Below, piece after piece: positions 1 to 64,000 of a DNA stretch of 64,000 bases (the first letter of the stretch is position 1; every line of letters begins with the position of its first letter). Both the position numbers and the translations under genes were made by a program. This stretch comes from Anaerolineae bacterium (GTDB lineage Bacteria > Chloroflexota > Anaerolineae > Anaerolineales > Villigracilaceae): assembly GCA_017303655.1 (NCBI GenBank), contig JAFLCE010000005.1, positions 1 through 64,000 of the forward strand, written 5' to 3'. The notes beneath the pieces were generated by a model, which was given only the letters and a program-made list of their open reading frames with translations, did not search any database and was not told where the DNA came from.

Positions 1-348
1 ATCCACAAATACCTCCCCATTAATCACGGCAACACCCTCCATCTGTACATCCGGGTCAATGGTGCCCGCCGTGTTGCTGGCAACCGAACCACCCTTTCCT
101 GTCTGAACTTTCACGCCAAGCCCGGACGCGTCTAACAAAGTTTTCTTGAGGATGCTTTGTAAAGACTGGATCGCATTGCGTGCGCCTTCAGACGCATCTT
201 TGACGGGGGCTTCGGCTGTGCTGGGTGCCGTGCCAGATGCGACAAAGCGATATTCGCCTTCGATCACGTCAAATAGTACGGCGCGGGTATTTGCCGCACC
301 GACGTCTATGGCTAGTAGGGAATTGCTGGTGACTAATGAAGTAGGCAT
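1..348 (-). CDS. MutL-like actin-fold ATPase (glutamate mutase L family), C-terminus cut by window edge
   Basis: The reverse strand from 348 reads open to the window edge: 116 codons, beginning MPTSLVTSNSLLAIDVG. Residues 12-21 (LLAIDVGAAN, followed by TRAVLFD) form a phosphate-1 loop of the actin/Hsp70/FtsA/hydantoinase fold. The next residues (EGEYRFVASGTAPST) resemble the N-terminus of the MutL family, proteins of about 600-700 aa often annotated glutamate mutase L in Chloroflexota. The ATG lies 6 bp after the stop of the upstream membrane-protein gene, so it is the promoter-distal member of the operon running from 5252. No glutamate mutase subunits are visible here, so a mutase-reactivation role is only a family label. 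A structural or complex-assembly role with the membrane partners is equally possible. The C-terminal 500 or so residues are missing. Confidence 0.7.
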   Translation of the reverse strand, partial: MPTSLVTSNSLLAIDVGAANTRAVLFDVIEGEYRFVASGTAPSTAEAPVKDASEGARNAIQSLQSILKKTLLDASGLGVKVQTGKGGSVASNTAGTIDPDVQMEGVAVINGEVFVD

Positions 349-354
349 GGAACC

Positions 355-1059
355 TTAGAAAAGTCCGGTAAGCGAATTGATGAAGCCGAGTAGCGAGGTA
401 ATGCGTTCAATGAAGGCGGTCAGTGCGGCAGCATAAACGCCCGCAAAGATCGCGCCCAATGTAATACCAATGAAAATCTGTCCGATCATGGCGATGATCT
501 CGATTAAGCCCAGTCGGCGCGTGGAGCCATCTGCTTTTTGGAGCGCTCCAAAGTGGAAGTAGGCAAGTGTGGTGACGACCCCAAGCAGGAGAATGGCGCC
601 ATTGCCAAGCACTTCACCAGTGCCAATGTTGCGAGCCGCGGCGTTTTGGGCATCAAAGAAATTAATGGTTGCCATTACCTGCGGGATCAAAGTGCCGATC
701 AACGCGCCAGCAATGGTGACGGCGGCACCGGCTCCCACGAGAAATGCCATCACCAGGCGGGCTACCCCCGAAAGGCGCGGAGAAGCTTTCATCAACATGA
801 AGAGAAAGCCAAGCCACGGGACGATAAGCAGCAACCCCTGGTTGATATCACCGCTTTGTACGAGCGCGAGTGTCGGCAGGAAGAGCTTTGGGTAGAGCAC
901 CTGCCAGAATGTGATCGCTGCCACATAGCCGGATGCCACGCCCACAAAAAGATAAATGGCGATCTTGAAAAGCGGGTTATCACCGATCAGGTAACTAAGC
1001 ACCATGAGTGTGAGGATGAAACTCAATATTCCGGTAATAAGGTCGATAGAAAATGCCAT
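355..1059 (-). CDS. Polytopic membrane protein of unknown function
   Basis: This 234-aa protein has about six hydrophobic segments (roughly residues 5-27, 31-55, 76-92, 103-130, 152-172 and 188-222) and almost no soluble domain. It has no recognised catalytic motif. The ATG is one base downstream of the stop of the zinc-ribbon gene, and its own stop is 6 bp before the MutL-like gene, so it is translationally coupled on both sides. I do not recognise a family with confidence. The context suggests an integral-membrane subunit of a complex formed by this operon. A short Gly/Ala-rich helix pair near the C-terminus could be a packing interface, which is inference. Confidence 0.75.
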   Translation of the reverse strand: MAFSIDLITGILSFILTLMVLSYLIGDNPLFKIAIYLFVGVASGYVAAITFWQVLYPKLFLPTLALVQSGDINQGLLLIVPWLGFLFMLMKASPRLSGVARLVMAFLVGAGAAVTIAGALIGTLIPQVMATINFFDAQNAAARNIGTGEVLGNGAILLLGVVTTLAYFHFGALQKADGSTRRLGLIEIIAMIGQIFIGITLGAIFAGVYAAALTAFIERITSLLGFINSLTGLF

Positions 1060-1060
1060 G

Positions 1061-3664
1061 TTAAGCCCCTCTCCGTGCCGCAGCGCGGTCGCGTAACCCG
1101 AGTGTGAGGCTGATCAAGCCGCCGCCCAGGACGAAGATCATGGCGATCAACATTCCAATGCTATAGGCGTCCCAATACACGCGCGCCGTGCCGGGACGTC
1201 CATTATTGTATTGACCTTCTACCAGCGCGCCGCCATACAAACCGGAGACCACACCCGTCACCTGACCCGATTCGTAATACGGTTGGATCATGGGAGCGGC
1301 TTGGGCGCTGGCGACCACAACGAATGGAACCGGCGCACCGGCACGAATATCTTGAGTCTGTTCCACCCAGGCGCGGGCGGCTTCTGCACTGTCGGTCACC
1401 AGAATGATCGCAGCAAATTGATTAAGTAAGGTCACGTTTTGAAGCGGCGGGAGAGTCCATGCCGGTTGCAGGGCAATATCTCTCGGCGCGGCAAGGCTTG
1501 GGTTTTGAGCGAAGGCGCGAATGCCCAACTGTCCGCCAGAGAGGTAACCCAAGTTCACGTAGGCGACTCCTGCCTGGTAGTTGTGAACCGCTAACGGTCC
1601 GGTCATGAAGCGTTCTGCCAGCATCGAACCAGACTCATTGCTGGCGATAAAGGTCAAACGCGGATGTTTCAACAGCAACATATTGTCGAAGAGCGGGGCA
1701 GCGGCAGCTTCCATTTCTGCGGCGCGGGCAGGTTCGTAATCGAACACGACCAACACTGGCGCATCGGCAGGGATGGCTTGAACAACAGCCACGGCATACT
1801 TTAGCTCACTCGGTGGAAGCAGCGGCAGTGAGAAAGAACGTGTGCTTAAGAAGGATGTGCCAATAGTGACGGCAAACAAAATGAAAGCGAGCGCCCAACG
1901 CAACACGCGAGAGCTGCCAAGTTTGCGTTCCGTTTCAAGTGCTTCGGGCGCGGTTTCTGCAGCAAGGATCGCTTCAAGAATACCGGCATGTTTAAGTTGT
2001 TCTTCATTAGCATTCAGCTTGATCGAATAGGCTTTGGGTTTACTGGTGGGAGCATACCCGGTACCGGCAGGCAGAACACCTTGTAAGCCCGCCAACGCTC
2101 CGCCTGATTCAAGCGGCGCATTGCTTACATTCGCAAAAGCGATGGCACTTGCTAGACTATTCTCAGAAGTGTCTGAGGGGCGCATCGCTTCGACCCAGGA
2201 TGGCAATTCATTCGAAGCCATCGCATCCGCATTTGTCATCGGTGCAGGCACCGAGTTGGATGGTTGATCCATCGCATTTGAAAGCCAGTCTGGCATTTCG
2301 GCAAAGAGGGCATCCCCTGAATTAGCAGGCGTGAAGTCGTCTGAAAACGCAGGTACTTCAAAGGGAGCAGGGCTTTGCGGCTCAACCGCTTGCGAAGGAG
2401 TTTCTGCTTCTGCTGAACCAAACCACTTCAATGCATCGGCAGCAGCGTCGCTTTGCCCGACGTCTTCAAACGAAGATTGCGGCGCAGAGGCTTTCAACCA
2501 ATCGGGCAGGTCACTTAGCAGGTCATCTTGCGCGGGGGCTTCACTTTCAAACACGGCAGGCTGTTCAAAAGAACTATTTTCATTGGGCTGCCAGACCGCA
2601 GGTGTTCCCGCATCGACTTTATTTTCCTCTTGCAACCATGCCGGAGACGTATCGGAAGGTTGTGGATTATCTTGATTGAGCCAGGCAGGCAAACTACCCG
2701 TAGTGGATTTCTCCGGTTCAGACTCAGCCGGAACGGATTCAGCGGCAGGAGCTTCTTCTTCGCTGAAGGCAATGCCACCGAGCCCGCTTAACCACTCGGG
2801 CGTATCCGCAGAGGATGGATTCTCAAACGACTGGGCAGACACTTGAGATGCTGTTTCTGCATCTGCCGCCATTTGCTTCAGCCAGTCAGGCGTATCGTTC
2901 GAGGATGATGTATCGAAAGCTTCCGGTTGCTGTGCCGGTGTTTGCGGAGCCGCATTGGTTTTAGTAGATGATTGATTAAACCAATCGGAAGAATCAAATG
3001 AAGAAGGCAAAGGCAGGTCGCCCTGCGTTTGATCGCTACTGTCGCTTGAAAGTGATTTTAGCCAATCTTGAGTTTCGTTTTCAGCAGGGAAAGGCGTGGG
3101 AAATGAAGGTGCCTGCTGTTGAGTTGGGCTTTCACTTGACTGACGGAACCAATCGGTCAGTTCATCTTTTTCACTGGACTGTGCTTCCGTCGGTTGAATG
3201 CCCGCCAGCCAGGGCGGCATCTCGTCATTTTCGTTGGAAGAAAGTTCCTGCGCAAAATCATCCTTGCGCCCCGTTTCCACACGGCGGGTGCCAGTGGTTT
3301 CAGGCTCTTCCGTTTTATGTTTGGGTGAAGCAGTACCAGTAATGCTGGCAAGCCAGTCAGGTACATCTTCTTCATCTTCACTTGCGGCTTGCGATTGCAA
3401 CCCTGCCAGAAAATCTAAACCGGCAGGTTGGCGGGTGGGTTCGGCAGGTTGCTCTGAGCCAGCGGATTCTGATGACCGCGCCGATTCACGTGCCTCTTTC
3501 AGCCATTGCGGCAGGAGCGGTTCCAATTCGCCGGTATCTTTTTTACCTGGAGCCTGACCGGGTTGATAAGAATGACCCGATAAAGGCGTTTGGCATTTTT
3601 GACAAACGTTTTGTGTGTCAGGGTTTTCGGTTCCGCACAGAGGGCAAATGATTATGTCAGCCAT
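1061..3664 (-). CDS. Zinc-ribbon protein with about 12 acidic W-L repeat motifs and a C-terminal membrane domain
   Basis: This 867-aa protein starts with a zinc ribbon (CPLCGTENPDTQNVCQKC, residues 7-24). Residues ~40-560 are low-complexity, rich in Ser, Glu, Pro, Gln and Ala, and dotted with short motifs: VPDWLASI, MPPWLAGI, LTDWFRQS, TQDWLKSL, SSDWFNQS, TPDWLKQM, TPEWLSGL, LPAWLNQD, SPAWLQEE, LPDWLKAS, MPDWLSNA and LPSWVEAM. A transmembrane helix follows around residue 600, then an extracytoplasmic alpha/beta domain of about 230 residues and a last helix near the C-terminus with a basic tail. The stop of the upstream gene directly abuts this ATG. The repeats look like short linear binding motifs presented on a flexible cytoplasmic arm. 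The function is unknown. Confidence 0.8.
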   Translation of the reverse strand: MADIIICPLCGTENPDTQNVCQKCQTPLSGHSYQPGQAPGKKDTGELEPLLPQWLKEARESARSSESAGSEQPAEPTRQPAGLDFLAGLQSQAASEDEEDVPDWLASITGTASPKHKTEEPETTGTRRVETGRKDDFAQELSSNENDEMPPWLAGIQPTEAQSSEKDELTDWFRQSSESPTQQQAPSFPTPFPAENETQDWLKSLSSDSSDQTQGDLPLPSSFDSSDWFNQSSTKTNAAPQTPAQQPEAFDTSSSNDTPDWLKQMAADAETASQVSAQSFENPSSADTPEWLSGLGGIAFSEEEAPAAESVPAESEPEKSTTGSLPAWLNQDNPQPSDTSPAWLQEENKVDAGTPAVWQPNENSSFEQPAVFESEAPAQDDLLSDLPDWLKASAPQSSFEDVGQSDAAADALKWFGSAEAETPSQAVEPQSPAPFEVPAFSDDFTPANSGDALFAEMPDWLSNAMDQPSNSVPAPMTNADAMASNELPSWVEAMRPSDTSENSLASAIAFANVSNAPLESGGALAGLQGVLPAGTGYAPTSKPKAYSIKLNANEEQLKHAGILEAILAAETAPEALETERKLGSSRVLRWALAFILFAVTIGTSFLSTRSFSLPLLPPSELKYAVAVVQAIPADAPVLVVFDYEPARAAEMEAAAAPLFDNMLLLKHPRLTFIASNESGSMLAERFMTGPLAVHNYQAGVAYVNLGYLSGGQLGIRAFAQNPSLAAPRDIALQPAWTLPPLQNVTLLNQFAAIILVTDSAEAARAWVEQTQDIRAGAPVPFVVVASAQAAPMIQPYYESGQVTGVVSGLYGGALVEGQYNNGRPGTARVYWDAYSIGMLIAMIFVLGGGLISLTLGLRDRAAARRGA

Positions 3665-4279
3665 TTAGTTCCCCCCATAAGGTCGGTCTGCGCCGAAGAG
3701 CACGCGGATCCCCGTCAGCAACGCACCGAGAGAGACGCCGATCAAAATTCCACGCGCCCCGCCCAACGCCCAGATCTGTGTCACCCAGGGGCGTAACAAA
3801 GTGCCCACGATGGGAATATCTCCAAAAGGAAGGGTGGCTGAGCCGAGGAAGAGCAGCGCAGCCGTAAGAATGAAGAGCACGCTCATCACATCCAAACGTT
3901 TTTGCAGTAATCGAATGGCGGCATATAACAGTGAAACGGTCAATAGCCCCAAGAGAGCCGTTTCGACAGGGATAATAATGCCGTTCAGGACAATCGCTTG
4001 CACAAGCGGATTCTGCGGAGTAAGTGCCAACGCAATAATGAAAGTAGTCAACATGCCTGCGATCAACACGAAGCTGTAAAGACTTCCTTTTTGGCGTTTG
4101 CGCATCTTATCGAAGTGAACGCCCAACAAGTTGAGCAAGCCTACAAATGCCGCAATCCCGGCAAAAAGAATAGCCCAATCGAGCAACAGAAATTGATAAA
4201 ACGCCAGTTGCGGGAAAAAATACCCAAGCAATACGATCAGTCCTACAAAGATGGCGGTAAGTACAGCGAGGATGCCCAT
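3665..4279 (-). CDS. Polytopic membrane protein of unknown function
   Basis: A start at 4279 gives 204 aa (MGILAVLTAIF...). The longer in-frame reading to 4339 lies wholly inside the upstream gene and is rejected. The ATG overlaps the upstream TAA by one base (TAATG), typical of coupled translation. There are about six hydrophobic helices (residues 3-22, 28-52, 66-86, 93-116, 128-150 and 170-190), with short basic cytoplasmic loops (DKMRKRQK, LLQKRLDV). No motif is recognised. The next gene's ATG directly follows this gene's stop, so the protein is made together with the zinc-ribbon W-L-repeat protein and is likely its membrane partner, which is inferred from context. Confidence 0.75.
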   Translation of the reverse strand: MGILAVLTAIFVGLIVLLGYFFPQLAFYQFLLLDWAILFAGIAAFVGLLNLLGVHFDKMRKRQKGSLYSFVLIAGMLTTFIIALALTPQNPLVQAIVLNGIIIPVETALLGLLTVSLLYAAIRLLQKRLDVMSVLFILTAALLFLGSATLPFGDIPIVGTLLRPWVTQIWALGGARGILIGVSLGALLTGIRVLFGADRPYGGN

Positions 4280-5010
4280 TAGAAAAGCCTCGCGAATTTT
4301 GCTGCTGCTCCACCCAACAACGCAAGGATGACCAGCCAACGCAGAATATCTTGCACGGTCAGGCTGGCAGTGTGTGATGGAGCAGAGTCAAGATACGCCG
4401 CCGCTGCAAATAACTCTTCACCGATCAACGGCTCTTGTGCGCTTGCAAATAGAATGGATTGTCCTGCAAGGTTATCCGAGGCACCGATCAGAGTTGCATT
4501 GGCACGGTCTGATTTATCGGTTAGCAGACCCACTTCAGGTCCGAAATGACCGATCATAATATTTGTGGATACATGTTCATTTTCTACAATATGCATCGCC
4601 CCCGCGGCATAGCTAAAGGGAGTCAACCCGGTAATGCGACCAGATGTGGGTTCATACAACTCATCCACACCGGCTTCTTTGTATGCAGATTGGATCGTGT
4701 CTTGAGCCAGCAGACCGATCACAGGGTCTCCAGCCGACGCCACTGCAGGCATGTCGCTGGAAGAAGTGCGCCCGGCAATCTTTCGTAACAGCGCCAACGC
4801 AGCAAAAGCGGAACCGCCGCGGGCATCGAGCAGACTGCCATGACCGAGCGCGAGATGCAGACGTTTACCGTCTTCGATGCTTAAGCCGAGGGCACGCACC
4901 AGCTTGGTAAAAGCGGGAATCTCCCTCAGTCGTGCGGGGGAACGTCGCTTCCACAAGGTGATGGCACCTAAAAGAATGGTTGTAAAGATAAAGATGGCAA
5001 GTGCGGTCAT
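4279..5010 (-). CDS. DUF6754-like membrane-anchored protein
   Basis: This 243-aa protein has an N-terminal transmembrane helix (residues 2-20), a mostly soluble central region and a C-terminal helix (about residues 222-240). The centre contains 'LHLALGHGSLLDARGGSAFAALALL', 'MPAVASAGDPVIGLLAQDTI', 'PFSYAAGAMHIV' and 'NIMIGHFGPEVGLLTDKSDRAN'. This small-residue-rich pattern resembles proteins labelled DUF6754 in Chloroflexota, an assignment from memory. No catalytic residues are evident. The start overlaps the upstream 81-aa gene by 4 bp (ATGA), and its stop overlaps the next start. Position and topology suggest a bitopic scaffold of the same envelope complex as its neighbours. Confidence 0.7.
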   Translation of the reverse strand: MTALAIFIFTTILLGAITLWKRRSPARLREIPAFTKLVRALGLSIEDGKRLHLALGHGSLLDARGGSAFAALALLRKIAGRTSSSDMPAVASAGDPVIGLLAQDTIQSAYKEAGVDELYEPTSGRITGLTPFSYAAGAMHIVENEHVSTNIMIGHFGPEVGLLTDKSDRANATLIGASDNLAGQSILFASAQEPLIGEELFAAAAYLDSAPSHTASLTVQDILRWLVILALLGGAAAKFARLF

Positions 5011-5252
5011 GAACTCGCTCCAGGGCGATTCAGAAAAGTAGCAAAGGCGCGCGCTTCTGTTTCATCTTCCAACAGATTGGCGATCGCGTTGAGCTGGTCA
5101 CTTTTTACAAAGCCGCCGCTAAAATAAATCGCCTGCGCACCGAGCAGGGCAAGGGGACTTGCTGCTTCGAGAAGCGAGGCGACGAAACCGTGAAGTTGAT
5201 AACGGCGCAACGACTCAGCCCAGCGATGCCAAAATTCGCGCGTTGACTTCAT
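5007..5252 (-). CDS. Small protein heading the unknown membrane operon
   Basis: This 81-aa protein begins MKSTREFWHRWAESLRRYQLHG. It has one moderately hydrophobic amphipathic stretch (VASLLEAASPLALLGAQAIYF, with a break) followed by a charged C-terminal helix (DETEARAFATFLNRP). It is the first gene of a six-gene minus-strand operon and overlaps the next by 4 bp. No Shine-Dalgarno sequence precedes the ATG. A TATACT hexamer lies 10 bp upstream, so the mRNA may start only a few bases before the ATG. The family is not recognised. It could be a peripheral membrane subunit or a regulatory partner of the DUF6754-like protein. Confidence 0.65.
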   Translation of the reverse strand: MKSTREFWHRWAESLRRYQLHGFVASLLEAASPLALLGAQAIYFSGGFVKSDQLNAIANLLEDETEARAFATFLNRPGASS

Positions 5253-5262
5253 AGATAAAGGG

Positions 5263-5268
5263 AGTATA
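5263..5268 (-). promoter_or_regulatory. -10 box (TATACT) of the unknown membrane operon
   Basis: TATACT on the minus strand is separated from the ATG at 5252 by only 10 bp, and no ribosome-binding site lies between. No convincing -35 hexamer is seen at 16-18 bp. The geometry predicts a leader of about 3 nt. Confidence 0.4.
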
Positions 5269-5346
5269 GCATAATTTTAATGTTGTCCCCCGCAATCAAT
5301 TGCGATAAATATTGCAGTTTGGTGAGTTTTTTGAAGAAACACTGTA

Positions 5347-5379
5347 AAAAAGACCCTGGAGTGAAACACTCCAGGGTCT
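5347..5379 (-). terminator. Rho-independent terminator of glgC
   Basis: A perfect 13-bp stem (AGACCCTGGAGTG, 5351-5363, with its complement at 5367-5379) has a 3-nt loop and is followed on the minus strand by a T5 run. It lies 9 bp after the glgC stop. Confidence 0.9.
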
Positions 5380-5387
5380 CGTTGGCT

Positions 5388-6635
5388 TTATGGTGCGATC
5401 ACCGTATCGGTTGGGATCTCAACATCCTTTGGAATGATCACGATGCCATCACGCACATACCATTTTTCATGGTCGATATCGGTATTGCGCGGGAAGGGAC
5501 GAATGGTGACGTTATTTCCGATATGCACATTCTTATCGAGGATGGCGCCTTCGATATGGCAGTTCGAGCCGATCCCGATCGGCAGACCGCCGCGTTCGCG
5601 GTCGTAATAATCCGACCCCATCACAATGCTGTCCTTGATGACACACCCTGCTGCGATCTGGCTGCGGATACCGATAATACAATGTGTAATTTCCGATTTT
5701 AAGACCCGGCTGCCTTCCGCGATCAAAACGTCCTTCAACTGGCTATCCTCCACAATAGAAGCGGGCAAATAGCGTGTGTCGGTGTAAATGGGCAGTTTGG
5801 CATCATAAAAATCAAAGGGCGAACTCGAGGAGGTCAGCATCAGGTTGGTCTCATAGAACGAGCGGATTGTTCCAATGTCCTGCCAGTAGCCGTCGAAATC
5901 AAAACCAAATACCTTGTGAGACTTAATTGCCTGCGGAATGATATCGCCGCCAAAATCGTCGAAGCCTGGGTAATTGCTGATGAAATCCAAAAGCACTTTA
6001 GTGTTGAACATATAGATTCCCATTGAACCGAGGAAAGGTCGTTTGGGATCATCACGACTGACAAATTGATTTTGGATCTCTGGATCTTTGGGCTTCTCAA
6101 CGAAATTGGATATCTTACCGTCGGCTTCGCGCTTCAGGATTCCCAGACGGCTTGCCTCTTCCCTCGGAACTGGTTGCACAGCGACGGTGACATCGGCCTT
6201 ATTCGCCCAGTGATATTCCGCCATGGCTTTATAGTCCATGCGGTACAGATGATCGCCAGCGAGGATCAAGACATACTTTGCACCCGATGCCTGGATCTCC
6301 ATCATTTGCTTGCGGACGGCATCTGCGGTGCCTTGATACCAGTCGGCACTTTCAATCGTCTGTTCGGCCGCCCAGATCTGTACCCAACCCTGATGAAATG
6401 AATCAAAATTGTAAGTACGGGTGATATGCCGATGCAATGAAACCGAGTTGAATTGCGTCAGAACGGCAATTTTGTAGATCTCTGAATTAATACAATTACT
6501 GATGGGAATATCGATGAGGCGGTACTTTCCCGCGATAGGCACAGCAGGCTTTGATCTCATTTGCGTCAGCGGATACAAGCGTGCTCCGCGTCCACCCCCA
6601 AGGATCACAGCCAAAACTTCATTGTACGACGGCAT
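5388..6635 (-). CDS. glgC: Glucose-1-phosphate adenylyltransferase (ADP-glucose pyrophosphorylase)
   Basis: This 415-aa enzyme makes ADP-glucose from glucose-1-phosphate and ATP, the committed step of bacterial glycogen synthesis. The N-terminal nucleotidyltransferase signature is present (LAVILGGGRGARLYPLT, residues 8-24), followed by SKPAVPIAGKYRLID, the catalytic region LILAGDHLYRMDY, the glucose-1-phosphate region FVEKPKDP and GSMGIYMF. The C-terminus is a left-handed beta-helix with hexapeptide repeats, ending DGIVIIPKDVEIPTDTVIAP, as in plant/cyanobacterial-type enzymes. The start is set by a GGGAGG ribosome-binding site. It lies 47 bp downstream of a 34-codon membrane-protein ORF and probably shares its promoter at 6857-6885. 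A strong terminator follows. No other glycogen gene is in the window. Confidence 0.95.
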   Translation of the reverse strand: MPSYNEVLAVILGGGRGARLYPLTQMRSKPAVPIAGKYRLIDIPISNCINSEIYKIAVLTQFNSVSLHRHITRTYNFDSFHQGWVQIWAAEQTIESADWYQGTADAVRKQMMEIQASGAKYVLILAGDHLYRMDYKAMAEYHWANKADVTVAVQPVPREEASRLGILKREADGKISNFVEKPKDPEIQNQFVSRDDPKRPFLGSMGIYMFNTKVLLDFISNYPGFDDFGGDIIPQAIKSHKVFGFDFDGYWQDIGTIRSFYETNLMLTSSSSPFDFYDAKLPIYTDTRYLPASIVEDSQLKDVLIAEGSRVLKSEITHCIIGIRSQIAAGCVIKDSIVMGSDYYDRERGGLPIGIGSNCHIEGAILDKNVHIGNNVTIRPFPRNTDIDHEKWYVRDGIVIIPKDVEIPTDTVIAP

Positions 6636-6682
6636 AAAAAAGCCTCCCGGTACAGCTAAGATGTTAGTGCAATGAAGCTATT

Positions 6683-6787
6683 TTACTTTACACCCCTCAT
6701 CTTGCGAAGGCGATGAAAAACATACACGATCGGGTAGGCCAGCAGAATGAGAAGGTCGAAGAGAACAAAGAATAGTGAGAGTTTCAT
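6683..6787 (-). CDS. 34-aa single-span membrane protein upstream of glgC
   Basis: This is a short ORF with an excellent Shine-Dalgarno sequence (AAGGAG, 8-nt spacing). It encodes MKLSLFFVLFDLLILLAYP followed by IVYVFHRLRKMRGVK. Residues 3-24 form one hydrophobic helix. The C-terminus is strongly basic (HRLRKMRGVK) and so likely cytoplasmic. It sits between a strong promoter (6857-6885) and glgC, with no terminator in the 47-bp gap, so it is probably co-transcribed with glgC. I do not recognise a family. It could be a membrane-tethering or regulatory small protein. The SD, promoter and composition make it unlikely to be chance. Confidence 0.65.
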   Translation of the reverse strand: MKLSLFFVLFDLLILLAYPIVYVFHRLRKMRGVK

Positions 6788-6833
6788 GGCGTTTTCTCCT
6801 TGCGAAACCGTCAGTCAGAATAATTCATATACG

Positions 6834-6853
6834 AACGAACACGTAGGTTCGTT
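6834..6853. promoter_or_regulatory. Inverted repeat at the transcription start of the small-ORF/glgC operon (candidate operator)
   Basis: A perfect 7-bp inverted repeat, AACGAAC (6834-6840) and GTTCGTT (6847-6853), has a 6-bp spacer. It lies directly downstream of the -10 box and covers the predicted transcription start, a classic repressor-operator position. Confidence 0.45.
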
Positions 6854-6856
6854 TCC

Positions 6857-6885
6857 ATTCTACAGTTCGCTTAAGAGCGGGTCAA
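6857..6885 (-). promoter_or_regulatory. Sigma-70-type promoter for the small ORF and glgC
   Basis: The minus strand carries -35 TTGACC (6885-6880), a 17-bp spacer and -10 TAGAAT (6862-6857). The predicted start is near 6850, giving a leader of about 60 nt to the 34-codon ORF. Confidence 0.65.
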
Positions 6886-6905
6886 CCTTATGGTGGGTGG
6901 GATAT

Positions 6906-6938
6906 ATAAAAATCAAACGTCCTCCAATTCTGGAGGAC
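6906..6938 (-). terminator. Terminator of tRNA-Leu
   Basis: An 8-bp stem, GTCCTCCA/TGGAGGAC (6919-6938), has a 4-nt loop and is followed on the minus strand by GTTTGATTTTT. It lies about 40 bp downstream of the tRNA 3' end. Confidence 0.75.
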
Positions 6939-6977
6939 GCAGCGTACCCCTGCGGTATAATTTGCAGGCAAAGTGAG

Positions 6978-7060
6978 TGCCGAAGGAGGGAATCGAACCC
7001 TCATTCCCGGAGGGAACACGATTTTGAGTCGTGCGCGTCTGCCTATTCCGCCACTTCGGC
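6978..7060 (-). tRNA. tRNA-Leu(CAA)
   Basis: The minus strand gives an 83-nt class II tRNA. The acceptor stem is GCCGAAG/CTTCGGC with discriminator A. A D-arm with GG is present. The anticodon stem is CACGA/TCGTG with loop CTCAAAA, giving anticodon CAA (decodes UUG). A long variable arm and a T-arm with GGTTCGATTCC follow. The 3' CCA is not encoded. It has its own promoter and terminator. Confidence 0.95.
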
Positions 7061-7075
7061 TTATTTGCGAACGCA

Positions 7076-7103
7076 AGTATACCACTCCCAACGACAAGGT
7101 CAA
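7076..7103 (-). promoter_or_regulatory. Promoter of tRNA-Leu
   Basis: The minus strand carries -35 TTGACC (7103-7098), a 16-bp spacer and -10 TATACT (7081-7076). The -10 box lies 15 bp before the mature tRNA 5' end. Confidence 0.7.
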
Positions 7104-7130
7104 GACGCACTTGCAAAAAATAAGGAAAAG

Positions 7131-8192
7131 ATGAAGCTAGGAATTATAGGACTCCCCCAATCAGGCAAGACAACGATCTTCAACGCCATTACCCGCGGCA
7201 ATGCTCCCACTACGGCTTCTGCCGGTCGCATCGAAGTCCACCAGTCAGTTGTGGATGTACCCGACCCACGTGTAGACTTGCTCTCCAAAATGTTCAACCC
7301 GCGCAAAACGATCTACTCCAAAGTAACCTATGCCGACATCGCCGGTTTGGATAGTGGTTCTGCCAAGAGCGGCATCTCGGGTCAATTGCTGAACGTCATC
7401 AACCAAATGGACGCGCTCATTTTGGTCGTGCGTGCTTTTGAAAATGATAATGTGGCACACCCAAACGGCAACATCAATCCTTTGCGCGACGTGGATACGA
7501 TGACCAGCGAATTGCTCTTGAACGACCTCATCGCCGTTGAACGCAAATTGGAACGCCTGGTGGATGAACGCAAAAAAGGCGGCACCGACAAAGCGCTCAA
7601 TGCCCGCCAGACCGAACTGTTCGAGAAATTGCAAGCCGCCCTATCAGACAGTAAACCTCTGCGCGATCTGGAATACACCCCCGAAGAAGAAAAAGAACTT
7701 TCAAGTTTTGGATTACTGTCTCGCAAACGCTTGTTGACCGTATTCAATCTGGGAGAAGCGCAAACGGCTCCAGACTCCTCTGGGCTGAATCATCCCTCCT
7801 TGGCCTTGATGGGCAAACTGGAAATGGAAATCGCCCAACTCTCTGCGGAAGATGCAGCCGTCTTTATGGAAGAGTATGGCATTAAAGAACTCAGCCTCAA
7901 CCGTATGATCAATGTGTCGTATGAGCTGCTCAGCGAGCAGACCTTCTTCACCGTTGGCGAAGACGAAGTCCGTGCGTGGACGACCCACCGCGGAGCGACC
8001 GCGCAGGAAGCCGCTGGCGAGATCCACACCGATCTTTCGCGTGGTTTCGTTCGCGCCGAGGTGGTGGCATATGAAGACCTGACCAGTCTCGGGTCGATGA
8101 ATGAGGCGAAGGCGAAGGGCAAGTTCCGCCTCGAAGGCAAGGAATACATCGTCAAGGACGGCGATATCATGCACGTCCGGTCGAGTTTGTAA
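7131..8192 (+). CDS. ychF: Redox-responsive ribosome-binding ATPase YchF (OBG family)
   Basis: This 353-aa protein, close to the family's usual ~363, begins MKLGIIGLPQSGKTTIF. The P-loop is GLPQSGKTT (residues 7-15), G3 is the region VTYADIAGLDSG, a coiled-coil domain spans about residues 130-215, and a C-terminal TGS domain ends KEYIVKDGDIMHVRSSL. YchF binds ATP rather than GTP and associates with the 70S ribosome. An in-frame extension back to 6747 is open but runs through the antisense of tRNA-Leu and lacks similarity, so the ATG at 7131 is chosen (AAGGA four bases upstream). It is divergent from the tRNA. A stem-loop follows the stop. Confidence 0.93.
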   Translation: MKLGIIGLPQSGKTTIFNAITRGNAPTTASAGRIEVHQSVVDVPDPRVDLLSKMFNPRKTIYSKVTYADIAGLDSGSAKSGISGQLLNVINQMDALILVVRAFENDNVAHPNGNINPLRDVDTMTSELLLNDLIAVERKLERLVDERKKGGTDKALNARQTELFEKLQAALSDSKPLRDLEYTPEEEKELSSFGLLSRKRLLTVFNLGEAQTAPDSSGLNHPSLALMGKLEMEIAQLSAEDAAVFMEEYGIKELSLNRMINVSYELLSEQTFFTVGEDEVRAWTTHRGATAQEAAGEIHTDLSRGFVRAEVVAYEDLTSLGSMNEAKAKGKFRLEGKEYIVKDGDIMHVRSSL

Positions 8193-8195
8193 AAC

Positions 8196-8230
8196 AAGGT
8201 GACAGTCATTTTCAAAGTGACTGTCACCTT
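8196..8230. repeat. Intergenic hairpin after ychF
   Basis: A perfect 13-bp inverted repeat (AAGGTGACAGTCA, 8196-8208, and complement 8218-8230) has a 9-nt loop. No U-tract follows on the plus strand, so a terminator role is uncertain. It shares the GACAGTCA core and ATTTT loop start with the terminator hairpin at 15411-15443. Confidence 0.6.
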
Positions 8231-8300
8231 CTAGAATCCATACTTAAGAATGGGTCGAAAAAAATCTATTTGTGATAAAACACAAATCCAAGGAGACATC

Positions 8301-10196
8301 ATGGCATACAAACTTTCCAAATGGGATCTTTCCCAACTGTACAGCGGTTATGACAGCCCCGAACTTGAGAGCGCCTTCGACATGATCGAAGAGCAAGTTG
8401 CTTCTTTCGAAGGTGTAAGAAATAAGCTCACACCCGATATTTCCACCGAGCAATTTATGGACGTGATGAAAGCCGACGAAACGTCGACCCGCATTGCGAA
8501 TAAGATGTATTCATTCGCGGGGTTGTCGTTTACTGCTGATACGCAAGATCAGAAGGCACAAGCCTTGCAGGCGCGCGTGATGCAGTTCCTGGCAGAGAAC
8601 CAGAACCGCACGCTTTTCTTCAGCCTGTGGTGGAAGGAACTCGATGATGCCAACGCCAAACGGCTGATGGATGCTTCGGGTGATTATCGCTATTATCTCG
8701 AAGCTATGCGCTTGTACAAGCCGCATACCTTGAGCGAAGCCGAAGAAAAGATCGTCAACCTCAAGAATGTGACTGGGGTGAACGCGCTCGGGAACCTGTA
8801 CGACTCCATCACGAGTCGTTATATGTTTAAGTTGAAAGTGGGCGGCAAAGAAAAAGAAATGACGGCGGGAGAGTTGTATTCCTACCGTTACAGCACCGAC
8901 CCGGCTGTACGTGCCGCGAGTTATCAATCGCAATTCAAAGTTCTGGCAGAAGATGGCAACATCCTCGGGCAGATCTACCAGACCATTGTACGTGACTGGC
9001 ACAGCGAGAACATCAACTTGCGCAAGTTCAAGAATTCGATTGCGCCGCGCAATTTGAGCAATGACGTGCCCGATGAAGCCGTGGAAGCTTTATTGAGCGT
9101 GGCACGCAAAAATACGGGAATCTTCCAGCGTTACTTCAAGATGAAAGCCAAGCATCTTGGCATGAAGAAGATCCGCCGCTACGATATTTATGCGCCTTTG
9201 GCGGCTTCGAAGAAAACCTACGAGTGGGATACCGCCGTCAACATGGTCTTGGATGCATTCCAGGGCTTCTCGCCCAAAGTGGCGGAACTTGCCAAGCGCG
9301 TCTTTGATCAGAACCGCATTGACAGCGAAGTTCGCAAGGGCAAACGTGGCGGCGCGTTCTGCTGGGGCTTCCTGCCGGAAGAGACCCCGTATGTGTTGGT
9401 GAACTATCAGGGCAATAGCCGCGAAGTCGCCACCCTGGCGCATGAATTGGGACATGCTATTCATGCCATGCTGGCGGAACATCACAGCACCTATACCTTC
9501 CATTCATCACTACCGTTGGCGGAGACTGCCTCCACCTTCGCAGAGATGGTCTTGATCGATAAGTTACTGACAGAAGAAAAAGACGAGTCTGTGCGCCGTG
9601 ACATTCTCTTCAAGCAAATGGATGACGCCTATGCCACGATCATACGTCAATCTTATTTTGCTTTGTTCGAGAAGACCGCGCATGAACTGACCCAAAAGAA
9701 CGCCTCAGTGGATGACCTCGCCAATGCCTACCTCGAAAACCTCAAGGAACAATTCGGCGACTCGCTTGAGTTGAGCGACGAATTCAAATGGGAATGGGTG
9801 GGCATCCCACACATTTACCAGACTCCCTTCTATGTATATGCCTATGCCTTTGGTCAGTTGCTGGTCTATGCGTTGTATCAGCAATTTAAAGCAGAAGGCG
9901 AATCCTTCAAGCCGAAGTATCTCAAGATCCTTTCGGCGGGCGGTTCTGAGGCGCCAGAGAAGATCCTCAGCGAAGCGGGCATCAATATCCGCGACCCGAA
10001 ATTCTGGCAGGGTGGCTTCGATGTGCTGGAGAAACTGGTGAGCGAGTTGGAGAAATTGCCGGTTGAAAAAGCTAAGAAGCCTGCGGCGAAGAAAGCAGCG
10101 AAGAAAGTTGCTGCAAAGGCGAAGGTAAAAGCCAAGCCAGTTGCTAAAAAGAAAGTGGTTGCAAAGAAGAAACCCGCCGCCAAGAAGAAAAAGTAA
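8301..10196 (+). CDS. pepF: M3-family oligoendopeptidase F with lysine-rich C-terminal tail
   Basis: This 631-aa zinc metallopeptidase hydrolyses oligopeptides in the cytoplasm. The zinc-binding motif HELGH lies at residues 381-385, in the context TLAHELGHAIHAMLAEHHS, with the downstream Glu ligand in SLPLAETASTFAEMV. The oligopeptidase N-terminal lobe precedes it. The start is fixed by AAGGAG eight bases before the ATG at 8301. The upstream in-frame codons back to 8250 lack a ribosome-binding site. The last ~45 residues (from about 587) are an unusual run of Lys, Ala, Pro and Val (KKPAAKKAAKK, AKKKPAAKKKK) that is not part of the peptidase fold and resembles histone H1-type nucleic-acid-binding tails. 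A bidirectional terminator follows. Confidence 0.93.
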   Translation: MAYKLSKWDLSQLYSGYDSPELESAFDMIEEQVASFEGVRNKLTPDISTEQFMDVMKADETSTRIANKMYSFAGLSFTADTQDQKAQALQARVMQFLAENQNRTLFFSLWWKELDDANAKRLMDASGDYRYYLEAMRLYKPHTLSEAEEKIVNLKNVTGVNALGNLYDSITSRYMFKLKVGGKEKEMTAGELYSYRYSTDPAVRAASYQSQFKVLAEDGNILGQIYQTIVRDWHSENINLRKFKNSIAPRNLSNDVPDEAVEALLSVARKNTGIFQRYFKMKAKHLGMKKIRRYDIYAPLAASKKTYEWDTAVNMVLDAFQGFSPKVAELAKRVFDQNRIDSEVRKGKRGGAFCWGFLPEETPYVLVNYQGNSREVATLAHELGHAIHAMLAEHHSTYTFHSSLPLAETASTFAEMVLIDKLLTEEKDESVRRDILFKQMDDAYATIIRQSYFALFEKTAHELTQKNASVDDLANAYLENLKEQFGDSLELSDEFKWEWVGIPHIYQTPFYVYAYAFGQLLVYALYQQFKAEGESFKPKYLKILSAGGSEAPEKILSEAGINIRDPKFWQGGFDVLEKLVSELEKLPVEKAKKPAAKKAAKKVAAKAKVKAKPVAKKKVVAKKKPAAKKKK

Positions 10197-10204
10197 TTAG
10201 ATAG

Positions 10205-10240
10205 AAAAGACCCGCTCTGAGAGATCAGAGCGGGTCTTTT
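10205..10240. terminator. Bidirectional terminator between pepF and ssb
   Basis: A 16-bp perfect stem (10205-10220 with 10225-10240) has loop GAGA. The stem starts with A4 and ends with T4, so it can terminate both the plus-strand pepF and the minus-strand ssb transcripts. Confidence 0.9.
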
Positions 10241-10255
10241 ATTTACGATCTATTT

Positions 10256-10654
10256 CTACTCCCCAGCCAATTCATACTCGCCGGGGTCTTCTTCAACAGC
10301 CATCATGGGCTCGTCTTTTTCCTTCTTATCGAGGAATTGCAGGCTTTGGCTGACGACCTTGGTGAAGTACTTGGTCTCGCCGCTTTCTCGGTCTTCGTAT
10401 TTATCGGTCTTCAAGCGACCTTCTACAAAGATCAGACTGCCCTTCTTGAGGTATTCCTGGCAGATCTCGCCAAGCCGTCCCCAAGCCTCAATATTGACCC
10501 ACTCGGTGCTTTCTTTGGTCTCGCCGTTCTTGTCTTTCCAGCGGTTGCTGACGGCAAGGCTAAAATGGCAGACTTTCTTGCCAGTAGGGGTGTACTTGCT
10601 CTCGGGGTCCTTGCCTAGGCGCCCGATCAATTGAACGCGGTTTAGTGAAGGCAT
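10256..10654 (-). CDS. ssb: Single-stranded DNA-binding protein
   Basis: This 132-aa protein has a single OB-fold: MPSLNRVQLIGRLGKDPE, then HFSLAVSNRWKD, TEWVNIEAWGRLGEIC, YLKKGSLIFVEGRLKTD and KYFTKVVSQSLQFLD. These are standard SSB landmarks. The tail is short and acidic (AVEEDPGEYELAGE) but lacks the usual D-D-x-P-F tip that recruits partner proteins. It has its own SD (GGGGAG, 5-nt spacing). A 20-codon upstream ORF with a strong SD overlaps its first four codons in another frame. It converges on pepF across a shared terminator. Confidence 0.93.
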   Translation of the reverse strand: MPSLNRVQLIGRLGKDPESKYTPTGKKVCHFSLAVSNRWKDKNGETKESTEWVNIEAWGRLGEICQEYLKKGSLIFVEGRLKTDKYEDRESGETKYFTKVVSQSLQFLDKKEKDEPMMAVEEDPGEYELAGE

Positions 10655-10704
10655 GTCGGCTCCCCTTTGGTTTCAGTGGCTTTTAGATGCTGTGTACGTG
10701 TCAT
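10642..10704 (-). CDS. 20-codon ORF overlapping the ssb start (candidate leader peptide)
   Basis: The ATG at 10704 follows AGGAG by seven bases and encodes MTRTQHLKATETKGEPTCLH. Its TAA lies inside ssb codons 4-5, so ribosomes terminating here would be 10-12 nt past the ssb ATG. This arrangement is typical of translational coupling. The peptide itself has no recognised function. It could be fortuitous, but the strong SD and the overlap argue for a regulatory upstream ORF. Confidence 0.4.
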   Translation of the reverse strand: MTRTQHLKATETKGEPTCLH

Positions 10705-10788
10705 AATTAGTCTCCTATTTATCTAAAAGAACAGGTTTATGTATTCTGCCCGAACGCCGGGCAAAAATTGATCAGGGTTATACTTGAA

Positions 10789-11004
10789 TTACGACCCTGT
10801 GTTCTCTGTGTTGGTTGCGGCGGCAGGCGCTTCAGCCTGAACCTTCTTCAGCACGAGCATGCCGGTCTTCATTTCGACCACGTTGTATCCGGCGGGCACG
10901 GCATCCAGAGCACCATCCTTCACTTCCTTCGAGAAGAAGAACATTCTGCCGTTGGAATGCAGGTAATAGGTAGCCCCTTTAGAATTAGTGTGTGCGTAAG
11001 CCAT
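10789..11004 (-). CDS. Small conserved-looking hypothetical protein
   Basis: This 71-aa protein has a strong SD (AAAGGAG, 6 nt before the ATG). It begins MAYAHTNSKGATYYLHSNG and continues FFFSKEVKDGALDAVPAGY and NVVEMKTGMLVLKK, then ends in an Ala/Thr/Asn-rich tail. The first 50 residues look like a compact beta-rich fold (Y-Y-L-H-x-N-G-R-M-F-F-F-S). Similar short proteins occur in Chloroflexota and Actinobacteria, from memory, without assigned function. It is monocistronic, upstream of ssb on the same strand with a 134-bp gap. Confidence 0.7.
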   Translation of the reverse strand: MAYAHTNSKGATYYLHSNGRMFFFSKEVKDGALDAVPAGYNVVEMKTGMLVLKKVQAEAPAAATNTENTGS

Positions 11005-11103
11005 TTTTGTCTCCTTTAGACTGAATTGTAATAAGAGTGTAGAACAAAATTTCTAGCCTGTCAAGTAGTACTTTAGGCTATGTCTAGACAAATCGAGGTT
11101 TCA

Positions 11104-11937
11104 ATGGATATCCTTTCCTCTCTTACTGACTTACGAACCGCCCGCCTCTCTCTCAACGGGACGGTTGGTCTGGTTCCCACGATGGGGTATCTTCACGAGG
11201 GGCATTTATCGCTTGTCTCTCGCGCCAAGGCTGAGAACCAGCATGTGATTGTGACCATCTTTGTCAACCCGACCCAGTTCGGGGCGAACGAAGACCTCTC
11301 CAAGTACCCACGTGACCTTGAGCGTGACCTGAGCTTGCTCCGCCCGATTGGCGTGGACGTGGTCTGGACGCCCACAGCGGAGGTTATGTATCCGCCTGGC
11401 TACCAAACCTGGGTGGAGGTAGAGGCGTTGACGAATCCGCTTGAAGGGGCGATGCGCCCGGGTCACTTCCGCGGGGTGACGACGGTGGTGGCGAAGCTGT
11501 TCAATGCTACTCAGCCGACGAAGGCGTATTTCGGTCAAAAGGATGCTCAACAGGCGGCGGTGATCCGGCGCATGGCAGTGGACTTGAACTTTCCGCTCGA
11601 AGTCATCATCTGCCCGACTACGCGTGAAGCGGACGGGTTGGCGAAGTCTAGCCGCAATAAGTATTTGAGCGAAGCCGAGCGGGCGGCGGCGACGGTTTTG
11701 TTTCGTTCGTTGAGCGCGGCGAAGGATTTGTATGCGAGTGGGGAACGAGATGCGGAAAATTTAAGAGGAAAGATGAAAGAAGTGATCGCGAGCGAACCGC
11801 TGGCGAATATGCAGTATGTTTCCTGCGCCGACTATGATTCCTTGCAAGAGTTGGAGACTGTGACAGGCAAAGCTCTTCTTTCGATGGCAGTGTTTTTGGG
11901 TAAGACCCGTTTGATCGATAATTTTGTGTTGGGGTAA
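11104..11937 (+). CDS. panC: Pantoate--beta-alanine ligase (pantothenate synthetase)
   Basis: This 277-aa enzyme condenses pantoate and beta-alanine with ATP to make pantothenate, the CoA precursor. HIGH-type motif: LVPTMGYLHEGHLSLV. Other landmarks are VTIFVNPTQFGANED, YPRD, RPGHFRGVTTVVAKLF, AYFGQKDAQQ and GLAKSSRNKYLS. The ATG at 11104 is preferred because GAGG lies five bases upstream and it matches the family's length. An in-frame ATG at 11080 would add eight residues. It stands alone, without panB or panD. A GTAGGGGC palindrome separates it from the next gene. Confidence 0.94.
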   Translation: MDILSSLTDLRTARLSLNGTVGLVPTMGYLHEGHLSLVSRAKAENQHVIVTIFVNPTQFGANEDLSKYPRDLERDLSLLRPIGVDVVWTPTAEVMYPPGYQTWVEVEALTNPLEGAMRPGHFRGVTTVVAKLFNATQPTKAYFGQKDAQQAAVIRRMAVDLNFPLEVIICPTTREADGLAKSSRNKYLSEAERAAATVLFRSLSAAKDLYASGERDAENLRGKMKEVIASEPLANMQYVSCADYDSLQELETVTGKALLSMAVFLGKTRLIDNFVLG

Positions 11938-11942
11938 TCATT

Positions 11943-11965
11943 GTAGGGGCGAGGTCTCCTCGCCC
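11943..11965. repeat. GTAGGGGC palindromic repeat, copy 1
   Basis: GTAGGGGCGAGG followed by its complement: stem GGGCGAGG/CCTCGCCC (11947-11954, 11958-11965) with a TCT loop. It is related to copies at 24620 and 63165. Confidence 0.6.
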
Positions 11966-11975
11966 TTTGATATCT

Positions 11976-12860
11976 ATGAAACGTATCCGTTATTGGCTGA
12001 ATCTCGTTGGCGCAGCTATTTTATTTGTCCTGGCTGGTGCTCTCACTGTGACCTTGATTTTCACCAATCGCTGGACGCAGTCTATTTTGCATCCGCATAC
12101 CACTATACCCACAGGGGATTTGCTCAAAGCAGAAGAAATACCCTTCAAGAATGTCACATTGATCACAAATGACGGCTTGGAACTCGCCGCATGGTATACA
12201 CCGCCGCAGAATGGCGCAGTGATCCTGATCGCGCATGGATATAACGACAATCGACCCGAAAGCGTTTATGCCATGTTCGTGAAAAATGGATATGGCGCAC
12301 TCGCCTGGGACTTTCGCGCACATGGCGGCAGTGATGGGGAGTTGTCCACGCTGGGCTATTACGAGCGCATGGATGTGGAAGCAGCACTGGATTTTGCATT
12401 GGCGCAGGACGGCGTGGAACATGTCGGCGCATGGGGCGGATCAATGGGCGCAGCGACATTGATCCTTTCGACAGCCGAACATTCCGAGATCGAAGCCTTG
12501 GTGGCAGACAGTGCCTATCCCTCTTTGAAGGATGTGCTGCGATTGAACATGCCCATCCATTTTTTTCAACCCTTTGTGATTTTCTGGGCTGAGTATTACA
12601 GTGGCGCCGAGATCAACGATGTGAACCCTGAACTTGCAATTGGCAGCATCAGCCCACGTCCGGTTTTCATCATTGATGGGTGGGAGGGCGGCGCAATTGA
12701 AATGAACGCACCGTATCGTTTATATGATGCGGCGAACGAACCGAAGGAAGTTTGGGTGGAGGATGATGTTCCACACTTGGGGATGTATGCTTATAACCCT
12801 CAGCGATATGAAAATAGGGTGATTAGATTTTTTGATGAATGGCTGTTGGATAACTCATAG
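11976..12860 (+). CDS. Membrane-anchored alpha/beta hydrolase
   Basis: This 294-aa protein has an N-terminal transmembrane anchor (residues 6-30, LNLVGAAILFVLAGALTV...). An alpha/beta-hydrolase fold follows: GAVILIAHGYNDNRPES gives the oxyanion-hole HG, and GAWGGSMGAATLIL holds the nucleophile Ser in G-x-S-x-G. A late Asp (FIIDGWEGG) and His (DVPHLGMY) complete a likely triad. It belongs to the serine aminopeptidase S33/dienelactone hydrolase-like group, substrate unknown. The ATG at 11976 is used; an in-frame TTG three codons upstream is possible. There is no clear SD. A strong bidirectional terminator follows. Confidence 0.85.
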   Translation: MKRIRYWLNLVGAAILFVLAGALTVTLIFTNRWTQSILHPHTTIPTGDLLKAEEIPFKNVTLITNDGLELAAWYTPPQNGAVILIAHGYNDNRPESVYAMFVKNGYGALAWDFRAHGGSDGELSTLGYYERMDVEAALDFALAQDGVEHVGAWGGSMGAATLILSTAEHSEIEALVADSAYPSLKDVLRLNMPIHFFQPFVIFWAEYYSGAEINDVNPELAIGSISPRPVFIIDGWEGGAIEMNAPYRLYDAANEPKEVWVEDDVPHLGMYAYNPQRYENRVIRFFDEWLLDNS

Positions 12861-12869
12861 CATATTTAT

Positions 12870-12918
12870 AAAGCAAACACGACTTGCCTGAAGTTGAATG
12901 GCAAGTCGTGTTTGCTTT
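12870..12918. terminator. Bidirectional terminator-like hairpin
   Basis: A 19-bp perfect stem (12870-12888 with 12900-12918) has an 11-nt loop and sits between two convergent genes. The stem ends in TTTGCTTT on both strands. Confidence 0.75.
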
Positions 12919-12934
12919 AGCTACTTCAGAGAAA

Positions 12935-13195
12935 TTACACCTGTTCGAAGTGACTGACCGGCACGACAAAAACCGTGGCGCGCTTTTCTGTTCCTTTTGG
13001 GGGCAGGGCGTTGCGCACGGTTTCAATGACGGCATCCACTTGCCCGTCTTCCACACCCAACAGCATGGTCACCACGCCGCTGCGTAAAAATCCACCAGTG
13101 GATGCAACCCGCGTCACGCGGAAACTGGCAGCGGTAAATGCCTGGGGGAGTGTATCGGCGTCGTTATCGTGAACAATGGCGATGATCATTTTCAT
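12935..13195 (-). CDS. PII-like / c-di-AMP-receptor-like (DarA/PstA-type) protein
   Basis: This 86-aa protein begins MKMIIAIVHDNDADTLPQAF and continues FRVTRVASTGGFLRSGVVTMLLGVEDGQVDAVIETV, then ends ATVFVVPVSHFEQV. The T-R-V-A-S-T-G-G-F-L-R-x-G block is the hallmark of the cyclic-di-AMP receptor family (ferredoxin-like, PII-related trimers). It is shorter than the usual ~109 aa, mainly in the T-loop region. It is the last gene of a minus-strand series with a second paralogue, a PII-like protein and a cation/proton antiporter, which suggests a ligand-dependent control role for ion transport. Ligand binding is inferred, not shown. Confidence 0.8.
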   Translation of the reverse strand: MKMIIAIVHDNDADTLPQAFTAASFRVTRVASTGGFLRSGVVTMLLGVEDGQVDAVIETVRNALPPKGTEKRATVFVVPVSHFEQV

Positions 13196-13215
13196 GGCGA
13201 TTTCTCCTCGGGTTA

Positions 13216-13249
13216 AGACCTGACAGGTTTCTTAAAACCTGTCAGGTCT
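13216..13249. repeat. AGACC...GGTCT palindrome, copy 1
   Basis: A 15-bp perfect inverted repeat (13216-13230 with 13235-13249) with loop CTTA lies between the two c-di-AMP-receptor-like genes. It has the same design (AGACCT-N-AGGTTT) as the palindrome at 17273. It has no U-tract and so may allow read-through. Confidence 0.6.
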
Positions 13250-13254
13250 ATGTT

Positions 13255-13590
13255 TTAAATTTGTACTAGTCGTTCCACCGGCAAAGCGAACACGGTCGCG
13301 CCACCCACTGTCACAGGGACGGGCGCAGGCATGGGCATGGGCGAGCCTTCGAGCGGCAGGGTCATGTATTCGACGCGCTGGCGGCAGGCTTCATGCAGAA
13401 TCTTCAATGATTCTTGCAGTTTTTCAACGGGCAAGCCCACCAGCAATGTCGCATTGCGCCTGCCCAAGAATCCGCCCGCGCTCGAAAGATAAGTCAACGA
13501 TGCGCCGACCGTTTGCAGGGCTTTGGTGGCGGTATCGAGATCCTGTTCCTGAATCACTGCCATCAATAATAAATACGAAGGATTTTCCAT
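13255..13590 (-). CDS. Second c-di-AMP-receptor-like (PII-related) protein
   Basis: A start at 13590 (AAAGGAG, 6 nt upstream) gives 111 aa, the usual family length. The in-frame extension to 13728 lacks a good start. Landmarks: YLLLMAVIQEQDLDTATKAL, then LTYLSSAGGFLGRRNATLLVGL, matching the S-T/A-G-G-F-L-x-x-x-N-A/T-T signature, and a C-terminal ATVFALPVERLVQI shared with the downstream paralogue. The middle holds a Pro/Met-rich loop (SPMPMPAPVPV) where the ligand-sensing T-loop would be. It probably forms homotrimers or mixed trimers with its neighbour, which is inference. Confidence 0.8.
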   Translation of the reverse strand: MENPSYLLLMAVIQEQDLDTATKALQTVGASLTYLSSAGGFLGRRNATLLVGLPVEKLQESLKILHEACRQRVEYMTLPLEGSPMPMPAPVPVTVGGATVFALPVERLVQI

Positions 13591-13745
13591 GCACTTCTCC
13601 TTTGGAGTAAACACGCTGCGATGTGATCGACCCTCAAGCAAACGGTTCATTTCTACGCCCGGGCTTGAATCTTGTTTCGACGGTTGTGTTTCCGCTTTGA
13701 TATTATCAGATGTCTGTGGATGATTCAACCTTGATAGTTTTTATT

Positions 13746-14093
13746 TTATGCTTCAAGCCCATAGGCGCGTGCCACAGGTGTAACGATCATGACACCAGTA
13801 TCGGGATTCTTTAAATCTCCCACCAGCTTTTGCGTTACAGCCAGGATCGTATCGACCATGGCATCATCCTTTGCCACGGTGAAAACGGTGCGGTTGAGGG
13901 TTTGTGGCGCTTCGTAAAAATCATCCAGCGAAGGGATCAAGGGGAGATCGTCGCGCATGGTTTGCTTTTGGCGGAACCTGCCCATGCCCGAGCTGAATAG
14001 AACGGTCGCGCCTTCCACACCAGCCTTGGTCCATGCGTCCAATAATTCTTCTAAAAGATCAGGGTCGTGTAAAACGAACGTAACGAGATACAT
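13746..14093 (-). CDS. PII-like signalling protein coupled to the antiporter
   Basis: This 115-aa protein begins MYLVTFVLHDPDLLEELLDAW and continues KAGVEGATVLFSSGMGRFRQ, then TVFTVAKDDAMVDTILAVTQKLVGDLKNPDTGVMIVTPVARAYGL. The alternation of beta strands and helices, with a G-[VA]-x-G-x-T-V-L turn and a C-terminal G-x-x-x-V-x-P-V, matches the ferredoxin-like PII superfamily. The uridylylation-type T-loop Tyr is not obvious. It starts three bases after the antiporter stop, so it is co-translated with it. PII-like partners commonly gate or bind transporters, which makes this antiporter the likely target. Confidence 0.75.
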   Translation of the reverse strand: MYLVTFVLHDPDLLEELLDAWTKAGVEGATVLFSSGMGRFRQKQTMRDDLPLIPSLDDFYEAPQTLNRTVFTVAKDDAMVDTILAVTQKLVGDLKNPDTGVMIVTPVARAYGLEA

Positions 14094-14096
14094 ATA

Positions 14097-15344
14097 CTAG
14101 GATGCCTCCGATTCATTTTCTTTTTCAACTTGATGTACGTGAACGGCATGGGCGGGTTGCTTTCCTTTTTCGCGCATGAACAGTCCGCGCAGGATGGGCG
14201 GCGTGATGAGTGTTGTTACTACTATCATAACAACAATTGCGGAAAATTCATCATCCACTACCAGACCTTCTCGCATGCCGACGCTGGCAACGATCAAGCC
14301 GACTTCGCCGCGCGAGATCATGCCTGCACCGAGTTGGGTGGCTTCCGTGGTGGTGAGACCGCCCATTTTGGCGCCCCAACCCGAGCCGATCCACTTGCCT
14401 GCTATAGCAACAATGATGACGGTGATGGTGAGCCATAAGGCTTCGGCTTTAAAGTCACGTAAATTGATCGACAGCCCAATATTCACAAAAAAGACGGGCA
14501 CGAAGAGTCCATATGCTAGGGCATGGACTCCAGCTTCAATACGTTCTTTTTCCGGAGTACGCGCCAGCATGAGTCCTGCCAAAAACGCGCCTGTGATGGC
14601 TGCCATGCCACCGAAAGCTTCGGATGCGATTCCATACGCCAGCATAATGACAAGAGACATGGTCAACAAGCCCTGGCTGATGGGCAAATGTGAAACACGG
14701 CGGATGATCCATGGTAATGCCCACAAGCCAAACAGGACCGAAGCCACTAAAAACAGGATCATACGCAAAAGGATTATCAATACATCCCCAGTGCTGCCTG
14801 CTCCGCCTTGCAGGGCGAGGAAAACGGAAAGCAAAAGGATGATGAGGATGTCATCGAACACGGCAGCGCCGAGCAGGCTCAAACCCACGCGGCTGCGCAA
14901 GACTTTTAGTTCGATCAAGGTCTGAGCGGAGATACTGACACTGGTGGCACCCAACGTCAACCCAAGAAAGATCGAGGCAGGTTGGTTGAATCCAAAGAGC
15001 AAGCCGGTGCCCCATCCTAAAAGGACCGGAGCCACCACACCCATCAAACCTGCAAATGCCGCCACACGCATGTTCTGACGCATCTCGCCCAGATGCAGTT
15101 CCAGCCCGGCGAGGAACATCAATAACAACACACCCAGTTCACCGAGTTTGGTAACAGTTTCTGTAAGTTCGTGTTCGATGAATGGCAGGTCAAATAGATT
15201 GATGATGGTTGGACCCAACAGAATCCCTACCAGCAATTCGCCCAGCACCGATGGTTGACCAAAACGAATGCTGATATATCCCGCCATTTTGGCAGAGAAC
15301 AGGATGATGGAAAGTAGAAATGCGAGTTGAAGAAACAGAGTCAT
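14097..15344 (-). CDS. CPA2-family cation/proton antiporter (KefB/NapA-type)
   Basis: This 415-aa membrane protein has about 12 hydrophobic helices. Landmarks: SVLGELLVGILLGPTIINLF (first inverted repeat), ELGVLLLMFLAGLELHL, LGLTLGATSVSISAQTLIEL, SLLGAAVFDDILIILLLSV (the Asp-Asp pair typical of electrogenic CPA2 exchangers), GAFLAGLMLARTPE, FVPVFFVNIGLSINL and GAGMISRGEVGLIVASVG. There is no C-terminal RCK/TrkA domain; instead a separate PII-like gene follows at once. SD AAGGTG precedes the ATG. It likely exchanges Na+ or K+ for H+; the ion cannot be read from sequence. Confidence 0.88.
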   Translation of the reverse strand: MTLFLQLAFLLSIILFSAKMAGYISIRFGQPSVLGELLVGILLGPTIINLFDLPFIEHELTETVTKLGELGVLLLMFLAGLELHLGEMRQNMRVAAFAGLMGVVAPVLLGWGTGLLFGFNQPASIFLGLTLGATSVSISAQTLIELKVLRSRVGLSLLGAAVFDDILIILLLSVFLALQGGAGSTGDVLIILLRMILFLVASVLFGLWALPWIIRRVSHLPISQGLLTMSLVIMLAYGIASEAFGGMAAITGAFLAGLMLARTPEKERIEAGVHALAYGLFVPVFFVNIGLSINLRDFKAEALWLTITVIIVAIAGKWIGSGWGAKMGGLTTTEATQLGAGMISRGEVGLIVASVGMREGLVVDDEFSAIVVMIVVTTLITPPILRGLFMREKGKQPAHAVHVHQVEKENESEAS

Positions 15345-15405
15345 GATTCACCTTGGTATTTTGTATACCATGAACTTTTTTTATTAAGATTAATTCCCCA
15401 TTTAA

Positions 15406-15443
15406 ATAAAAAGAGACAGTCATTTTTAAGATGACTGTCTCTT
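15406..15443 (-). terminator. Terminator after the USP-GT81 gene
   Basis: A 13-bp stem (AAGAGACAGTCAT, 15411-15423, with complement 15431-15443) and 7-nt loop are followed on the minus strand by TTTATTTAAAT. It lies 12 bp after the stop at 15456. Confidence 0.85.
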
Positions 15444-15455
15444 GCTTTGATTTCT

Positions 15456-17255
15456 TTATCGCTTCCTATTTAAATATTCCTTTACCTCGATCATGGGCGG
15501 ACGTTCATACTCAGCAATCTGCTCTACATCCAGGAAGTAACCTTTGTTATCGTGACGGATCAATTTCATCGAACGGTTCACATCTTCCAGCACGGCGCGA
15601 CCGAAACGTTTTTCCAATTTACGGAACACGGTTTGAATGATTGCGAAGGACATCTTGCCTAGGGCTTCCAACCGCTGGTTGTGATGGATGCGCTCAAGCA
15701 AATCCACTTGGGCAATGGAAGGCAAACCAAATTTTTCGTAGATGTCGATCAACAAGCCGGTCTCTACGCCATAGCCGGAATAGAAGGTTGCGCGTTCAAG
15801 CGCAGACCGTCTGCCGCCATATTCGCCTGAAAGTGGTTGGACAACACCGGAGAGCTCAGGAAAAAATAAATTCAACAATGGGCGCGCAGTTAATTCAGTC
15901 ACGCGTCCGCCGCCGCCTGCCTGCATCTTTTGCCCCACCTTCAATGGTCTGCGGTAAAAGCCCTTTACCAATTGCACCTGCGGGTTGATCAACAACGGAC
16001 CGATGATGCCATATACAAAACGTGGATGGATGTTGACGATGTCTGTATCGATCCATACGATGATGTCGCCTTTGGTGACCAGCAGACTTTTCCACAACGC
16101 CTCCCCTTTGCCGCGGCGCGGCTCCATATTGGGCAGTAACTGTTGATGAATAAAAACAGGTATCCCCTCTTTTGCAGCGATCTCACGTGTACGATCCGTG
16201 GAGTCTGAGTCGATCAGCACGATTTCATCCAGAAGCGGCACGCGCTGCATCAATTCTTTTTTCATGGTGCGGATGACCTTGCCCACCGTCTCCGCTTCGT
16301 TCAAGGCGGGCAGCGCCAAACTGATTGTCAGGTTTTGTTGTTTTTTTAATTCCACCAATTCGCGCAACTGACTGAACTCGTCTGCGTGAAAAGTATTTTC
16401 TGCGAACCATTTATCCACGAGGATCGAGATCGCCTCCACACCCGCGCTTTCATCGAACTTGAAGTGCGGCAGTGGTCTTCCACTTTTCACCGCAATGACT
16501 GCACAAGGTGCTTCGCGTAAGAGTCTGTCTGCAACGGGGCCAAGTGATGCCGAACTGGTGATGGGTTGAACGGTCGTGCCGAGGATGATGACATCCGCTT
16601 TTTTGGAATGGTTTAGGATGACCTGCGCCGCATCCTCCGTGACCTCGAACTGTTTCTGCACTTCAGGCATTTGATTTAACACTCGCTCCAAACCCTTGAA
16701 GGGCGCATCGGTTTCTGGTTCCGGGTCATTCGGTCGGCGGATATGTAAGGTGGTAACTCCCTTTGGATACATCCCCAACCCGACCCGCACTGCCAACTCC
16801 GCATGGGGACCGCCTCTTACTGGAACCAGAACTTGTTTCGGTTTACTGGTAATTTTTCCACGGATCAATGCCACATCGCAGGGCGGGCGTGAGAGCAGGT
16901 CGCTGGCAGTGACGTGTAAGGCTTTGAGATGTGAATCAAATTCAAGACAGAGCAGATCCGGGTTTTCATCCTGCAATAAGTTCGAAAGCTCTTTCCACGG
17001 CTCATGCGAAACGATGACCTTTGTCTTGCTGGTGATGCGTTTATCTTTGCCATACATGCGCAAGGTACGACGTAATGCGCGTGCTGCCGCGGCACCCGTG
17101 CTGAGAGATTGACCTTCGGGCACGACGACCACGCCGACCAGGATGATCTCGGCATTGAATTGACGTGCAGCATCGAGGGCGAACAAACCGGGTCCGTCGT
17201 GGATGAAGGGGACAAGGATGTTATGAATGGGGGCGAATTCGGAATGACGTTGCAT
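15456..17255 (-). CDS. Universal-stress-protein/GT81 fusion (glucosyl-3-phosphoglycerate synthase-type)
   Basis: This 599-aa protein has two parts. Residues ~1-265 are two Usp-like alpha/beta domains (HNILVPFIHDGPGLFALDAA; KQVLVPVRGGPHAELAVRVG; VIILGTTVQPITSSASLGPVADRLLREAPCAVIAV). Residues ~310-599 are a GT-A glycosyltransferase of the GT81 type: ISLALPALNEAETVGKVIRT, EIVLIDSDSTDRTREIA, ARRGKGEALWKSL-like, IIVWIDTDIVNIHPRFVYGI (metal-binding D-x-D), then QPLSGEYGGRRSALE. GT81 GpgS enzymes add glucose from UDP-glucose to 3-phosphoglycerate, the first step to the compatible solute glucosylglycerate. The stress-domain fusion is unusual; it may sense ATP or dimerise. It is next to two GT4 genes and a GH13_18 phosphorylase. 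Confidence 0.82.
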   Translation of the reverse strand: MQRHSEFAPIHNILVPFIHDGPGLFALDAARQFNAEIILVGVVVVPEGQSLSTGAAAARALRRTLRMYGKDKRITSKTKVIVSHEPWKELSNLLQDENPDLLCLEFDSHLKALHVTASDLLSRPPCDVALIRGKITSKPKQVLVPVRGGPHAELAVRVGLGMYPKGVTTLHIRRPNDPEPETDAPFKGLERVLNQMPEVQKQFEVTEDAAQVILNHSKKADVIILGTTVQPITSSASLGPVADRLLREAPCAVIAVKSGRPLPHFKFDESAGVEAISILVDKWFAENTFHADEFSQLRELVELKKQQNLTISLALPALNEAETVGKVIRTMKKELMQRVPLLDEIVLIDSDSTDRTREIAAKEGIPVFIHQQLLPNMEPRRGKGEALWKSLLVTKGDIIVWIDTDIVNIHPRFVYGIIGPLLINPQVQLVKGFYRRPLKVGQKMQAGGGGRVTELTARPLLNLFFPELSGVVQPLSGEYGGRRSALERATFYSGYGVETGLLIDIYEKFGLPSIAQVDLLERIHHNQRLEALGKMSFAIIQTVFRKLEKRFGRAVLEDVNRSMKLIRHDNKGYFLDVEQIAEYERPPMIEVKEYLNRKR

Positions 17256-17272
17256 ATTGTCCTTTGTCTAAG

Positions 17273-17305
17273 AGACCCTAAAGGTTTTTAAAACCTTTAG
17301 GGTCT
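17273..17305. repeat. AGACC...GGTCT palindrome, copy 2
   Basis: A 16-bp perfect inverted repeat around a single T (17289) begins AGACCCTAAAGGTTTT. It contains the stop codon of the minus-strand GT4 gene (17297). No U-tract is present. Confidence 0.6.
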
Positions 17306-18517
17306 AACTAGTAGTGGTGCGATGTGCTGACGATAGATGGCTTCCCAACGAAAGGATGCCCGTGCCCGCATGGCGAGCCGGGCGGGCATGGAGGTTTTAA
17401 AATAATCTGCGAGCATGTTCGCAACACGAGCGGGGTCTTCGTCGGGCGAAAAGAATTGAGCATTGTTCAAGCCTAGTTTTCGAAGCGGTGGGATATCGGC
17501 ACAAAACGCAGGCAGATGACTGAAGGCTGCTTCGATGAGTGGAATGCCAAAGCCTTCTTCGCGGCTTGGGAAGAAGAGCGCATCGGCAACGCGGTAAAAA
17601 TCGGCAATGACTTCATCGGGTAGAAAATCGTTGTGCAGTTCTGCCAGAAAATGCACAGAGCCTTCAAGACCCAATTGTTTGCGCAGGTCTGTGAGTAGTT
17701 CAAAGTATTTGATGTTGTTTGCGTTATGCGGTCCAAGTGGACCGGTGACCACTAGCGCAGCATGTGGAAAGTCTTTTTTTAATGCCGCCAGAGTCCATAG
17801 GGCGAGTTCGATGTTCTTGCGTGGTGTGATGCGGACGGGCAATAGCAAGATCGGTGAAGCGTCTAGTAAATGAGTTTTATCGAGTATATCTTGCGTGAGC
17901 GTTTCAAGTTTGTAGAAGCGGTCCATATCGACCCCATTGGGAATAACATGAATGGATGCAGGGTCAAGTTTCATCAAGTCAGACAATTCGTCGCGGCGCA
18001 ATTCTGAGACGACGACATGCGTTGTATTGCCCCAATCCGTTTTTAGTAGATTCCAGGGATAACCTGCATGCATTTCTGGTAAATAGCGCGGAGTCGTCCA
18101 CGCGAGGTCGTGGTGCCATAATATCAGGCGCGGCAATAGATTTTCTTGATGCAGTTTATGAAGGGCGGCGGTCAGCGCTAGATTTTTGTTGAGCGAGCAG
18201 ACGTTGTGCGCAATGAGTACGTCCACGCCGGAGAGTGCCTTTATTAATTCGTCTGCCAATTCATCGCGCAGGGATTCGAAACTTGAAGGAACTTTGCCTT
18301 GGTCCAGTTCTTGTTTTATCAAGTTGATGCGTTCATGGCGCGAATCTGCCAAAGGAATATACGTTAGCGGAATCTTTTCACTCATTGCAGCTCCGCGTGC
18401 CGCGATGAGACGTACGGAATTTCCATCTGCGGACATCAAACGGGCATGATGCGCAATGACACTCTCCACGCCGCCAACGATGGGCGGCACCGAGTAATGC
18501 AGGATGGCAATGTTCAT
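17297..18517 (-). CDS. GT4-family glycosyltransferase
   Basis: This 406-aa protein starts at 18517, where its ATG overlaps the upstream stop by 4 bp (ATGA); a longer reading to 18535 is rejected. GT-B fold: N-terminal MNIAILHYSVPPIVGGVESVI (acceptor domain), LIAHNVCSLNKNLALT, and HVIPNGVDMDRFYKLE in the linker. The C-terminal nucleotide-sugar domain has ILLLPVRITPRKNIELALW and the E-x7-E region LFFPSREEGFGIPLIEAAFSHLP. The donor is unknown. Its coupling to a second GT4, a GH13_18 phosphorylase and a GT81 synthase suggests a role in elaborating or making glucosylglycerate-type solutes. A cell-envelope role is the alternative. Confidence 0.82.
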   Translation of the reverse strand: MNIAILHYSVPPIVGGVESVIAHHARLMSADGNSVRLIAARGAAMSEKIPLTYIPLADSRHERINLIKQELDQGKVPSSFESLRDELADELIKALSGVDVLIAHNVCSLNKNLALTAALHKLHQENLLPRLILWHHDLAWTTPRYLPEMHAGYPWNLLKTDWGNTTHVVVSELRRDELSDLMKLDPASIHVIPNGVDMDRFYKLETLTQDILDKTHLLDASPILLLPVRITPRKNIELALWTLAALKKDFPHAALVVTGPLGPHNANNIKYFELLTDLRKQLGLEGSVHFLAELHNDFLPDEVIADFYRVADALFFPSREEGFGIPLIEAAFSHLPAFCADIPPLRKLGLNNAQFFSPDEDPARVANMLADYFKTSMPARLAMRARASFRWEAIYRQHIAPLLVRP

Positions 18518-19857
18518 CCTTGATACCCTAAACAATCTGCCAACACAGCCTCGAGCCGCCTTTCAAGCAGAGTGAAGGAGAAATAACGTTTGGCAAGTTG
18601 ATAGTTTATATCTGCCCATTCCTCGGCTTGTTCACGGTTTTTCAATAAACGACGTACCGCTTCGAGCGTGCTGGTACTGATATAACCGTCGAACCAGAGC
18701 GTGTGAAAACCTTTCGGCTTGATATCCACTTCGTAGATCGAGTAGTTATTCACCAGAATCAAACGCTTGTAATACACAGCCTCAAGGAAGGCATTGCCAA
18801 ACCCTTCAATACTGGAGGGGTATGTCACCATGTCTGCATGTGGATAGATATCGCCAAGCGTGTAAATTTTTTGCCCATCTTTGGTCGTGCCGCGATAGTC
18901 CTGCACTTGGTCTGATTCAAAACGAACAGTCACATCCAGCAAATGAGCATATTCACGCACGCGCTGTTCGTAGTCATTGCCTTCGTCGCCGGAAGCGTGC
19001 GAGATGATAAGTTTTGCAGGCAGGTCGAGGCGGCGCATTAATTCGATGGCGTGCTCAATGCCTTTGCGTTGAATGACTCGAGTGGGTTGAAGAAAGAAAT
19101 ATTCGCCGTCCCCAATCCCAAAGTCCGCGCGAACCGATTGGGTGTATTCATCGGGCGGAGGCGGTGGAGTGTCGAAGTCCATGACGTTGGGGATGACTCG
19201 TGAGGTCACACCGTAGCGCGAAGCGATCTGTTGCGCCTGAATAGAGTTGATGACGACATGTCGAATAGAAGGTAATGTGGGAGGAAATGCTGCAGCCAGA
19301 TAGTCGTTCACGCAGTTGACTTGAAAACGCTGGCGTTCCCAATGAAAGTCATGATGATGCGCGATGGTGGGATAGCCGGTCTCGGCGATGAACTCGGTGA
19401 TGGCAAGCCCCAGCGGCAGGTTGAGCGGAATGGTCACGGCATTTTCGATGACGAGAATTTCCAATTCAAATCGGCGCGCAAATTCATACAATTGTTTTTT
19501 GAGATATTCCTTCAACTCGGTCACGCGTTGTGTCATCTGCGGCGGGCGGATATATATGGAGAAAAAATCCTTTTGCAACGACGCAATTTCTGGATGTGCC
19601 TCACGCGCTTCTTTGGTGACGGTCCAACTGCCGGAATAAGCTTGTTGATTCAGCTTGTCAATTTCAGGATGACGATAGAACGCCTCAGGTACGACGTGGG
19701 ATTGGTTTGCGCTTCGGTCACAGTCACCAGCGAAGTAAAAACACTGATGCCCCAGCCGTTCGAAGACCGTTGCCCATTTTTGCGTTTCAAGCGAAACACC
19801 GTCTGTGCCTGCAAAACGGGTGGAGATAAAACCAATTCTGTGAGAGGAGGGATTCAT
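18514..19857 (-). CDS. GT4-family glycosyltransferase, possibly mannosylglucosylglycerate-type
   Basis: This 447-aa GT-B enzyme has N-terminal IGFISTRFAGTDGVSLETQKWATVF, HHHDFHWERQRF, VINSIQAQQIASRYGV and RVIPNVMDFD. The C-terminal domain has FFLQPTRVIQRKGIEHAIEL and MVTYPSSIEGFGNAFLEAVYYKRLILV, the E-x7-E donor-binding region. The 'STRFAGTDGVSLE' start and long central acceptor domain remind me of GT4 enzymes that add mannose to glucosylglycerate, but I cannot verify this. A weak SD (GAGG) precedes the ATG. It is preceded on the same strand, 9 bp away, by the GH13_18 phosphorylase and followed by an overlapping GT4. Confidence 0.78.
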   Translation of the reverse strand: MNPSSHRIGFISTRFAGTDGVSLETQKWATVFERLGHQCFYFAGDCDRSANQSHVVPEAFYRHPEIDKLNQQAYSGSWTVTKEAREAHPEIASLQKDFFSIYIRPPQMTQRVTELKEYLKKQLYEFARRFELEILVIENAVTIPLNLPLGLAITEFIAETGYPTIAHHHDFHWERQRFQVNCVNDYLAAAFPPTLPSIRHVVINSIQAQQIASRYGVTSRVIPNVMDFDTPPPPPDEYTQSVRADFGIGDGEYFFLQPTRVIQRKGIEHAIELMRRLDLPAKLIISHASGDEGNDYEQRVREYAHLLDVTVRFESDQVQDYRGTTKDGQKIYTLGDIYPHADMVTYPSSIEGFGNAFLEAVYYKRLILVNNYSIYEVDIKPKGFHTLWFDGYISTSTLEAVRRLLKNREQAEEWADINYQLAKRYFSFTLLERRLEAVLADCLGYQG

Positions 19858-19866
19858 AGATAACCT

Positions 19867-21513
19867 CTAATCCTTTTTTAGCCATAAAATTTCGTAGGGT
19901 TCAAGGATGATATCTGAACCATCCTTCATGGAAAATGAAACAGATTTTTGGCTGACGTTGTGCAAGCACAACACACGTGCGTTTCCATCCGACGAAGTTC
20001 GTTCGATGGCGAACACGGAGGGATGCAGGTCTATTATTTTTTGAGTTCCATGCGGGTCAAATGCCGGCGAACTGCTTCTGGTTTTCAATAGTTCACTATA
20101 TTTTGAGTAGACTTTAGACCGCAAGGAGTTTTCGTCTGCTAGTTGGTTTTGCAATTCATTGAATTGCAGCTTCTCGCGGTTAATGGTGCGATTGCGCCCG
20201 GTTTGATGTACACCCTCTGTCCAGCCGCGTGAACCGAAAAGACTATGAAAGTAAATTCCTGGCACGCCGATGAGAGATAACATGATGGACTGGGCGGCGA
20301 TAAAGCGACTGACTTTTAATTCTAGCGGTTCATTCCCACTCGGGTTTGATAACGCATCAAAATAATTGATATTCATCTCATACGGACTCTGCGTTCCGTC
20401 CGCGTTGTGTTTGTAGGAGATCAAGCCGCCATGCTCGATGACTTTATTCACTAGCGAGTCGATCTCAGCGTTGGATAATATCCCTCGCGCAGGATTCAGC
20501 CCGATCCCGTCGTGTGAGGCGAGGAAGTTGAAGAAAGTCGTTTTGTCTGATGGCAACGTCAACGTCCGCGCCCAATCAGACAAAATGCGTGCATCACCAG
20601 TGTGGAAGGTGTGGAGAATCAGCGGTGGCAGGGCAAAGTTGTAAACGAGTTGGGCTTCGTTCGTGCCATTACCGAAATAAGAGATGTTATCGCTGTGCGG
20701 GACGTTGGTTTCAGTGATGAGATGCACATGCGGCGCGATTTCACTGATAGCAGCACGCAGAAATTGAATGACTGCGTGCGTTTGCGGAAGGTGAATGCAA
20801 GTAGTGCCGATCTCTTTCCAAAGATAGGCGATGGCATCGAGGCGGATGAAGGTCGCGCCACGTTCGATGTAAAGCAAAAGGATGTCGAGGATTTCAAGCA
20901 GGACTTCGGGATTTTTGAAGTTGAGATCGACTTGGTCTGAGCTGAAGGTCGTCCACACTTTTTTCTCGCCCGATGGAGTTTGAAATGATGTCAGCAACGG
21001 CAACGCGCGCGGACGAACAACCTGCGAAAGATCTGGCTCGCCTTCAATCACAATGAAATAATCTTTATAACGCGGATGATCTTGCAGGAATTTTTGAAAC
21101 CAATCACTTTTCACTGAGATGTGATTGATGACGCCATCGAACATCAAACGAAAGTTTTGCATGGATGAGACACTAGCCCATTCACCTAAGGCGGGGTCGA
21201 TTTTGCGATAGTCCACGACCGAGAATCCATCATCGGATGTCCACGGGTAAAAGGGTAGGATGTGAATGCCGTTAATAACACCGGATAAATATTTGTCGCA
21301 AAAGGCTTTGAGCGTTTGCAATGGCATTTCATTCGCGCGTTGAACTTGATCGCCATACGTGATGAGCATTGCGTCGCGTTCGGTCAATGCTCCTTGGCGC
21401 GGTTTGATGCGCGTTCGATGTTGATCTAGTAAATTTTGAGTCTGTTCGAATAGACGCGCAGAGATAGTTCCCCCATATAGAAAAGTGAGTTGGTCTATTA
21501 GCGTTTTGTTCAT
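19867..21513 (-). CDS. GH13_18 sucrose/glucosylglycerate phosphorylase-type enzyme
   Basis: This 548-aa (beta/alpha)8 GH13 protein has the conserved regions in order: DGVINHIS (126-133), FIRLDAIAYLWKE with nucleophile Asp226, HLITETN with acid/base Glu268, and FLASHDGIGL with Asp335. 'GIHILPFYPWTSDDGFSVVDY' and the length fit subfamily 18, which contains sucrose phosphorylase, sucrose 6'-phosphate phosphorylase, glucosylglycerol phosphorylase and glucosylglycerate phosphorylase. The family's reversible phosphorolysis yields glucose-1-phosphate. Given the nearby GT81 synthase, glucosylglycerate is the favoured substrate (inference); sucrose is the alternative. SD AGAGG precedes the ATG. A terminator separates it from the upstream glycosidase gene. 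Confidence 0.85.
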   Translation of the reverse strand: MNKTLIDQLTFLYGGTISARLFEQTQNLLDQHRTRIKPRQGALTERDAMLITYGDQVQRANEMPLQTLKAFCDKYLSGVINGIHILPFYPWTSDDGFSVVDYRKIDPALGEWASVSSMQNFRLMFDGVINHISVKSDWFQKFLQDHPRYKDYFIVIEGEPDLSQVVRPRALPLLTSFQTPSGEKKVWTTFSSDQVDLNFKNPEVLLEILDILLLYIERGATFIRLDAIAYLWKEIGTTCIHLPQTHAVIQFLRAAISEIAPHVHLITETNVPHSDNISYFGNGTNEAQLVYNFALPPLILHTFHTGDARILSDWARTLTLPSDKTTFFNFLASHDGIGLNPARGILSNAEIDSLVNKVIEHGGLISYKHNADGTQSPYEMNINYFDALSNPSGNEPLELKVSRFIAAQSIMLSLIGVPGIYFHSLFGSRGWTEGVHQTGRNRTINREKLQFNELQNQLADENSLRSKVYSKYSELLKTRSSSPAFDPHGTQKIIDLHPSVFAIERTSSDGNARVLCLHNVSQKSVSFSMKDGSDIILEPYEILWLKKD

Positions 21514-21589
21514 CAGCCTCTAAAAATGGTTTAACTTTCAAAATTTTTATACCATGAATTGAGACGTTTAGATTAAATCCCTTTAAACA

Positions 21590-21621
21590 AAAAGACCTCC
21601 GAGGTTTTACCTCGGAGGTCT
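21590..21621 (-). terminator. Terminator after the (alpha/alpha)6 glycosidase gene
   Basis: A 13-bp stem (AGACCTCCGAGGT, 21593-21605, with complement 21609-21621) and 3-nt loop are followed on the minus strand by TTTTTGTTT. Confidence 0.88.
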
Positions 21622-21624
21622 GAA

Positions 21625-24006
21625 CTACATCTCAACGATACAAGGCGCTTCGTCTTTGACGATTACACTTTCGCCATTCGTGAATGTGACCGTGGTCTGT
21701 TCCTGTCCGCGCACGATGGACATGCCTTTATATTTAATAGTGACAGCAAAGGGGAAAAGATTTCGTCCTTCCAGCTTAACGCGCGTGCCGGAGAGCACCG
21801 TCACGCCCATGGCTTGCATGAATAAACCCACCGGCGCGAAACCGGTTAACGAATTGCGTTCGCCGATGCCCGTGCCTTTTTCGGCATGATAACGTTGATA
21901 GAAGGCGCGATTCTGTTTTAAATTTTGAATAATGGCATTCATCAAATGTGCGGTCAGTCTGGTTGCTTCCGCACGGAAGCCATATGCAAGCAAACCTTCA
22001 GCGATCAATACATTCCACGGCAGGCTGACACTTAACGCGATCATTTCTGCTTCTTTATCTGGCACAGTCGGCATCGATGGCATGCCAAAGGGTCTATCGA
22101 ATCGTTCCGCGGTCATGAGGTTGCGTCCGATCATGGCGTAGGCGCGTTGTTGCTCCAAAGCACCTGCCCATAACGGTAGTGCGAGTGTGATGTCTTCGCC
22201 GGTCATATCTACGATCTTGATGTTGATCTTATCGGTCTCTTCCAAACCTACAACGCTGATTCGCCCAATACGCGCGAAAGTCATTTGAGTCGTCGCCACC
22301 AAACCGCCCGTGCGCCATTGGAATTGATGCCCGGCGATGACTTCGCTCTCGCCTTTGGATTTGGTGAAGTATTCGCTGATCTCCACTTCAGGTCGCTTCG
22401 CGGCTGGACTTTTGGTTTGGATCTCCACCAGCAGCCTGACTGGCGTCTCAGACTCGAACTTCGGGCGCATCGAGCCGTCGCCTTTGCGTTTGGCAATGAC
22501 TTTGGGCTCGGTCACTTGTCCCGTTTCGCGGTCGCGGTAGGAGTAATAACTAATGCGTGCGTTCCAACTCGCATCCAATGACTCTTTTAATTTGTCGGCT
22601 TGCGCAAAGATCAGTGTGGTTTCTTCATCGGGCTTATTGAGTTTCTTGCCCATTTTTATCAACGTCAACGCTTCGCGATACAGCATGGACTCAAGTGCTG
22701 GGCTGTGGACGAAGGAAACATCCATGCCTTGTGACCAGGGATTCCATACATCGAAGAGCGGGTTATCTTCCAATCCTGTTTGCAAGATGTGATCCCATTC
22801 GGGCGAACCGTCGCGGTTGCGGTCATGTGCGCCAGAGAACCACGACCAGAAGAATTTCACCAACTTGGGGAAAACATCGGCAAGAAAATCCTGGTCTTGA
22901 GTCGTTTGATAATACTTCCATGCCATGCTGGCAAGGATGGGCATGGCGAGGAACCGTCCGCGCTGACCGGCAATGCCGGGCTTCCCGTCCACTTCGCCAT
23001 CTTCGTTCTGTGTGGTTAGGAAGTTGAGCACAAGATTTTTTGCCACCTGCGGTACGACGTTCAAAATACTGGCGAGGTAATACGCATCCAAAACAAATTG
23101 ACCGTTCCATGCGGGCGGGTAATCGGTTCCGTCGCCTTTGTTGGAATGTCCATGGTCGCTGTGACGTGCTTGCACGAAGGAGGGATGCGGCAATTGATCG
23201 CTGTGCATGAACAAGGCATGCGCGGCTTTTTGGCTGAACGATAAGGCGGCATCCCAGTCTGGGTCGCCAGTGCGGATGTCGAGAGTCTGACTCTCATCTA
23301 GCATTTCAATGCGGGCGAGTTCAGCTTGCCACGGGCGGGCGGCGGTTTTACGTGCGAGGTCAAAGCCTTCGGGGATCGTGTCGAGGGCAGCTTCGGCGAA
23401 GGAAATGGTTCGAGTGGCACCAGGACCCAACTCAAGTTCCAGAATGAGCGAGGCGTGCGGACCCGGTCCGTGTTTCGGTCCGCCCGTCATGAAGATCACG
23501 GGGGCGATTCCGCTGGTTTGTCCGGCTAAGATGTTGACGAGTTGTTGTTGGGTGGGGATGATGGATTGACCATCCAGATGAGCGAGCGCGGCACAGACTT
23601 CGAGTTGAATGTTGCGCACGGAGGTGGTTTTGTTGACGAGGGTCACGCGCCCGGCTACGGCATGCGATTCGGGAACCCAGAAATCTGCCGTGGTATGCAG
23701 GTTTTCCAAGGGAACAAAATCGAGGGTTAGGAAGTTTGGATAGAAGCGGCGTAGTGACGGTTTGGTAACGAAGGTGTTAGGGTCTGTAACACTGTTGCCG
23801 CCCTCACTGAAGCGTAAAAAGAGGCGCATCGAGCGCGCTCGCGAGCCGTAGGTGGTGGCGATGCCGACCGCCGAACGTTCGGGGTCGTTGGTTCCAAGCT
23901 CCACTTCCCAGATGTGGTCGTTGGGATAATCTGGCTTGGTCAGACGGGCATCCGCTGCAAGCGTGAGGTGGAGCGGGTCGCCGAGGCGTAAAGACCAGTC
24001 GCGCAT
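21625..24006 (-). CDS. (alpha/alpha)6-barrel glycoside hydrolase (GH63/MGH-like)
   Basis: This 793-aa protein has an N-terminal beta-rich domain (residues ~1-250) followed by a helical barrel. The segments HSDHGHSNKGDGTDYPPAWNG, GQFVLDAYYLASI, GQRGRFLAMPILASMAWKYY, GSPEWDHILQTGLEDNP and WSQGMDVSFVHSPAL resemble GH63/GH15-type barrels, including mannosylglycerate and glucosylglycerate hydrolase-like domains. Catalytic acids cannot be assigned firmly; the Asp/Glu of GSPEWDH and the Asp of FVLDAYY are candidates. Its position upstream of a GH13_18 enzyme and a GT81 synthase suggests hydrolysis of a glucosylglycerate-like solute. The ATG at 24006 lies 7 bp from a consensus -10 box with no SD, so the mRNA is probably leaderless. 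Confidence 0.75.
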   Translation of the reverse strand: MRDWSLRLGDPLHLTLAADARLTKPDYPNDHIWEVELGTNDPERSAVGIATTYGSRARSMRLFLRFSEGGNSVTDPNTFVTKPSLRRFYPNFLTLDFVPLENLHTTADFWVPESHAVAGRVTLVNKTTSVRNIQLEVCAALAHLDGQSIIPTQQQLVNILAGQTSGIAPVIFMTGGPKHGPGPHASLILELELGPGATRTISFAEAALDTIPEGFDLARKTAARPWQAELARIEMLDESQTLDIRTGDPDWDAALSFSQKAAHALFMHSDQLPHPSFVQARHSDHGHSNKGDGTDYPPAWNGQFVLDAYYLASILNVVPQVAKNLVLNFLTTQNEDGEVDGKPGIAGQRGRFLAMPILASMAWKYYQTTQDQDFLADVFPKLVKFFWSWFSGAHDRNRDGSPEWDHILQTGLEDNPLFDVWNPWSQGMDVSFVHSPALESMLYREALTLIKMGKKLNKPDEETTLIFAQADKLKESLDASWNARISYYSYRDRETGQVTEPKVIAKRKGDGSMRPKFESETPVRLLVEIQTKSPAAKRPEVEISEYFTKSKGESEVIAGHQFQWRTGGLVATTQMTFARIGRISVVGLEETDKINIKIVDMTGEDITLALPLWAGALEQQRAYAMIGRNLMTAERFDRPFGMPSMPTVPDKEAEMIALSVSLPWNVLIAEGLLAYGFRAEATRLTAHLMNAIIQNLKQNRAFYQRYHAEKGTGIGERNSLTGFAPVGLFMQAMGVTVLSGTRVKLEGRNLFPFAVTIKYKGMSIVRGQEQTTVTFTNGESVIVKDEAPCIVEM

Positions 24007-24013
24007 GGCGCCA

Positions 24014-24042
24014 ATTGTACGGGCGAATGGGTGGATGGTCAA
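24014..24042 (-). promoter_or_regulatory. Promoter giving a leaderless mRNA for the GH63-like gene
   Basis: The minus strand carries -35 TTGACC (24042-24037), a 17-bp spacer and -10 TACAAT (24019-24014). Seven bases separate the -10 box from the ATG, so transcription should start at or next to the A of the start codon. Confidence 0.65.
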
Positions 24043-24061
24043 ACGGGTATAATTTAGTTTA

Positions 24062-24136
24062 TTAGTCGAGTAGTTAAATAGTTACGTAGTTTTGTGGTAA
24101 CTACCGAACTACCAAACTATGAAACTACAAAACTAA
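24062..24136. repeat. 8-nt-period inverted hairpin element (GTAGTTNN)n, copy 1
   Basis: Left-arm hexamers start at 24070 (GTAGTT), 24078 (ATAGTT), 24086 (GTAGTT) and 24094 (GTGGTA); an outer TTAGT lies at 24062. The complements AACTAC, AACTAT and AACTAC start at 24107, 24115 and 24123, with ACTAA at 24132. The result is a hairpin of 6-bp helices separated by 2x2 internal loops at an exact 8-nt period. It lies between the divergent GH63-like and MaoC genes. Confidence 0.8.
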
Positions 24137-24155
24137 CAAACGAGGAGACTAACTC

Positions 24156-24605
24156 ATGGCTGGACTTTATTTTGAAGAATTTTCTGTTGGGCAAACGGTC
24201 ACAACCCTTTCGCGCACGGTTGGGGAAGATGCCATTAATACCTTCGCAGGCTTAACCGGCGACTACAACCAGATCCACACCGATGCCGAGTTTGCCAAAG
24301 CCACACCGTTTGGTCAACGCATTGCACATGGGTTGCTGGGCTTGTCCATTGCGACGGGCTTGATCATGCGTACGGGTATGCTTGAAGGCACAGTCATTGC
24401 CTTTCGCGAAATTCAAGAATGGAAGTTCGTCAAACCCATTTTTATTGGCGATACAGTTCATGCGGTCTTAACCGTCGCTGAAACCAAAGCATTACCGCGC
24501 ATCGGCGGCGGTGCTTTGATCGCCCAAGTGGAAGTCCGCAATCAAAGCAATGAAGTGCTTCAAAAAGGCACGTTAAATTTACTGGTAATGAGCAAGCCGA
24601 AATAG
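24156..24605 (+). CDS. MaoC-family dehydratase (R-specific enoyl-CoA hydratase-like)
   Basis: This 149-aa hot-dog-fold protein begins GLYFEEFSVGQTVTTLSRTV. The hydratase-2 motif follows in FAGLTGDYNQIHTDAEFAKATPFGQRIAHGLLGLS, with the catalytic Asp/His pair in the segment D-Y-N-x-I-H. Family members hydrate enoyl-CoA in fatty-acid or polyhydroxyalkanoate metabolism; the physiological substrate here is unknown. SD GAGGAG lies 9-10 bases upstream of the ATG. It is monocistronic, downstream of a large palindromic element and upstream of a GTAGGGGC repeat. Confidence 0.9.
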   Translation: MAGLYFEEFSVGQTVTTLSRTVGEDAINTFAGLTGDYNQIHTDAEFAKATPFGQRIAHGLLGLSIATGLIMRTGMLEGTVIAFREIQEWKFVKPIFIGDTVHAVLTVAETKALPRIGGGALIAQVEVRNQSNEVLQKGTLNLLVMSKPK

Positions 24606-24619
24606 GTTTTGCTGTAATC

Positions 24620-24665
24620 GTAGGGGCAAGGCTTGTGCCACGAAGTGGTATCACCTCGCCCCTAC
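24620..24665. repeat. GTAGGGGC palindromic repeat, copy 2 (with nested hairpin)
   Basis: GTAGGGGC (24620-24627) and GCCCCTAC (24658-24665) form the outer stem. An inner TGCCAC/GTGGTA hairpin lies between. It sits in the 78-bp gap between maoC-like and pbp genes. Confidence 0.65.
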
Positions 24666-24683
24666 ATCAATGATAGGTAAACG

Positions 24684-27600
24684 ATGAACAAAGATGATAA
24701 CGATAGACTGCGACGCTTACTGCGTTCTGAAGAAGAAACTCGTCAGGATGTAGACCCCGCGCCTCTTCCCGAAGGGACAGCGGCTTCACGCAAACCGACA
24801 GGTGGGACAACGCCGATTCTGAATCTGCCCGAACTCGACGAAAACAATATGCCGCGTCCCAAACGGGTGGAAGAAACCGACTTGGACGGCACCCGCGTCT
24901 CGAATGCTGCCTACCGCCCGGCACAAGAGACCCAACCTCCGCGCGCAATGCAGGGACAGGCGAATCAGCGTCCGGCGTATCGGTTGTCAGAGAATCAAAA
25001 CCCACAACAGCAGCCACAGCAACCAGCCTATCCCACATATCAACGTTCTGTGCATACGCCCACCTTTACGGACCGTCTGGCAAATTTCTTCGGCTCGATC
25101 GGTTCTGCCTTACGTGGCAATCGCGGCTGCTTCACCCGCGGATTGATCGTCTCTGCCTTTGCTTTTGTCATCCTTGGCTTGTGTGTCGGTTCGATCCTCG
25201 TCTATCAGTATTACTCCATTGCCAGCGAACTGCCAGATGTCGCCGACTTGAAGAACCGCACTTCGCAATTTCAGACCACCCGCATCCTCGACCGAAACGG
25301 TCAGGTCTTATATGAGTTGAATGATCCAACGGCGGGGCGGCGCAATTACATTCCGCTGAGCGAGATCTCTCCGAACCTTGTCGCTGCAACGATTGCCACC
25401 GAAGATAAAGATTTTTATAGTAATGCCGGTTTCGATCCGGTTGCCATTGTCCGTGCCTTGTGGACGAACTACATCACAGACGGGCAGGGTGGTGGTGCTT
25501 CTACCATCACGCAGCAGTTGGCGCGCGCGCTTTTATTATCGCCAGAGGAGCGCTCCCAACGTACCGTCTCTCGTAAAGCCCGCGAGATTATCCTTGCGGC
25601 AGAGATCACCCGCCGTTATTCCAAAGATGAGATCCTCGAACTTTATCTCAATGAGATCTATTACGGCAACCTGGCCTATGGCATTGAAGCCGCCTCTGAA
25701 ACTTATTTCAACAAGACCGCCAAAGACCTCACCTTGGGTGAAGCCGCCTTTTTGGCTGGCTTGCCGCAATCTCCGGCTATCTATGATATTTACATCAACC
25801 CCGAAGGGACGTTAACCCGTCAGCAGCAGGTGCTGGTGTTGATGTTCGAATTGAGTCAGACAGAGAACTGCATTGAAGTCAGCAATAGTGACCAACGCAT
25901 TTGTGTAGACCCGGTCGCTGCAACAGAAGCCGCCAATCAGATCAAATCCTATGTCTTTGTGTCACCGAACTTTGGGGCACGTTATCCGCATTGGGTAAAT
26001 TTTGTCCGAGCCCAGTTGGAATCCTTGTACGACGCCCAAACCATCTATCGTTCCGGCTTTGTGGTTTACACCACGCTCGACCCGGTCTTGCAAGACCGCG
26101 CCCAGCAACTGGTGACAGACCAGGTCGCTTCGATGGTGGAGAACAATACCAAGAACGGCGCATTGGTTGCCATCAAACCCTCCACCGGTGAGATCCTCGC
26201 CATGGTCGGCTCACCCGATTTCAACAATGCCGCCATCTCCGGGCAGATCAACATGGCAGTCAGCCCCACCCGTCAGCCGGGTTCATCTATCAAACCGTTG
26301 ACCTATGTCGCTGCCTTCGAAAAAGGCTGGACCCCCGCCACCTGGACCTGGGACGTTCCCACTCAATTCCCTGACGGAGCCAATCCGCCTTATGAACCAC
26401 GCAACTACGATGGTACCTTCCACGGCGGACTCACCGTCCGCCTGGCGCTGGCTAACTCATTCAATATCCCGGCTGTCAAAGCGTTGGAATTTGTCGGCAT
26501 CTATGATGATCCCAACACACCCGAAAAAGATGGGTTGATCGCTTTTACAGAACGGCTTGGAATGACCTCACTCACTCGCGATGACTATGGCTTATCGCTC
26601 ACCCTCGGCGGTGGCGATGTCAGCCTCTATGATATGACCGCTGCATATTCCGTCTTTGCGAATGGCGGCAAAAAAGTTCCGCCCGTAGCGATCCTCAAGA
26701 TCACCACCTTCAGCGGTGAAGTCGTTTACGAATACCAGCCTCCCGAAGGCGAACAAGTCATCCGCCCTGAACATGCTTATCTTATTTCATCGATCCTTTC
26801 GGATAACGAAGCGCGCAGTTATACCTTTGGGCGTAATTCCAGATTGAACCTTTCCTTCCCCGTTGCTGCCAAGACGGGAACCACCAACGACATCCGCGAT
26901 AACTGGACCATGGGCTACACCCCAGACCTTGTCACAGGCGTATGGGTTGGCAATGCCGATTACACACCCATGGTTAGCTCATCTGGTTTGAGTGGCGCTG
27001 CACCGATCTGGTCACAATTCATGGAATATGCCGTGCCCTATGTCACCAATGGCGCGCCAACCCCGTTCATTCGTCCAAATGGAATTGTAGACAAAGTTGT
27101 GTGTAACCTGGGTGGCACCGAACCCACCAACGAATGTGGCGGACAATTCACCGAAGTCTTTGCATTCGACCAAATGCCGTTGACGAGTGACCAGGGCTTG
27201 GTGCGCCGAGTCAATCTAGATATCTGGACGAGATACGAAGCTTCCGATGCTTGTGATGGACCCACCGATCAAAAACTGGTCATGAACGTTAAAGACCCGT
27301 GGGCGCTCAAATGGTTTGAGACCGGCGACGGCAAAGCCTGGCTCAATGATCGAGGTTTGGACGAAGACCTCGACATCGCGCCTGAGCGAGAATGTCAAGA
27401 AGGTGACCCTCAACCAAAGATCGGTTTTGAGCTCAGTGATGGGCAAGTCATCACCACACCCGCGTTTGAAGTCAAAGGAACGGCAACAGCCAATGGCGGT
27501 TTCAAACAATGGCGTCTAGCATTTGGTCTGGGTGAAAACCCAGACGCCTGGACAGTCATCGGTGAAAGCGACAAACCTGTCGAAGGTGGTACCCTCACGA

Positions 27601-27845
27601 TATGGAATGTTAGCAGCCTCCCCAACGGAGTCGTCACTCTGCGCCTGACCCTCATTGGTGAAAATGCAGAAATTGACAAACGCATCCGACTTAACCTGAG
27701 CCTGCCCATTCCAACCGTGCCGACTGCCACGCCGACGATTCTGATTCCGCCCACCGCAACCGAGACTCCTACTCAGATCATCATTATCCTGCCGACAGAT
27801 ACACCCACATCTACAGCAATCCCTTCGGAAACGCCGACGCCATGA
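24684..27845 (+). CDS. Class A penicillin-binding protein (bifunctional GT51 transglycosylase / transpeptidase)
   Basis: This 1053-aa peptidoglycan synthase has a disordered cytoplasmic N-terminus (~1-145), one transmembrane helix (~150-175), and a GT51 domain (catalytic ATEDKDFY near residue 238; GGASTITQQLARALLL; LNEIYYGNLAYGIEAAS). A transpeptidase domain follows with SSIK at 534-537, the S-x-N in ALANSFN near 591 and KTGT at 730-733. The C-terminal ~250 residues add a Cys-containing region, an immunoglobulin-like segment and a Thr/Pro-rich end (TPTATPT...). The last codons overlap the next gene (ATGA), which encodes a zinc-ribbon protein. No SD is obvious; an ATG follows the GTAGGGGC palindrome by 18 bp. 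Confidence 0.92.
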   Translation: MNKDDNDRLRRLLRSEEETRQDVDPAPLPEGTAASRKPTGGTTPILNLPELDENNMPRPKRVEETDLDGTRVSNAAYRPAQETQPPRAMQGQANQRPAYRLSENQNPQQQPQQPAYPTYQRSVHTPTFTDRLANFFGSIGSALRGNRGCFTRGLIVSAFAFVILGLCVGSILVYQYYSIASELPDVADLKNRTSQFQTTRILDRNGQVLYELNDPTAGRRNYIPLSEISPNLVAATIATEDKDFYSNAGFDPVAIVRALWTNYITDGQGGGASTITQQLARALLLSPEERSQRTVSRKAREIILAAEITRRYSKDEILELYLNEIYYGNLAYGIEAASETYFNKTAKDLTLGEAAFLAGLPQSPAIYDIYINPEGTLTRQQQVLVLMFELSQTENCIEVSNSDQRICVDPVAATEAANQIKSYVFVSPNFGARYPHWVNFVRAQLESLYDAQTIYRSGFVVYTTLDPVLQDRAQQLVTDQVASMVENNTKNGALVAIKPSTGEILAMVGSPDFNNAAISGQINMAVSPTRQPGSSIKPLTYVAAFEKGWTPATWTWDVPTQFPDGANPPYEPRNYDGTFHGGLTVRLALANSFNIPAVKALEFVGIYDDPNTPEKDGLIAFTERLGMTSLTRDDYGLSLTLGGGDVSLYDMTAAYSVFANGGKKVPPVAILKITTFSGEVVYEYQPPEGEQVIRPEHAYLISSILSDNEARSYTFGRNSRLNLSFPVAAKTGTTNDIRDNWTMGYTPDLVTGVWVGNADYTPMVSSSGLSGAAPIWSQFMEYAVPYVTNGAPTPFIRPNGIVDKVVCNLGGTEPTNECGGQFTEVFAFDQMPLTSDQGLVRRVNLDIWTRYEASDACDGPTDQKLVMNVKDPWALKWFETGDGKAWLNDRGLDEDLDIAPERECQEGDPQPKIGFELSDGQVITTPAFEVKGTATANGGFKQWRLAFGLGENPDAWTVIGESDKPVEGGTLTIWNVSSLPNGVVTLRLTLIGENAEIDKRIRLNLSLPIPTVPTATPTILIPPTATETPTQIIIILPTDTPTSTAIPSETPTP

Positions 27846-28552
27846 AAGCCTTAAACTGCCCCAATTGTGGGGCGGCATTGCCCGCCCGCAGCTTGAAAGA
27901 TGACATTGCCTCATGTGAGTTTTGCGGCATAAGCTTTCGCATCCCAAAATCTCTAACGCCCGAACCCGATATGGGCGACCTGCTCCTCGGCGCAGACTTT
28001 AGCCAGCGCATTAACCCAGGCTGGGAATTGGTAAACGAAGATAAACTCAGTTTTCATAAAGGTCCGCCTGCCGAGTTGCGCGGAAAATTCAAGCCACAGG
28101 TCAATTCGTATTATGCGTTGAAAAGTTCCGGCTTTCTAGATAACTTCGATGTCAGTGCCACCATCCGATTCCTAGATGGGGACAAGGAATGGATCCGCGC
28201 AGGATTCTTTTTCCGCCACACCACCGAAGGCGGATATGGGATCATGGTTTCTGTGCAGGCGTCATACACGTTCGGGTACGTCGCCAAGGATGAAAAAGGG
28301 GAGCTGCTTTTTTATAAGATCATGCCGTGGGCGTATCACACCGCGTTGCGCTCCGGTAATAATGAGTTCAATCGCTTGCGAGTGATCTGTAACGGCGATA
28401 ACTTCCGGATCTATTTGAACGGTGTCCTCGCGACCTCTTTTCAGGATGACAGGTTCAAGATGGGGAAGTTCTACCTAGCAGCCGAGCCGAGCGAAAAGTC
28501 GTCTATGGAGGTTGGGTTTTCTGATCTTCAGGTGAGGGAAGTGCCTCGGTAA
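27842..28552 (+). CDS. Zinc-ribbon plus concanavalin-like domain protein coupled to the PBP
   Basis: This 236-aa protein has an N-terminal zinc ribbon (CPNCGAALPARSLKDDIASCEFC, residues 6-28). A beta-sandwich of the LamG/DUF1080 kind follows (residues ~45-236: VSATIRFLDGDKEWIRAGFFFRHTTEGGYGIMVS, FNRLRVICNGDNFRIYLNG, KFYLAAEPSEKSSMEVGFSDLQV). There is no signal peptide or membrane segment, so it is probably cytoplasmic, which is odd for a carbohydrate-binding-like fold. The 4-bp overlap with the PBP gene implies coupled synthesis. The function is unknown. Confidence 0.8.
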   Translation: MKALNCPNCGAALPARSLKDDIASCEFCGISFRIPKSLTPEPDMGDLLLGADFSQRINPGWELVNEDKLSFHKGPPAELRGKFKPQVNSYYALKSSGFLDNFDVSATIRFLDGDKEWIRAGFFFRHTTEGGYGIMVSVQASYTFGYVAKDEKGELLFYKIMPWAYHTALRSGNNEFNRLRVICNGDNFRIYLNGVLATSFQDDRFKMGKFYLAAEPSEKSSMEVGFSDLQVREVPR

Positions 28553-28626
28553 GCAGAATCAGGCTAAAATCCGGGTTGAGGCGCTGAATCCGCCTTAAAG
28601 TCAGGCTCTCTTCACTGATTAATACC

Positions 28627-28655
28627 TTGACTCATGACCGTAGAATCCATATAAT
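28627..28655 (+). promoter_or_regulatory. Sigma-70-type promoter of rpoC
   Basis: -35 TTGACT (28627-28632), a 17-bp spacer and -10 TATAAT (28650-28655). The start is predicted near 28662, giving a leader of about 145 nt. Confidence 0.75.
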
Positions 28656-28695
28656 TGACAAGTTGGATGTAAATATAAAAAAAGAGATAACACCA

Positions 28696-28729
28696 GCAAG
28701 CGCTTGAGGAAATCACTCGAAGCGCTTGC
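28696..28729 (+). promoter_or_regulatory. Leader hairpin in the rpoC 5' UTR (candidate attenuator)
   Basis: GCAAGCGCTTGAG pairs with CTCGAAGCGCTTGC (one bulged G), loop about 7 nt, followed by the T-rich ATTTGTTTGTCT. It lies between the promoter and the ribosome-binding site. Confidence 0.5.
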
Positions 28730-28806
28730 ATTTGTTTGTCTCTGGTATGCGTCAGCTACACGCTACCGATACTCAAAAGAAATTTTATTTTTTAGGAGAG
28801 GATCCA

Positions 28807-31800
28807 GTGGAAACCAAGGGATTAACTGCACTCCGTATCAGCCTTGCCTCGCCCCAAACGATCATGTCTTGGTCGTATGGTGAGGTGCTGAAACCCGAAA
28901 CCATTAACTATCGCCGCCTGCGCCCCGAGAAGGACGGGCTCTTCTGCGAAGCGATCTTTGGACCAACCCGTGATTGGCAATGTTATTGCGGTAAATACAA
29001 GAACCCTCGTTACAAAGGCATCACCTGTGAAAAATGCGGCGTCGAAGTGACCCGCTCTTCTGTGCGCCGCGAGCGCATGGGGCATATTGGTCTTGCTTCT
29101 CCGGTGGCTCATATTTGGTATACCCGCCGCATCCCGTCACAAATGGGTATGCTGTTGGATATTTCCCGCCGCAACTTGGACCGTGTGCTGTACTTCGCTC
29201 AATACATCGTCACCTATGTGGACGAAGAAGCCCGCAAGAAAGCCTTGCAACGCATCGAAGATGAGATCACTGTATCCGAACGTGAACAGGCTTCGGAGAT
29301 CAACACCCGCATTGTGGAGATCAAGACCAAACGCGATGCCAACATTGCCGAGCTGAAGCAAAAGCAAGCTGTGCTTGAGCAAGGCTACGACGAAGGCATT
29401 GCCGAACAACTTGACCCGATCATCAAAGAAGGTCAGAAGTTGGAACGTCTGCTTCAAGACCAGATGGGTGAGACAGTTAAGAAAGCCATCGCTTTTGACC
29501 AGGGTGGTGAGAAGATCGTCGATGCTGGAGACAAGGTTGCCAGCAAGCATATCACCTTGATCCAGAAGACCGTCCAGAAAAAACTGGAAGCGCTTGAGAA
29601 CGAACTGAAGGACAAGCGCCAGGTTGAGATCGATGAACTTAAGTCCAAGGCGGTTGCTGTCAAAGCACAGGCTGACCAGGAAATGGAAGCCCTGCGTGGA
29701 CAGTTGGAATCGCAGACTTCTGTGTCTTCCAACAATTCATCCCGCTTGCGCGATGAATTGCTTGAACTGCGTCCTTTCACTTTCATCAGCGAAATTCGTT
29801 ATCGCGAACTCAAACAACGCTGGGGTCAGGTCTTCCGCGCCGACATGGGTGCCGAAGCTTTCTACGATGTTCTCGAACGTCTTGACCTCGATAAACTTTC
29901 TGAAGAACTCTGGCACGAAGTCCGCACCACCAAGAGCAAGCAGAAGCGCAAGAAAGCCACCACCCGCCTTAAGGTTGTGGAAGCCTTCCGCCGTTCTGGC
30001 AACCGCCCCGAGTGGATGATTCTGACTGTTCTGCCCGTGATCCCTCCTGACTTGCGCCCGATGGTGCAGTTGGATGGTGGTCGCTTCGCCACCTCCGATC
30101 TTAATGATCTGTATCGTCGCGTGATCAACCGCAACAACCGCTTGAAGAGATTGCTCGAACTCGGCGCACCAGACGTTATTATCCGTAACGAGAAGCGCAT
30201 GCTTCAGGAAGCCGTTGACAGCCTGATCGACAACAGCCAGCGCGGTAAGGCTCTCAGCCGCCGCGGACGCCGCGAACTTAAGTCGTTGAGCGATATGCTC
30301 AAAGGCAAGAAGGGTCGCTTCCGCCGCAACCTGCTCGGTAAACGCGTAGACTACTCCGGTCGTTCCGTGATCGTGGTGGGTCCGAAACTGAAATTGAATC
30401 AGTGCGGTTTGCCCAAGAGCATGGCGCTTGAGTTGTATCGTCCCTTTGTGATCTCACGCCTTGTCCAAAACGGATATGCTGCCAACGTGAAGGGCGCCCG
30501 CCGCTTGATCGAACGCAACCGCCCCGAAGTGTGGGAAGCGCTCGAAGGTGTGATCGGCGACCGTCCCGTATTGTTGAACCGTGCTCCTACGCTTCACCGC
30601 CTCGGTATTCAGGCATTCGAACCGATCCTCATCGAAGGGTCTGCTATTCAGCTCCATCCGCTCGTCACTACCGCTTTCAACGCGGACTTTGACGGTGATC
30701 AGATGGCTGTGCACGTTCCGCTTTCCCAGAAGGCGGTTCAGGAAGCTCGCGATCTGATGTTGGCTTCCAAGAACTTGCTCAAACCGGCAGATGGCGAACC
30801 GATCATTTCCCCGTCCAAGGATATGGTGTTGGGCGTGTATTACCTCTCGATGGAACAGAAAGCCAAGCATCGTGGTGACGGACGCGCGTTCTCAGACTTT
30901 GATGAAGTGGAACTCGCTTACGCTCTCGATCAAGTGGATGTTCACTCCGAGATCAAACTGCTTGCGAATACCTGGTACGATGACAAGGGCATTCGTCTTG
31001 CTGAAAAAGAGAAACGTATTATCAACACCACGGTTGGACGTGTGATTTTGAACCGCGTTCTTCCGGAAGAAGTTCAGTTCGTCAATAAGAAACTGGACAA
31101 AGGCGGCGTGAAGGATCTTGTCGCTGAAGTTTATGAATTGTGCGGTCAGGAAGTAACCACCAACGTTGCGGATGCGATCAAGAACATTGGCTTTGAATAT
31201 GCCATGAAATCCGGCACGACCCTTGCGGTTGCGGATATCTCCATTCCGCCGGAACGCAAGCCCATCATCGATGAAGCCTTGAAAGCCGTCGAAGTGGTTC
31301 AGCGCGACTTCCGCCGTGGTCTGCTCACCGAGCAGGAAAAGAACGAGCGTGAGATCCAGATCTGGCAGGAAACGACTGACAAAGTCGGTGATGCCGTGAA
31401 GCGACACATGGATCCCGATGGCAACCTCTCCACCATGGCTACCTCCGGCGCGACGAAGGGTGGGTTCTCCACTATCTCGCAGTTGGCGGGTATGCGTGGT
31501 TTGATGGCTGATCCCTCCGGTCGTATCATCCCGATGCCGATCCGTTCGAACTTCCGCGAAGGTCTTACTGCGCAGGAATACTTCATTTCAACACACGGCG
31601 CCCGTAAGGGTCTTGCCGATACCGCTCTGCGTACTGCGGATGCCGGTTACCTCACCCGCCGTCTTGTGGATATTGCACAAGACATCATCATCAACGAATA
31701 CGACTGTGGCACCCACGACGGTGTCTGGATCCGTCGTGCAGATGATGTGGCTGGACAGAAGATGGATAGCCGCATCTACAGTCGCCTCGTTGCGGATCGC

Positions 31801-33063
31801 ATCATTCATCCGCAGACCGGCGAAGTGTTGGCTGAGTACAACGAAGTCATCACACATGATCTGGCTCGCATTATTTCCGAGTCGGGCATTAGCGAAGTCA
31901 AACTCCGCTCACCGTTGACCTGTGAACTGACTCACGGTATCTGTGCCAAGTGCTACGGCATTGACCTGGGTCGCGGCAACATGGTAGACCTCGGCTCGGC
32001 TGTCGGTATCGTGGCTGCTCAGTCCATCGGTGAACCGGGTACCCAGCTCACACTGCGTACCTTCCACACCGGCGGTGTGGCGTCCTCGGGCGCAACGGAC
32101 ATCACCACAGGTCTCCCACGCGTAGAGGAAATCTTTGAAGCGCGTAAACAGCCGAAGGGTGAAGCCTCTGTCGCTGAGATCGGCGGCGTGATCCACATCC
32201 TTCAATCTGAAAAATATGCCGATATGCGCGAAGTTCATATCGAACATTCAGAAATGATCCACGATGAGTACGCCATTCCTGAAGATTGGAAGATCATCGC
32301 CAAAGACGAATCTGAAGTGCAGGCTGGCGAGATCCTTGCCACCAAGGAAAAAGCCACCATCGTTGCCCAGCATGGCGGACGTGTTGCCGTGGAAAAGAAA
32401 GACCGCAAGGTGATCGTTTCCTACGAACAGCGTGAAGAATCCATTATGGATATCCCCAACACCTCGCGCATCCTCGTTCGCGATGGCACGCATGTGGAAG
32501 CAGGCACACCGCTCACCGAAGGTTCACTCAACCCGCATCGCATCCTGAAAATTCAAGGACGTGACGCCTGCCAGATGTACCTCATGACCGAAGTGCAGAA
32601 GGTCTATCGCTCACAGGGTCAGAACATTCACGACAAGCACTTTGAAGTCATCATCCGCAAGATGTTGAGCAAGGTGCAGGTGACCCGCCCTGGCGATACC
32701 AAATATCTGCCCGGCGATGTGGTCGACCGTCTTGAAATCCGCAAAGCCAATGAGCAGTTGATCGCGGAAGCAAAACAACCGGCTCGCTTCAGTGAAGTGT
32801 TGCTCGGTGTTACCAAGGCTTCACTCAGCACCGACTCCTTCCTCTCGGCTTCGTCCTTCCAACACACCATCAAGGTGTTGGCGAGCGCAGCGATTGGCTC
32901 CACGACAGATCCACTCTTTGGTCTCAAGGAGAACGTCATCATCGGTAAGCTCATCCCGGCAGGTACGGGCTTTATCCACGGGCGCTTTACCATTCCCGGG
33001 GAAGAAGCAGCTCCAGCCGCAGACGCTACGGAAGAGCAGCCAGACACCACGGTTGGCGACTAA
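28807..33063 (+). CDS. rpoC: DNA-directed RNA polymerase subunit beta'
   Basis: A GTG start at 28807 (AGGAGAGG 5-9 nt upstream) gives 1418 aa. An open extension to a TTG at 28726 lies in the leader hairpin and is rejected. The N-terminal zinc ribbon is [19 protein letters not shown] (the first Cys pair is C-Y-C). The catalytic Mg-binding motif is NADFDGDQM; the trigger-loop region is [29 protein letters not shown]; the second zinc site includes [13 protein letters not shown]. Residues ~165-345 are a Lys/Glu/Gln-rich coiled-coil insertion between [14 protein letters not shown] and [11 protein letters not shown]. rpoB is not upstream, which is unusual; the gene has its own promoter and terminator. 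Confidence 0.97.
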
Positions 33064-33075
33064 TCAAGTTAAACG

Positions 33076-33110
33076 AAATGCCCCGAACTTTCATTCGGGG
33101 CATTTTTTGT
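33076..33110 (+). terminator. Terminator of rpoC
   Basis: A 12-bp stem (AAATGCCCCGAA, 33076-33087, with complement 33094-33105) and 6-nt loop are followed by a T-run. Confidence 0.92.
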
Positions 33111-33158
33111 TTCAAGCTCTGTTGTGGTTGAGCCAACAACAGAGCAGTAAGATGAATA

Positions 33159-33164
33159 TATAAT
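33159..33164 (+). promoter_or_regulatory. -10 box (TATAAT) giving a probable leaderless mRNA
   Basis: TATAAT is followed by exactly seven bases and the ATG at 33172, with no ribosome-binding site. No good -35 hexamer is seen at 16-18 bp. The geometry matches that at 24006. Confidence 0.5.
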
Positions 33165-33171
33165 CGGGTTT

Positions 33172-33978
33172 ATGAAACGCACATCCCAAAAACCGGAAGG
33201 ACAGCCCACCCGTGGGAAGACGGCTGATAACCGGTTACGACGAGTCGATAACTTTATCCTGCTTTATGAGTCTGCGCTTCTCACACGGACCGATGGACTG
33301 TTCTCTGATTCTCTATTTGTGGATCTCGGCTATGGCTTTGACCCGCGTACTACGCTCGAAAGTGCCGCACGGTTTCGGCGAGTGAACTCAACATTGCCCA
33401 TCCTCGGTGTGGAGATCGATAAGGAACGGGTGGATGGGGCGCAGCCATTTGCTGATGAGCGGACTTTCTTTCGCCTGGGCGGATTCAATTTGCCATTGAG
33501 ATCAGGCGAACATGTTCGGCTGATTCGTGCTTTCAATGTACTGAGGCAATATGAAGAAAAAGATTTTGCGCCTGCGTATGAACGCCTCGCCGAGTATGTC
33601 TTAACTGACGGTTTGATGATCGAAGGAACGTCTACGCCGTTTGGCAGCCTTTGGGCGGCGAATCTGGTTCGAAGGGTTGAGCCAGCTCAATGGTCGTTTG
33701 AGGCGTTGGTCTTCTCCACTAATTTTCATAGCGGGTTTGATGTGGAAGAATTCCAGACCATCCTGCCGAAAAATTACATCCATCGTGTGGTGAAGAGTGA
33801 ACCCATTTTTGATTTCTTTGAAGCATGGAAGCGCTCTGCTGCTGAAAGTGCGCATGCTAAAACATTTGGGTTGAAGCAATGGTTTGCGGTTGCGGCAGAG
33901 GCGTTGGCGCGCAAAGGCTTTGCTGTGGACTTGCATAAAAAATGGCTGAGCAAGGGATATTTGATCTGGTATCTTTGA
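33172..33978 (+). CDS. SAM-dependent methyltransferase-like protein
   Basis: This 268-aa protein begins with a basic region (residues 1-25). A Rossmann-type core follows: DSLFVDLGYGFDPRTTLESA resembles motif I (D-L-G-x-G), LPILGVEIDKERVDGA the acidic end of strand 2, and HVRLIRAFNVLRQYEEKDF motif IV. The rest is helical. The cofactor-binding residues fit class I methyltransferases, but the substrate is unknown. It is located between rpoC and an SH3 lipoprotein gene on the same strand, with its own -10 box directly before the ATG and no SD. It may be catalytically degenerate; the glycine-rich loop (GYGFD) is shorter than usual. Confidence 0.65.
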   Translation: MKRTSQKPEGQPTRGKTADNRLRRVDNFILLYESALLTRTDGLFSDSLFVDLGYGFDPRTTLESAARFRRVNSTLPILGVEIDKERVDGAQPFADERTFFRLGGFNLPLRSGEHVRLIRAFNVLRQYEEKDFAPAYERLAEYVLTDGLMIEGTSTPFGSLWAANLVRRVEPAQWSFEALVFSTNFHSGFDVEEFQTILPKNYIHRVVKSEPIFDFFEAWKRSAAESAHAKTFGLKQWFAVAAEALARKGFAVDLHKKWLSKGYLIWYL

Positions 33979-34016
33979 ATTTCATGTCATAATTGGGAAG
34001 GAAATAGGAGAGCTTC

Positions 34017-34967
34017 ATGCCGCGTTCGAAATCATTTATTCTTGCAATTGTCATGCTCACGCTTGCCGCGTTGGCATGTGCCGTGCCCGGTGTTGTGAAT
34101 ACGGATGCTGTTGGAACCACAGCCGCCGAAACGATTGTTGCGGGTCTGACTCAAAATGTGACGAATACCTTCACCCCGACCAATGCCGCCACGTTGACGA
34201 TGACCTTTACGCCCACGCTCATCATCCCAACAGGGCGACCTGCAACAGAAACACAAATACCAGCATCAGTTGAACCTGGGGTTTCGATCTTTGGCACGGC
34301 TACCTCCAGCCCAACGACTGGTGCTTTTGAGACCTTTACAGCCACAGTGGTGGAGATGAGTGTCACTCGCCCCACGAATTGCCGCACAGGTCCGGGCAAG
34401 TCCTATGATATTGTGGGAACGTTGTTGGTGGGGAAAACGGTTACTGTTCTTGGGCGTGACCCCACAGATAATTATTATTACATTCCCAACCCAGATGGGT
34501 TAACCGAGTATTGCTGGGTGTGGGGTGAGTATGCAGTCTTTACCGGTTCTCAATTTGCCATGCCTGCTTTCACGCCGCCCGCCACGCCTACATCGACGGT
34601 GACGCCGATCCCTTCGCTTTCGTTCAAGCTCAAAGGCAATGGTATGGCATCTTGCAGCGGCGCCTGGTGGATGAATATTGAGATCACAAACTTCAGTAAA
34701 TATACATTTGGGTCGGTCAAGATCGAAATGCAAGATATAACGAAAAATGTTTTTCGTGTGGTTGCTTACAATGATTTCCCATCCACCACCGGCTGCGGAA
34801 ATCTTTCCATTTCAGATAATATTCCTATAGAAGCTTCGGTTGTGGTCAGCGGACCGAAGTTCGATTACAACCTACGAGATAGTTCTCTGCGTGGATCCAT
34901 TACCGTCTGCTCCGAAGACGATCTGAAAGGCGTGTGCACGACTATCAAAGCGCCTTTCAACCCTTAA
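34017..34967 (+). CDS. SH3-domain lipoprotein
   Basis: This 316-aa protein has a lipoprotein signal peptide ending LAALAC (Cys21) and a Thr/Pro-rich linker (~50-110). A bacterial SH3 domain follows (~118-185: SVTRPTNCRTGPGKSYDIVGTLLVGKTVTVLGRD), then a second TP-rich linker and a C-terminal beta-sandwich with two Cys pairs (~205-316, Ig/CARDB-like). SD AGGAG lies 7 bases before the ATG. It probably sits on the outer face of the membrane and binds peptidoglycan or other envelope polymers (family inference). A related architecture occurs at 50772. Its 3' end overlaps the convergent gene by 11 bp. Confidence 0.85.
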   Translation: MPRSKSFILAIVMLTLAALACAVPGVVNTDAVGTTAAETIVAGLTQNVTNTFTPTNAATLTMTFTPTLIIPTGRPATETQIPASVEPGVSIFGTATSSPTTGAFETFTATVVEMSVTRPTNCRTGPGKSYDIVGTLLVGKTVTVLGRDPTDNYYYIPNPDGLTEYCWVWGEYAVFTGSQFAMPAFTPPATPTSTVTPIPSLSFKLKGNGMASCSGAWWMNIEITNFSKYTFGSVKIEMQDITKNVFRVVAYNDFPSTTGCGNLSISDNIPIEASVVVSGPKFDYNLRDSSLRGSITVCSEDDLKGVCTTIKAPFNP

Positions 34968-35388
34968 TGATTTCTTCTTTCTTTTTGCGGATCAAGAAAA
35001 ACGGAATCAGGAATAGCGGCAATGAAATGAGCAGTCCGATCAAAATGCCGCCACCAAAGGAGCCGCCCAGCGCGGCGACGGCATATTCTCCGTTGTCAAT
35101 GATGTCAGTAGAACCGTCTGGAAAATAGCAGGTGATCTCAACGGTATGACCTTGTGTGCCGTTGGGGTCGGAGGTAGTGGGACCGGAAGCACCTTCTTGC
35201 AGCGAGGTGCTTTCTGCGCCGGGACAATACATGGCGACGGCGATGCGTTCGCTAAAGTTGGGGATAACGAATAAACTGGGTCCGATCATGAAGGTGGTGA
35301 CGAAGAGAATGCCGCTGGAAAGAAGACACAATAGCACCCAGGCAATGATGCGCGCAATCCAAACTTCTTTTGATGTATTAAGTTTCAT
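34957..35388 (-). CDS. Two-helix membrane protein with a Cys-containing extracytoplasmic loop
   Basis: This 143-aa protein has an N-terminal transmembrane helix (~14-44), an extracytoplasmic segment with two Cys (VAMYCPGAES and VEITCYFPDG), a second helix (~108-132, GGILIGLLISLPLFLIPFFLI) and a basic tail RKKKEEIIKG. SD GAGGT is 6 bases upstream of the ATG. It is convergent with the SH3 lipoprotein gene, overlapping its end by 11 bp. The family is not recognised. The Cys pair could form a disulfide on the outer face. Confidence 0.7.
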   Translation of the reverse strand: MKLNTSKEVWIARIIAWVLLCLLSSGILFVTTFMIGPSLFVIPNFSERIAVAMYCPGAESTSLQEGASGPTTSDPNGTQGHTVEITCYFPDGSTDIIDNGEYAVAALGGSFGGGILIGLLISLPLFLIPFFLIRKKKEEIIKG

Positions 35389-35529
35389 AGGTTACCTCTA
35401 ATAAGATTGATTGTATGATTTTAGCGACACGAAACAATCACCCAAAGGGTGGAGGACTTGACGCATCTCTTTTTTGCCCGTAAGATAAGCCCCGCAATAG
35501 AACATTAATTCACCATATACTTTACCGCC

Positions 35530-35592
35530 AAGCACGCTAAGACCGCGAAGAAGACCATTTCTTCTTTGCGCCATTTGCGGTCTTCGCGGTTC
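35530..35592. repeat. Imperfect dyad upstream of gyrA/parC (GCGAAG-type repeat)
   Basis: CCGCGAAGAAGACC and TGCGGTCTTCGCGGTTC lie either side of an ATTTCTTC centre, with further partial complements. It resembles widespread intergenic 'AACCGCGAAG...' repeats. It lies directly before the ribosome-binding site of the topoisomerase gene. Confidence 0.4.
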
Positions 35593-35607
35593 AAAAAGGA
35601 ACTTTTC

Positions 35608-38217
35608 ATGGAACTTGGTATTGTAAAAAAAATAGATATTGATACAGAGATGCAACAGGCGTACCTCGATTACGCCATGTCGGTCATCGTGTCACGCGCG
35701 CTGCCCGATGCCCGCGACGGTATGAAGCCGGTACAGCGCCGCATTTTGTATGCGATGTATGACATGGGCATCCGTGCGGATACAGCATATAAGAAGTCTG
35801 CTCGTATCGTCGGTGAAGTGTTGGGTAAATATCACCCGCATGGTGACTCGTCTGTGTATGAGGCGATGGCTCGTCTTGCGCAGGATTTTTCGATGCGCAC
35901 CATGCTGGTGGATGGACAAGGCAACTTCGGTTCCGTCGATGGTGACCCGCCTGCTGCCATGCGTTATACCGAGGCGCGATTAACTGCCGCCGCGCTCGAC
36001 ATTTTGACGGACCTCAACAAAAATACAGTGGACTTCACTGCCAACTTTGACGACACACTGGAAGAACCGAGTGTGTTGCCTGCCGCAATCCCGAATCTTT
36101 TAGTCAACGGCGCGACGGGTATCGCTGTGGGTATGGCGACGTCGATCCCGCCGCATAACTTAAGTGAAGTTGTAGACGCCCTCGTGTTCATGCTCGAACG
36201 CTGGGAGAAGCTCGACGACATTGACGTTGAGCAGTTGATGAAGTTCGTGAAGGGACCGGACTTCCCAACCGGTGGTCTCATCATTGAACAAACCGGCGAA
36301 GAAGGCATTGATGCCGCCTATGGTTCCGGTCGCGGACGTGTGATCGTGCAAGCCAAAGCACATGTCGAAGAGATGGAGCGCGGCAAGAACCGCATCATCG
36401 TCTCTGAACTGCCTTATATGGTCAACAAATCCAGTTTGATCGAACGTATTGCTGAGCTGGCGCGTGACGGTCACCTCGAAGGTCTTTCCGACCTGCGCGA
36501 TGAATCCGACCGCCAGGGCATGCGCATCGTCCTCGAACTGACCAAGAATGCTGACCCGAATTTCGTTTTGCGTGACCTCTACAAACGCACGCCGATGCAG
36601 ACGACCTTCAGCATCAACCTGCTGGCGTTGGTGGACGGCGAGCCGCGTACCTTAACTCTCAAACAGGCACTCCGCGTCTATTTGGAGCACAGGCTCACGG
36701 TCATCAAGAGGCGCGCGGAATTTGATCTGGCAAAAGCCAAAGCGCGAGCCCACATCCTCGAAGGGTATCTCGTCGCTCTTAAGAATTTAGACGAACTGAT
36801 CGAACTGATCCGCTCCGCTTCTGATGTGGACGTGGCGCGTGGCAAACTGATGAAGCGTTACAAACTCTCTGAGTTGCAGGCGAACGCGATCCTCGATATG
36901 CAGTTGCGTCGTCTTGCTGCTCTTGAACGCAAGAAGATCGAGACCGAATATAAAGAAGTAACCGGGGTCATCAAAGAGTTGACCACGCTCTTGAAGACGC
37001 CCAAGATGATGCGCGGTGTGGTGGCGGATGAACTTCAGAAAGTGAAAGCCGCGTATGGCGATCGTCGCCGCACGCAGATCATCAATGTAAAAGACGGCGC
37101 GAAGGGCGGCAAGGCGCTCACCGCCAATGATACGCTTCCGCAGCAAGTCGTGTGGATCGGTGTGACGGATGATGGTCTCGTCTCGCGCACGCACGATGAT
37201 AAACAACCTAAACATTCTGGTAACGATGCACCCAGATTCCTGGTGAAGGCATCCACAACGGATACGATTTTCTTCGTGAGCAAACTCGGTAAAGCCGCCG
37301 CAGTTGCCGCGCATTTGATCCCTGAAGCGAGCAAGATGAGTCAGGGCATTGCCTATCATAAGGTTTCCCCGTTGAATGATACGGATGCGCTTGCGGCTGT
37401 GTTCTCATTGCCTGCCAGCAAATCGTCACTGGGCGAAGAGACTTGTGTCATTACGATCACGCGCTTCGGTATGATCAAGAAGAGTCTGCTCACCGAATTG
37501 CCCGGACCTTCATCGCAGACGTTCGTGTTGGCAAAAGTCAACGAAGGCGACCGTCTCGGCTGGGTGGGTGTGACGGACGGTAAGAAGAAGGAAATCCTAC
37601 TGGTAACTGCCAGCGGTAAGGCGATCCGCTTCAAGGAAGATGATGTGCGCCCGATGGGTCTTGTGGCGGCGGGTGTGAACGGCATGAAGCTCGAAGACAA
37701 GGACGAAGTCGTTGGCGCGGAAATTTTGCCTGTTGACGGCGAGATCTTCCTGTTGACCAATGATGGCAAAGCCAAACGCGTGGACCAGAAAGAATTCCCC
37801 GTACAGGGACGCTACGGCAAGGGCGTTGTCGCATGGGATTTGCCGAATAAGTCCACTCTCTCTGCGGTTGCAACTGGTAAACCGAATCACGTTCTAACTA
37901 TTCACATGAGCAAAGGCGCCCCCAAGTCCGCGAGGCTGGATGCGGCGGCTGTGAGAAAGCGCGCCTCCTCGAAGGGTGATCTAGTCGTTGAAGTGAAACC
38001 CGGCGAGACCATCACTGCGATTGCGTTTGGTTGGATGTTGGAGAGTTATATCAAGGTGGCAAAAGCGGAAGAGCCGAAAAAGAAAGAAGGCGGAAAACAG
38101 AAGGCGGCGAAAGCGCCTGCGAAGAAGTCTGCCAAGCCAGTTACGAAGACGAAGGCAAAACCGGTGAAGAAGGCATCCAAGCCGGTGAAGAAAGTCCCTG
38201 CGAAGAAAAAGAAATAG
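35608..38217 (+). CDS. gyrA: Type IIA DNA topoisomerase subunit A (GyrA/ParC) with lysine-rich tail
   Basis: A start at 35608 (AAGGA, 8 nt upstream) gives 869 aa; an open reading to 35566 lacks an SD. Landmarks: [54 protein letters not shown], and the catalytic Tyr120 in [11 protein letters not shown]. The C-terminal beta-pinwheel (~500-815) has repeats such as [15 protein letters not shown] and [17 protein letters not shown] canonical QRRGG(K/R)G GyrA box is not seen; QGRYGKG is the nearest match, so ParC cannot be excluded. The last ~50 residues are Lys/Ala/Pro-rich ([20 protein letters not shown]...), like the pepF tail. No gyrB/parE is adjacent. A strong terminator follows. Confidence 0.9.
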
Positions 38218-38222
38218 TAGTT

Positions 38223-38263
38223 AACAAGACATCCGAAGTCTTTAAGATTTCGGATGTCTTGTT
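38223..38263 (+). terminator. Terminator of gyrA/parC
   Basis: A 15-bp stem (AACAAGACATCCGAA, 38223-38237, with complement 38249-38263) has an 11-nt loop. It begins 5 bp after the stop. Confidence 0.8.
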
Positions 38264-38428
38264 ATATGAGTTGTATAATTGGGTCTTGAAAAACAGCACT
38301 GAGTATTAACGCTCACTGGAATTGGGCAAAGAGAAGCTTGGTCATGTTGAGGTAGATGAAGAGAAGTAAATTAACCATCTCTCTAAAATCACCCAAATTT
38401 ATAGTTATTTTTAGGACAATTTGTAAAT
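38264..38428. other. Intergenic gap without recognised gene
   Basis: AT-rich spacer. A TATAAT hexamer at 38272 without a good -35 is the only promoter-like signal. No ORF or convincing secondary structure was seen. Confidence 0.5.
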
Positions 38429-38719
38429 ATGACCCAAGAACCTGAAAATAAAATCTATAAAGTAAAAATCCTAGTTTCAGGATTTACGAAAGAACAAGTT
38501 ACGGAAGGTTTACAAGACCTTTTAGATGAATTCAGGGTTAGACCTTGGTTGTTTGAGACTGAAGCGTATTTTGACGAGACGAACAATTTGCTTGTAGTTA
38601 TAGTCGGATATGAAAATGATTTTCGGCTTGAAGAAGGTGCAATAGATGAAGTTTCAGATTGCGTTATTGCGACACTGAATTTCAATGAACAGATAAGCTT
38701 TAACGTGTCCAGGATATAA
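38429..38719 (+). CDS. AT-rich small hypothetical protein
   Basis: This 96-aa protein begins MTQEPENKIYKVKILVSGF and continues KEQVTEGLQDLLDEFRVRPWLFETEAYFDETNNLLVVIVGY, an alternating beta/alpha pattern that could be a ferredoxin-like fold. It is acidic. An AGGA lies 12 bases before the ATG, rather far for an SD. Base composition is visibly lower in GC than the flanking gyrA and lipoprotein genes, like the DUF3800 and HEPN-like genes nearby, suggesting acquisition. No family is recognised. It ends before a strong bidirectional terminator. Confidence 0.55.
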   Translation: MTQEPENKIYKVKILVSGFTKEQVTEGLQDLLDEFRVRPWLFETEAYFDETNNLLVVIVGYENDFRLEEGAIDEVSDCVIATLNFNEQISFNVSRI

Positions 38720-38798
38720 ACACAAGAATCTTTTGTAACTTAAGAGCAACTTTCTGAATATTGGGTGTAAAGAAAGACTAATTGGATTATTACAAACA

Positions 38799-38835
38799 AA
38801 ACGCGGATAGATCAACATCTATCCGCGTTTTTATT
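38799..38835. terminator. Bidirectional terminator
   Basis: A 14-bp stem (AAACGCGGATAGAT, 38799-38812, with complement 38817-38830) and CAAC loop has A-rich left and TTTATTT right flanks. It serves the convergent genes at 38429 and 38849. Confidence 0.88.
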
Positions 38836-38848
38836 TCACATATAGTAA

Positions 38849-39361
38849 TTACTGAGGCGGCTGAACAATTCCCGAAGAAAATCCGTCTTGCGTCACAAAA
38901 TCCACAACAAAAACATGGAAGGTGCCATCGCCGCAATCCACGTTCCATTCTTCCTGCCAGGAACCTTCAGCATTGGGCTGGGTGATCACAGTGATTTCAG
39001 TCGTCTCCGCTTTAGGAGAAGGACAACTCGCTTCTTCGTAGTAGATAGGAATCTGCAACCACACAAATTCGCGTGCCCGTTCATCTCCCAGCCCGCCTTC
39101 TGGTGCTTCGCTAAACGGCGTGAATGGGATTGGGACATTGGGGCTGTTGGGGTCATCTGGATTTACTGGAATCTCATAGACTTCCTTAACCTCATCGACA
39201 ACTTCTTTTGCTGCCACATAGGCTTGGTAGCCATAATAACCACCTACCCCCGTCACCAGACAGCAACAACCGAGAATAAGTACTCCTACAATAGAAATGA
39301 TTAAGTTTCGGTTCGAACTTTTATCTTCATGAATAGCAGAATTCTGTGGGTCAGTGTACAT
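38849..39361 (-). CDS. Single-span membrane protein with extracytoplasmic domain
   Basis: This 170-aa protein has a cytoplasmic N-terminus (MYTDPQNSAIHEDKSSNRN), one transmembrane helix with an internal Cys-Cys (LIISIVGVLILGCCCLVTGVGGYYG, in two parts) and a ~120-residue exterior domain. That domain has two Cys (EASCPSPKAE and NVDCGDGTF) and ends FVTQDGFSSGIVQPPQ. The start at 39361 follows AGGAG by 10 bases. The exterior domain resembles NTF2/DUF4864-like cones in its 'WLQIPIYYEEASC ... EWNVDCGDGTFHVFVVDF' pattern, which is tentative. It is divergent from the STAS-like gene. Confidence 0.65.
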   Translation of the reverse strand: MYTDPQNSAIHEDKSSNRNLIISIVGVLILGCCCLVTGVGGYYGYQAYVAAKEVVDEVKEVYEIPVNPDDPNSPNVPIPFTPFSEAPEGGLGDERAREFVWLQIPIYYEEASCPSPKAETTEITVITQPNAEGSWQEEWNVDCGDGTFHVFVVDFVTQDGFSSGIVQPPQ

Positions 39362-39534
39362 TAGCAATAATCTCCTAAAATAATATTAATATATATTATG
39401 CTCAAAAAGTGTAAAAAGCCGAATGCCCCTTTCGTCTTATGTATTTTGCTATTCTTTCCAACCGAGACGAGAATCCATTCCTTGATTTGCCCAGGGAGAA
39501 TATAATTATTTACATACCCGGAAAGGAGGATTCC

Positions 39535-39921
39535 ATGGAGTACACCATCCAACTCGATGAAGCAGCCGGACTCATTTCTGCACGTGCCGCAGGGGCATGG
39601 GAAACAGAAAAAGATAACCTCATGGTAGATCAGCTCCTGCAACTGGTCGATACAAGCGAGGTTCACAAGATATTGCTGGATATCCGCGAACTTCACTTCG
39701 ACCTTTCCATCATCCAGATCTTCCAACGTGCCAAAACGATGCGGGAAAAACGTTTGAAGCAAAACAAAGTCACATCTAAAGTGGCGTTGGTCTATACGCC
39801 TGCCGGTCCGAAGCTGGATGCCGACATGAAATTCTTCGAGAACGCCGCCCGAAATCGGAGCATGCCTTACTGTGTTTTCATCGATATGGAAAAAGCACAG
39901 CAATGGCTTCTAGCGGATTAA
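39535..39921 (+). CDS. STAS/SpoIIAA-like single-domain protein
   Basis: A near-perfect SD (AAAGGAGG, 5 nt) sets the start at 39535, giving 128 aa; the longer open reading to 39439 is rejected. The pattern MEYTIQLDEAAGLISARAAG, then VHKILLDIRELHFDLSIIQIFQRAKTMREK and KVALVYTPAGPKLDADMKFFENAARNRSMPYCVFID matches the SpoIIAA-like/STAS alpha-beta fold used in anti-sigma and lipid-related regulation. There is no partner kinase nearby. It is a lone gene. A TATAAT at 39501 may be its -10 box. Confidence 0.7.
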   Translation: MEYTIQLDEAAGLISARAAGAWETEKDNLMVDQLLQLVDTSEVHKILLDIRELHFDLSIIQIFQRAKTMREKRLKQNKVTSKVALVYTPAGPKLDADMKFFENAARNRSMPYCVFIDMEKAQQWLLAD

Positions 39922-40011
39922 GACCCCGCCTCCCCTCAACCCGACGGTTGACTCTGTTTCATCGAAAGAATCAACCCGCAACAAAACATCATCCGTCCCT
40001 GTATTCTCTAC

Positions 40012-40746
40012 ATGAAACTTTTTCGTATTGCTAACCTGATCCGTATCCTTGCGGCTTGGGCAGTGCTCTCACAGCTTTTCCTTTTGGTGATCTTCACCCT
40101 TTTTCTAGGACCGAACTCGCGAGCCGTAATGCTCATGGCAACTGGCTTGATGGGGCTGTGGATGGTAGTAGGTGGGACGTTGATGTGGATGTTTCGCGAA
40201 CCCATCCGTGAATGGGTATTGAAGATCAAGTTGAACTGGGGAATTAAATTTGTTCTATTCAGCATTCTGCTGGCATTGTCTGAAGAAGCCATCGCCGTGT
40301 CCATGACCAACCTTGCGCCGCTCTTTGGGGTTCCGCTTGGCGCGGCGTACATTACTGCGTCCGCTAATTATTTTGATGTGGTCATCTTTCACAGTGTGGT
40401 GGTTTTTATTCCCATGTTCATGGTCTGGGCATTTCTACTCTCGCGCTGGAGCTTTTCTCACACGTCTATATTCCTGCTCTTTGGCTTGACCGGTTTCCTC
40501 TCCGAAGCGATCTTTGCCGGAACCTTCGACCTGGCGCGTGCGCCTTTCTGGATATTCATTTATGGATTGATGATCTGGCTGCCTGCATACACGTTACCCG
40601 CACGCGAACGGGCAAAGCCTCCGCGTTGGTGGATGTATCCGCTCGCGCTGTTTGCTCCATTTCTTCTTGCAGTTCCTGTCGCGCTTTTGGTCAGCTCCCT
40701 GCACCCGATTAGTATTCATTTCCCGCCGATTCTCCCGAATTCTTGA
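40012..40746 (+). CDS. Polytopic membrane protein of unknown function
   Basis: This 244-aa protein has about seven hydrophobic helices (roughly 7-32, 38-62, 80-100, 108-130, 132-150, 158-200 and 208-232). Acidic residues are buried in two of them (LLALSEEAIAV and GLTGFLSEAIFAG), which may be functional. No family is recognised. There is no SD before the ATG at 40012. It is a single gene between the STAS-like and DUF3800 genes, followed by a terminator hairpin. Confidence 0.7.
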   Translation: MKLFRIANLIRILAAWAVLSQLFLLVIFTLFLGPNSRAVMLMATGLMGLWMVVGGTLMWMFREPIREWVLKIKLNWGIKFVLFSILLALSEEAIAVSMTNLAPLFGVPLGAAYITASANYFDVVIFHSVVVFIPMFMVWAFLLSRWSFSHTSIFLLFGLTGFLSEAIFAGTFDLARAPFWIFIYGLMIWLPAYTLPARERAKPPRWWMYPLALFAPFLLAVPVALLVSSLHPISIHFPPILPNS

Positions 40747-40774
40747 GCACTCTCAATATCTGTTCCAAATAAAG

Positions 40775-40807
40775 ACGCGGATGGTGTAAAATCCCTCCGC
40801 GTTTTTT
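40775..40807 (+). terminator. Terminator after the membrane-protein gene
   Basis: ACGCGGATGG pairs with CCCTCCGCGT (one mismatch; 40775-40784 and 40793-40802) and is followed by TTTTT. Confidence 0.75.
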
Positions 40808-40845
40808 ACTATTTAGCATTTAGATCAAGATGGGAGGTAGAAGTC

Positions 40846-41460
40846 ATGACACAATACTTCTTTGCGGATGAATCTGGAGATGCCGGTTTGAGCGGACAGG
40901 CAAGTTCGTCAAGTCATTTTGTTGTCGCAATGATACAACTGCCTGAACGCGCAATCCTTAATCCACTAGTTGAGCTGCGGCGGGAACTAAATTTATCTTC
41001 ACAATTTGAATTCAAATATCATAAAACAACGAATCTTCAAAAAGACCGTTTTTTCTCGGAGGCAGTAGAGATCCCATTTCGAGCTAGAGTTGCGATTTTA
41101 AATAAAACTTTAATTGGCAGGCAGTTTGAGAACTATTCACCTTCTGAAATTGTTATTGAATTGATCATTGGTTTGGCGCTTCGGGCAAGCGAATTGGATA
41201 TTTCAAATGATATCTTGATCGTGGATGGCGCAACTCCGTCTTTTCGAAAAGACTTGCGTGTTCAGTTTTCTCAACGATGCAAACAAGAGAAAAGACTTCG
41301 CCCATTCAAGAACATCATTGGTGCGGATTCCAAGAAGGAAGATGGATTGCAGTTAGCTGATATGGTTGCTGGCGCGGCTCGAGTCTATGCAATTGGTAAT
41401 ACAGATCAATACTTTCAAGCCATTTCCCCATGTATCGTTGACCTTTGGAATCTGCCTTAA
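40846..41460 (+). CDS. DUF3800 domain-containing protein
   Basis: This 204-aa protein shows the DUF3800 hallmarks: YFFADESGDAGLSG at the N-terminus (D-E-S-G-D), DILIVDGATPSFRKDL in the middle, and GADSKKEDGLQLADMVAGAARV near the end. These acidic residues are thought to form an RNase H-like active site; many relatives are found near mobile or defence genes, though function is unproven. SD GGGAGG lies 9 bases upstream of the ATG. Low GC compared with neighbours suggests horizontal acquisition. Its stop abuts a candidate minus-strand small RNA. Confidence 0.88.
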   Translation: MTQYFFADESGDAGLSGQASSSSHFVVAMIQLPERAILNPLVELRRELNLSSQFEFKYHKTTNLQKDRFFSEAVEIPFRARVAILNKTLIGRQFENYSPSEIVIELIIGLALRASELDISNDILIVDGATPSFRKDLRVQFSQRCKQEKRLRPFKNIIGADSKKEDGLQLADMVAGAARVYAIGNTDQYFQAISPCIVDLWNLP

Positions 41461-41556
41461 ATAAAACACCCCAGACTATTTCCTTTCGGAAAAGACAGCC
41501 TCACTTGGCTACCTTATTGTCTGGGGCGGGTAAAACGGTCAAGCCGTTTTATTGAT
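41456..41556 (-). ncRNA. Candidate structured small RNA (three-way junction) of unknown family
   Basis: On the minus strand, a transcript from the promoter at 41563-41590 would contain a 5' hairpin (TAAAACGG/CCGTTTTA). It would then form a domain closed by CCCCAGAC/GTCTGGGG (41519-41526 with 41469-41476). Inside are two hairpins: AGCC-AAGTGA-GGCT and TTTCC-GAAA-GGAAA (a GNRA tetraloop). A U-rich end, TGTTTTATTT, follows. The tetraloop reads as GNRA only on this strand, which supports the orientation. I match it to no known RNA class. Confidence 0.45.
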
Positions 41557-41562
41557 AACAAT

Positions 41563-41590
41563 ATTATAACGCATCTGGCAATCATGGCAA
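41563..41590 (-). promoter_or_regulatory. Promoter for the candidate small RNA
   Basis: The minus strand carries -35 TTGCCA (41590-41585), a 16-bp spacer and -10 TATAAT (41568-41563). Confidence 0.5.
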
Positions 41591-41649
41591 GCGGGTATAA
41601 TTCCGGGGCGTTTTTACTGAACACGGACTACTGGTAACTCATCACTGAT

Positions 41650-43689
41650 ATGGCACTCATAACAACGAACAACCTCACCAAATCTTACGGCGCGACCGAC
41701 ATCTTCGCGGGCATTACCATCTCGATTGAGAAGGGCTCGCGGCTGGGCATTGTCGGTCCGAACGGCGTTGGCAAGACCACGCTCTTACGAATCCTTGCAG
41801 GCGAAGATGAAGCTTCGACGGGAACCGTCACCCGCACCCGGGGAGTCCGAAGCGGATATTTGTCGCAAGAGGCAGATTTCAAAATGTCGGGCACACTCTG
41901 GGACGCGTGTTATTCCGTCTTCGATGAGCTCATCCGTCAGCAAAAAGAATTGCACCGCCTCGAAGAATTGATGGCGACGGATCCAGACGTCATTGAAGAA
42001 TATGGCAAACTGCAAGAGGAGTTTGAACGGCGCGGCGGCTACACCTACGATACGCGCATCAAGCAAGTGCTCACCGGTTTGGGATTCAGCGCCGAGGACT
42101 ACACCTTGTCTTTGGATCACCTCTCGGGCGGACAGCGCACCCGTGCCTTTCTCGCACGCCTCCTTCTCTCTAACCCAGACCTGCTCCTGCTCGATGAGCC
42201 GACCAATCACCTTGACATTCGCGCCGTGGAGTGGCTCGAAGGGTATTTGAATCAATGGGAAGGTGCGGCGATCATCGTTTCGCATGACCGTTATTTCTTG
42301 GATAAGGTCAGCAATATGATTTTTGAAATGCTGCCCGGCGCGTATGAGACCTATAACGGAAATTACACCTCCTATTTGAAGCAGCGTGAAGAACGCATTG
42401 CGCGCAGGCAGGAAGTGTTCGAAAGTGAAAAAGAAAAATTAAATAAAGAGATGGAATACATCCGCAAGAATGTGGCGGGGCAGAATGTGTTGCAAGCGAA
42501 GGGTAAATTAAAACGTTTGTCGCGCTTGATCCAAGCCATCGAACAGATCGGCATGGAAGCCGCGCTCAACCAAAAATGGATTGAAACCGCAGGCGAAGTT
42601 TCTGTAACGACATCTATTATGAGTGTGGAAGAAGCCGGTCGTCGCATTAATGCATTGCGGTCGCCAGTGCGGACCTTGCCGAATTTGCATCTGCGGCTTG
42701 GTTCACAAAAACGTTCGGGCGATCTGGTCGTGCGCACGAAAAATTTAGAAATTGGTTTCCCTGATAAGTTTTTATTCAAGACGCCTGACATTGAATTGAG
42801 ACGACAAGACTGCGCCGCATTGATCGGACCGAACGGCGCGGGCAAGTCTACATTCCTGAAGACCATTCTCGGTCAGTTTGAGCCCTTGGCTGGGGAAGTG
42901 GTTCTCGGTTCGAGTCTGCACATCGGCTACTTCGCCCAGGCACATGAAGGACTCAACCCAGAGAATACTTTGTTGCAAGAGATCGAATCGGTCATGCCGA
43001 ACTGGCTGCCGGGGCAGATTCGCGATTATTTAGGTAAATACCTATTCAGCGGCGATGACGTGTATAAGAAAGTGGGCATGCTCTCCGGCGGCGAGCGTGG
43101 ACGGTTGGCGTTATCGAAGCTCGCGTTGCAAGACACGAATCTCTTGCTCCTCGACGAACCGACGAACCATCTCGATATCCCCTCGCAGGAAGTCTTGGAA
43201 GCTGTGCTTGAAGATTACGAAGGCACGGTCTTGCTCATCACACATGACCGGTATCTCGTTGATGCGGTTGCGACTCAAATTTGGGAGATCGATACCGAAG
43301 AAGCGCATCTGATCGCGTTCAAGGGCACGTATTCCGAGTTGAGAGCCGAACGCGAACAGAAGGAATACGAAGCCTTCATGGCGGCGAGAAAACCCGCTAC
43401 TCGAGATTCGAAAAGCGAGAATCGAGCCTCAACAGCACTTCCGAAAGAGAATAACGCCGCTCCAAAATCCAAGCAGGCGATCTCGAAAGAAGAAAGAAAA
43501 AGGGTTGCGCAATTGCAGGAATTGGAAAATAAGATCGCCGAGTTGGAAGCTACACTGGCGAATTTAAGCTCGCAGCTTGAGAGTCCCATGGTCAAGCCGG
43601 ATGAGGTGATTAAGATCGGCAAGGAATACAACCGCGTCCAAGCCGAGATGGATGAGAAGCTCGCAGAGTGGGAGCGGATGCAGGGATAA
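41650..43689 (+). CDS. ABC-F family ATPase (Uup/EttA-like)
   Basis: This 679-aa soluble protein has two tandem ABC domains. Walker A motifs are GPNGVGKTT and GPNGAGKST; signatures are LSGGQRTRAFLAR and LSGGERGRLALSK; Walker B is LLLLDEPTNHLDI twice. A linker (P-site tRNA-interaction motif region) lies around residues 240-330, with KQREERIARRQEVFESEKEKL. The C-terminus is a coiled coil (LQELENKIAELEATLANLSSQLE) as in Uup. There are no transmembrane segments. ABC-F proteins act on ribosomes, in translation factor or antibiotic-protection roles; the specific role here is unknown. A TATAAT at 41596 may be its -10 box. Confidence 0.93.
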   Translation: MALITTNNLTKSYGATDIFAGITISIEKGSRLGIVGPNGVGKTTLLRILAGEDEASTGTVTRTRGVRSGYLSQEADFKMSGTLWDACYSVFDELIRQQKELHRLEELMATDPDVIEEYGKLQEEFERRGGYTYDTRIKQVLTGLGFSAEDYTLSLDHLSGGQRTRAFLARLLLSNPDLLLLDEPTNHLDIRAVEWLEGYLNQWEGAAIIVSHDRYFLDKVSNMIFEMLPGAYETYNGNYTSYLKQREERIARRQEVFESEKEKLNKEMEYIRKNVAGQNVLQAKGKLKRLSRLIQAIEQIGMEAALNQKWIETAGEVSVTTSIMSVEEAGRRINALRSPVRTLPNLHLRLGSQKRSGDLVVRTKNLEIGFPDKFLFKTPDIELRRQDCAALIGPNGAGKSTFLKTILGQFEPLAGEVVLGSSLHIGYFAQAHEGLNPENTLLQEIESVMPNWLPGQIRDYLGKYLFSGDDVYKKVGMLSGGERGRLALSKLALQDTNLLLLDEPTNHLDIPSQEVLEAVLEDYEGTVLLITHDRYLVDAVATQIWEIDTEEAHLIAFKGTYSELRAEREQKEYEAFMAARKPATRDSKSENRASTALPKENNAAPKSKQAISKEERKRVAQLQELENKIAELEATLANLSSQLESPMVKPDEVIKIGKEYNRVQAEMDEKLAEWERMQG

Positions 43690-43718
43690 CCAAAGGACTT
43701 GAAGGAAAGTTAGCCATT

Positions 43719-44162
43719 ATGAAATTTAATTTTGTTCCAACCGAACATTTTTTTGATCTTCTATATAATGATGTAGAATTTTGTAATGGAATGGGGAAAG
43801 TAATGCTTTCGGCTTCCAAACTTGAAACTAGCCTTCGTAAATTCTTAAAAACTAAACATATAAAATTCAATCCAAAGGCAACATTAGGGAATTTAGTTAC
43901 TATTTTGATTGAAAATAATCTCTTAAGCGAAAATGGGCAAATCCACTTTAAAAACTTAGCTCTTCAACGTAATTATTTAGCACATAATCTTTACGCTTTA
44001 TTTACCAAAGAAATTGAAGAAACTATTATCATCGGAATAGATGAACTTACGGCAGAAGATACTGATGTTTTCATTTACCGTGCATATCAATTAGCAGAAG
44101 ATTTCTTGTTTTTTTCTGAAATTGTTTCTAAAGCTAATATAAACTCTAATAAGCTTCTTTGA
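43719..44162 (+). CDS. AT-rich HEPN-like small protein
   Basis: A start at 43719 (AAGGAAA upstream) gives 147 aa, mostly alpha-helical. Residues ~85-90 contain RNYLAH, fitting the HEPN RNase signature R-x4-6-H, in the context NLALQRNYLAHNLYALF. 'MLSASKLETSLRKFLKTK' at the N-terminus is also reminiscent of HEPN/MAE_28990-type four-helix bundles. The composition is strikingly AT-rich relative to the ABC-F gene 30 bp upstream, suggesting acquisition. No nucleotidyltransferase (MNT) antitoxin partner is adjacent, so a toxin-antitoxin role is not supported as such. The assignment is tentative. Confidence 0.6.
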   Translation: MKFNFVPTEHFFDLLYNDVEFCNGMGKVMLSASKLETSLRKFLKTKHIKFNPKATLGNLVTILIENNLLSENGQIHFKNLALQRNYLAHNLYALFTKEIEETIIIGIDELTAEDTDVFIYRAYQLAEDFLFFSEIVSKANINSNKLL

Positions 44163-44207
44163 ATGGTTTGGCATCACGAGCCAACCCCACACGATCAGAA
44201 GGAAAAT

Positions 44208-44867
44208 ATGCCCACCTACATTGACCTCAGCCACACCATCCACGACGGACTGGTCACCTATAAGGGATTACCCGCCGCCATCGTTTGTGATTATCTCACC
44301 CGTGAAGCCTCGCGCGGACGCTACGCGCCCGGCACAGAATTTCACATTGGCAAAGTGGAAATGGTGACGAACACCGGCACGTATGTGGATAGTCCCTTTC
44401 ACCGCTATGAAGACGGTAAAGACTTATCGGAAGTAGAACTTGAAAAGTTCGTTGACCTCGAAGGCATTGTCATCCGTGCGGATTATCGCAAGGGATTGGC
44501 AGTTACGGCGGATGTTTTCAAAGGCAAAGAGATTCGCGGACGGGCTGTGCTCGTCCACACCGGCTGGGCGGAACATTGGGAAACCGATGCGTATTTTGAG
44601 AATCATCCTTTCTTAACCGAAGATGCGGCAATCTACTTGCGCGATAATGGCGCCAAGCTCGTCGGCATCGACTCGCATAATATCGACGATACGCGCGGCA
44701 ATGGCAGACCCGTTCACTCTACGCTTCTTAGAAAAGATATCATCATCGCCGAGCATTTATGTAATTTGGAAAATGTCCCAGAGGAGGGTTTCTTCTTTAC
44801 GGCTGCCCCGCCCAAGGTCAAAGGAGCCGGGACCTTCCCCGTCCGTGCGTTTGCAAAAGTGAAGTGA
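44208..44867 (+). CDS. Cyclase-family protein (kynurenine-formamidase-like)
   Basis: A start at 44208 (AAGGA, 5 nt upstream) gives 219 aa. The protein begins TYIDLSHTIHDGLVTYKGLP. The metal-site region reads VTNTGTYVDSPFHRYEDGKDL, whereas formamidases carry H-x-G-T-H-x-D-x-P-x-H; two His ligands are replaced by Asn and Tyr. Later GRAVLVHTGWAEHWET and LVGIDSHNIDD match the family. So the fold is clear, but the metal site is altered and the formamidase reaction is doubtful. It is a lone gene downstream of the HEPN-like gene. Confidence 0.85.
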   Translation: MPTYIDLSHTIHDGLVTYKGLPAAIVCDYLTREASRGRYAPGTEFHIGKVEMVTNTGTYVDSPFHRYEDGKDLSEVELEKFVDLEGIVIRADYRKGLAVTADVFKGKEIRGRAVLVHTGWAEHWETDAYFENHPFLTEDAAIYLRDNGAKLVGIDSHNIDDTRGNGRPVHSTLLRKDIIIAEHLCNLENVPEEGFFFTAAPPKVKGAGTFPVRAFAKVK

Positions 44868-44988
44868 TTTTTTAGAAGTGGGGGAAATATCCACATTACA
44901 AATCCCTGTCAATGGGCTGTATTTACTTGCTGTTAATCAGCTTTTCAAAAATGGTTAAGTGGGCTTTTTTATAATCCCATACGACACC
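44868..44988. other. Intergenic gap
   Basis: No gene is seen. TATAAT at 44970-44975 lies 13 bp before the next ATG and may be the -10 box of the GAF-protein gene; no clear -35 or SD was found. Confidence 0.4.
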
Positions 44989-45975
44989 ATGAAAAACGCA
45001 TCGGTCCCACATTATTTCAATGTTTTCCCAACCGGCTCCATTCCTGTGCCAGTTTGCATCGGTGACTTGCCCATGTCGGAATATTCAGTCTCTGAATATA
45101 TTCGGACAGAGGAAGTCGCTTCGTATATGGCATCCACCCCCATGGTGCCGGGTGCAATCATCCTGCGCAACCAAAAAGCGATTGGCATCATTCCCCGTCA
45201 TAAGATGTTCGAACGGCTGGGTCGCCGCTACGGGGTCGAGCTATTCTTGCGAAAGCCGATCATCGACATGGCACGCGAACTTCAAGCGGAACTCTTTACG
45301 CTTAAGAGTCATCTCTCTGTAAATTTAGCAGTTAAACTTGCATTGAGCCGTGATCAAAATCATATCTATGACCCAGTTGTGGTGGAATTTGAATACGGCA
45401 AGCTGCAGCTCCTGGATATGTACGTGCTCTTGTTGAGCCAATCCCAACTATCGAACAATCTGAGCGGCGTGGTCAGCTCGCTGAACAACATCGAGATGAT
45501 GCTGGCAAACGTGAACGCAAATCCGATCAATTCTCTTGACCTCATCATGGAGAGTCTTAGTAATGTTGTCCCGTTTCACCATGCTTGTATTCTCCTGCGG
45601 TCGCGCACTGATTCAGAGATGATCACACACAAGTTCATTTCCTATCAGAACGATCCACTTGACCGGAACAGCGTCTATAAATCGGTCTTGAGCATGAACC
45701 AACCCATGGTGCTCGAAGATGTGAGAATGGTCCCTGCCTGGTCGAACTGGGATACGCCTCAAGATACACGCTCATGGCTGGGTGTCCCCATTACAGAAAC
45801 TGCCAGCCAGGTCGGATTACTCTCACTTTCCCGCTCAACCTTTTCTCCTTTCACGAACCATGAAAAAGAGATCGCACTCGTCTTTGCACGCTACATTGAT
45901 AAATTGCTCGATAACTTTGCCCATCAACTCGCTCGGCGGCGTCACTTCGAAAAGAAATACATACACGAGCCATAA
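44989..45975 (+). CDS. GAF-domain protein with an N-terminal CBS-like region
   Basis: This 328-aa protein has an N-terminal region (~15-160) with VASYMASTPMVPGAIILRNQKAIGIIPRHKMFERLGRRYGVELF, reminiscent of a CBS-type or 'voltage-like' sensor domain often found before GGDEF domains. A helical connector follows with SNNLSGVVSSLNNIEMMLANV, then a GAF domain (~200-320: LDLIMESLSNVVPFHHACILLRSR, SWLGVPITETASQVGLLSLSRSTFSPFTNHEKEIALVFARYI). There is no output domain (no GGDEF or kinase), so it may act as a ligand-responsive partner. The ATG at 44989 is chosen; one at 45074 is possible. It is convergent with nothing; a spacer follows. Confidence 0.7.
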   Translation: MKNASVPHYFNVFPTGSIPVPVCIGDLPMSEYSVSEYIRTEEVASYMASTPMVPGAIILRNQKAIGIIPRHKMFERLGRRYGVELFLRKPIIDMARELQAELFTLKSHLSVNLAVKLALSRDQNHIYDPVVVEFEYGKLQLLDMYVLLLSQSQLSNNLSGVVSSLNNIEMMLANVNANPINSLDLIMESLSNVVPFHHACILLRSRTDSEMITHKFISYQNDPLDRNSVYKSVLSMNQPMVLEDVRMVPAWSNWDTPQDTRSWLGVPITETASQVGLLSLSRSTFSPFTNHEKEIALVFARYIDKLLDNFAHQLARRRHFEKKYIHEP

Positions 45976-46114
45976 ACCGACTGGTAACGCTTGGGGGATT
46001 AATAATTGAAATTCCAACACACCAAATAGAATCCGGCTTCAGCAGAACAGCCCCACCGGTATAATTCAGGGTATCAACTTTATTTCCCAAAGCCATCTCT
46101 GGAAGGAATGCCCC

Positions 46115-46597
46115 ATGCCCACCATCATTTTTAATGGAAAAACCTACAACCGCCTCGAAGACATGCCCGCTAATGAGCGGCAGGCATTCGAGCAAATGTC
46201 TCAAATGTTCATGGATAAGAACGGCAACGGCATTCCAGATTTTCTTGAAGGTGATCTTGCCAAGAACATTATCACCGCTTCTTCGAGTAGCTTTGCTTAC
46301 AATGGTAAGACTTATAACAGCCTCGACGAAATGCCCGAAGACATTCGCAACAAAGTTCACACGGCTTTCAATATGATGTCTGGCATGGGTCTCATTTCAA
46401 AGACTGCTTTCAGCAATATGCCTTTCAAGCAAGAACAGCCTGCACCTTCAAAACCATTCATCGCGCCGGGTAACTCATCCTCTGCCCTCGAAGAAGACCA
46501 GGGCTCGAACATTTTCCCATATATCCTTGGTGCAATCGTCTTATGCTTTGCATTGGTCGTGCTGGCTATTGGGATCTCGTATTTTCTGAATCGATAA
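46115..46597 (+). CDS. Tail-anchored protein with two NGKTYN repeats and an EF-hand-like loop
   Basis: This 160-aa protein contains two copies of a short module: FNGKTYNRLEDMPANERQAF (residues 6-25) and YNGKTYNSLDEMPEDIRNKV (~62-81). After the first comes DKNGNGIPDFLEGD (~37-50), a dockerin/EF-hand-like calcium loop. A Pro/Ser linker leads to one C-terminal transmembrane helix (~133-157), so the repeats are probably cytoplasmic. SD GGAAGG precedes the ATG. The next gene starts one base after its stop. I recognise no named family. Confidence 0.7.
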   Translation: MPTIIFNGKTYNRLEDMPANERQAFEQMSQMFMDKNGNGIPDFLEGDLAKNIITASSSSFAYNGKTYNSLDEMPEDIRNKVHTAFNMMSGMGLISKTAFSNMPFKQEQPAPSKPFIAPGNSSSALEEDQGSNIFPYILGAIVLCFALVVLAIGISYFLNR

Positions 46598-46598
46598 C

Positions 46599-47588
46599 AT
46601 GCAGCGATTAAAACTTTACCTCACGTTATGCATCTTCCTAAGCGCATGTCAACAGCAGATCATCCCCCTGCCAGCAACGTTAACTCCGACGCATACCGCG
46701 CCACCGACTGCCACCTCCACAGCGACTCTTACGCCTGAGCCGTCACTGACTCCCACACCAACGCCTCTAACTCGCCGAGTCTTGATCCTCTCCATTGATG
46801 GTCTCCGCCCCGATGCCATAGCTCTTGCACCCATGCCATATCTCTCATCCTTGTTTGCATCCTCGGCATATTCTCTCACCGCGCAGACGATCTATCCCAG
46901 TGTCACCCTGCCTGCTCATACCTCCATGCTCAGCGGACAATGTCCCGACAAGCACAATGTCAATTGGAACGACTACATGCCTGAGCTTGGTTATGCCCAA
47001 GTGACCGATCTTTTCGATATTGCCCATGCCGCCGGAATGCAAACCGCCATGTTTGTCGGCAAGGAAAAACTTCGTCAGGTAACCGAACCAGCAAGCACCG
47101 ACATCTTTCAATACATCAACGATCGTGACCTGGTCATTACAGATACGCTCATTCAAAACTTCCCCGCGGACTTTCGCCTGATGTTCGTGCATTTCCCTAC
47201 CCCCGATGGGATGGGGCACGAATACGGTTGGCTTTCAGGCGAACAACTCAGCGTCATCTTCCGCGCTGACCAGGCTCTTGAAAGACTGATGACCGAGCTG
47301 CAAACACGCGGCTTGCTCGCAGAGACTCTAATCATCATCACCGCCGATCATGGCGGGCACAGCACCACACACGGCTCTAGCATGCCAGAAGATATGACCA
47401 TTCCCTGGGTTGCCTATGGGGCAGGGGTTCAACCAGTTTTCTTAACCTCACCCATCACCACCACCGATACTGCTGCCACTGCTGCATACGCATTGGGCTT
47501 GCCCATCCCTGCCGAATGGGATGGTGTGCCGATTTATGAAGCCTTCGGTCAGCCTGTTATTCAAACTAGTAATGGTTGCACAAAATAA
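46599..47588 (+). CDS. Alkaline-phosphatase-superfamily phosphodiesterase lipoprotein
   Basis: This 329-aa protein has a lipobox LSAC (Cys17) and a Thr/Pro-rich linker (~25-55). A nucleotide pyrophosphatase/phosphodiesterase-type domain follows: RVLILSIDGLRPDAI (metal Asp), YPSVTLPAHTSMLSGQ (catalytic Thr in P-S-V-T), HFPTPDGMGHEYGW (metal Asp and His) and IIITADHGGHSTTHG (metal Asp-His and His). All ligands of the two-metal site appear present. It should hydrolyse phosphodiesters or pyrophosphates outside the cell; the substrate is unknown. It follows the tail-anchored repeat protein by one base, so the two are co-expressed. A bidirectional terminator follows. Confidence 0.9.
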   Translation: MQRLKLYLTLCIFLSACQQQIIPLPATLTPTHTAPPTATSTATLTPEPSLTPTPTPLTRRVLILSIDGLRPDAIALAPMPYLSSLFASSAYSLTAQTIYPSVTLPAHTSMLSGQCPDKHNVNWNDYMPELGYAQVTDLFDIAHAAGMQTAMFVGKEKLRQVTEPASTDIFQYINDRDLVITDTLIQNFPADFRLMFVHFPTPDGMGHEYGWLSGEQLSVIFRADQALERLMTELQTRGLLAETLIIITADHGGHSTTHGSSMPEDMTIPWVAYGAGVQPVFLTSPITTTDTAATAAYALGLPIPAEWDGVPIYEAFGQPVIQTSNGCTK

Positions 47589-47630
47589 AAAAGAAGGGCT
47601 GCTAATTATTCAAGCAGCCCTTCTTTTTTA
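47586..47630. terminator. Bidirectional terminator
   Basis: An 18-bp stem (47586-47603 with 47613-47630), core GAAGGGCTGCT, has A-rich and T-rich ends. It serves convergent genes at 46599 and 47637. Confidence 0.92.
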
Positions 47631-47636
47631 TGCGAG

Positions 47637-48212
47637 TTATGCTGGCGGCTGAAGATTCCCCACCAATTCCAACTCAGGTGCGATCTTACGCATGGCTAGA
47701 ATGACATTACCCACATGTTCCCATACATCCACCCCGAATTCTTTGGCGGCATGTTCCATTTCTTCTCGATTGGTTCCAGCAGCAAAGGCTTTATCTTTCC
47801 ACTTCTTTTTGACAGAACTGGCTTCCAAATCATACAACGAACGTGATGGACGTACCAGCGCCACGGCTGTGATCAGCCCGGTCACTTCATCACAAGCGCA
47901 AATGGCTTTGCGGCGCAGGGTATCACGCGGCAGACCCAAATGGTCAGCATGGCTCAAAATATCTTGGACGATGTCTTCAGGTACGCCGCGCTCACGTAAA
48001 ATCGGCGCACCGTTTTGTGGATGTCCTTCCAGTGTAGGGTGAATTTCCCAATCGAAATCGTGTAAAAGACCGATCAAGCCCCAGGCTTCTACATCTTCGC
48101 CATATTTTTCAGCGTAGAACCGCATCGCCGCTTCAACGGACAACATGTGCCGCACCAATCCTTCATTTTTTACATATTCACGTACAAGAGCAAGTGCTTC
48201 TTCACGATTCAT
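47637..48212 (-). CDS. HD-domain hydrolase
   Basis: A start at 48212 (GGAG, 7 nt upstream) gives 191 aa; the longer open reading to 48362 crosses a palindromic repeat. Landmarks: GLVRHMLSVEAAMRFYAEKYGED, GLIGLLHDFDWEIHP with the HD pair, PQNGAPILRERGVPEDIVQDILSHADH and KAICACDEVTGLITAVALVRPS. It resembles the HDIG-type hydrolases of unknown substrate. It probably acts on phosphorylated small molecules or nucleotides (family inference). Confidence 0.85.
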   Translation of the reverse strand: MNREEALALVREYVKNEGLVRHMLSVEAAMRFYAEKYGEDVEAWGLIGLLHDFDWEIHPTLEGHPQNGAPILRERGVPEDIVQDILSHADHLGLPRDTLRRKAICACDEVTGLITAVALVRPSRSLYDLEASSVKKKWKDKAFAAGTNREEMEHAAKEFGVDVWEHVGNVILAMRKIAPELELVGNLQPPA

Positions 48213-48233
48213 AAAATTCTCCAAAAAAATATT

Positions 48234-48299
48234 TTTACCACGGAGAGCACAAAGATCACAGAGTTTTTTCTCAGTGAGCTCGGTGTGCTCTGTGGTAAA
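48234..48299. repeat. Imperfect long palindrome (TTTACCAC...GTGGTAAA)
   Basis: Outer arms TTTACCAC and GTGGTAAA enclose GGAGAGCACA/TGTGCTCT-type partial complements and a T6 run in the middle. It occupies the gap between the HD and SanA-like genes, reminiscent of widespread 'CCACGGAG...CTCTGTGG' intergenic repeats. Confidence 0.55.
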
Positions 48300-48301
48300 G
48301 A

Positions 48302-48949
48302 CTAGTTTATAGGTTCCGGTTCGCCCAACACAGGCAACGGCTTTGCGATCAACACATCCCATACCGCTTGGACATTGGCAAAAGTTTCACGAAAGTTCCA
48401 CCAGATCCGCGAACGTTTGAGGAAATAGCGGTTATCCGCCTCCACACCCACTGACTCAATGCCGAACCAAGTACAGAGAAATAAAGCTCTCGGCATGTGA
48501 AAACTCTGTGTGACCAGGATCGCTTCGTCCACACCAAAGATGTGCTTGGCACGATAACAAGTGTCGTACGTGCGCCTGCCTGCATAATCTAGCACAATAT
48601 CATCTTCGGCAACGCCATGCTCCAAAGCATATTGCCGCCCCGCCTCTGGCTCATTGTATTCAAGATAGCGGTTGTCGCCGCTGACCAGAATTTTATCGGC
48701 TTTCCCAGTTAGATACAAATTCACAGCGGTTTGCATTCGGTCACTCAACACCGGTCCGGCAGAACCATCGCGCAGCAAGCCCGCCCCAAAGACGATCACA
48801 ACCCGGGTAGGAGCAACATCTTCCACCGAATATTTCTTCGGGGCAGCTATGATCCCCATAATGATTCCCGGCAAAGGCAAAATGATGATGCTCAAGCCGC
48901 CGATCAACAGTGTTACCCGCCATATCTTTTTAAGTACTTTTTTAACCAT
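48302..48949 (-). CDS. SanA/YdcF-type DUF218 membrane-anchored protein
   Basis: This 215-aa protein has an N-terminal transmembrane helix (~12-34). A DUF218 domain follows: RVVIVFGAGLLRDGSAGPVLSDRMQTAVNLYLTGKADKILVSGDNRYLEYNE, GRQYALEHGVAEDDIVLDYAGRRTYDTCYRA and AILVTQSFHMPRALFLCTWFGIESVGVEADNRYF. These are the SanA hallmarks; SanA is linked to envelope barrier function and vancomycin exclusion in enterobacteria. The ATG is 4 bp after the stop of the PhnD-like lipoprotein gene, without its own SD, so it is coupled to it. Confidence 0.88.
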   Translation of the reverse strand: MVKKVLKKIWRVTLLIGGLSIIILPLPGIIMGIIAAPKKYSVEDVAPTRVVIVFGAGLLRDGSAGPVLSDRMQTAVNLYLTGKADKILVSGDNRYLEYNEPEAGRQYALEHGVAEDDIVLDYAGRRTYDTCYRAKHIFGVDEAILVTQSFHMPRALFLCTWFGIESVGVEADNRYFLKRSRIWWNFRETFANVQAVWDVLIAKPLPVLGEPEPIN

Positions 48950-48953
48950 AGAA

Positions 48954-49991
48954 CTATTCTATCAAATCTAAAATATCCAGCCCTGAGGCATTCACGTAGC
49001 TGATGAACTCTGCATAAGCGGCATCTTCCACTGGCAGCATTTCGTCAAAGCCATACATGGTTTGCATGGCGGCTTTGCCTTCGGGCGTGGTCATAAAATC
49101 GATCAACGCGCGTTGGATGCTGCGCCGCATTTCAAAGGGCAGGTTCGCAGACATGGAAATATTTTCATACGGAATGATCGCAGGAATGCGCCACGCCACC
49201 AGAACACGGTCCATCACATCGGGATAATCCGCTTCGAGGGTGGGGGATGTACGGGCATCCACAAAGGTTGCACCAAAATCGCAGATGTCATCCGCGTAGA
49301 CTCCGCGCACCACATTCGGTTGACCTTCGAGGAAGGCTCCGCCGCGGGTCTCCACCTCAGCCTGATTCAGCAACCCGAGCGGCACCACATACCCTGACGG
49401 TGAGAACTCGTCGCTCCAACAGGGTTTCTTATCTTCAAATTGTTTCAGTGCACTGACGATGTCCGTGATGTTCTCACCGCGGGCTTCGTCAAAATAAGAT
49501 GTGAATTCACCTTCACGATTGATCAGGATCTGTGCGCCATAGAACATCTCGCCATTGCGGACTCGTGCCAGCAATGCGTTCACCGACTGGTTTTGGTATG
49601 CCAATACAAAAGCATAGGGAGATAGCGCCGCAATATTGACATTGCCCTTTTCCAGAGACACAACTAGGGCTTCTTCTGACGCAGGCGCAACTGTGACCAC
49701 GCGATACCCCGTCCGCGATTCGAGATAGGCAGCGAGGGTATCTCCAGCTGCGATGACGGCTTCAGTGGGACGTGGCGAAGGGGCCAGGGCGAGGATCAAG
49801 GGATTTTCTTCAGTACCAGGCTCGGGCGTGGAAAGAGGCGCTTGTGTTGGAGCAAGAGTCGGTGCGAGTGTCGGAGTCGCTGTGGGGGCTCCGAGTGTGA
49901 TCTGCACCGGAAATGAACATCCAAGCGTAAATAGAAGTGTTAATATAAGTATGATGTTTTTTGTCTTACAGGTTTGTTTGTTTTCAAGCAT
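48954..49991 (-). CDS. PhnD-like phosphate/phosphonate-type substrate-binding lipoprotein
   Basis: This 345-aa protein has a lipobox LFTLGC (Cys25) and a TPT-rich linker (~33-60). A type 2 periplasmic-binding domain follows: PLILALAPSPRPTEAVIAAGDTLAAYLESRTGYRV, VNIAALSPYAFVLAYQNQ, WSDEFSPSGYVVPLGLL and GATFVDARTSPTLEADYPDV. This is the PhnD/SsuA-like pattern. No permease or ATPase is adjacent; the neighbour is SanA-like. It may act with a remote transporter or as a sensor. It is divergent from the DUF4230 gene, with 38 bp between starts. Confidence 0.85.
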   Translation of the reverse strand: MLENKQTCKTKNIILILTLLFTLGCSFPVQITLGAPTATPTLAPTLAPTQAPLSTPEPGTEENPLILALAPSPRPTEAVIAAGDTLAAYLESRTGYRVVTVAPASEEALVVSLEKGNVNIAALSPYAFVLAYQNQSVNALLARVRNGEMFYGAQILINREGEFTSYFDEARGENITDIVSALKQFEDKKPCWSDEFSPSGYVVPLGLLNQAEVETRGGAFLEGQPNVVRGVYADDICDFGATFVDARTSPTLEADYPDVMDRVLVAWRIPAIIPYENISMSANLPFEMRRSIQRALIDFMTTPEGKAAMQTMYGFDEMLPVEDAAYAEFISYVNASGLDILDLIE

Positions 49992-50029
49992 AATGACCTT
50001 GCTATAATAGAACAGTCGAAAGGACGAAC

Positions 50030-50701
50030 ATGAAAAATACCTTTAGCACGATTATGTCCATCCTGATTTTAGTTGTACTTGCTGCCGGGGTCTATTTTAT
50101 CGTACAGACCGTGCGCGATACGGCCGCTTCTGCGGCGCAGCCCTTTGAGCAGGTGAATCAGGCAAATCAGGCATTGCAAACTCAGGTGGCGCAATTGGCG
50201 AACCCCACGCCTACCATCATCCCCGACCCGGTGACGTATATCAATGAGATCCGGGCATTGGCTCGTCTTGAGACGATCCAATACAGCGTTGAGAAGGTTA
50301 TCACAGCGGAAGTAGGTCAGGGTACCTTTGGCTTTGCCTTTGGCGATAAACTTTTATTCGTGGCACATGGCATCGTGATCGCGGGCATCGATATGGAGAA
50401 ACTTCAACCCACCGATATGAGCTTTGACGGTACAGTGTTATATGTGAATTTACCGCCGACCGAGATTTTTATTGCCACACTTGATAATGAAAAATCGTAT
50501 GTGTATGACCGCGATACAGGTTTGCTCACCCAAGGGCAGGTGGACCTGGAAACGCTGGCTCGCCAATCAGCAGAGGATGAGATCCGCAAAGCGGCTTTGG
50601 AAGATGGCATTCTCCTTCAGGCGCAGCGTAATGCCGAAGCGTATTTGATCAAGTTCTTTAGTGCGCTTGGTTTCAATACAGTGATCTTTCCTGAAGAGTA
50701 A
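50030..50701 (+). CDS. DUF4230 membrane-anchored protein
   Basis: This 223-aa protein has an N-terminal signal anchor (~7-25). A coiled region (AQPFEQVNQANQALQTQVAQL) and a TP-linker follow, then the DUF4230 domain: ARLETIQYSVEKVITAEVGQG, LLFVAHGIVIAGIDMEKL, VLYVNLPPTEIFIATLDNEKSYVYDRDTGLL and AQRNAEAYLIKFFSALGF. The domain is exported and of unknown function. SD AAAGGAC precedes the ATG, with TATAAT at 50003-50008 as the -10 box. A terminator follows. Confidence 0.88.
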   Translation: MKNTFSTIMSILILVVLAAGVYFIVQTVRDTAASAAQPFEQVNQANQALQTQVAQLANPTPTIIPDPVTYINEIRALARLETIQYSVEKVITAEVGQGTFGFAFGDKLLFVAHGIVIAGIDMEKLQPTDMSFDGTVLYVNLPPTEIFIATLDNEKSYVYDRDTGLLTQGQVDLETLARQSAEDEIRKAALEDGILLQAQRNAEAYLIKFFSALGFNTVIFPEE

Positions 50702-50723
50702 AAATTTTGTTCCATGAATATCA

Positions 50724-50760
50724 AGACTCGCTCAGAAAGCCTGAGCGAGTCTTTTATTTT
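50724..50760 (+). terminator. Terminator of the DUF4230 gene
   Basis: A 13-bp stem (AAGACTCGCTCAG, 50724-50736, with complement 50742-50754) and 5-nt loop are followed by TTATTT. Confidence 0.9.
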
Positions 50761-50771
50761 GAAAGAACGCG

Positions 50772-51470
50772 TTAGTTACAAGTGACAGGAAAGTTAACTT
50801 GCTCTACCACTTCGTTGGGAGTCAGGATCACGAGTTTGACCCAATATTCATTGGGGGCGTTGACCTGGTAAAACTCGTTAATAGCTTGTGTGCCTGCACC
50901 CTCGTAGATGAGTGTGCCAACATTTGAGACCGTGCCGTTACTCAATTCCCACTTCCAGGTGAGCAGGGTGGGTCCATTAGTGGTGACCAGCGCTTCAAAG
51001 AAAACAGTCTGCGGGAATTGGTCGCAACTAACGACGATGCGATTGGGTTCCACGCGCAAGTCTACGTTGGTGACGGTGATGAGCGAGGAGCCGATCACGG
51101 GAAGTTGAGCGGCATCGCCCAGGGCTTCTGTCACTTCGGCAGAGACCCAGCACCGTCCGCCAGGGACGAGCGGATCTTCCACATACCACCACGTGGCGGC
51201 ATCATTCCGCCCGATGGCGTTGAGGATTTTCCCCTGCTGGATTTCGCTGATTGTTTCAAACACGGTTCCGGGACCGAACCGACAGTTGATCCGCTCCGCC
51301 GAGACTCGAAGTGACACCTCAACCGGAGTGGGCGTTAACGTGACAGGTGGCAGAGTGGGTGCGGCTAGGGTGGGTGGAACAAGCGTCGGCGTGGGGGGAA
51401 GCGGGGTTGCAGGACTGCATGCCCCCATGATGATGGAAATGAGTCCTGCGAACAGGACAAGGCGATTCAT
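50772..51470 (-). CDS. SH3-domain lipoprotein
   Basis: A start at 51470 (AAAGGAGG, 5-6 nt) gives 232 aa. The signal peptide ends IIMGAC (lipobox), followed by a Pro/Thr-rich linker. An SH3b domain follows (SLRVSAERINCRFGPGTVFETISEIQQGKILNAIGRN), then a C-terminal beta-sandwich with two Cys (VVSCDQFPQ and FPVTCN). The architecture is the same as the 34017 gene but the sequences have diverged. It is probably an envelope-binding surface lipoprotein. It is convergent with the DUF4230 gene. Confidence 0.87.
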   Translation of the reverse strand: MNRLVLFAGLISIIMGACSPATPLPPTPTLVPPTLAAPTLPPVTLTPTPVEVSLRVSAERINCRFGPGTVFETISEIQQGKILNAIGRNDAATWWYVEDPLVPGGRCWVSAEVTEALGDAAQLPVIGSSLITVTNVDLRVEPNRIVVSCDQFPQTVFFEALVTTNGPTLLTWKWELSNGTVSNVGTLIYEGAGTQAINEFYQVNAPNEYWVKLVILTPNEVVEQVNFPVTCN

Positions 51471-51645
51471 ATTTCCTCCTTTCAAATTGACGGGATTGCT
51501 ACATCTCTCCATCGGCGTCGGAGAGAAAAGGCGATCCGTGTGGACCGCCTTGGGTTATGCGTTATAACAATGAAGAAGTGAATTTGATACGAAAATTAGT
51601 ACCCAAGGGTGATAGTGAGGCTGTGATCTGCTCTTATTTTACTGC

Positions 51646-51673
51646 TTGTTTTTCAAAATGAACGTGCTATAAT
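51646..51673 (+). promoter_or_regulatory. Promoter of the BNR-repeat gene
   Basis: -35 TTGTTT (51646-51651), a 16-bp spacer and -10 TATAAT (51668-51673). A leader of about 35 nt with GAGAGGAG precedes the ATG. Confidence 0.55.
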
Positions 51674-51714
51674 TATTAGAAAATTTGTTCTTTTATTAAT
51701 GAGAGGAGAATGTC

Positions 51715-52872
51715 ATGAGCAAACAAGTAAAGGTCTTTGTTGGCACGACCAAAGGCGGCTTTGTGTTTACCAGTGATGCTGCGCGTAAAAAATGGCAGAT
51801 GAGCGATATTCAATTCAAGAGTTGGAATGTGATGCATATGCAATTGGATCCGCGCGATCAACGCTTGCATGCGGCGGTCAACCATAATGTGTATGGACCG
51901 ACCACTCATTATTCCGATGATCTTGGAAAGACTTGGACCCAGGCAAAGCAAGTGCCTCTGCTTCCACGCGCTTCCCTTTCCGGGCGGCCACCTTCTACAG
52001 TGGAAGAGGCATTTCGCACAGAGGGTGGTGAAAGCCTGCAAAGTATTCCAGAAAAAATGATCAAGGTTTGGAATATCACTCCCGGGCGGGTAGAAGAGCC
52101 GGGTGTTTTATACGCGGGGGCACAGCCTGCTTCTTTATTTGTATCAAGAGATCGCGGCGAGACCTGGCAAATTAACGAAGGTTTCTACGATCATCCGCAC
52201 CGGGGCACGTTGTTTCCGGGCAATGGCGGTTTTTGTTTGCATACGATAATGCTTGACCCTTCCAACTTGAAGCGTATGTATATTGCCATGTCCACCGGAG
52301 GTTGTTATCGCACAGATGATGGTGGACAAACTTGGAAGCCGTTCAATAAGAACGTCCGCGCAGATTTTAGCCCGGATAAGTTCCCGGAATATGGGCAATG
52401 TGTGCATAAGATGGCGATGCATCCCAGCCTGCCGAATTTGCTTTACCAGCAAAATCACTGCGGCGTGTATCGCAGCGACAATGCCGGAGAAGATTGGATC
52501 GATATCGGTGAAGGCAAACTTCCTTCGCGCTTTGGGTTTCCCATTGCGGTTCATCCTACAGATCCAAAGACCATTTATATTGTGCTCGAAGAAAGCGACG
52601 AGTTTCGCATGAGTGTGGATGGAAAATTTGGGGTGTGGCGCAGCCGTAACGCCGGAGAGACCTGGCAGAGGATTTCAGAAGGTTTGCCGGAACGGGCATA
52701 TTTGGATGTTTTGCGTGAGGCGATGGCAACCGACTCTTTTGAAGATGCGGGGATTTACATCGGCTCAAATACGGGACAGTTGTTCTACTCCAGAGATTCT
52801 GGTGATCGCTGGGAGCTCTTGGCAGATTTCCTGCCGCCGATTCAATCGGTAGAGGTGGCTGTGATCGAATGA
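51715..52872 (+). CDS. BNR/Asp-box beta-propeller protein
   Basis: This 385-aa protein has repeated Asp-box motifs: YSDDLGKTW, VSRDRGETW, RTDDGGQTW, RSDNAGEDW, RSRNAGETW and YSRDSGDRW, spaced about 50-60 residues apart. This indicates a six- or seven-bladed propeller as in sialidases and VPS10/photosystem-stability proteins. There is no signal peptide, so it is likely cytoplasmic; enzymatic sialidase residues are not evident. SD GAGAGGAG precedes the ATG. Similar stand-alone 'exo-alpha-sialidase' annotations are usually of unknown function. It shares a terminator with the convergent sensor kinase gene. Confidence 0.88.
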   Translation: MSKQVKVFVGTTKGGFVFTSDAARKKWQMSDIQFKSWNVMHMQLDPRDQRLHAAVNHNVYGPTTHYSDDLGKTWTQAKQVPLLPRASLSGRPPSTVEEAFRTEGGESLQSIPEKMIKVWNITPGRVEEPGVLYAGAQPASLFVSRDRGETWQINEGFYDHPHRGTLFPGNGGFCLHTIMLDPSNLKRMYIAMSTGGCYRTDDGGQTWKPFNKNVRADFSPDKFPEYGQCVHKMAMHPSLPNLLYQQNHCGVYRSDNAGEDWIDIGEGKLPSRFGFPIAVHPTDPKTIYIVLEESDEFRMSVDGKFGVWRSRNAGETWQRISEGLPERAYLDVLREAMATDSFEDAGIYIGSNTGQLFYSRDSGDRWELLADFLPPIQSVEVAVIE

Positions 52873-52878
52873 AAAGAG

Positions 52879-52908
52879 AAAGAGCGAGCCATTTAGGGCT
52901 CGCTCTTT
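52879..52908. terminator. Bidirectional terminator
   Basis: A 12-bp stem (AAAGAGCGAGCC, 52879-52890, with complement 52897-52908) and 6-nt loop have A-rich and T-rich flanks. It touches the last base of the kinase gene's stop. Confidence 0.88.
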
Positions 52909-55721
52909 TATTTATCGGATACGGCATTGGGCAGGGTGAAGAAGAAGGTGGTGCCTTTGCCTGGTTCGCTTTCCAACCAGATCCTGCCGCTGTGAAATTC
53001 GATGATGCGTTTTACAAGGGCAAGCCCAACGCCGGTGCCTTCGCTATCGGGGTCGAGCTTTTCAAAGAGACGGAAGATACGTTCATGATATTCATGTGCA
53101 ATGCCCATGCCGTTATCGCGGACATAGAAGATGGGCTTGTTCGTTTCGGGTTCGTATCCTTGCAGACCGATTTCGATGACGGGGTTGGGTTGGTTGCCCA
53201 TGTATTTGGCGGCGTTGTCGATCAGGTTTTGCAGAACCTCTATCAGACGAGGTTTATCTCCATGGATGCTGGGCAGGTTCGGCTGAGTCTGAAGCGTGAT
53301 GTGTCCCTGTTGGAGCCGCCCGTGGACGATCTCTTCCACTTCTTTTATCAGCATTTCAAAAGGCAGATCCTGTTGTTTATTGAGGACACGTCCGATGCGC
53401 GAGATTTCCAACAGGTCTTTGAGTAATTTATCCATCCGCAAGGTTGCCCGGCTGATGCGGGCGTAGTCGTTTTCGAATGCCGCCATGTTGCCTTCGCTGG
53501 CGCTTTTTTGTAAATAGCCCAGGAAGCCTTGAATGGTGACGAGTGGTGAACGCAGGTCGTGTGAGACGGTATAGGTGAAGCGTTCCAGTTCGGCATTTTT
53601 ATCGCCTAATTCTTCGTTGAGGGTCTTGCGTTCATGCAGTTCATCTTGCAGGCGCAGATCCATTTGACGACGCTTGACGGCGGCTGACAGCAGGTTTGCG
53701 GCAAGGATCAAGGCGCCCACTTCGGCGTTCGACCAGTTGCGCGAGTTTGTTACATCGTCAAAGCCGATGACGCCCCACCAGGCATCATCGATAAAGATGG
53801 GCACATCTAATAAGGCTTGAATCCCAAGCGAGCGCAGGACTTCCATGCCCTCTTCATCAAGGTGACGTCCATCGCCCATGAAGGGCAGTCCGCGCAGGAT
53901 GCTTTCTTTCCAAACGGACAACTCATCCTCTTCAAGATTCATTTTGTAATATTTTGGGTTATTGATGTCGCTGGGTATGTTGGGCGCACTCCATTCATAG
54001 GTCATGGACATGAGCGGGGAACCATCTCCATAATGAATGTTTTCGAAGATATAAGCATGGCTGGCACGAATGGTAGAGCCCAATTGTTCGAGCAGCCGGT
54101 CTACTTCCTGTCGCCAGGCTTCTTCGTTCCATTCAGAAGTTTTTAGAAAGGTATTGGCTGCGGCTGCAACCACTTCCAGAATCGATTCGCTGTCTTTTAA
54201 TTCGGCTTCGGCGCGCGTCCGTTCGGCAAGCTCGCGTTGGACTTGTTCGAGCAGGCTTAACTTTTCGATGGTAATGGCAACCTGGGTAGCGATGGTTTCC
54301 AGTAATTGGATCTGTTCTTTGGTGTATGCATCTTGTTTTGCAGATTGAACCGACATGATTCCAATAACACGCTCTTCGATCATGAGCGGTATGCCAACAT
54401 AAGATCGCAGACCTGCATCCACGACGATCACAATATTATGCTCGCCCTGTGTTTTGGGGTCGGTTATATCGGGCAGGTACAAAGTCTTTTTGGTGGAGAT
54501 GACCTCCCAGGTTAGCCCTGGTTTTTCGCGCAGTTTTCGAGGAGGCAATTGCAGGTCTTTATCGAGATTTAAGAACAAGGGATAATAAAAATCGTCAGTT
54601 TCGAAGTTGTAAAGCCCAATATGGAAGGCATCCAGATCCATGATCTGTTTTAGTTCTCGCACAAAGGCACGCAGGGCTTCATACAGATTTTTCTCACCTG
54701 ACAGTGCCGCCCCCAGGCGATAGAGCAGGGCAACTTCTTCGGCACGCTGGCGCAGGGAGGTTTCGATCCATTTGTTGCCTGAAATATTTTGTACGGCGCC
54801 ATAAATGCCTGCAAGGCGATTTTGTGTTTCATCCCAAATGGGGTGCGCATAAATCCGTACCCAGCGCACATCACCATCTTTGCGGATGATGCGGATCTCA
54901 GTGATCAACTTGTGGTTGGTCTGCAGTCGTTCAAAGTCCTGTTTATCGATAAGCAAGTCTTCGGGATGCAAAAGGGATTTCCAGCCTCCCCGAGCATTGA
55001 ATTCTTCTTCGGTGTAGCCTGTAATGGTTTCAAAGGCGCCACTGATCCATTGATTGGTTATACTGCCGTCTGGTCCATGTTGAATGGAGAAGACATAATC
55101 AGAAATGACAGATGCGACCTGCCGATAGCGCTCTTCGCTGATCTGTGCCCGAGTGACTAAAGCAGAAAGACTTTTGAATGCCACCTGTAAAGGTATGACC
55201 GTAAAAGTAAGGTTGATGAATAATAGGATCCAGGCAGACAGGGGTGGAAAGCCGAAGAATTGTGCGAATTCAACTCCCATCATCTCGGCAATGACAAAAG
55301 CCAGCCCCGTTAATAAACTTATCCCGGCGTAGACATACGCTCCATTTGCCCCGAAGATGATGCCCGCCACAATGGTCCCTGAAATAAAGAACATGATATC
55401 CAGGCTTCGAATCCCTGAAGAAAGGCTAATCATTAAAACGGTCAGGATCCAAAAACTCAGCAGTAGGATAATTCCCGCGCTTTGAACCTGACCCCGGCGG
55501 TTCAACACCATGCTCAGGGAGGTGGTTGCCAGCCCAGCCAGCATAAAAATGGAAGAGAAGAATTTCTCATTAAAGAAAAATAGAACAGCCAGCCCGCCTA
55601 TTAATAGGATGCCTCCCAAAATATATAGATGCAGGGCATTTAGCGCACGTGCGCGACGCGTTTTTTCTTCATCGTCAGGAAATGTCGGCGCAGTGAAAAA
55701 ATTAATGATGTGAGCCCGCAT
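52908..55721 (-). CDS. Membrane-bound hybrid-input sensor histidine kinase (PAS-GAF-GAF-HisKA-HATPase)
   Basis: This 937-aa protein has five or six N-terminal transmembrane helices (~28-185). A PAS domain follows (~200-320, with GYTEEEFNARGGWKSLLHPEDL and a PAC motif RIIRKDGDVRWVRIYAHP). A GAF domain (~345-490) and a second, divergent GAF (~520-685) come next, then HisKA with the phospho-acceptor His in TYTVSHDLRSPLVTIQGFL and HATPase_c with LQNLIDNAAKYM, DNGMGIAHEYHERIF and GTGVGLALVKRIIE. It lacks a receiver domain. No response regulator is adjacent; the next upstream gene encodes a GGDEF protein with a related N-terminus. The signal is unknown; redox, light or small ligands are possible. 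Confidence 0.92.
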   Translation of the reverse strand: MRAHIINFFTAPTFPDDEEKTRRARALNALHLYILGGILLIGGLAVLFFFNEKFFSSIFMLAGLATTSLSMVLNRRGQVQSAGIILLLSFWILTVLMISLSSGIRSLDIMFFISGTIVAGIIFGANGAYVYAGISLLTGLAFVIAEMMGVEFAQFFGFPPLSAWILLFINLTFTVIPLQVAFKSLSALVTRAQISEERYRQVASVISDYVFSIQHGPDGSITNQWISGAFETITGYTEEEFNARGGWKSLLHPEDLLIDKQDFERLQTNHKLITEIRIIRKDGDVRWVRIYAHPIWDETQNRLAGIYGAVQNISGNKWIETSLRQRAEEVALLYRLGAALSGEKNLYEALRAFVRELKQIMDLDAFHIGLYNFETDDFYYPLFLNLDKDLQLPPRKLREKPGLTWEVISTKKTLYLPDITDPKTQGEHNIVIVVDAGLRSYVGIPLMIEERVIGIMSVQSAKQDAYTKEQIQLLETIATQVAITIEKLSLLEQVQRELAERTRAEAELKDSESILEVVAAAANTFLKTSEWNEEAWRQEVDRLLEQLGSTIRASHAYIFENIHYGDGSPLMSMTYEWSAPNIPSDINNPKYYKMNLEEDELSVWKESILRGLPFMGDGRHLDEEGMEVLRSLGIQALLDVPIFIDDAWWGVIGFDDVTNSRNWSNAEVGALILAANLLSAAVKRRQMDLRLQDELHERKTLNEELGDKNAELERFTYTVSHDLRSPLVTIQGFLGYLQKSASEGNMAAFENDYARISRATLRMDKLLKDLLEISRIGRVLNKQQDLPFEMLIKEVEEIVHGRLQQGHITLQTQPNLPSIHGDKPRLIEVLQNLIDNAAKYMGNQPNPVIEIGLQGYEPETNKPIFYVRDNGMGIAHEYHERIFRLFEKLDPDSEGTGVGLALVKRIIEFHSGRIWLESEPGKGTTFFFTLPNAVSDK

Positions 55722-55836
55722 GAGCGTACTCCTGCCGAGCCCCAGCGATGGTGTCTATTTTCATCCCGCTATTTTACCTCTCGTTATGAATGAGAAAATG
55801 ACAGGTTGGTGGCTAATCAATCGGAAGCTGAAACGA

Positions 55837-57039
55837 CTAGGAAGCAGAATTCCCATTCTCGGGTTGATAAAAAACGACCTGATTTCTACCGCTTCTTTTC
55901 GCCGAATATAAGGCTTCATCGGCTTGCAATATCAATTGGTCAAAGGTTTCCATGGGTTGATCGGCATCCTTCCCACTCACGCCAATGCTAACCGTAAATA
56001 GGATGCGTTCATTCCGGACCTGAACCGGTGAACATTCCAATAATGTTCGCAGTTGTTCCGCCAAGTTTTTCGCACCGGTTGAGTCAGTTTCGGGCAATAG
56101 GAGAATGAATTCTTCTCCGCCATAGCGGGCGGCGATATCTGTTTTTCGCACATTGTTCGACAACAATGTGCCAATATGAACGAGAACCTGATCGCCAATC
56201 ACATGCCCAAAAGTATCGTTGATATCTTTGAATAGATCCACATCAAAGATGATCGCGGACAAAGGTCGTTGATGGCGGATCGCTTTGGCAAATTCATACC
56301 CGGCGATCTCAAAAAAGTGACGGCGATTGAACAAACCCGTTAACGGGTCGGTTCGGGCAAGTTGTTTTAAGCCATCTTCAGCCCGTTGACGTTCCTTGAT
56401 CTCTTCAGAAAGCTGCACGATAAGTTTCTCTCGGTCCGATTCGATCCGGGTACGTTCGACCAATTCCATGCGTGCTTTTTCGAGCGCTTTGGTCAATGCC
56501 CTCACGAAAAAATACACGATGATCAGCATTAAAATGAAAATCGCTGTCAGATCGATGGCGATCCGATACGGATCCCCAAAAACTGGGACCAACACCCCGT
56601 TTGTTTCCAACGAAGCCAACCACCAAATAGCGGCAATATTAAAAGCCATGCAGATCACGGCAAAGTACCAGCCGATCAAAAATCCGGACCCTAGCAGAAT
56701 CAAAACATACACCACAACGGATACATCTCGCACGCCCCCCAAAGAGCGGCTGACCACCGTGGTGACGAACCAACAGATCGTGATGAGGACCAAACTAGCT
56801 TGATTGATTTTCCCCAGGCGCGTTAGCAATTGCACGGCAATTTGAAATAGGACCAAAAGACCCAATGCCCAATTCAACGCTATCTCTGATTCCACCCCGG
56901 AGATTAAATTGACCGTAATAAGAGTCAACCCGAAGACTGCCACCATCAGGGAGCTATAGTGCAAGACGCCCGCTTGCCGCGCTTTTTCGCTTTCTGAAAA
57001 AACAGGCGGAGTCAGGAGCTTTCGAAAGAGCTGTTTCAT
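55837..57039 (-). CDS. Membrane-bound diguanylate cyclase (GGDEF)
   Basis: This 400-aa protein has six transmembrane helices (~28-185), a coiled coil (~190-230: LVERTRIESDREKLIVQLSEEIKERQRAEDGLKQL) and a GGDEF domain (~235-395). The active site is GGEEF (ARYGGEEFILLLPET). RKTD, five residues upstream, is an intact I-site (RxxD) for product inhibition. DPLTGLFNRRHFFE is the canonical domain start. The enzyme should make c-di-GMP from two GTP. The N-terminal 'LLTPPVFSESEKARQAG' parallels 'FFTAPTFPDDEEKTRRA' in the kinase next door, suggesting a shared sensor ancestry. It is not overlapped by other genes. Confidence 0.93.
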   Translation of the reverse strand: MKQLFRKLLTPPVFSESEKARQAGVLHYSSLMVAVFGLTLITVNLISGVESEIALNWALGLLVLFQIAVQLLTRLGKINQASLVLITICWFVTTVVSRSLGGVRDVSVVVYVLILLGSGFLIGWYFAVICMAFNIAAIWWLASLETNGVLVPVFGDPYRIAIDLTAIFILMLIIVYFFVRALTKALEKARMELVERTRIESDREKLIVQLSEEIKERQRAEDGLKQLARTDPLTGLFNRRHFFEIAGYEFAKAIRHQRPLSAIIFDVDLFKDINDTFGHVIGDQVLVHIGTLLSNNVRKTDIAARYGGEEFILLLPETDSTGAKNLAEQLRTLLECSPVQVRNERILFTVSIGVSGKDADQPMETFDQLILQADEALYSAKRSGRNQVVFYQPENGNSAS

Positions 57040-57190
57040 GCTATGCCCTTGCCGTTATGAGATGCGCCTGCTGCATCGCCCCAAAATATCCCAGCTGAAA
57101 CCAATATCCCCGGTACGTACGTGCAACAGTCGGGTTTATGGTCGGCATGTTCCAATTATAGAGTGAATCTGAGTGTTTACAACCTTTTAA
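57040..57190. other. Intergenic gap upstream of the GGDEF gene
   Basis: About 150 bp separate the diguanylate cyclase start and the OsmC terminator. No ORF, riboswitch or strong promoter pair was recognised. Confidence 0.4.
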
Positions 57191-57195
57191 TAAAT

Positions 57196-57225
57196 AGAGT
57201 GACCGTTGTTCTCAACGGTCACTCT
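57196..57225 (-). terminator. Terminator-like hairpin after osmC
   Basis: A 13-bp stem (AGAGTGACCGTTG, 57196-57208, with complement 57213-57225) and TTCT loop are followed on the minus strand by ATTTATT. Confidence 0.75.
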
Positions 57226-57256
57226 AAAAGATGTGGGTGAGTACTCCACGTTACTA

Positions 57257-57649
57257 CTAGGCAGTTTCCGATACCTTCGTAAACACCTCGAACTTGGGGG
57301 GGTGCTCAAGCGTCTTTTTTACCTTGCACAATTCCGCCGAGCGGACTAACGCCGCATGATACTGTTCAGGGAAGGTCGGCGGCACCTGGATCTCTAGGTC
57401 GATCTTGTCCATCATGCCGGTGGCAGGGTTGGGATGATTGTGTTGAACGATACGAATGCCCTCGGTGGGCAGGTTACGCTGCTGGCAGAAGCCCAATACA
57501 TAAATACCCGCGCAAGTGCCAATAGATGCCAGGAATAACTCGAACGGCATCGGGGCTGAATCTGTTGTAGGTTGGTCCGTCTGAACGGTGTGACCGCGGA
57601 AGTGGGCGTCTACTCGTTGCCCGCCGGGGAAGTCTATGATCATTTCCAT
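57257..57649 (-). CDS. OsmC/Ohr-family peroxiredoxin-like protein
   Basis: A start at 57649 (GGAGG, 6 nt upstream) gives 130 aa; the open reading to 57664 would use a TTG inside the SD. The two redox Cys are in LASIGTCAGIYVLGFC and RSAELCKVKKTLEHPP, spaced as in OsmC. 'TDQPTTDSAPMPFELFLAS' is the conserved entry to the first Cys helix. The family reduces organic hydroperoxides in the cytoplasm. The extra Cys (GFC) is noteworthy but not unusual. It is divergent from the DUF1232 gene. Confidence 0.9.
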   Translation of the reverse strand: MEMIIDFPGGQRVDAHFRGHTVQTDQPTTDSAPMPFELFLASIGTCAGIYVLGFCQQRNLPTEGIRIVQHNHPNPATGMMDKIDLEIQVPPTFPEQYHAALVRSAELCKVKKTLEHPPKFEVFTKVSETA

Positions 57650-57864
57650 GGGAAGTTCCTCCAAATTTTTTGTGATATAAGTTTGATGCTCGTCCCGCTG
57701 AAATGATACAAACTTTCATCGCGTATTTTAGGTGACGTTTGTCATCCTCCGGTCAATATGCACCAAATCCACCCCATATACGTATATATTCCCGTATGTA
57801 TAGCGTTCATGGTTCAAATGACAATTCCGAATATAATGAACATACAACTCAAAGGAGTATTAAA

Positions 57865-58233
57865 ATGACCGAGAAAAAATCTTCCGATATTATCGTCAAC
57901 CAACAGGGCGGTGTGGTAAAAAACCTCGTGAATCAGTTTAAGCTGATCTTTCGCCTCATTGGTGATAAACGCGTGAGTTTCCTAGCCAAGCTCGTTCCGA
58001 TGGGCGCCTTCGCCTATTTGCTGATGCCCGCCGACCTCGCCCCCAACCTCGTTCTGCCTGTGATCGGTATGGTGGATGATGCCGCCATTCTTTGGCTTGG
58101 CTCTTACATCTTCACCGAACTTTGCCCGCCCGAAGTGGTCGATGAACACATGAAAGCCCTGGCTGGCAATATGAAATCCAACGACATCAATGAAGACGTG
58201 GTGGATGGCGAAACCACTGAAGTAAAAGAATAA
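57865..58233 (+). CDS. DUF1232 membrane-associated protein
   Basis: This 122-aa protein starts at 57865 (AAAGGAG, 7 nt upstream). 'NQFKLIFRLIGDKRVSFLAKLVPMGAFAYLLMPADLAPNLVLPVIGMVDDAAILWLG' is the DUF1232 pattern (L-x-P-x-D-x-x-P and G-x-x-D-D), with two hydrophobic helices and an acidic C-terminal tail (NDINEDVVDGETTEVKE). The function is unknown. Its TAA directly abuts the ATG of the PQQ-type dehydrogenase gene, so the two are coupled. Confidence 0.88.
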   Translation: MTEKKSSDIIVNQQGGVVKNLVNQFKLIFRLIGDKRVSFLAKLVPMGAFAYLLMPADLAPNLVLPVIGMVDDAAILWLGSYIFTELCPPEVVDEHMKALAGNMKSNDINEDVVDGETTEVKE

Positions 58234-59466
58234 ATGCGACGACTCCTCATCCCTTTACTGTTAACTGTCCTTGCTTGTGGAGGAGGGAACGGCATTGCCG
58301 GACCGACGATCACGCCTCTCTCTCCAACGGAAGTTGGTTCAGCCCCGCAGACAGAATCCCCGCCCCAGCCGGATACTACCATTCCGCCGTCAACAGAATT
58401 TCCCGCCGCAACCGTCGGTCAATTCCCTGACCCAAGCGGCTTTGCATGGACGCCCATCCTCAATGGCTTGGACCGCCCCGTGGACCTGCAATCTTCTTTC
58501 GATGGCTCAGGGCGTTTGTTTATTATCGAAAAATACGGCGCGATCCGCATCTTCAAAGATGGGCAACTGCTCGACCAGCCTCTCTTGAATATCGATGATC
58601 GCGTAAACGATGAAAGCAATGAAATGGGTTTGTTGGGGTTGGCATTTCATCCCAACTTTGAACAAAACGGCTATTTCTACGTCAACTACACCGGTGAGGG
58701 CGGACACACCCGCATTTCACGCTTTACAGCAAGTGGTGACAGCGCCGACCCAAATAGCGAGCAGGTGCTCATGGTCATAGACCAGCCGTTCCCGAATCAC
58801 AACGGCGGCGGCGTAGTTTTCGGACCAGACGGATATCTCTACCTAGGTCTTGGTGACGGTGGCGCAGGCGGTGATCCCTTCAAAAATGGGCAGAACACCA
58901 ATGCTTTGCTTGGCAAGCTCCTGCGTATCGACGTGAACAACGGCGACCCTTATGCCATCCCAGCTGATAATCCCTTTGGGAATGAGGTTTGGGCATATGG
59001 TCTTCGCAACCCCTGGCGCTTCTCTTTCGACCGTGCCACTGGCGATCTTTGGATCGGCGATGTGGGGCAGGGCGAATGGGAAGAAGTGGATTACCTGCCT
59101 GCGGGTTCACCGGGCGGCGCGAATTTCGGCTGGAGTATTATGGAAGGCAGCTACGGCTACGATGGCGAAGCTCAACCGGGTCTATTACTACCCGCCGCGG
59201 AATATAGTCACTCCAACCCCTATAGCGGATGTTCCGTTACAGGTGGGTACGTCTATCGCGGGTCTATGCCCGAATGGAATGGCGTCTATCTGTATGGCGA
59301 CTATTGCGAAGGGACGGTTTGGGGGTTGATCCTCTCCAATGGTCAGTGGCAGTCTCAGGTCCTGTTTGAGGCGGGGGTTACCATCACATCCTTTGGTGAA
59401 GACGAAGCAGGCGAGTTGTATCTCCTGAGTGATACCGGCAGTGTCTACTTGCTGGAGAGAAAATAA
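58234..59466 (+). CDS. PQQ-dependent sugar dehydrogenase-type lipoprotein (GSDH family)
   Basis: This 410-aa protein has a lipobox LLTVLAC (Cys12) and a Pro/Thr linker (~20-60). A six-bladed propeller of the soluble glucose/sorbosone dehydrogenase type follows: WTPILNGLDRPVDLQSSFDGSGRLFIIEKYGAIRIF, NDESNEMGLLGLAFHPNF, GYFYVNYTGEGGHTRISRF, NHNGGGVVFGPDGYLYLGLGDGG, DVNNGDPYAIPADNPF, YGLRNPWRFSFDRATGDLWIGDVGQGEWEEV and GGANFGWSIMEG. These are the standard PQQ/Ca2+ site blocks. It probably oxidises an aldose outside the cell, if PQQ is available; no pqq genes are here. Confidence 0.92.
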   Translation: MRRLLIPLLLTVLACGGGNGIAGPTITPLSPTEVGSAPQTESPPQPDTTIPPSTEFPAATVGQFPDPSGFAWTPILNGLDRPVDLQSSFDGSGRLFIIEKYGAIRIFKDGQLLDQPLLNIDDRVNDESNEMGLLGLAFHPNFEQNGYFYVNYTGEGGHTRISRFTASGDSADPNSEQVLMVIDQPFPNHNGGGVVFGPDGYLYLGLGDGGAGGDPFKNGQNTNALLGKLLRIDVNNGDPYAIPADNPFGNEVWAYGLRNPWRFSFDRATGDLWIGDVGQGEWEEVDYLPAGSPGGANFGWSIMEGSYGYDGEAQPGLLLPAAEYSHSNPYSGCSVTGGYVYRGSMPEWNGVYLYGDYCEGTVWGLILSNGQWQSQVLFEAGVTITSFGEDEAGELYLLSDTGSVYLLERK

Positions 59467-59511
59467 AGACTTATCACATCTGTAATAGGTGCTTTGTCAT
59501 TCGAGTTCAGG

Positions 59512-59540
59512 ACGCCTGTCACTAGTGTGGCGGGCGTTTT
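59512..59540 (+). terminator. Terminator-like hairpin after the sugar dehydrogenase gene
   Basis: ACGCCTGTCAC (59512-59522) pairs with GTGGCGGGCGT (59527-59537, two G-U pairs), loop TAGT, then TTT. Confidence 0.6.
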
Positions 59541-59577
59541 GCATTTAAACTAGCCTCATTGGAGTCAGGAGGCAGTT

Positions 59578-59799
59578 ATGGCAAAGAAGGTTTGGCAAGT
59601 TGAAAAAACCAAGTACTGCGAACGTATGCAGGAAACCATCGCCATTGAAGTCGAGGTTGTATACCCGGCGGAACAACTGCCCATGCAAGCCCCCCGCATT
59701 CAAGCTAGACGCTGTTCAAAAGCATTGGAATGCAATTGCCTCGAACACCCCGCCTGCTCGTTGAGCGGAACAAACCCTGACGTTGACCCTGTTGAATAG
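59578..59799 (+). CDS. Cys-rich small hypothetical protein
   Basis: This 73-aa protein has a strong SD (AGGAGG, 6 nt upstream). It begins MAKKVWQVEKTKYCERMQET and has five Cys: one near residue 14 and four in RRCSKALECNCLEHPACSL (C-x6-C-x-C-x5-C). It could bind zinc or an iron-sulfur cluster. There is no signal peptide or transmembrane helix. I do not recognise the family. It is monocistronic, between the sugar dehydrogenase and PQ-loop genes. Confidence 0.65.
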   Translation: MAKKVWQVEKTKYCERMQETIAIEVEVVYPAEQLPMQAPRIQARRCSKALECNCLEHPACSLSGTNPDVDPVE

Positions 59800-59856
59800 A
59801 GCAACCTTACGGTTGTTCATCCAAACTCTCTCTCCTCCCTCTGAGTTGGTCTAAAG

Positions 59857-59883
59857 GCTACGCCGCGCACTGCGCGGCGTAAG
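59857..59883. terminator. Strong GC hairpin after the Cys-rich gene
   Basis: TACGCCGCGC (59859-59868) pairs perfectly with GCGCGGCGTA (59872-59881), 3-nt loop ACT, with flanking GGC/GCC. There is no U-tract, so termination is uncertain. Confidence 0.55.
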
Positions 59884-59958
59884 CCGTTAAATAGGGTGTG
59901 AGTGCTTCATACTTAGACTTTCACTTTTTGGGGCAATCTCTGCTAAGATAGCGCGATT

Positions 59959-60567
59959 ATGAACATCCCTTCTATTCTTGGTTTTGTTGGAACGATCATC
60001 GGGCTTGTCCGCGCTGTGCCGCAGTTGGTGCGGCTTTTGCGCGCGCGCGGGGCGTTTGGTGTTTCGGTGGATACGGCTGCGACGAGCAGTATTGTCAGTT
60101 TGGGGTGGGCGGTCTATGGATTATTAACGGGTCAGACTTATGTGGTGTTGGCGACTGGATCTTCAGGCTTGATCTTCGCTGTTATCACAGTGATGGCGCT
60201 TCGTTATGGACGCAGCCTACGCGAGTTTCGGGTGGCTCCGCTTTGGTTGGTGGTCTTGTTGGTTACTGGCTTTGTTTTTGGCACAAATGTTTTAGGGATC
60301 GTGCTGGCGTTGAGTGCGTTGGTCTCAAATATTCCCCAAATCCTTGTTGCGTATCGTGAAGATAATCTAAAAGGCTTATCGCTAGGGACTTGGTTGCTCT
60401 CCCTTTCAGATGGCTTGGTATGGGGGACGTATGCTTTGCTCCAGCAAGATGTTTCGATCATTGCTTCTGGTGCATTTCAATCTATTACAAGTGGATTGAT
60501 CGTGGCGCGCATTTTGGTTCAACAGTCACATAAAAAAGCCTTGGAAAGTGAGTTGAATTCAAAGTAG
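59959..60567 (+). CDS. PQ-loop (SWEET-like) transporter
   Basis: This 202-aa membrane protein has seven hydrophobic helices arranged as two PQ-loop triple-helix bundles. The motif occurs twice: LVRAVPQLVRLLRARGAFGVSVDTAATSSI (~17-46) and LVSNIPQILVAYREDNLKGLSLGTWLLSLSDG (~120-151). This is the internal duplication seen in eukaryotic-type SWEETs rather than single-repeat bacterial SemiSWEETs. It is probably a small-molecule (sugar or amino acid) facilitator. No SD precedes the ATG; a TAAGAT -10-like hexamer ends 9 bp upstream, so the mRNA may be nearly leaderless. Confidence 0.85.
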   Translation: MNIPSILGFVGTIIGLVRAVPQLVRLLRARGAFGVSVDTAATSSIVSLGWAVYGLLTGQTYVVLATGSSGLIFAVITVMALRYGRSLREFRVAPLWLVVLLVTGFVFGTNVLGIVLALSALVSNIPQILVAYREDNLKGLSLGTWLLSLSDGLVWGTYALLQQDVSIIASGAFQSITSGLIVARILVQQSHKKALESELNSK

Positions 60568-60612
60568 AAATTTTCTAAAGTATGTCTCCTGCCTGATGAG
60601 GCAAGGGACTTT

Positions 60613-61410
60613 CTACTTGTGCTTTTCTTTCTCAAGCCTTCGGGTGATTAGTAGTAAAAGGGTAGAGACTGTAATCAACACAACAGACAAGGAAAGCGCG
60701 ACGCCAATATTACGCTCAAAGCCAAGATAAATCGCCATGGGCATGGTTTGGGTCACGCCTTCTAGATTTCCTGCGAACAAAATGGTTGCTCCAAATTCAC
60801 CGAGGGCGCGTGTCCAAGTTAGGATCGCGCCGCTTATCAAGGCACGCCCTGCGAGAGGCAGCATGACGGCTGTTAACATCTGCCATTGATTTGCGCCTTC
60901 CACGTTGGCGGCTTCTTCGAGTTGCTCATCGATCTCGGCGAAACCGATCCGCGCCGAGCGGATGTAAAGTGGTGCAGCCACAAATAATTGAGCAAGTATC
61001 ACAGCCGCCGTTGTAAAGGGAAGGCTGATGCCGACCTCACCCAGGATCGAACCAAAGATTCCACGGCGACCAAAGGCGATCAATAAGGCAAGTCCTGCCA
61101 CGGACGGCGGCAGGACAATCGGCAGGTCAATGATCAGCTCAATGGCGGTTTTGGAGCGCATCTTCCAGCGTGCCAGCATGTATGCCAGCGGTGTTCCGAA
61201 GAGGATGGCGATCAGGGTGGTGAATGTGCTGGTGATTAAACTCAACCTCAATGCATTGAGTGCCTGCTCTGAAAATGCGTTCGTGAAAAAATCGTCACTA
61301 ATGGAGCGGATTAAAACTGCAGAGAGGGGCAATAAAAATAATGCCAGCATAAAAAAGCTGGGAAGAATAAAAAGCCATATTACGTGTGAAGAACTGATTG
61401 ATTTTTTCAT
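60613..61410 (-). CDS. modB: Molybdate ABC transporter permease
   Basis: This 265-aa protein has about six transmembrane helices. Landmarks: LRLSLITSTFTTLIAILFGTPLAYMLARWKMRSKTAIELIIDLPIVLPPSVAGLALLIAFGRRG, the ABC-permease EAA region EQLEEAANVEGANQWQMLTAVMLPLAGRALISGAILTWTRALGEFGATILFAGN, and GVTQTMPMAIYLGFE. The pattern is typical of ModB/CysT-type permeases. It lies 49 bp downstream of modA in the PadR operon. No modC ATPase gene follows; the next gene is convergent. Confidence 0.92.
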   Translation of the reverse strand: MKKSISSSHVIWLFILPSFFMLALFLLPLSAVLIRSISDDFFTNAFSEQALNALRLSLITSTFTTLIAILFGTPLAYMLARWKMRSKTAIELIIDLPIVLPPSVAGLALLIAFGRRGIFGSILGEVGISLPFTTAAVILAQLFVAAPLYIRSARIGFAEIDEQLEEAANVEGANQWQMLTAVMLPLAGRALISGAILTWTRALGEFGATILFAGNLEGVTQTMPMAIYLGFERNIGVALSLSVVLITVSTLLLLITRRLEKEKHK

Positions 61411-61459
61411 GATTCAAAAAGTGGCGCAAAGCAGCCATCCTGCCACTCGTATTTTCTGC

Positions 61460-62251
61460 TTACTGTATGGGACCAAAGCCCCATTTCTCTAGAATGGCTT
61501 GTCCTTCTGCCGAAAGGATGTAATCAACGAATACCTGTGCAAGTTCGGTGTTTTCAGAATTTACCAGCGGGGCAATGGGATATTTGGCGATGACATTTAA
61601 TTCTGCAGGAATCTCAATGGATTTCAAACCTGGTGCAGCGACTGAATCGGAGGTGTACACAATGCCCGCATCCGCTTCGCCCAACTGAACTTTGGCGACA
61701 ACTTGCTTGACGTTATCTTCGTTGGAAACGACATTTGCCAGCACCGTGCTCAAGAAGTCGTTTCCGAATGCGGTATCCATCAATGCAAAGGACTCACGCG
61801 AATATCTTCCAACGGGGACTTCCTCGGCGGCGAGTACCAGCTTGATGCCGGGCTTGGCAAGGTCTTCGAGCTTCTCGATGCCAGCAGGGTTGTTTGTAGG
61901 AAGGATGACTACCAGTTGATTGGTGAGGAAAATTTGCGGTGTGTTACTCGCGATAAAACTGCCAGTGACCAAAGTGTCCATTTCTTTGGCGTTGGCGGAA
62001 GCGAATACATCTACCGGCGCGCCTTCTTCGATCTGGGTACGCAGGGTTTGTGATCCACCGAAGTTGAAGGTAACAGTGACACTGGGGTTGGCGGCTTCAA
62101 AGCTCTCGCCAATCTCTGTGAATGCATCGGTCAGGGATGCGGCGGCGAAGATAGTCAGGGTATGCGAATCAGGCATCGGCGTGGTAGGAGCCGTTTTGCA
62201 TCCTGTAATGAACAAGACAAATAGAATAAGCAAATGTAGATTGTGTTTCAT
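61460..62251 (-). CDS. modA: Molybdate-binding lipoprotein
   Basis: A start at 62251, two bases after the PadR stop (TAAAAATG), gives 263 aa. The lipobox is LFITGC (Cys18). Landmarks: LTIFAAASLTDAFTEIGESFEAANPSVTVTFNFGGSQTLRTQIEEGAPVDVFASANAKEMDTL and VQLGEADAGIVYTSDSVAAPGLKSIEIP. The conserved anion-contacting Ser/Ala of the A-A-A-S-L-T motif and the GIVYTSD block match ModA. It delivers molybdate or tungstate to the ModB permease. Confidence 0.92.
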   Translation of the reverse strand: MKHNLHLLILFVLFITGCKTAPTTPMPDSHTLTIFAAASLTDAFTEIGESFEAANPSVTVTFNFGGSQTLRTQIEEGAPVDVFASANAKEMDTLVTGSFIASNTPQIFLTNQLVVILPTNNPAGIEKLEDLAKPGIKLVLAAEEVPVGRYSRESFALMDTAFGNDFLSTVLANVVSNEDNVKQVVAKVQLGEADAGIVYTSDSVAAPGLKSIEIPAELNVIAKYPIAPLVNSENTELAQVFVDYILSAEGQAILEKWGFGPIQ

Positions 62252-62253
62252 TT

Positions 62254-62811
62254 TTATTTTCTTGAGAGTTGGAATTGGATTTTTATATCTGACATCCATC
62301 GCTGAACCGATTGCATTTGTTGCAGACGAAGGTCAAGACTTAGGCGGTTGTAGGTTTGTTCGGGCGGGAGGTGCTCAATAAGAGTTTCAAGTTGTTCGAT
62401 CTTGGTGTCGATCTCTGTTAATTGAGATTGATAAATTTGGGAAAGGATTTCAGGGCGGTAGAGCTGGGCAAAATACAGCCGGGTAAGGAATTCCAGGCGG
62501 ATCGAACGGGCTGTTGTGCTGATGTCCGTTTCGAGCCATGCAAAGAAGCGTTTGCGTCCACTGGCGGTGATGTGCAGCATTTGGCGGGCCGGGAGTTTCT
62601 CTTGCGCAACCACGCGAGCAGAAATATCGCGGCGGGTTTCAAGCCGCTTCAAAATGGCATAGGCTTGGCTTTGGCTTAAGTGCCAGACCTGACCCAACTC
62701 GATAGTGAGTTGTTGATGCAGGTCATAGCCGTGGCTGGGCTTTTCAATAAGAAAGCCTAGCAATGCGAATTCGGGGGAGAGGTTGCCCGTGTGATGTTCT
62801 TTTTTAGCCAT
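62254..62811 (-). CDS. PadR-family transcriptional regulator of the mod operon
   Basis: This 185-aa protein has an N-terminal winged helix: EFALLGFLIEKPSHGYDLHQQL, WHLSQSQAYAILKRLETRRDISARVVAQEKLPARQMLHITASGRKRFFAWL. A C-terminal helical dimerisation region (~95-175) follows. This is the PadR layout. The gene starts inside a long palindrome that also contains its -10 box, which implies autorepression. Its stop is two bases from modA. It is presumably the regulator for molybdate uptake; no molybdate-binding (MOP) domain is present, so the inducer is unknown. Confidence 0.9.
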   Translation of the reverse strand: MAKKEHHTGNLSPEFALLGFLIEKPSHGYDLHQQLTIELGQVWHLSQSQAYAILKRLETRRDISARVVAQEKLPARQMLHITASGRKRFFAWLETDISTTARSIRLEFLTRLYFAQLYRPEILSQIYQSQLTEIDTKIEQLETLIEHLPPEQTYNRLSLDLRLQQMQSVQRWMSDIKIQFQLSRK

Positions 62812-62840
62812 ATATACTCACTCAGTGAGTATATATGGCT
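62806..62840. promoter_or_regulatory. Perfect operator palindrome over the PadR start codon
   Basis: A perfect palindrome with 17-bp arms and one central base (C at 62823), core ATACTCACT-C-AGTGAGTAT. It spans the -10 box, transcription start and start codon of the padR gene, the ideal place for autorepression. Confidence 0.85.
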
Positions 62841-62856
62841 TTATAGAAATTGACAA
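62828..62856 (-). promoter_or_regulatory. Promoter of the padR-modA-modB operon
   Basis: The minus strand carries -35 TTGTCA (62856-62851), a 17-bp spacer and -10 TATACT (62833-62828). The -10 lies inside the palindrome. The leader is about 9-10 nt. Confidence 0.75.
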
Positions 62857-62959
62857 GTTGATTTCTCCAAAAATTGTGTTGAATACATGATGGCGGGTAC
62901 GTGAAATCTTAATAGTGTGTCTACTGTTTAAAAGTAGGTGAGACAAGCACATTTTTTAT

Positions 62960-62988
62960 TTGACACGCCCCATTGCACATGTTATATA
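62960..62988 (+). promoter_or_regulatory. Promoter of the SAM riboswitch transcript
   Basis: A consensus -35 TTGACA (62960-62965), a 17-bp spacer and TATATA -10 (62983-62988). The start is predicted near 62995, about 20 nt before P1. Confidence 0.75.
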
Positions 62989-63063
62989 TATATCTGAACA
63001 ATTTACGGATATGCTCATCCAGAGAGGCTGAGGGACCGACCCTTTGAAGCCTCGGCAACCGAT

Positions 63064-63142
63064 GTAGTTAGATAGTTTGCTAGTCAAATAGTTTGGTGGT
63101 CAACCACTACGAAACTATGCAACTACAAAACTACTAAACTAA
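63064..63142. repeat. 8-nt-period inverted hairpin element, copy 2 (inside SAM riboswitch P3)
   Basis: Left units start at 63064 (GTAGTT), 63072 (ATAGTT), 63080 (CTAGTC), 63088 (ATAGTT) and 63096 (GTGGT). Right units start at 63113 (AACTAT), 63121 (AACTAC), 63129 (AACTAC) and 63137 (AACTAA). It has the same 8-nt period as the copy at 24062, with one more unit. Confidence 0.75.
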
Positions 63143-63164
63143 CCACGGTGCCAACTTCGGCAGT

Positions 63165-63187
63165 GTAGGGGCGACTTCATGTCGCCC
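63165..63187. repeat. GTAGGGGC palindromic repeat, copy 3 (inside SAM riboswitch P4)
   Basis: GTAGGGGCGAC, loop TTCAT, GTCGCCC (63165-63175, 63181-63187). Confidence 0.65.
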
Positions 63188-63222
63188 GACTCTGGGAGAT
63201 GAGAGATGATATGGTTTCATGT

Positions 63223-63247
63223 CGCCTCTCGCTGAGAGGCGTTTTTA
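63223..63247 (+). terminator. Riboswitch expression-platform terminator
   Basis: CGCCTCTC (63223-63230) pairs with GAGAGGCG (63234-63241), loop GCT, then TTTTT. The P1 3' strand (GATGAGAG) can compete for CTCTC, giving the antiterminator. Confidence 0.85.
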
Positions 63248-63297
63248 TTATGTGCTTTATGTACGTACGAGACCTCGGAGGTCTGTCTGGAGAGAAA

Positions 63298-63636
63298 ATG
63301 GAAATCGGCGAAACAATCTATGTAACCACCCGCGAGGAATTCCGCGAGTGGCTGGAAAAGAATCACAAGAGCTGCAAAGAGATCTGGTTGATCCAGTACA
63401 AGAAATTCACTCAGAAGCCGTCCATTCCCTATGCGGATGCGGTGGAGGAAGCCATCTGTTTTGGCTGGGTGGACGGCTTTGAAAAAGGCATGGACGATGA
63501 ACGCTACGCCAAACGCTTCACCCCGCGCAGGCAGAAAGCCATTTGGACGGACGCCAATATTGAGCGCGCCCGCAAAATGATCGATGAAGGAAAAATGACC
63601 GAGGCGGGGCGGACGTTTCTGCCAAAAGGTGTCTAA
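63298..63636 (+). CDS. YdeI/OmpD-associated-family protein
   Basis: A start at 63298 (GGAG, 6 nt upstream) gives 112 aa; the longer reading to 63199 runs through the riboswitch terminator. Landmarks: TIYVTTREEFREWLEKNHKSCKEIWLIQYKK, SIPYADAVEEAICFGWVDGFEKGMDDERYAKRFTPRRQKAIWTDANIERARKMIDEGKMTEAG. This is the YdeI (DUF1905-associated) pattern; family members are linked to peptide and stress resistance. It is shorter than full YdeI (~190 aa), ending just after the core. It lies directly under a SAM-I riboswitch, an unexpected regulon member. Confidence 0.85.
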   Translation: MEIGETIYVTTREEFREWLEKNHKSCKEIWLIQYKKFTQKPSIPYADAVEEAICFGWVDGFEKGMDDERYAKRFTPRRQKAIWTDANIERARKMIDEGKMTEAGRTFLPKGV

Positions 63637-63638
63637 AC

Positions 63639-64000
63639 GTGCAGGAAGATATCTTCAACATTCAGAAAGTGATCGCGCACTTTGCAACCAGCTTTGACGT
63701 GAAAGACTGGGATGGTTTGCAAGCCTGCTTCACCGAGTCCATTTACACGGATTATTCTGACTTACGTGGCACACCTCCACAGACAGTTTCTGCTGCGGAT
63801 TATGTGAAGTCCCGTCGCGAGTCGCTGGATCATTTGAAACTTCATCATCTGGTGAGTAATTACGAAATCGACTTGCCAAATTCAGGCAGTGCCACCTGCC
63901 GCGCTTCAATGGTCGTCTGGCGCAAAACAGAGACGGAAGAATTTATCACTCATTGCGTCTATAATTTCCAGTTGGTTAAGTTGAACGATAATTGGAAGAT
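63639..64000 (+). CDS. SnoaL-like (NTF2-fold) protein, C-terminus cut by window edge
   Basis: A GTG at 63639, two bases after the YdeI stop (AAAAGGTG upstream as SD), opens a frame to the window edge: 120 complete codons. VQEDIFNIQKVIAHFATSFDVKDWDGLQACFTESIYTDYSDL at the start, LHHLVSNYEIDLP in the middle and CVYNFQLVKLNDNWKI at the edge match SnoaL_4-type cone folds. These act as small-molecule isomerases, hydratases or binding proteins; no specific function can be given. It is co-transcribed with the YdeI-like gene under the riboswitch. Confidence 0.8.
   Translation, partial: MQEDIFNIQKVIAHFATSFDVKDWDGLQACFTESIYTDYSDLRGTPPQTVSAADYVKSRRESLDHLKLHHLVSNYEIDLPNSGSATCRASMVVWRKTETEEFITHCVYNFQLVKLNDNWK

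Follow-up and report, generated by a model that had tools for sequence, protein, structure and literature searches.

How does a metabolite-sensing riboswitch come to carry, in two of its arms, sequences that resemble repeats dispersed elsewhere in the same genome? This question is raised by a SAM-I riboswitch close to the end of the window (the whole 64,000-nt stretch of Anaerolineae DNA analyzed here), for which a sequence-only reading had proposed an intact core with two repeat families inserted into its P3 and P4 arms. The aptamer is matched in full by RF00162 (cmscan, model positions 1-108) at 63012-63205 of the forward strand, with 66.3 bits against a gathering cut-off of 44.4 and an E-value of 3e-13, which bears out the intact core and rules out a failing aptamer. 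The expression platform continues on the same strand with an intrinsic terminator detected by a terminator scan (stem 63223-63241 and T run, to 63247), and a promoter-like TTGACA-N17-TATATA read by eye lies 5' of the riboswitch (62960..62988, forward strand); the latter is weak, because the consensus scan reported no promoter there. The contig then encodes, all on one strand, a 112-aa protein (63298..63636, forward), a SnoaL-like protein recognized by Pfam (63639..64000, continuing past the window end), a GNAT protein and, as the fourth gene, metH, a 1169-aa cobalamin-dependent methionine synthase at about 64546-68055, outside the window. The 112-aa protein, which we take to be YdeI-like, matched 0 Pfam families at E 0.001, and its relatives of 80-95% identity come from MAGs titled Anaerolineales, Chloroflexi and similar.

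A methionine gene thus lies downstream on the same strand, as is the rule for SAM-I, and, given the terminator and the same-strand gene run reaching metH, the riboswitch looks like a SAM-I attenuator heading a presumably co-transcribed operon that includes this gene. The terminator contains CUCUC, to which the 3' strand of P1, GAUGAGAG, is complementary, consistent with the usual mutual exclusion of P1 and terminator. A further 9-bp pairing, found by eye, between the 5' arm of P4 and a terminator arm looks incidental, because a relative that lacks the P4 palindrome (L057) also has GTCGCC in its platform. In its complete core, terminator and gene run to metH, the locus therefore agrees with SAM-I riboswitches in general; it departs from them in its P3 apical loop, which has 86 nt as against 8 nt in the short-armed relatives of its own group (group C, below).

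This apical arm (63061..63146, forward), bounded by GGCAACC and GGTGCCAA, contains a two-armed octamer array recovered by the array detector at 63065-63141, with units of the form TAGTTNNN, namely TAGTT or TAGTC followed by NNN in the 5' side, and NNN followed by AACTA in the 3' side. Folded together with the closing stem, it reaches -35.1 kcal/mol (z -4.5; 0/100 shuffles as low), so that the long hairpin of TAGTT-type units described in the sequence-only reading stands. So does its claim that the same repeat type occupies an intergenic position in the window: a second two-armed octamer array (24055..24151, forward) follows a TATAAT box directly and stops shortly ahead of a MaoC-like gene (24156-24605, Pfam), whose whole 5' leader it may hence fill.

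Across the window's own genome (G000), a triple TAGTT unit with at most one mismatch has 62 matches, as against 1 for the reversed control. Clustered by eye, these form 23 arrays, all of which we viewed; the census covers TAGTT-type arrays only. Three of the 23 fold below -20 kcal/mol, namely the SAM P3, an array before dnaE and the pre-MaoC stretch at 24055, and both the pre-dnaE and pre-MaoC arrays sit directly 3' of TATAAT. Among the remainder, L394 is two-armed but weak, L398 and L402 have their arms set apart and the rest are one-armed. Of the 14 arrays viewed with their gene context, many touch or overlap ORF ends. Rfam found nothing over 13 loci around these arrays. Chance likeness between P3 and the intergenic repeats is ruled out by these matches together with the genome-typed units and the detector controls described below. 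As a separate observation, the two arms of the L398 array (G000:C93:475-559) flank a terminator-like hairpin (AAAGCCG...CGGCTTTT).

The relatives place this arm in an evolutionary frame. A family-level search found SAM-I in 60/61 genomes, own included. Within the genus, 88/89 matches were fetched, the exception being one below the cut-off (G002:C125), and 86 were parsed by a procedure that required the P2-P3 and J3/4 core motifs (L061 and L091 were left unparsed). By downstream gene, these fall into group A (metK, n=34), group B (metY-type, n=27, counting L103) and group C (the window's type, n=24), with one locus, L038, apart; the names metK, metY and, below, dnaE are our own presumptive assignments from the protein sequences. 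AGAG before GAGGGA is also present in 85/85 loci of groups A-C. Taking at least 40 nt as long, P3 is long in 31/86 loci (12 in A, 5 in B and 14 in C) and short in 55/86, a distribution that is incompatible with a long P3 being fixed throughout the genus and disposes of the prospect, allowed for in the sequence-only reading, that relatives might all have the long arm. The short forms are themselves conserved: P3 has 8 nt in 10 group-C loci, with GTTCAAGC in 9/10, and the short P3 reads AAACGAAAGTTAT or AAACGAAAGTTCA in 9/22 group-B loci and AGTCA[AG]CGAAAGTTGAATAT in 10/22 group-A loci. Long P3 arms are lacking in anywhere from 9/23 genomes (site C) to 22/27 (site B). Outside these counts stand the loci of the relatives of the 112-aa protein, since some are from the same genomes: 27/80 were parsed for SAM, 14 have a SAM-I riboswitch and 5 of these have a P3 of at least 40 nt. 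On one contig (G025:C39), a distance of about 1.1 kb separates two SAM-I riboswitches, L093 and L094, whose P3 and P4 are identical.

A strict array detector, which demands three units with no more than one mismatch, was positive in 27/86 P3 arms and in 0/86 P4 arms, 0/86 upstream regions (up to 200 nt) and 0/86 downstream regions (300 nt); four long P3 arms, L044, L068, L082 and L111, escape it. Among P3 arms of at least 60 nt, 23/28 fold below all 100 of their shuffles and 5/28 do not. The array units are 7-9 nt long within the genus, and in the 21 octamer P3 arrays the pentamers are paired at 767/897 positions (86%) and the 3-nt spacers at 113/327 (35%), which is why we read the arm as a string of 5-bp beads with 3x3 internal loops between them. 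The terminators are found in 24/24 group-C loci (the window's included) and 27/27 group-B loci, with long or short P3; group A has them in 6/12 long versus 17/22 short loci.

Two further leaders of the genus present comparable insertions. Cobalamin riboswitch matches occur in 33/37 genomes, above the Rfam cut-off in 24, with several, including that of the window's own genome, below it. Of the 33 loci viewed, G027 and G028 were left unparsed and G021 was a wrong match (a second G028 match was not fetched), and in 20/30 parsed genomes array-like inserts of at least 59 nt lie between CGCAACTGTGA and AAGCCAGG, with 10/30 lacking a long insert. The dnaE genes share a conserved promoter ending in GCGTGCTATAAT (up to 3 mismatches allowed); 34 loci were considered, G005 and G032 giving no leader and a second G000 copy being excluded. 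The leader is a mere 11-12 nt before the ATG in 6/31 genomes, nearly leaderless, and at least 70 nt and array-like in 17/31, some of these being degenerate. Of the array-like dnaE leaders, 11/17 fold below all 100 shuffles and 6/17 do not, G025 and G033 doing no better than their shuffles. The excluded dnaE copy (L366, G000:C26) is 95% identical and perhaps reflects an assembly mixture (contamination 5.82).

Thus, the idea of two repeat families in one aptamer holds as regards the likeness to repeat families and needs widening as regards the single aptamer, for the insertions recur not only at the SAM-I sites A, B and C but also in the cobalamin riboswitches and dnaE leaders. The further suggestion that the elements target stem-loops fits poorly with the dnaE leaders of 11-12 nt in 6/31 genomes and with the detector's 0/30 for arrays inside TPP riboswitches, whose spans are 106-112 nt, and 0/30 inside RNase P RNAs (6 further RNase P matches were not fetched); the one extended RNase P RNA inspected has no tandem array. 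These zeros also rule out arrays as a property of all structured RNAs. In G015 (L145:1930-1950), a TAGTT array starts 3 nt beyond the 3' end of an RNase P RNA match.

On a tree of metK and metY DNA from 36 genomes (G011 left out; 13/33 inner branches open), the presence of these insertions requires at least 11 changes at SAM site A, 5 at B, 7 at C, 8 in the cobalamin riboswitch and 13 in the dnaE leader, gain and loss not being separable in these minima. As the short P3 sequences are conserved between clades, a return to the identical short loop by deletion is unlikely, and most changes in groups A and B are therefore probably gains. Conversely, several group-C arrays have common ends across clades, and same-locus arrays of different genomes have words of up to 30 nt in common (30 nt between the G022 and G019 cobalamin arms, 27 nt between the G026 and G000 SAM arms), indicating that part of the array presence was inherited.

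The arrays also bear the stamp of the genome in which they reside. The T/C ratio of the P3 octamers tracks that of the genome (Spearman 0.62, 16 genomes; 73/10000 permutations), in a test that used 22/31 long P3 arms. G004 and G029 depart from their genome-wide ratio, the SAM, cobalamin and dnaE arrays of G004 being nonetheless alike. Over 65 arrays from 28 genomes, the unit cosine is 0.414 between different loci of one genome versus 0.309 between different genomes at one locus, a within-genome likeness that 0/2000 permutations reach under a model that leaves genome kinship aside. Yet the elements are not plain copies: the longest exact word common to two arrays of one genome is 16 nt, with a median of 9 over 58 pairs. 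Across genomes and loci, the cobalamin arm of G009 and the SAM P3 of G019 have 29 nt in common, the next best being 20, and this word may reflect transfer between riboswitch classes or chance. A genome can also hold different unit types, as does G000 with an octamer in P3 and a heptamer in its cobalamin arm, and the spacers vary strongly, the 59 of the 5' arm being of 21 kinds. A search for a mobilizer of the arrays, restricted to Y1 transposases, found none.

We favor, at a probability of about 0.6, the reading that lineage-typed repeat hairpins have been recurrently gained and lost in leader arms and retained where the core still folds. The locus in the window would then be an otherwise normal, predicted SAM-sensing transcription attenuator 5' of the gene run to metH, in which a long self-complementary representative of a dispersed family of tandem repeats has taken the place of the P3 apical loop. 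Such hairpins would come and go repeatedly in the P3 loop, the variable arm of the cobalamin riboswitch and the dnaE leader, and would persist wherever they fold back on themselves without disturbing the ligand core or the terminator. They would arrive in trans or via a genome-wide process rather than by local drift, and their effect on switching would be near-neutral. The P3 apical loop of SAM-I lies away from the ligand pocket, and the simplest reading of the window's locus would be a functional switch whose long P3 is passive. The observations on which we lean are the recognizable core, the recurrence on the tree, the specificity for P3 within the SAM locus, the genome-specific units and the pairing of the pentamers as opposed to the spacers; among the points against the recurrent gain and loss of dispersed hairpins is the lack of any sign, within a genome, that whole elements were copied recently, common words there having at most 16 nt.

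This very point finds a ready explanation if P3 grew in situ by tandem duplication and hairpin-templated slippage, with a genome-wide mutational habit setting the unit type, for then arrays of one genome would have common units but no exact stretch above 16 nt. The P3 arms of intermediate length, 26-47 nt (L033, L095, L110, L082 and L068), and a 17-nt cobalamin loop in G029, GTTAGCTGTTAGCTAAC, that resembles a seed, are in keeping with such growth. We nevertheless consider it unlikely, as one-armed arrays of the same units exist where there is no hairpin to extend, the 21 kinds of spacers among 59 are unlike fresh slippage products, the two unit types of G000 sit awkwardly with a single genome-wide habit, and the 29-nt word links the cobalamin arm of one genome with the SAM P3 of another. 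Selection for the beaded leader hairpins as a functional RNA module, for example through a common protein or faster co-transcriptional folding of P3, would account for the recurrent use of the same orthologous leaders, for the absence of arrays from TPP riboswitches and RNase P RNAs, and for the strong folding, among the 23 G000 arrays, of only those in the SAM P3 and before dnaE and MaoC. It appears quite unlikely given the many relatives without an array at each SAM site, the variable unit types and lengths, and the fact that no conserved apical loop was noticed.

More speculatively, a lineage-specific process might write beaded hairpins with genome-specific pentamers and 3x3 loops at a few leader positions, namely the SAM-I P3, the cobalamin riboswitch arm and the dnaE transcription start, where they may be read or written by a common factor acting in trans; a common dialect without plain copies would follow from such a process, which we regard as a long shot. 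Least credible of all is that the window's riboswitch merely has the long P3 and P4 of its own lineage by ordinary inheritance, with a chance likeness to intergenic repeats. Long non-array P3 arms do exist elsewhere in the phylum, nearly all metY-type (group B) loci have an extended P4 and some same-locus arrays appear inherited, but the changes on the tree and the short conserved P3 in neighbors contradict this for P3, as do the detector's 27/86 against zero in the three control regions and the genome-typed units.

The P4 arm (63155..63197, forward) poses the question of origin separately. It contains a GTAG-tagged palindrome at 63165-63187 (forward), GTAG GGGCGAC TTCAT GTCGCCC, whose type recurs at both of the places in the window where the sequence-only reading had put it: as a single palindrome, GTAG GGGCGAGG TCT CCTCGCCC, at 11943..11965 (forward; GTAGGGGCGA at 11943), and as an inverted doublet, GTAGGGGCAA...TCGCCCCTAC, at 24620..24665, with arms at 24620 and 24656-24665, one having 1 mismatch. 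The 10-mer GTAGGGGCGA has 7 matches in the window with at most one mismatch, against 2.28 expected (0/100 shuffles reach 7), and 79 copies in the genome, versus 16 for its reversed control. Together with the 62 versus 1 matches of the TAGTT triple, this confirms that the P3 array and the P4 palindrome both represent repeat types that are scattered across the genome. According to PMC3733652, GTAG-REPs combine a GTAG tag with an adjacent stem of 6-9 bp; the P4 palindrome likewise joins GTAG to a 7-bp stem and occurs, like the published REPs and REPINs (PMC3733652, PMC3116915), as dispersed singlets and inverted doublets, in high copy across the genome (the intergenic position was checked in the window only). 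Its 5-nt loop is slightly longer than the 2-4 nt of most REP loops (PMC3733652, PMC3116915), it is located in a riboswitch P4, and its link to a transposase is only suggestive.

On balance, the somewhat better bet is that the palindrome represents a GTAG-type REP that entered P4 independently of the P3 array. The exact tag-plus-stem form stands in P4 at two loci of the genus (G000 and G021, with nearly the same palindrome), and outside it a GTAG-like tag and stem are present in P4 of three SAM-I loci from two other families (G052 twice and G038). Of the two Y1 transposase frames in G000 (L372 and L373), the latter holds one 1-mismatch copy, GTAGGGGCAA, inside the open frame and upstream of the domain; within about 1.5 kb of the L372 gene, the 10-mer is absent even when one mismatch is allowed. 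Against an insertion also stand the limited distribution, any similar P4 being found in only 5/23 group-C genomes, 3 of which miss the exact tag-plus-stem form, and the fact that long P4 stems are common anyway. We consider the palindrome a probable REP, on evidence weaker than that for P3.

The P3 arrays are not REPs, as they consist of tandem units and have no tag; nor do they resemble REPINs, in which two inverted REPs and a conserved core are copied as a unit, given that no word common to two arrays of one genome exceeds 16 nt. Their nearest precedent, compared by description, is that of the STRR sequences, tandem direct repeats of heptanucleotides, which Vioque, in a study cited by PMC2858038 and PMC7593598, reportedly described in 1997 inside the RNase P RNA of heterocystous cyanobacteria, and which similarly are short tandem repeats within a structured RNA gene. 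The window array, with its 8-nt units, is not heptameric, heptamer arrays being present in P3 and cobalamin arms of relatives. Moreover, the arrays described here lie in riboswitch and leader arms and not in RNase P RNA (0/30), comprise octamers as well as heptamers, are two-armed, have several unit types within the one genus and recur at orthologous loops. The small dispersed repeats of cyanobacteria named in PMC3116915 are alike in being short and dispersed, by description and not by sequence. In open-licence papers we found none on a SAM riboswitch with Anaerolineae, and among the matches listed in the open-licence literature no title concerned repeats in riboswitch arms of Chloroflexota.

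The arms of riboswitches thus emerge as repeated landing sites of a dispersed repeat family, with many natural pairs with and without the hairpin in one genus. These pairs allow a direct test of what a large hairpin at its periphery does to the function of a riboswitch. That genomes tend to keep to one repeat type though the elements are not plain copies is a puzzle for the spread of small bacterial repeats. More widely, 79/121 genomes of the phylum have SAM-I, and of 20 longer loci fetched, 9 have tandem-unit arrays by eye (one each in G086, G113, G122 and G176, three in G119 and two in G082) and 11 have extensions not read as arrays. The occurrence of both kinds suggests that P3 tolerates length generally, and arrays appear to be one way of filling it. 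In the distant Chloroflexota G119 and G082 (L374-L379), the SAM-I P3 arrays are built of other heptamers, such as GATTGCA and GAATGCT.

Beside the riboswitch in the window, a perfect 17-bp inverted repeat with a 1-nt gap, AGCCATATATACTCACT/AGTGAGTATATATGGCT (62806-62840), spans the start of the gene for a PadR-family regulator (62254-62811, reverse strand; Pfam) and is a probable operator. The adjoining region, 60613-62299, encodes an extracellular solute-binding protein (SBP_bac_11, Pfam), and an ORF within it, also beside the PadR gene, is presumably permease-like.
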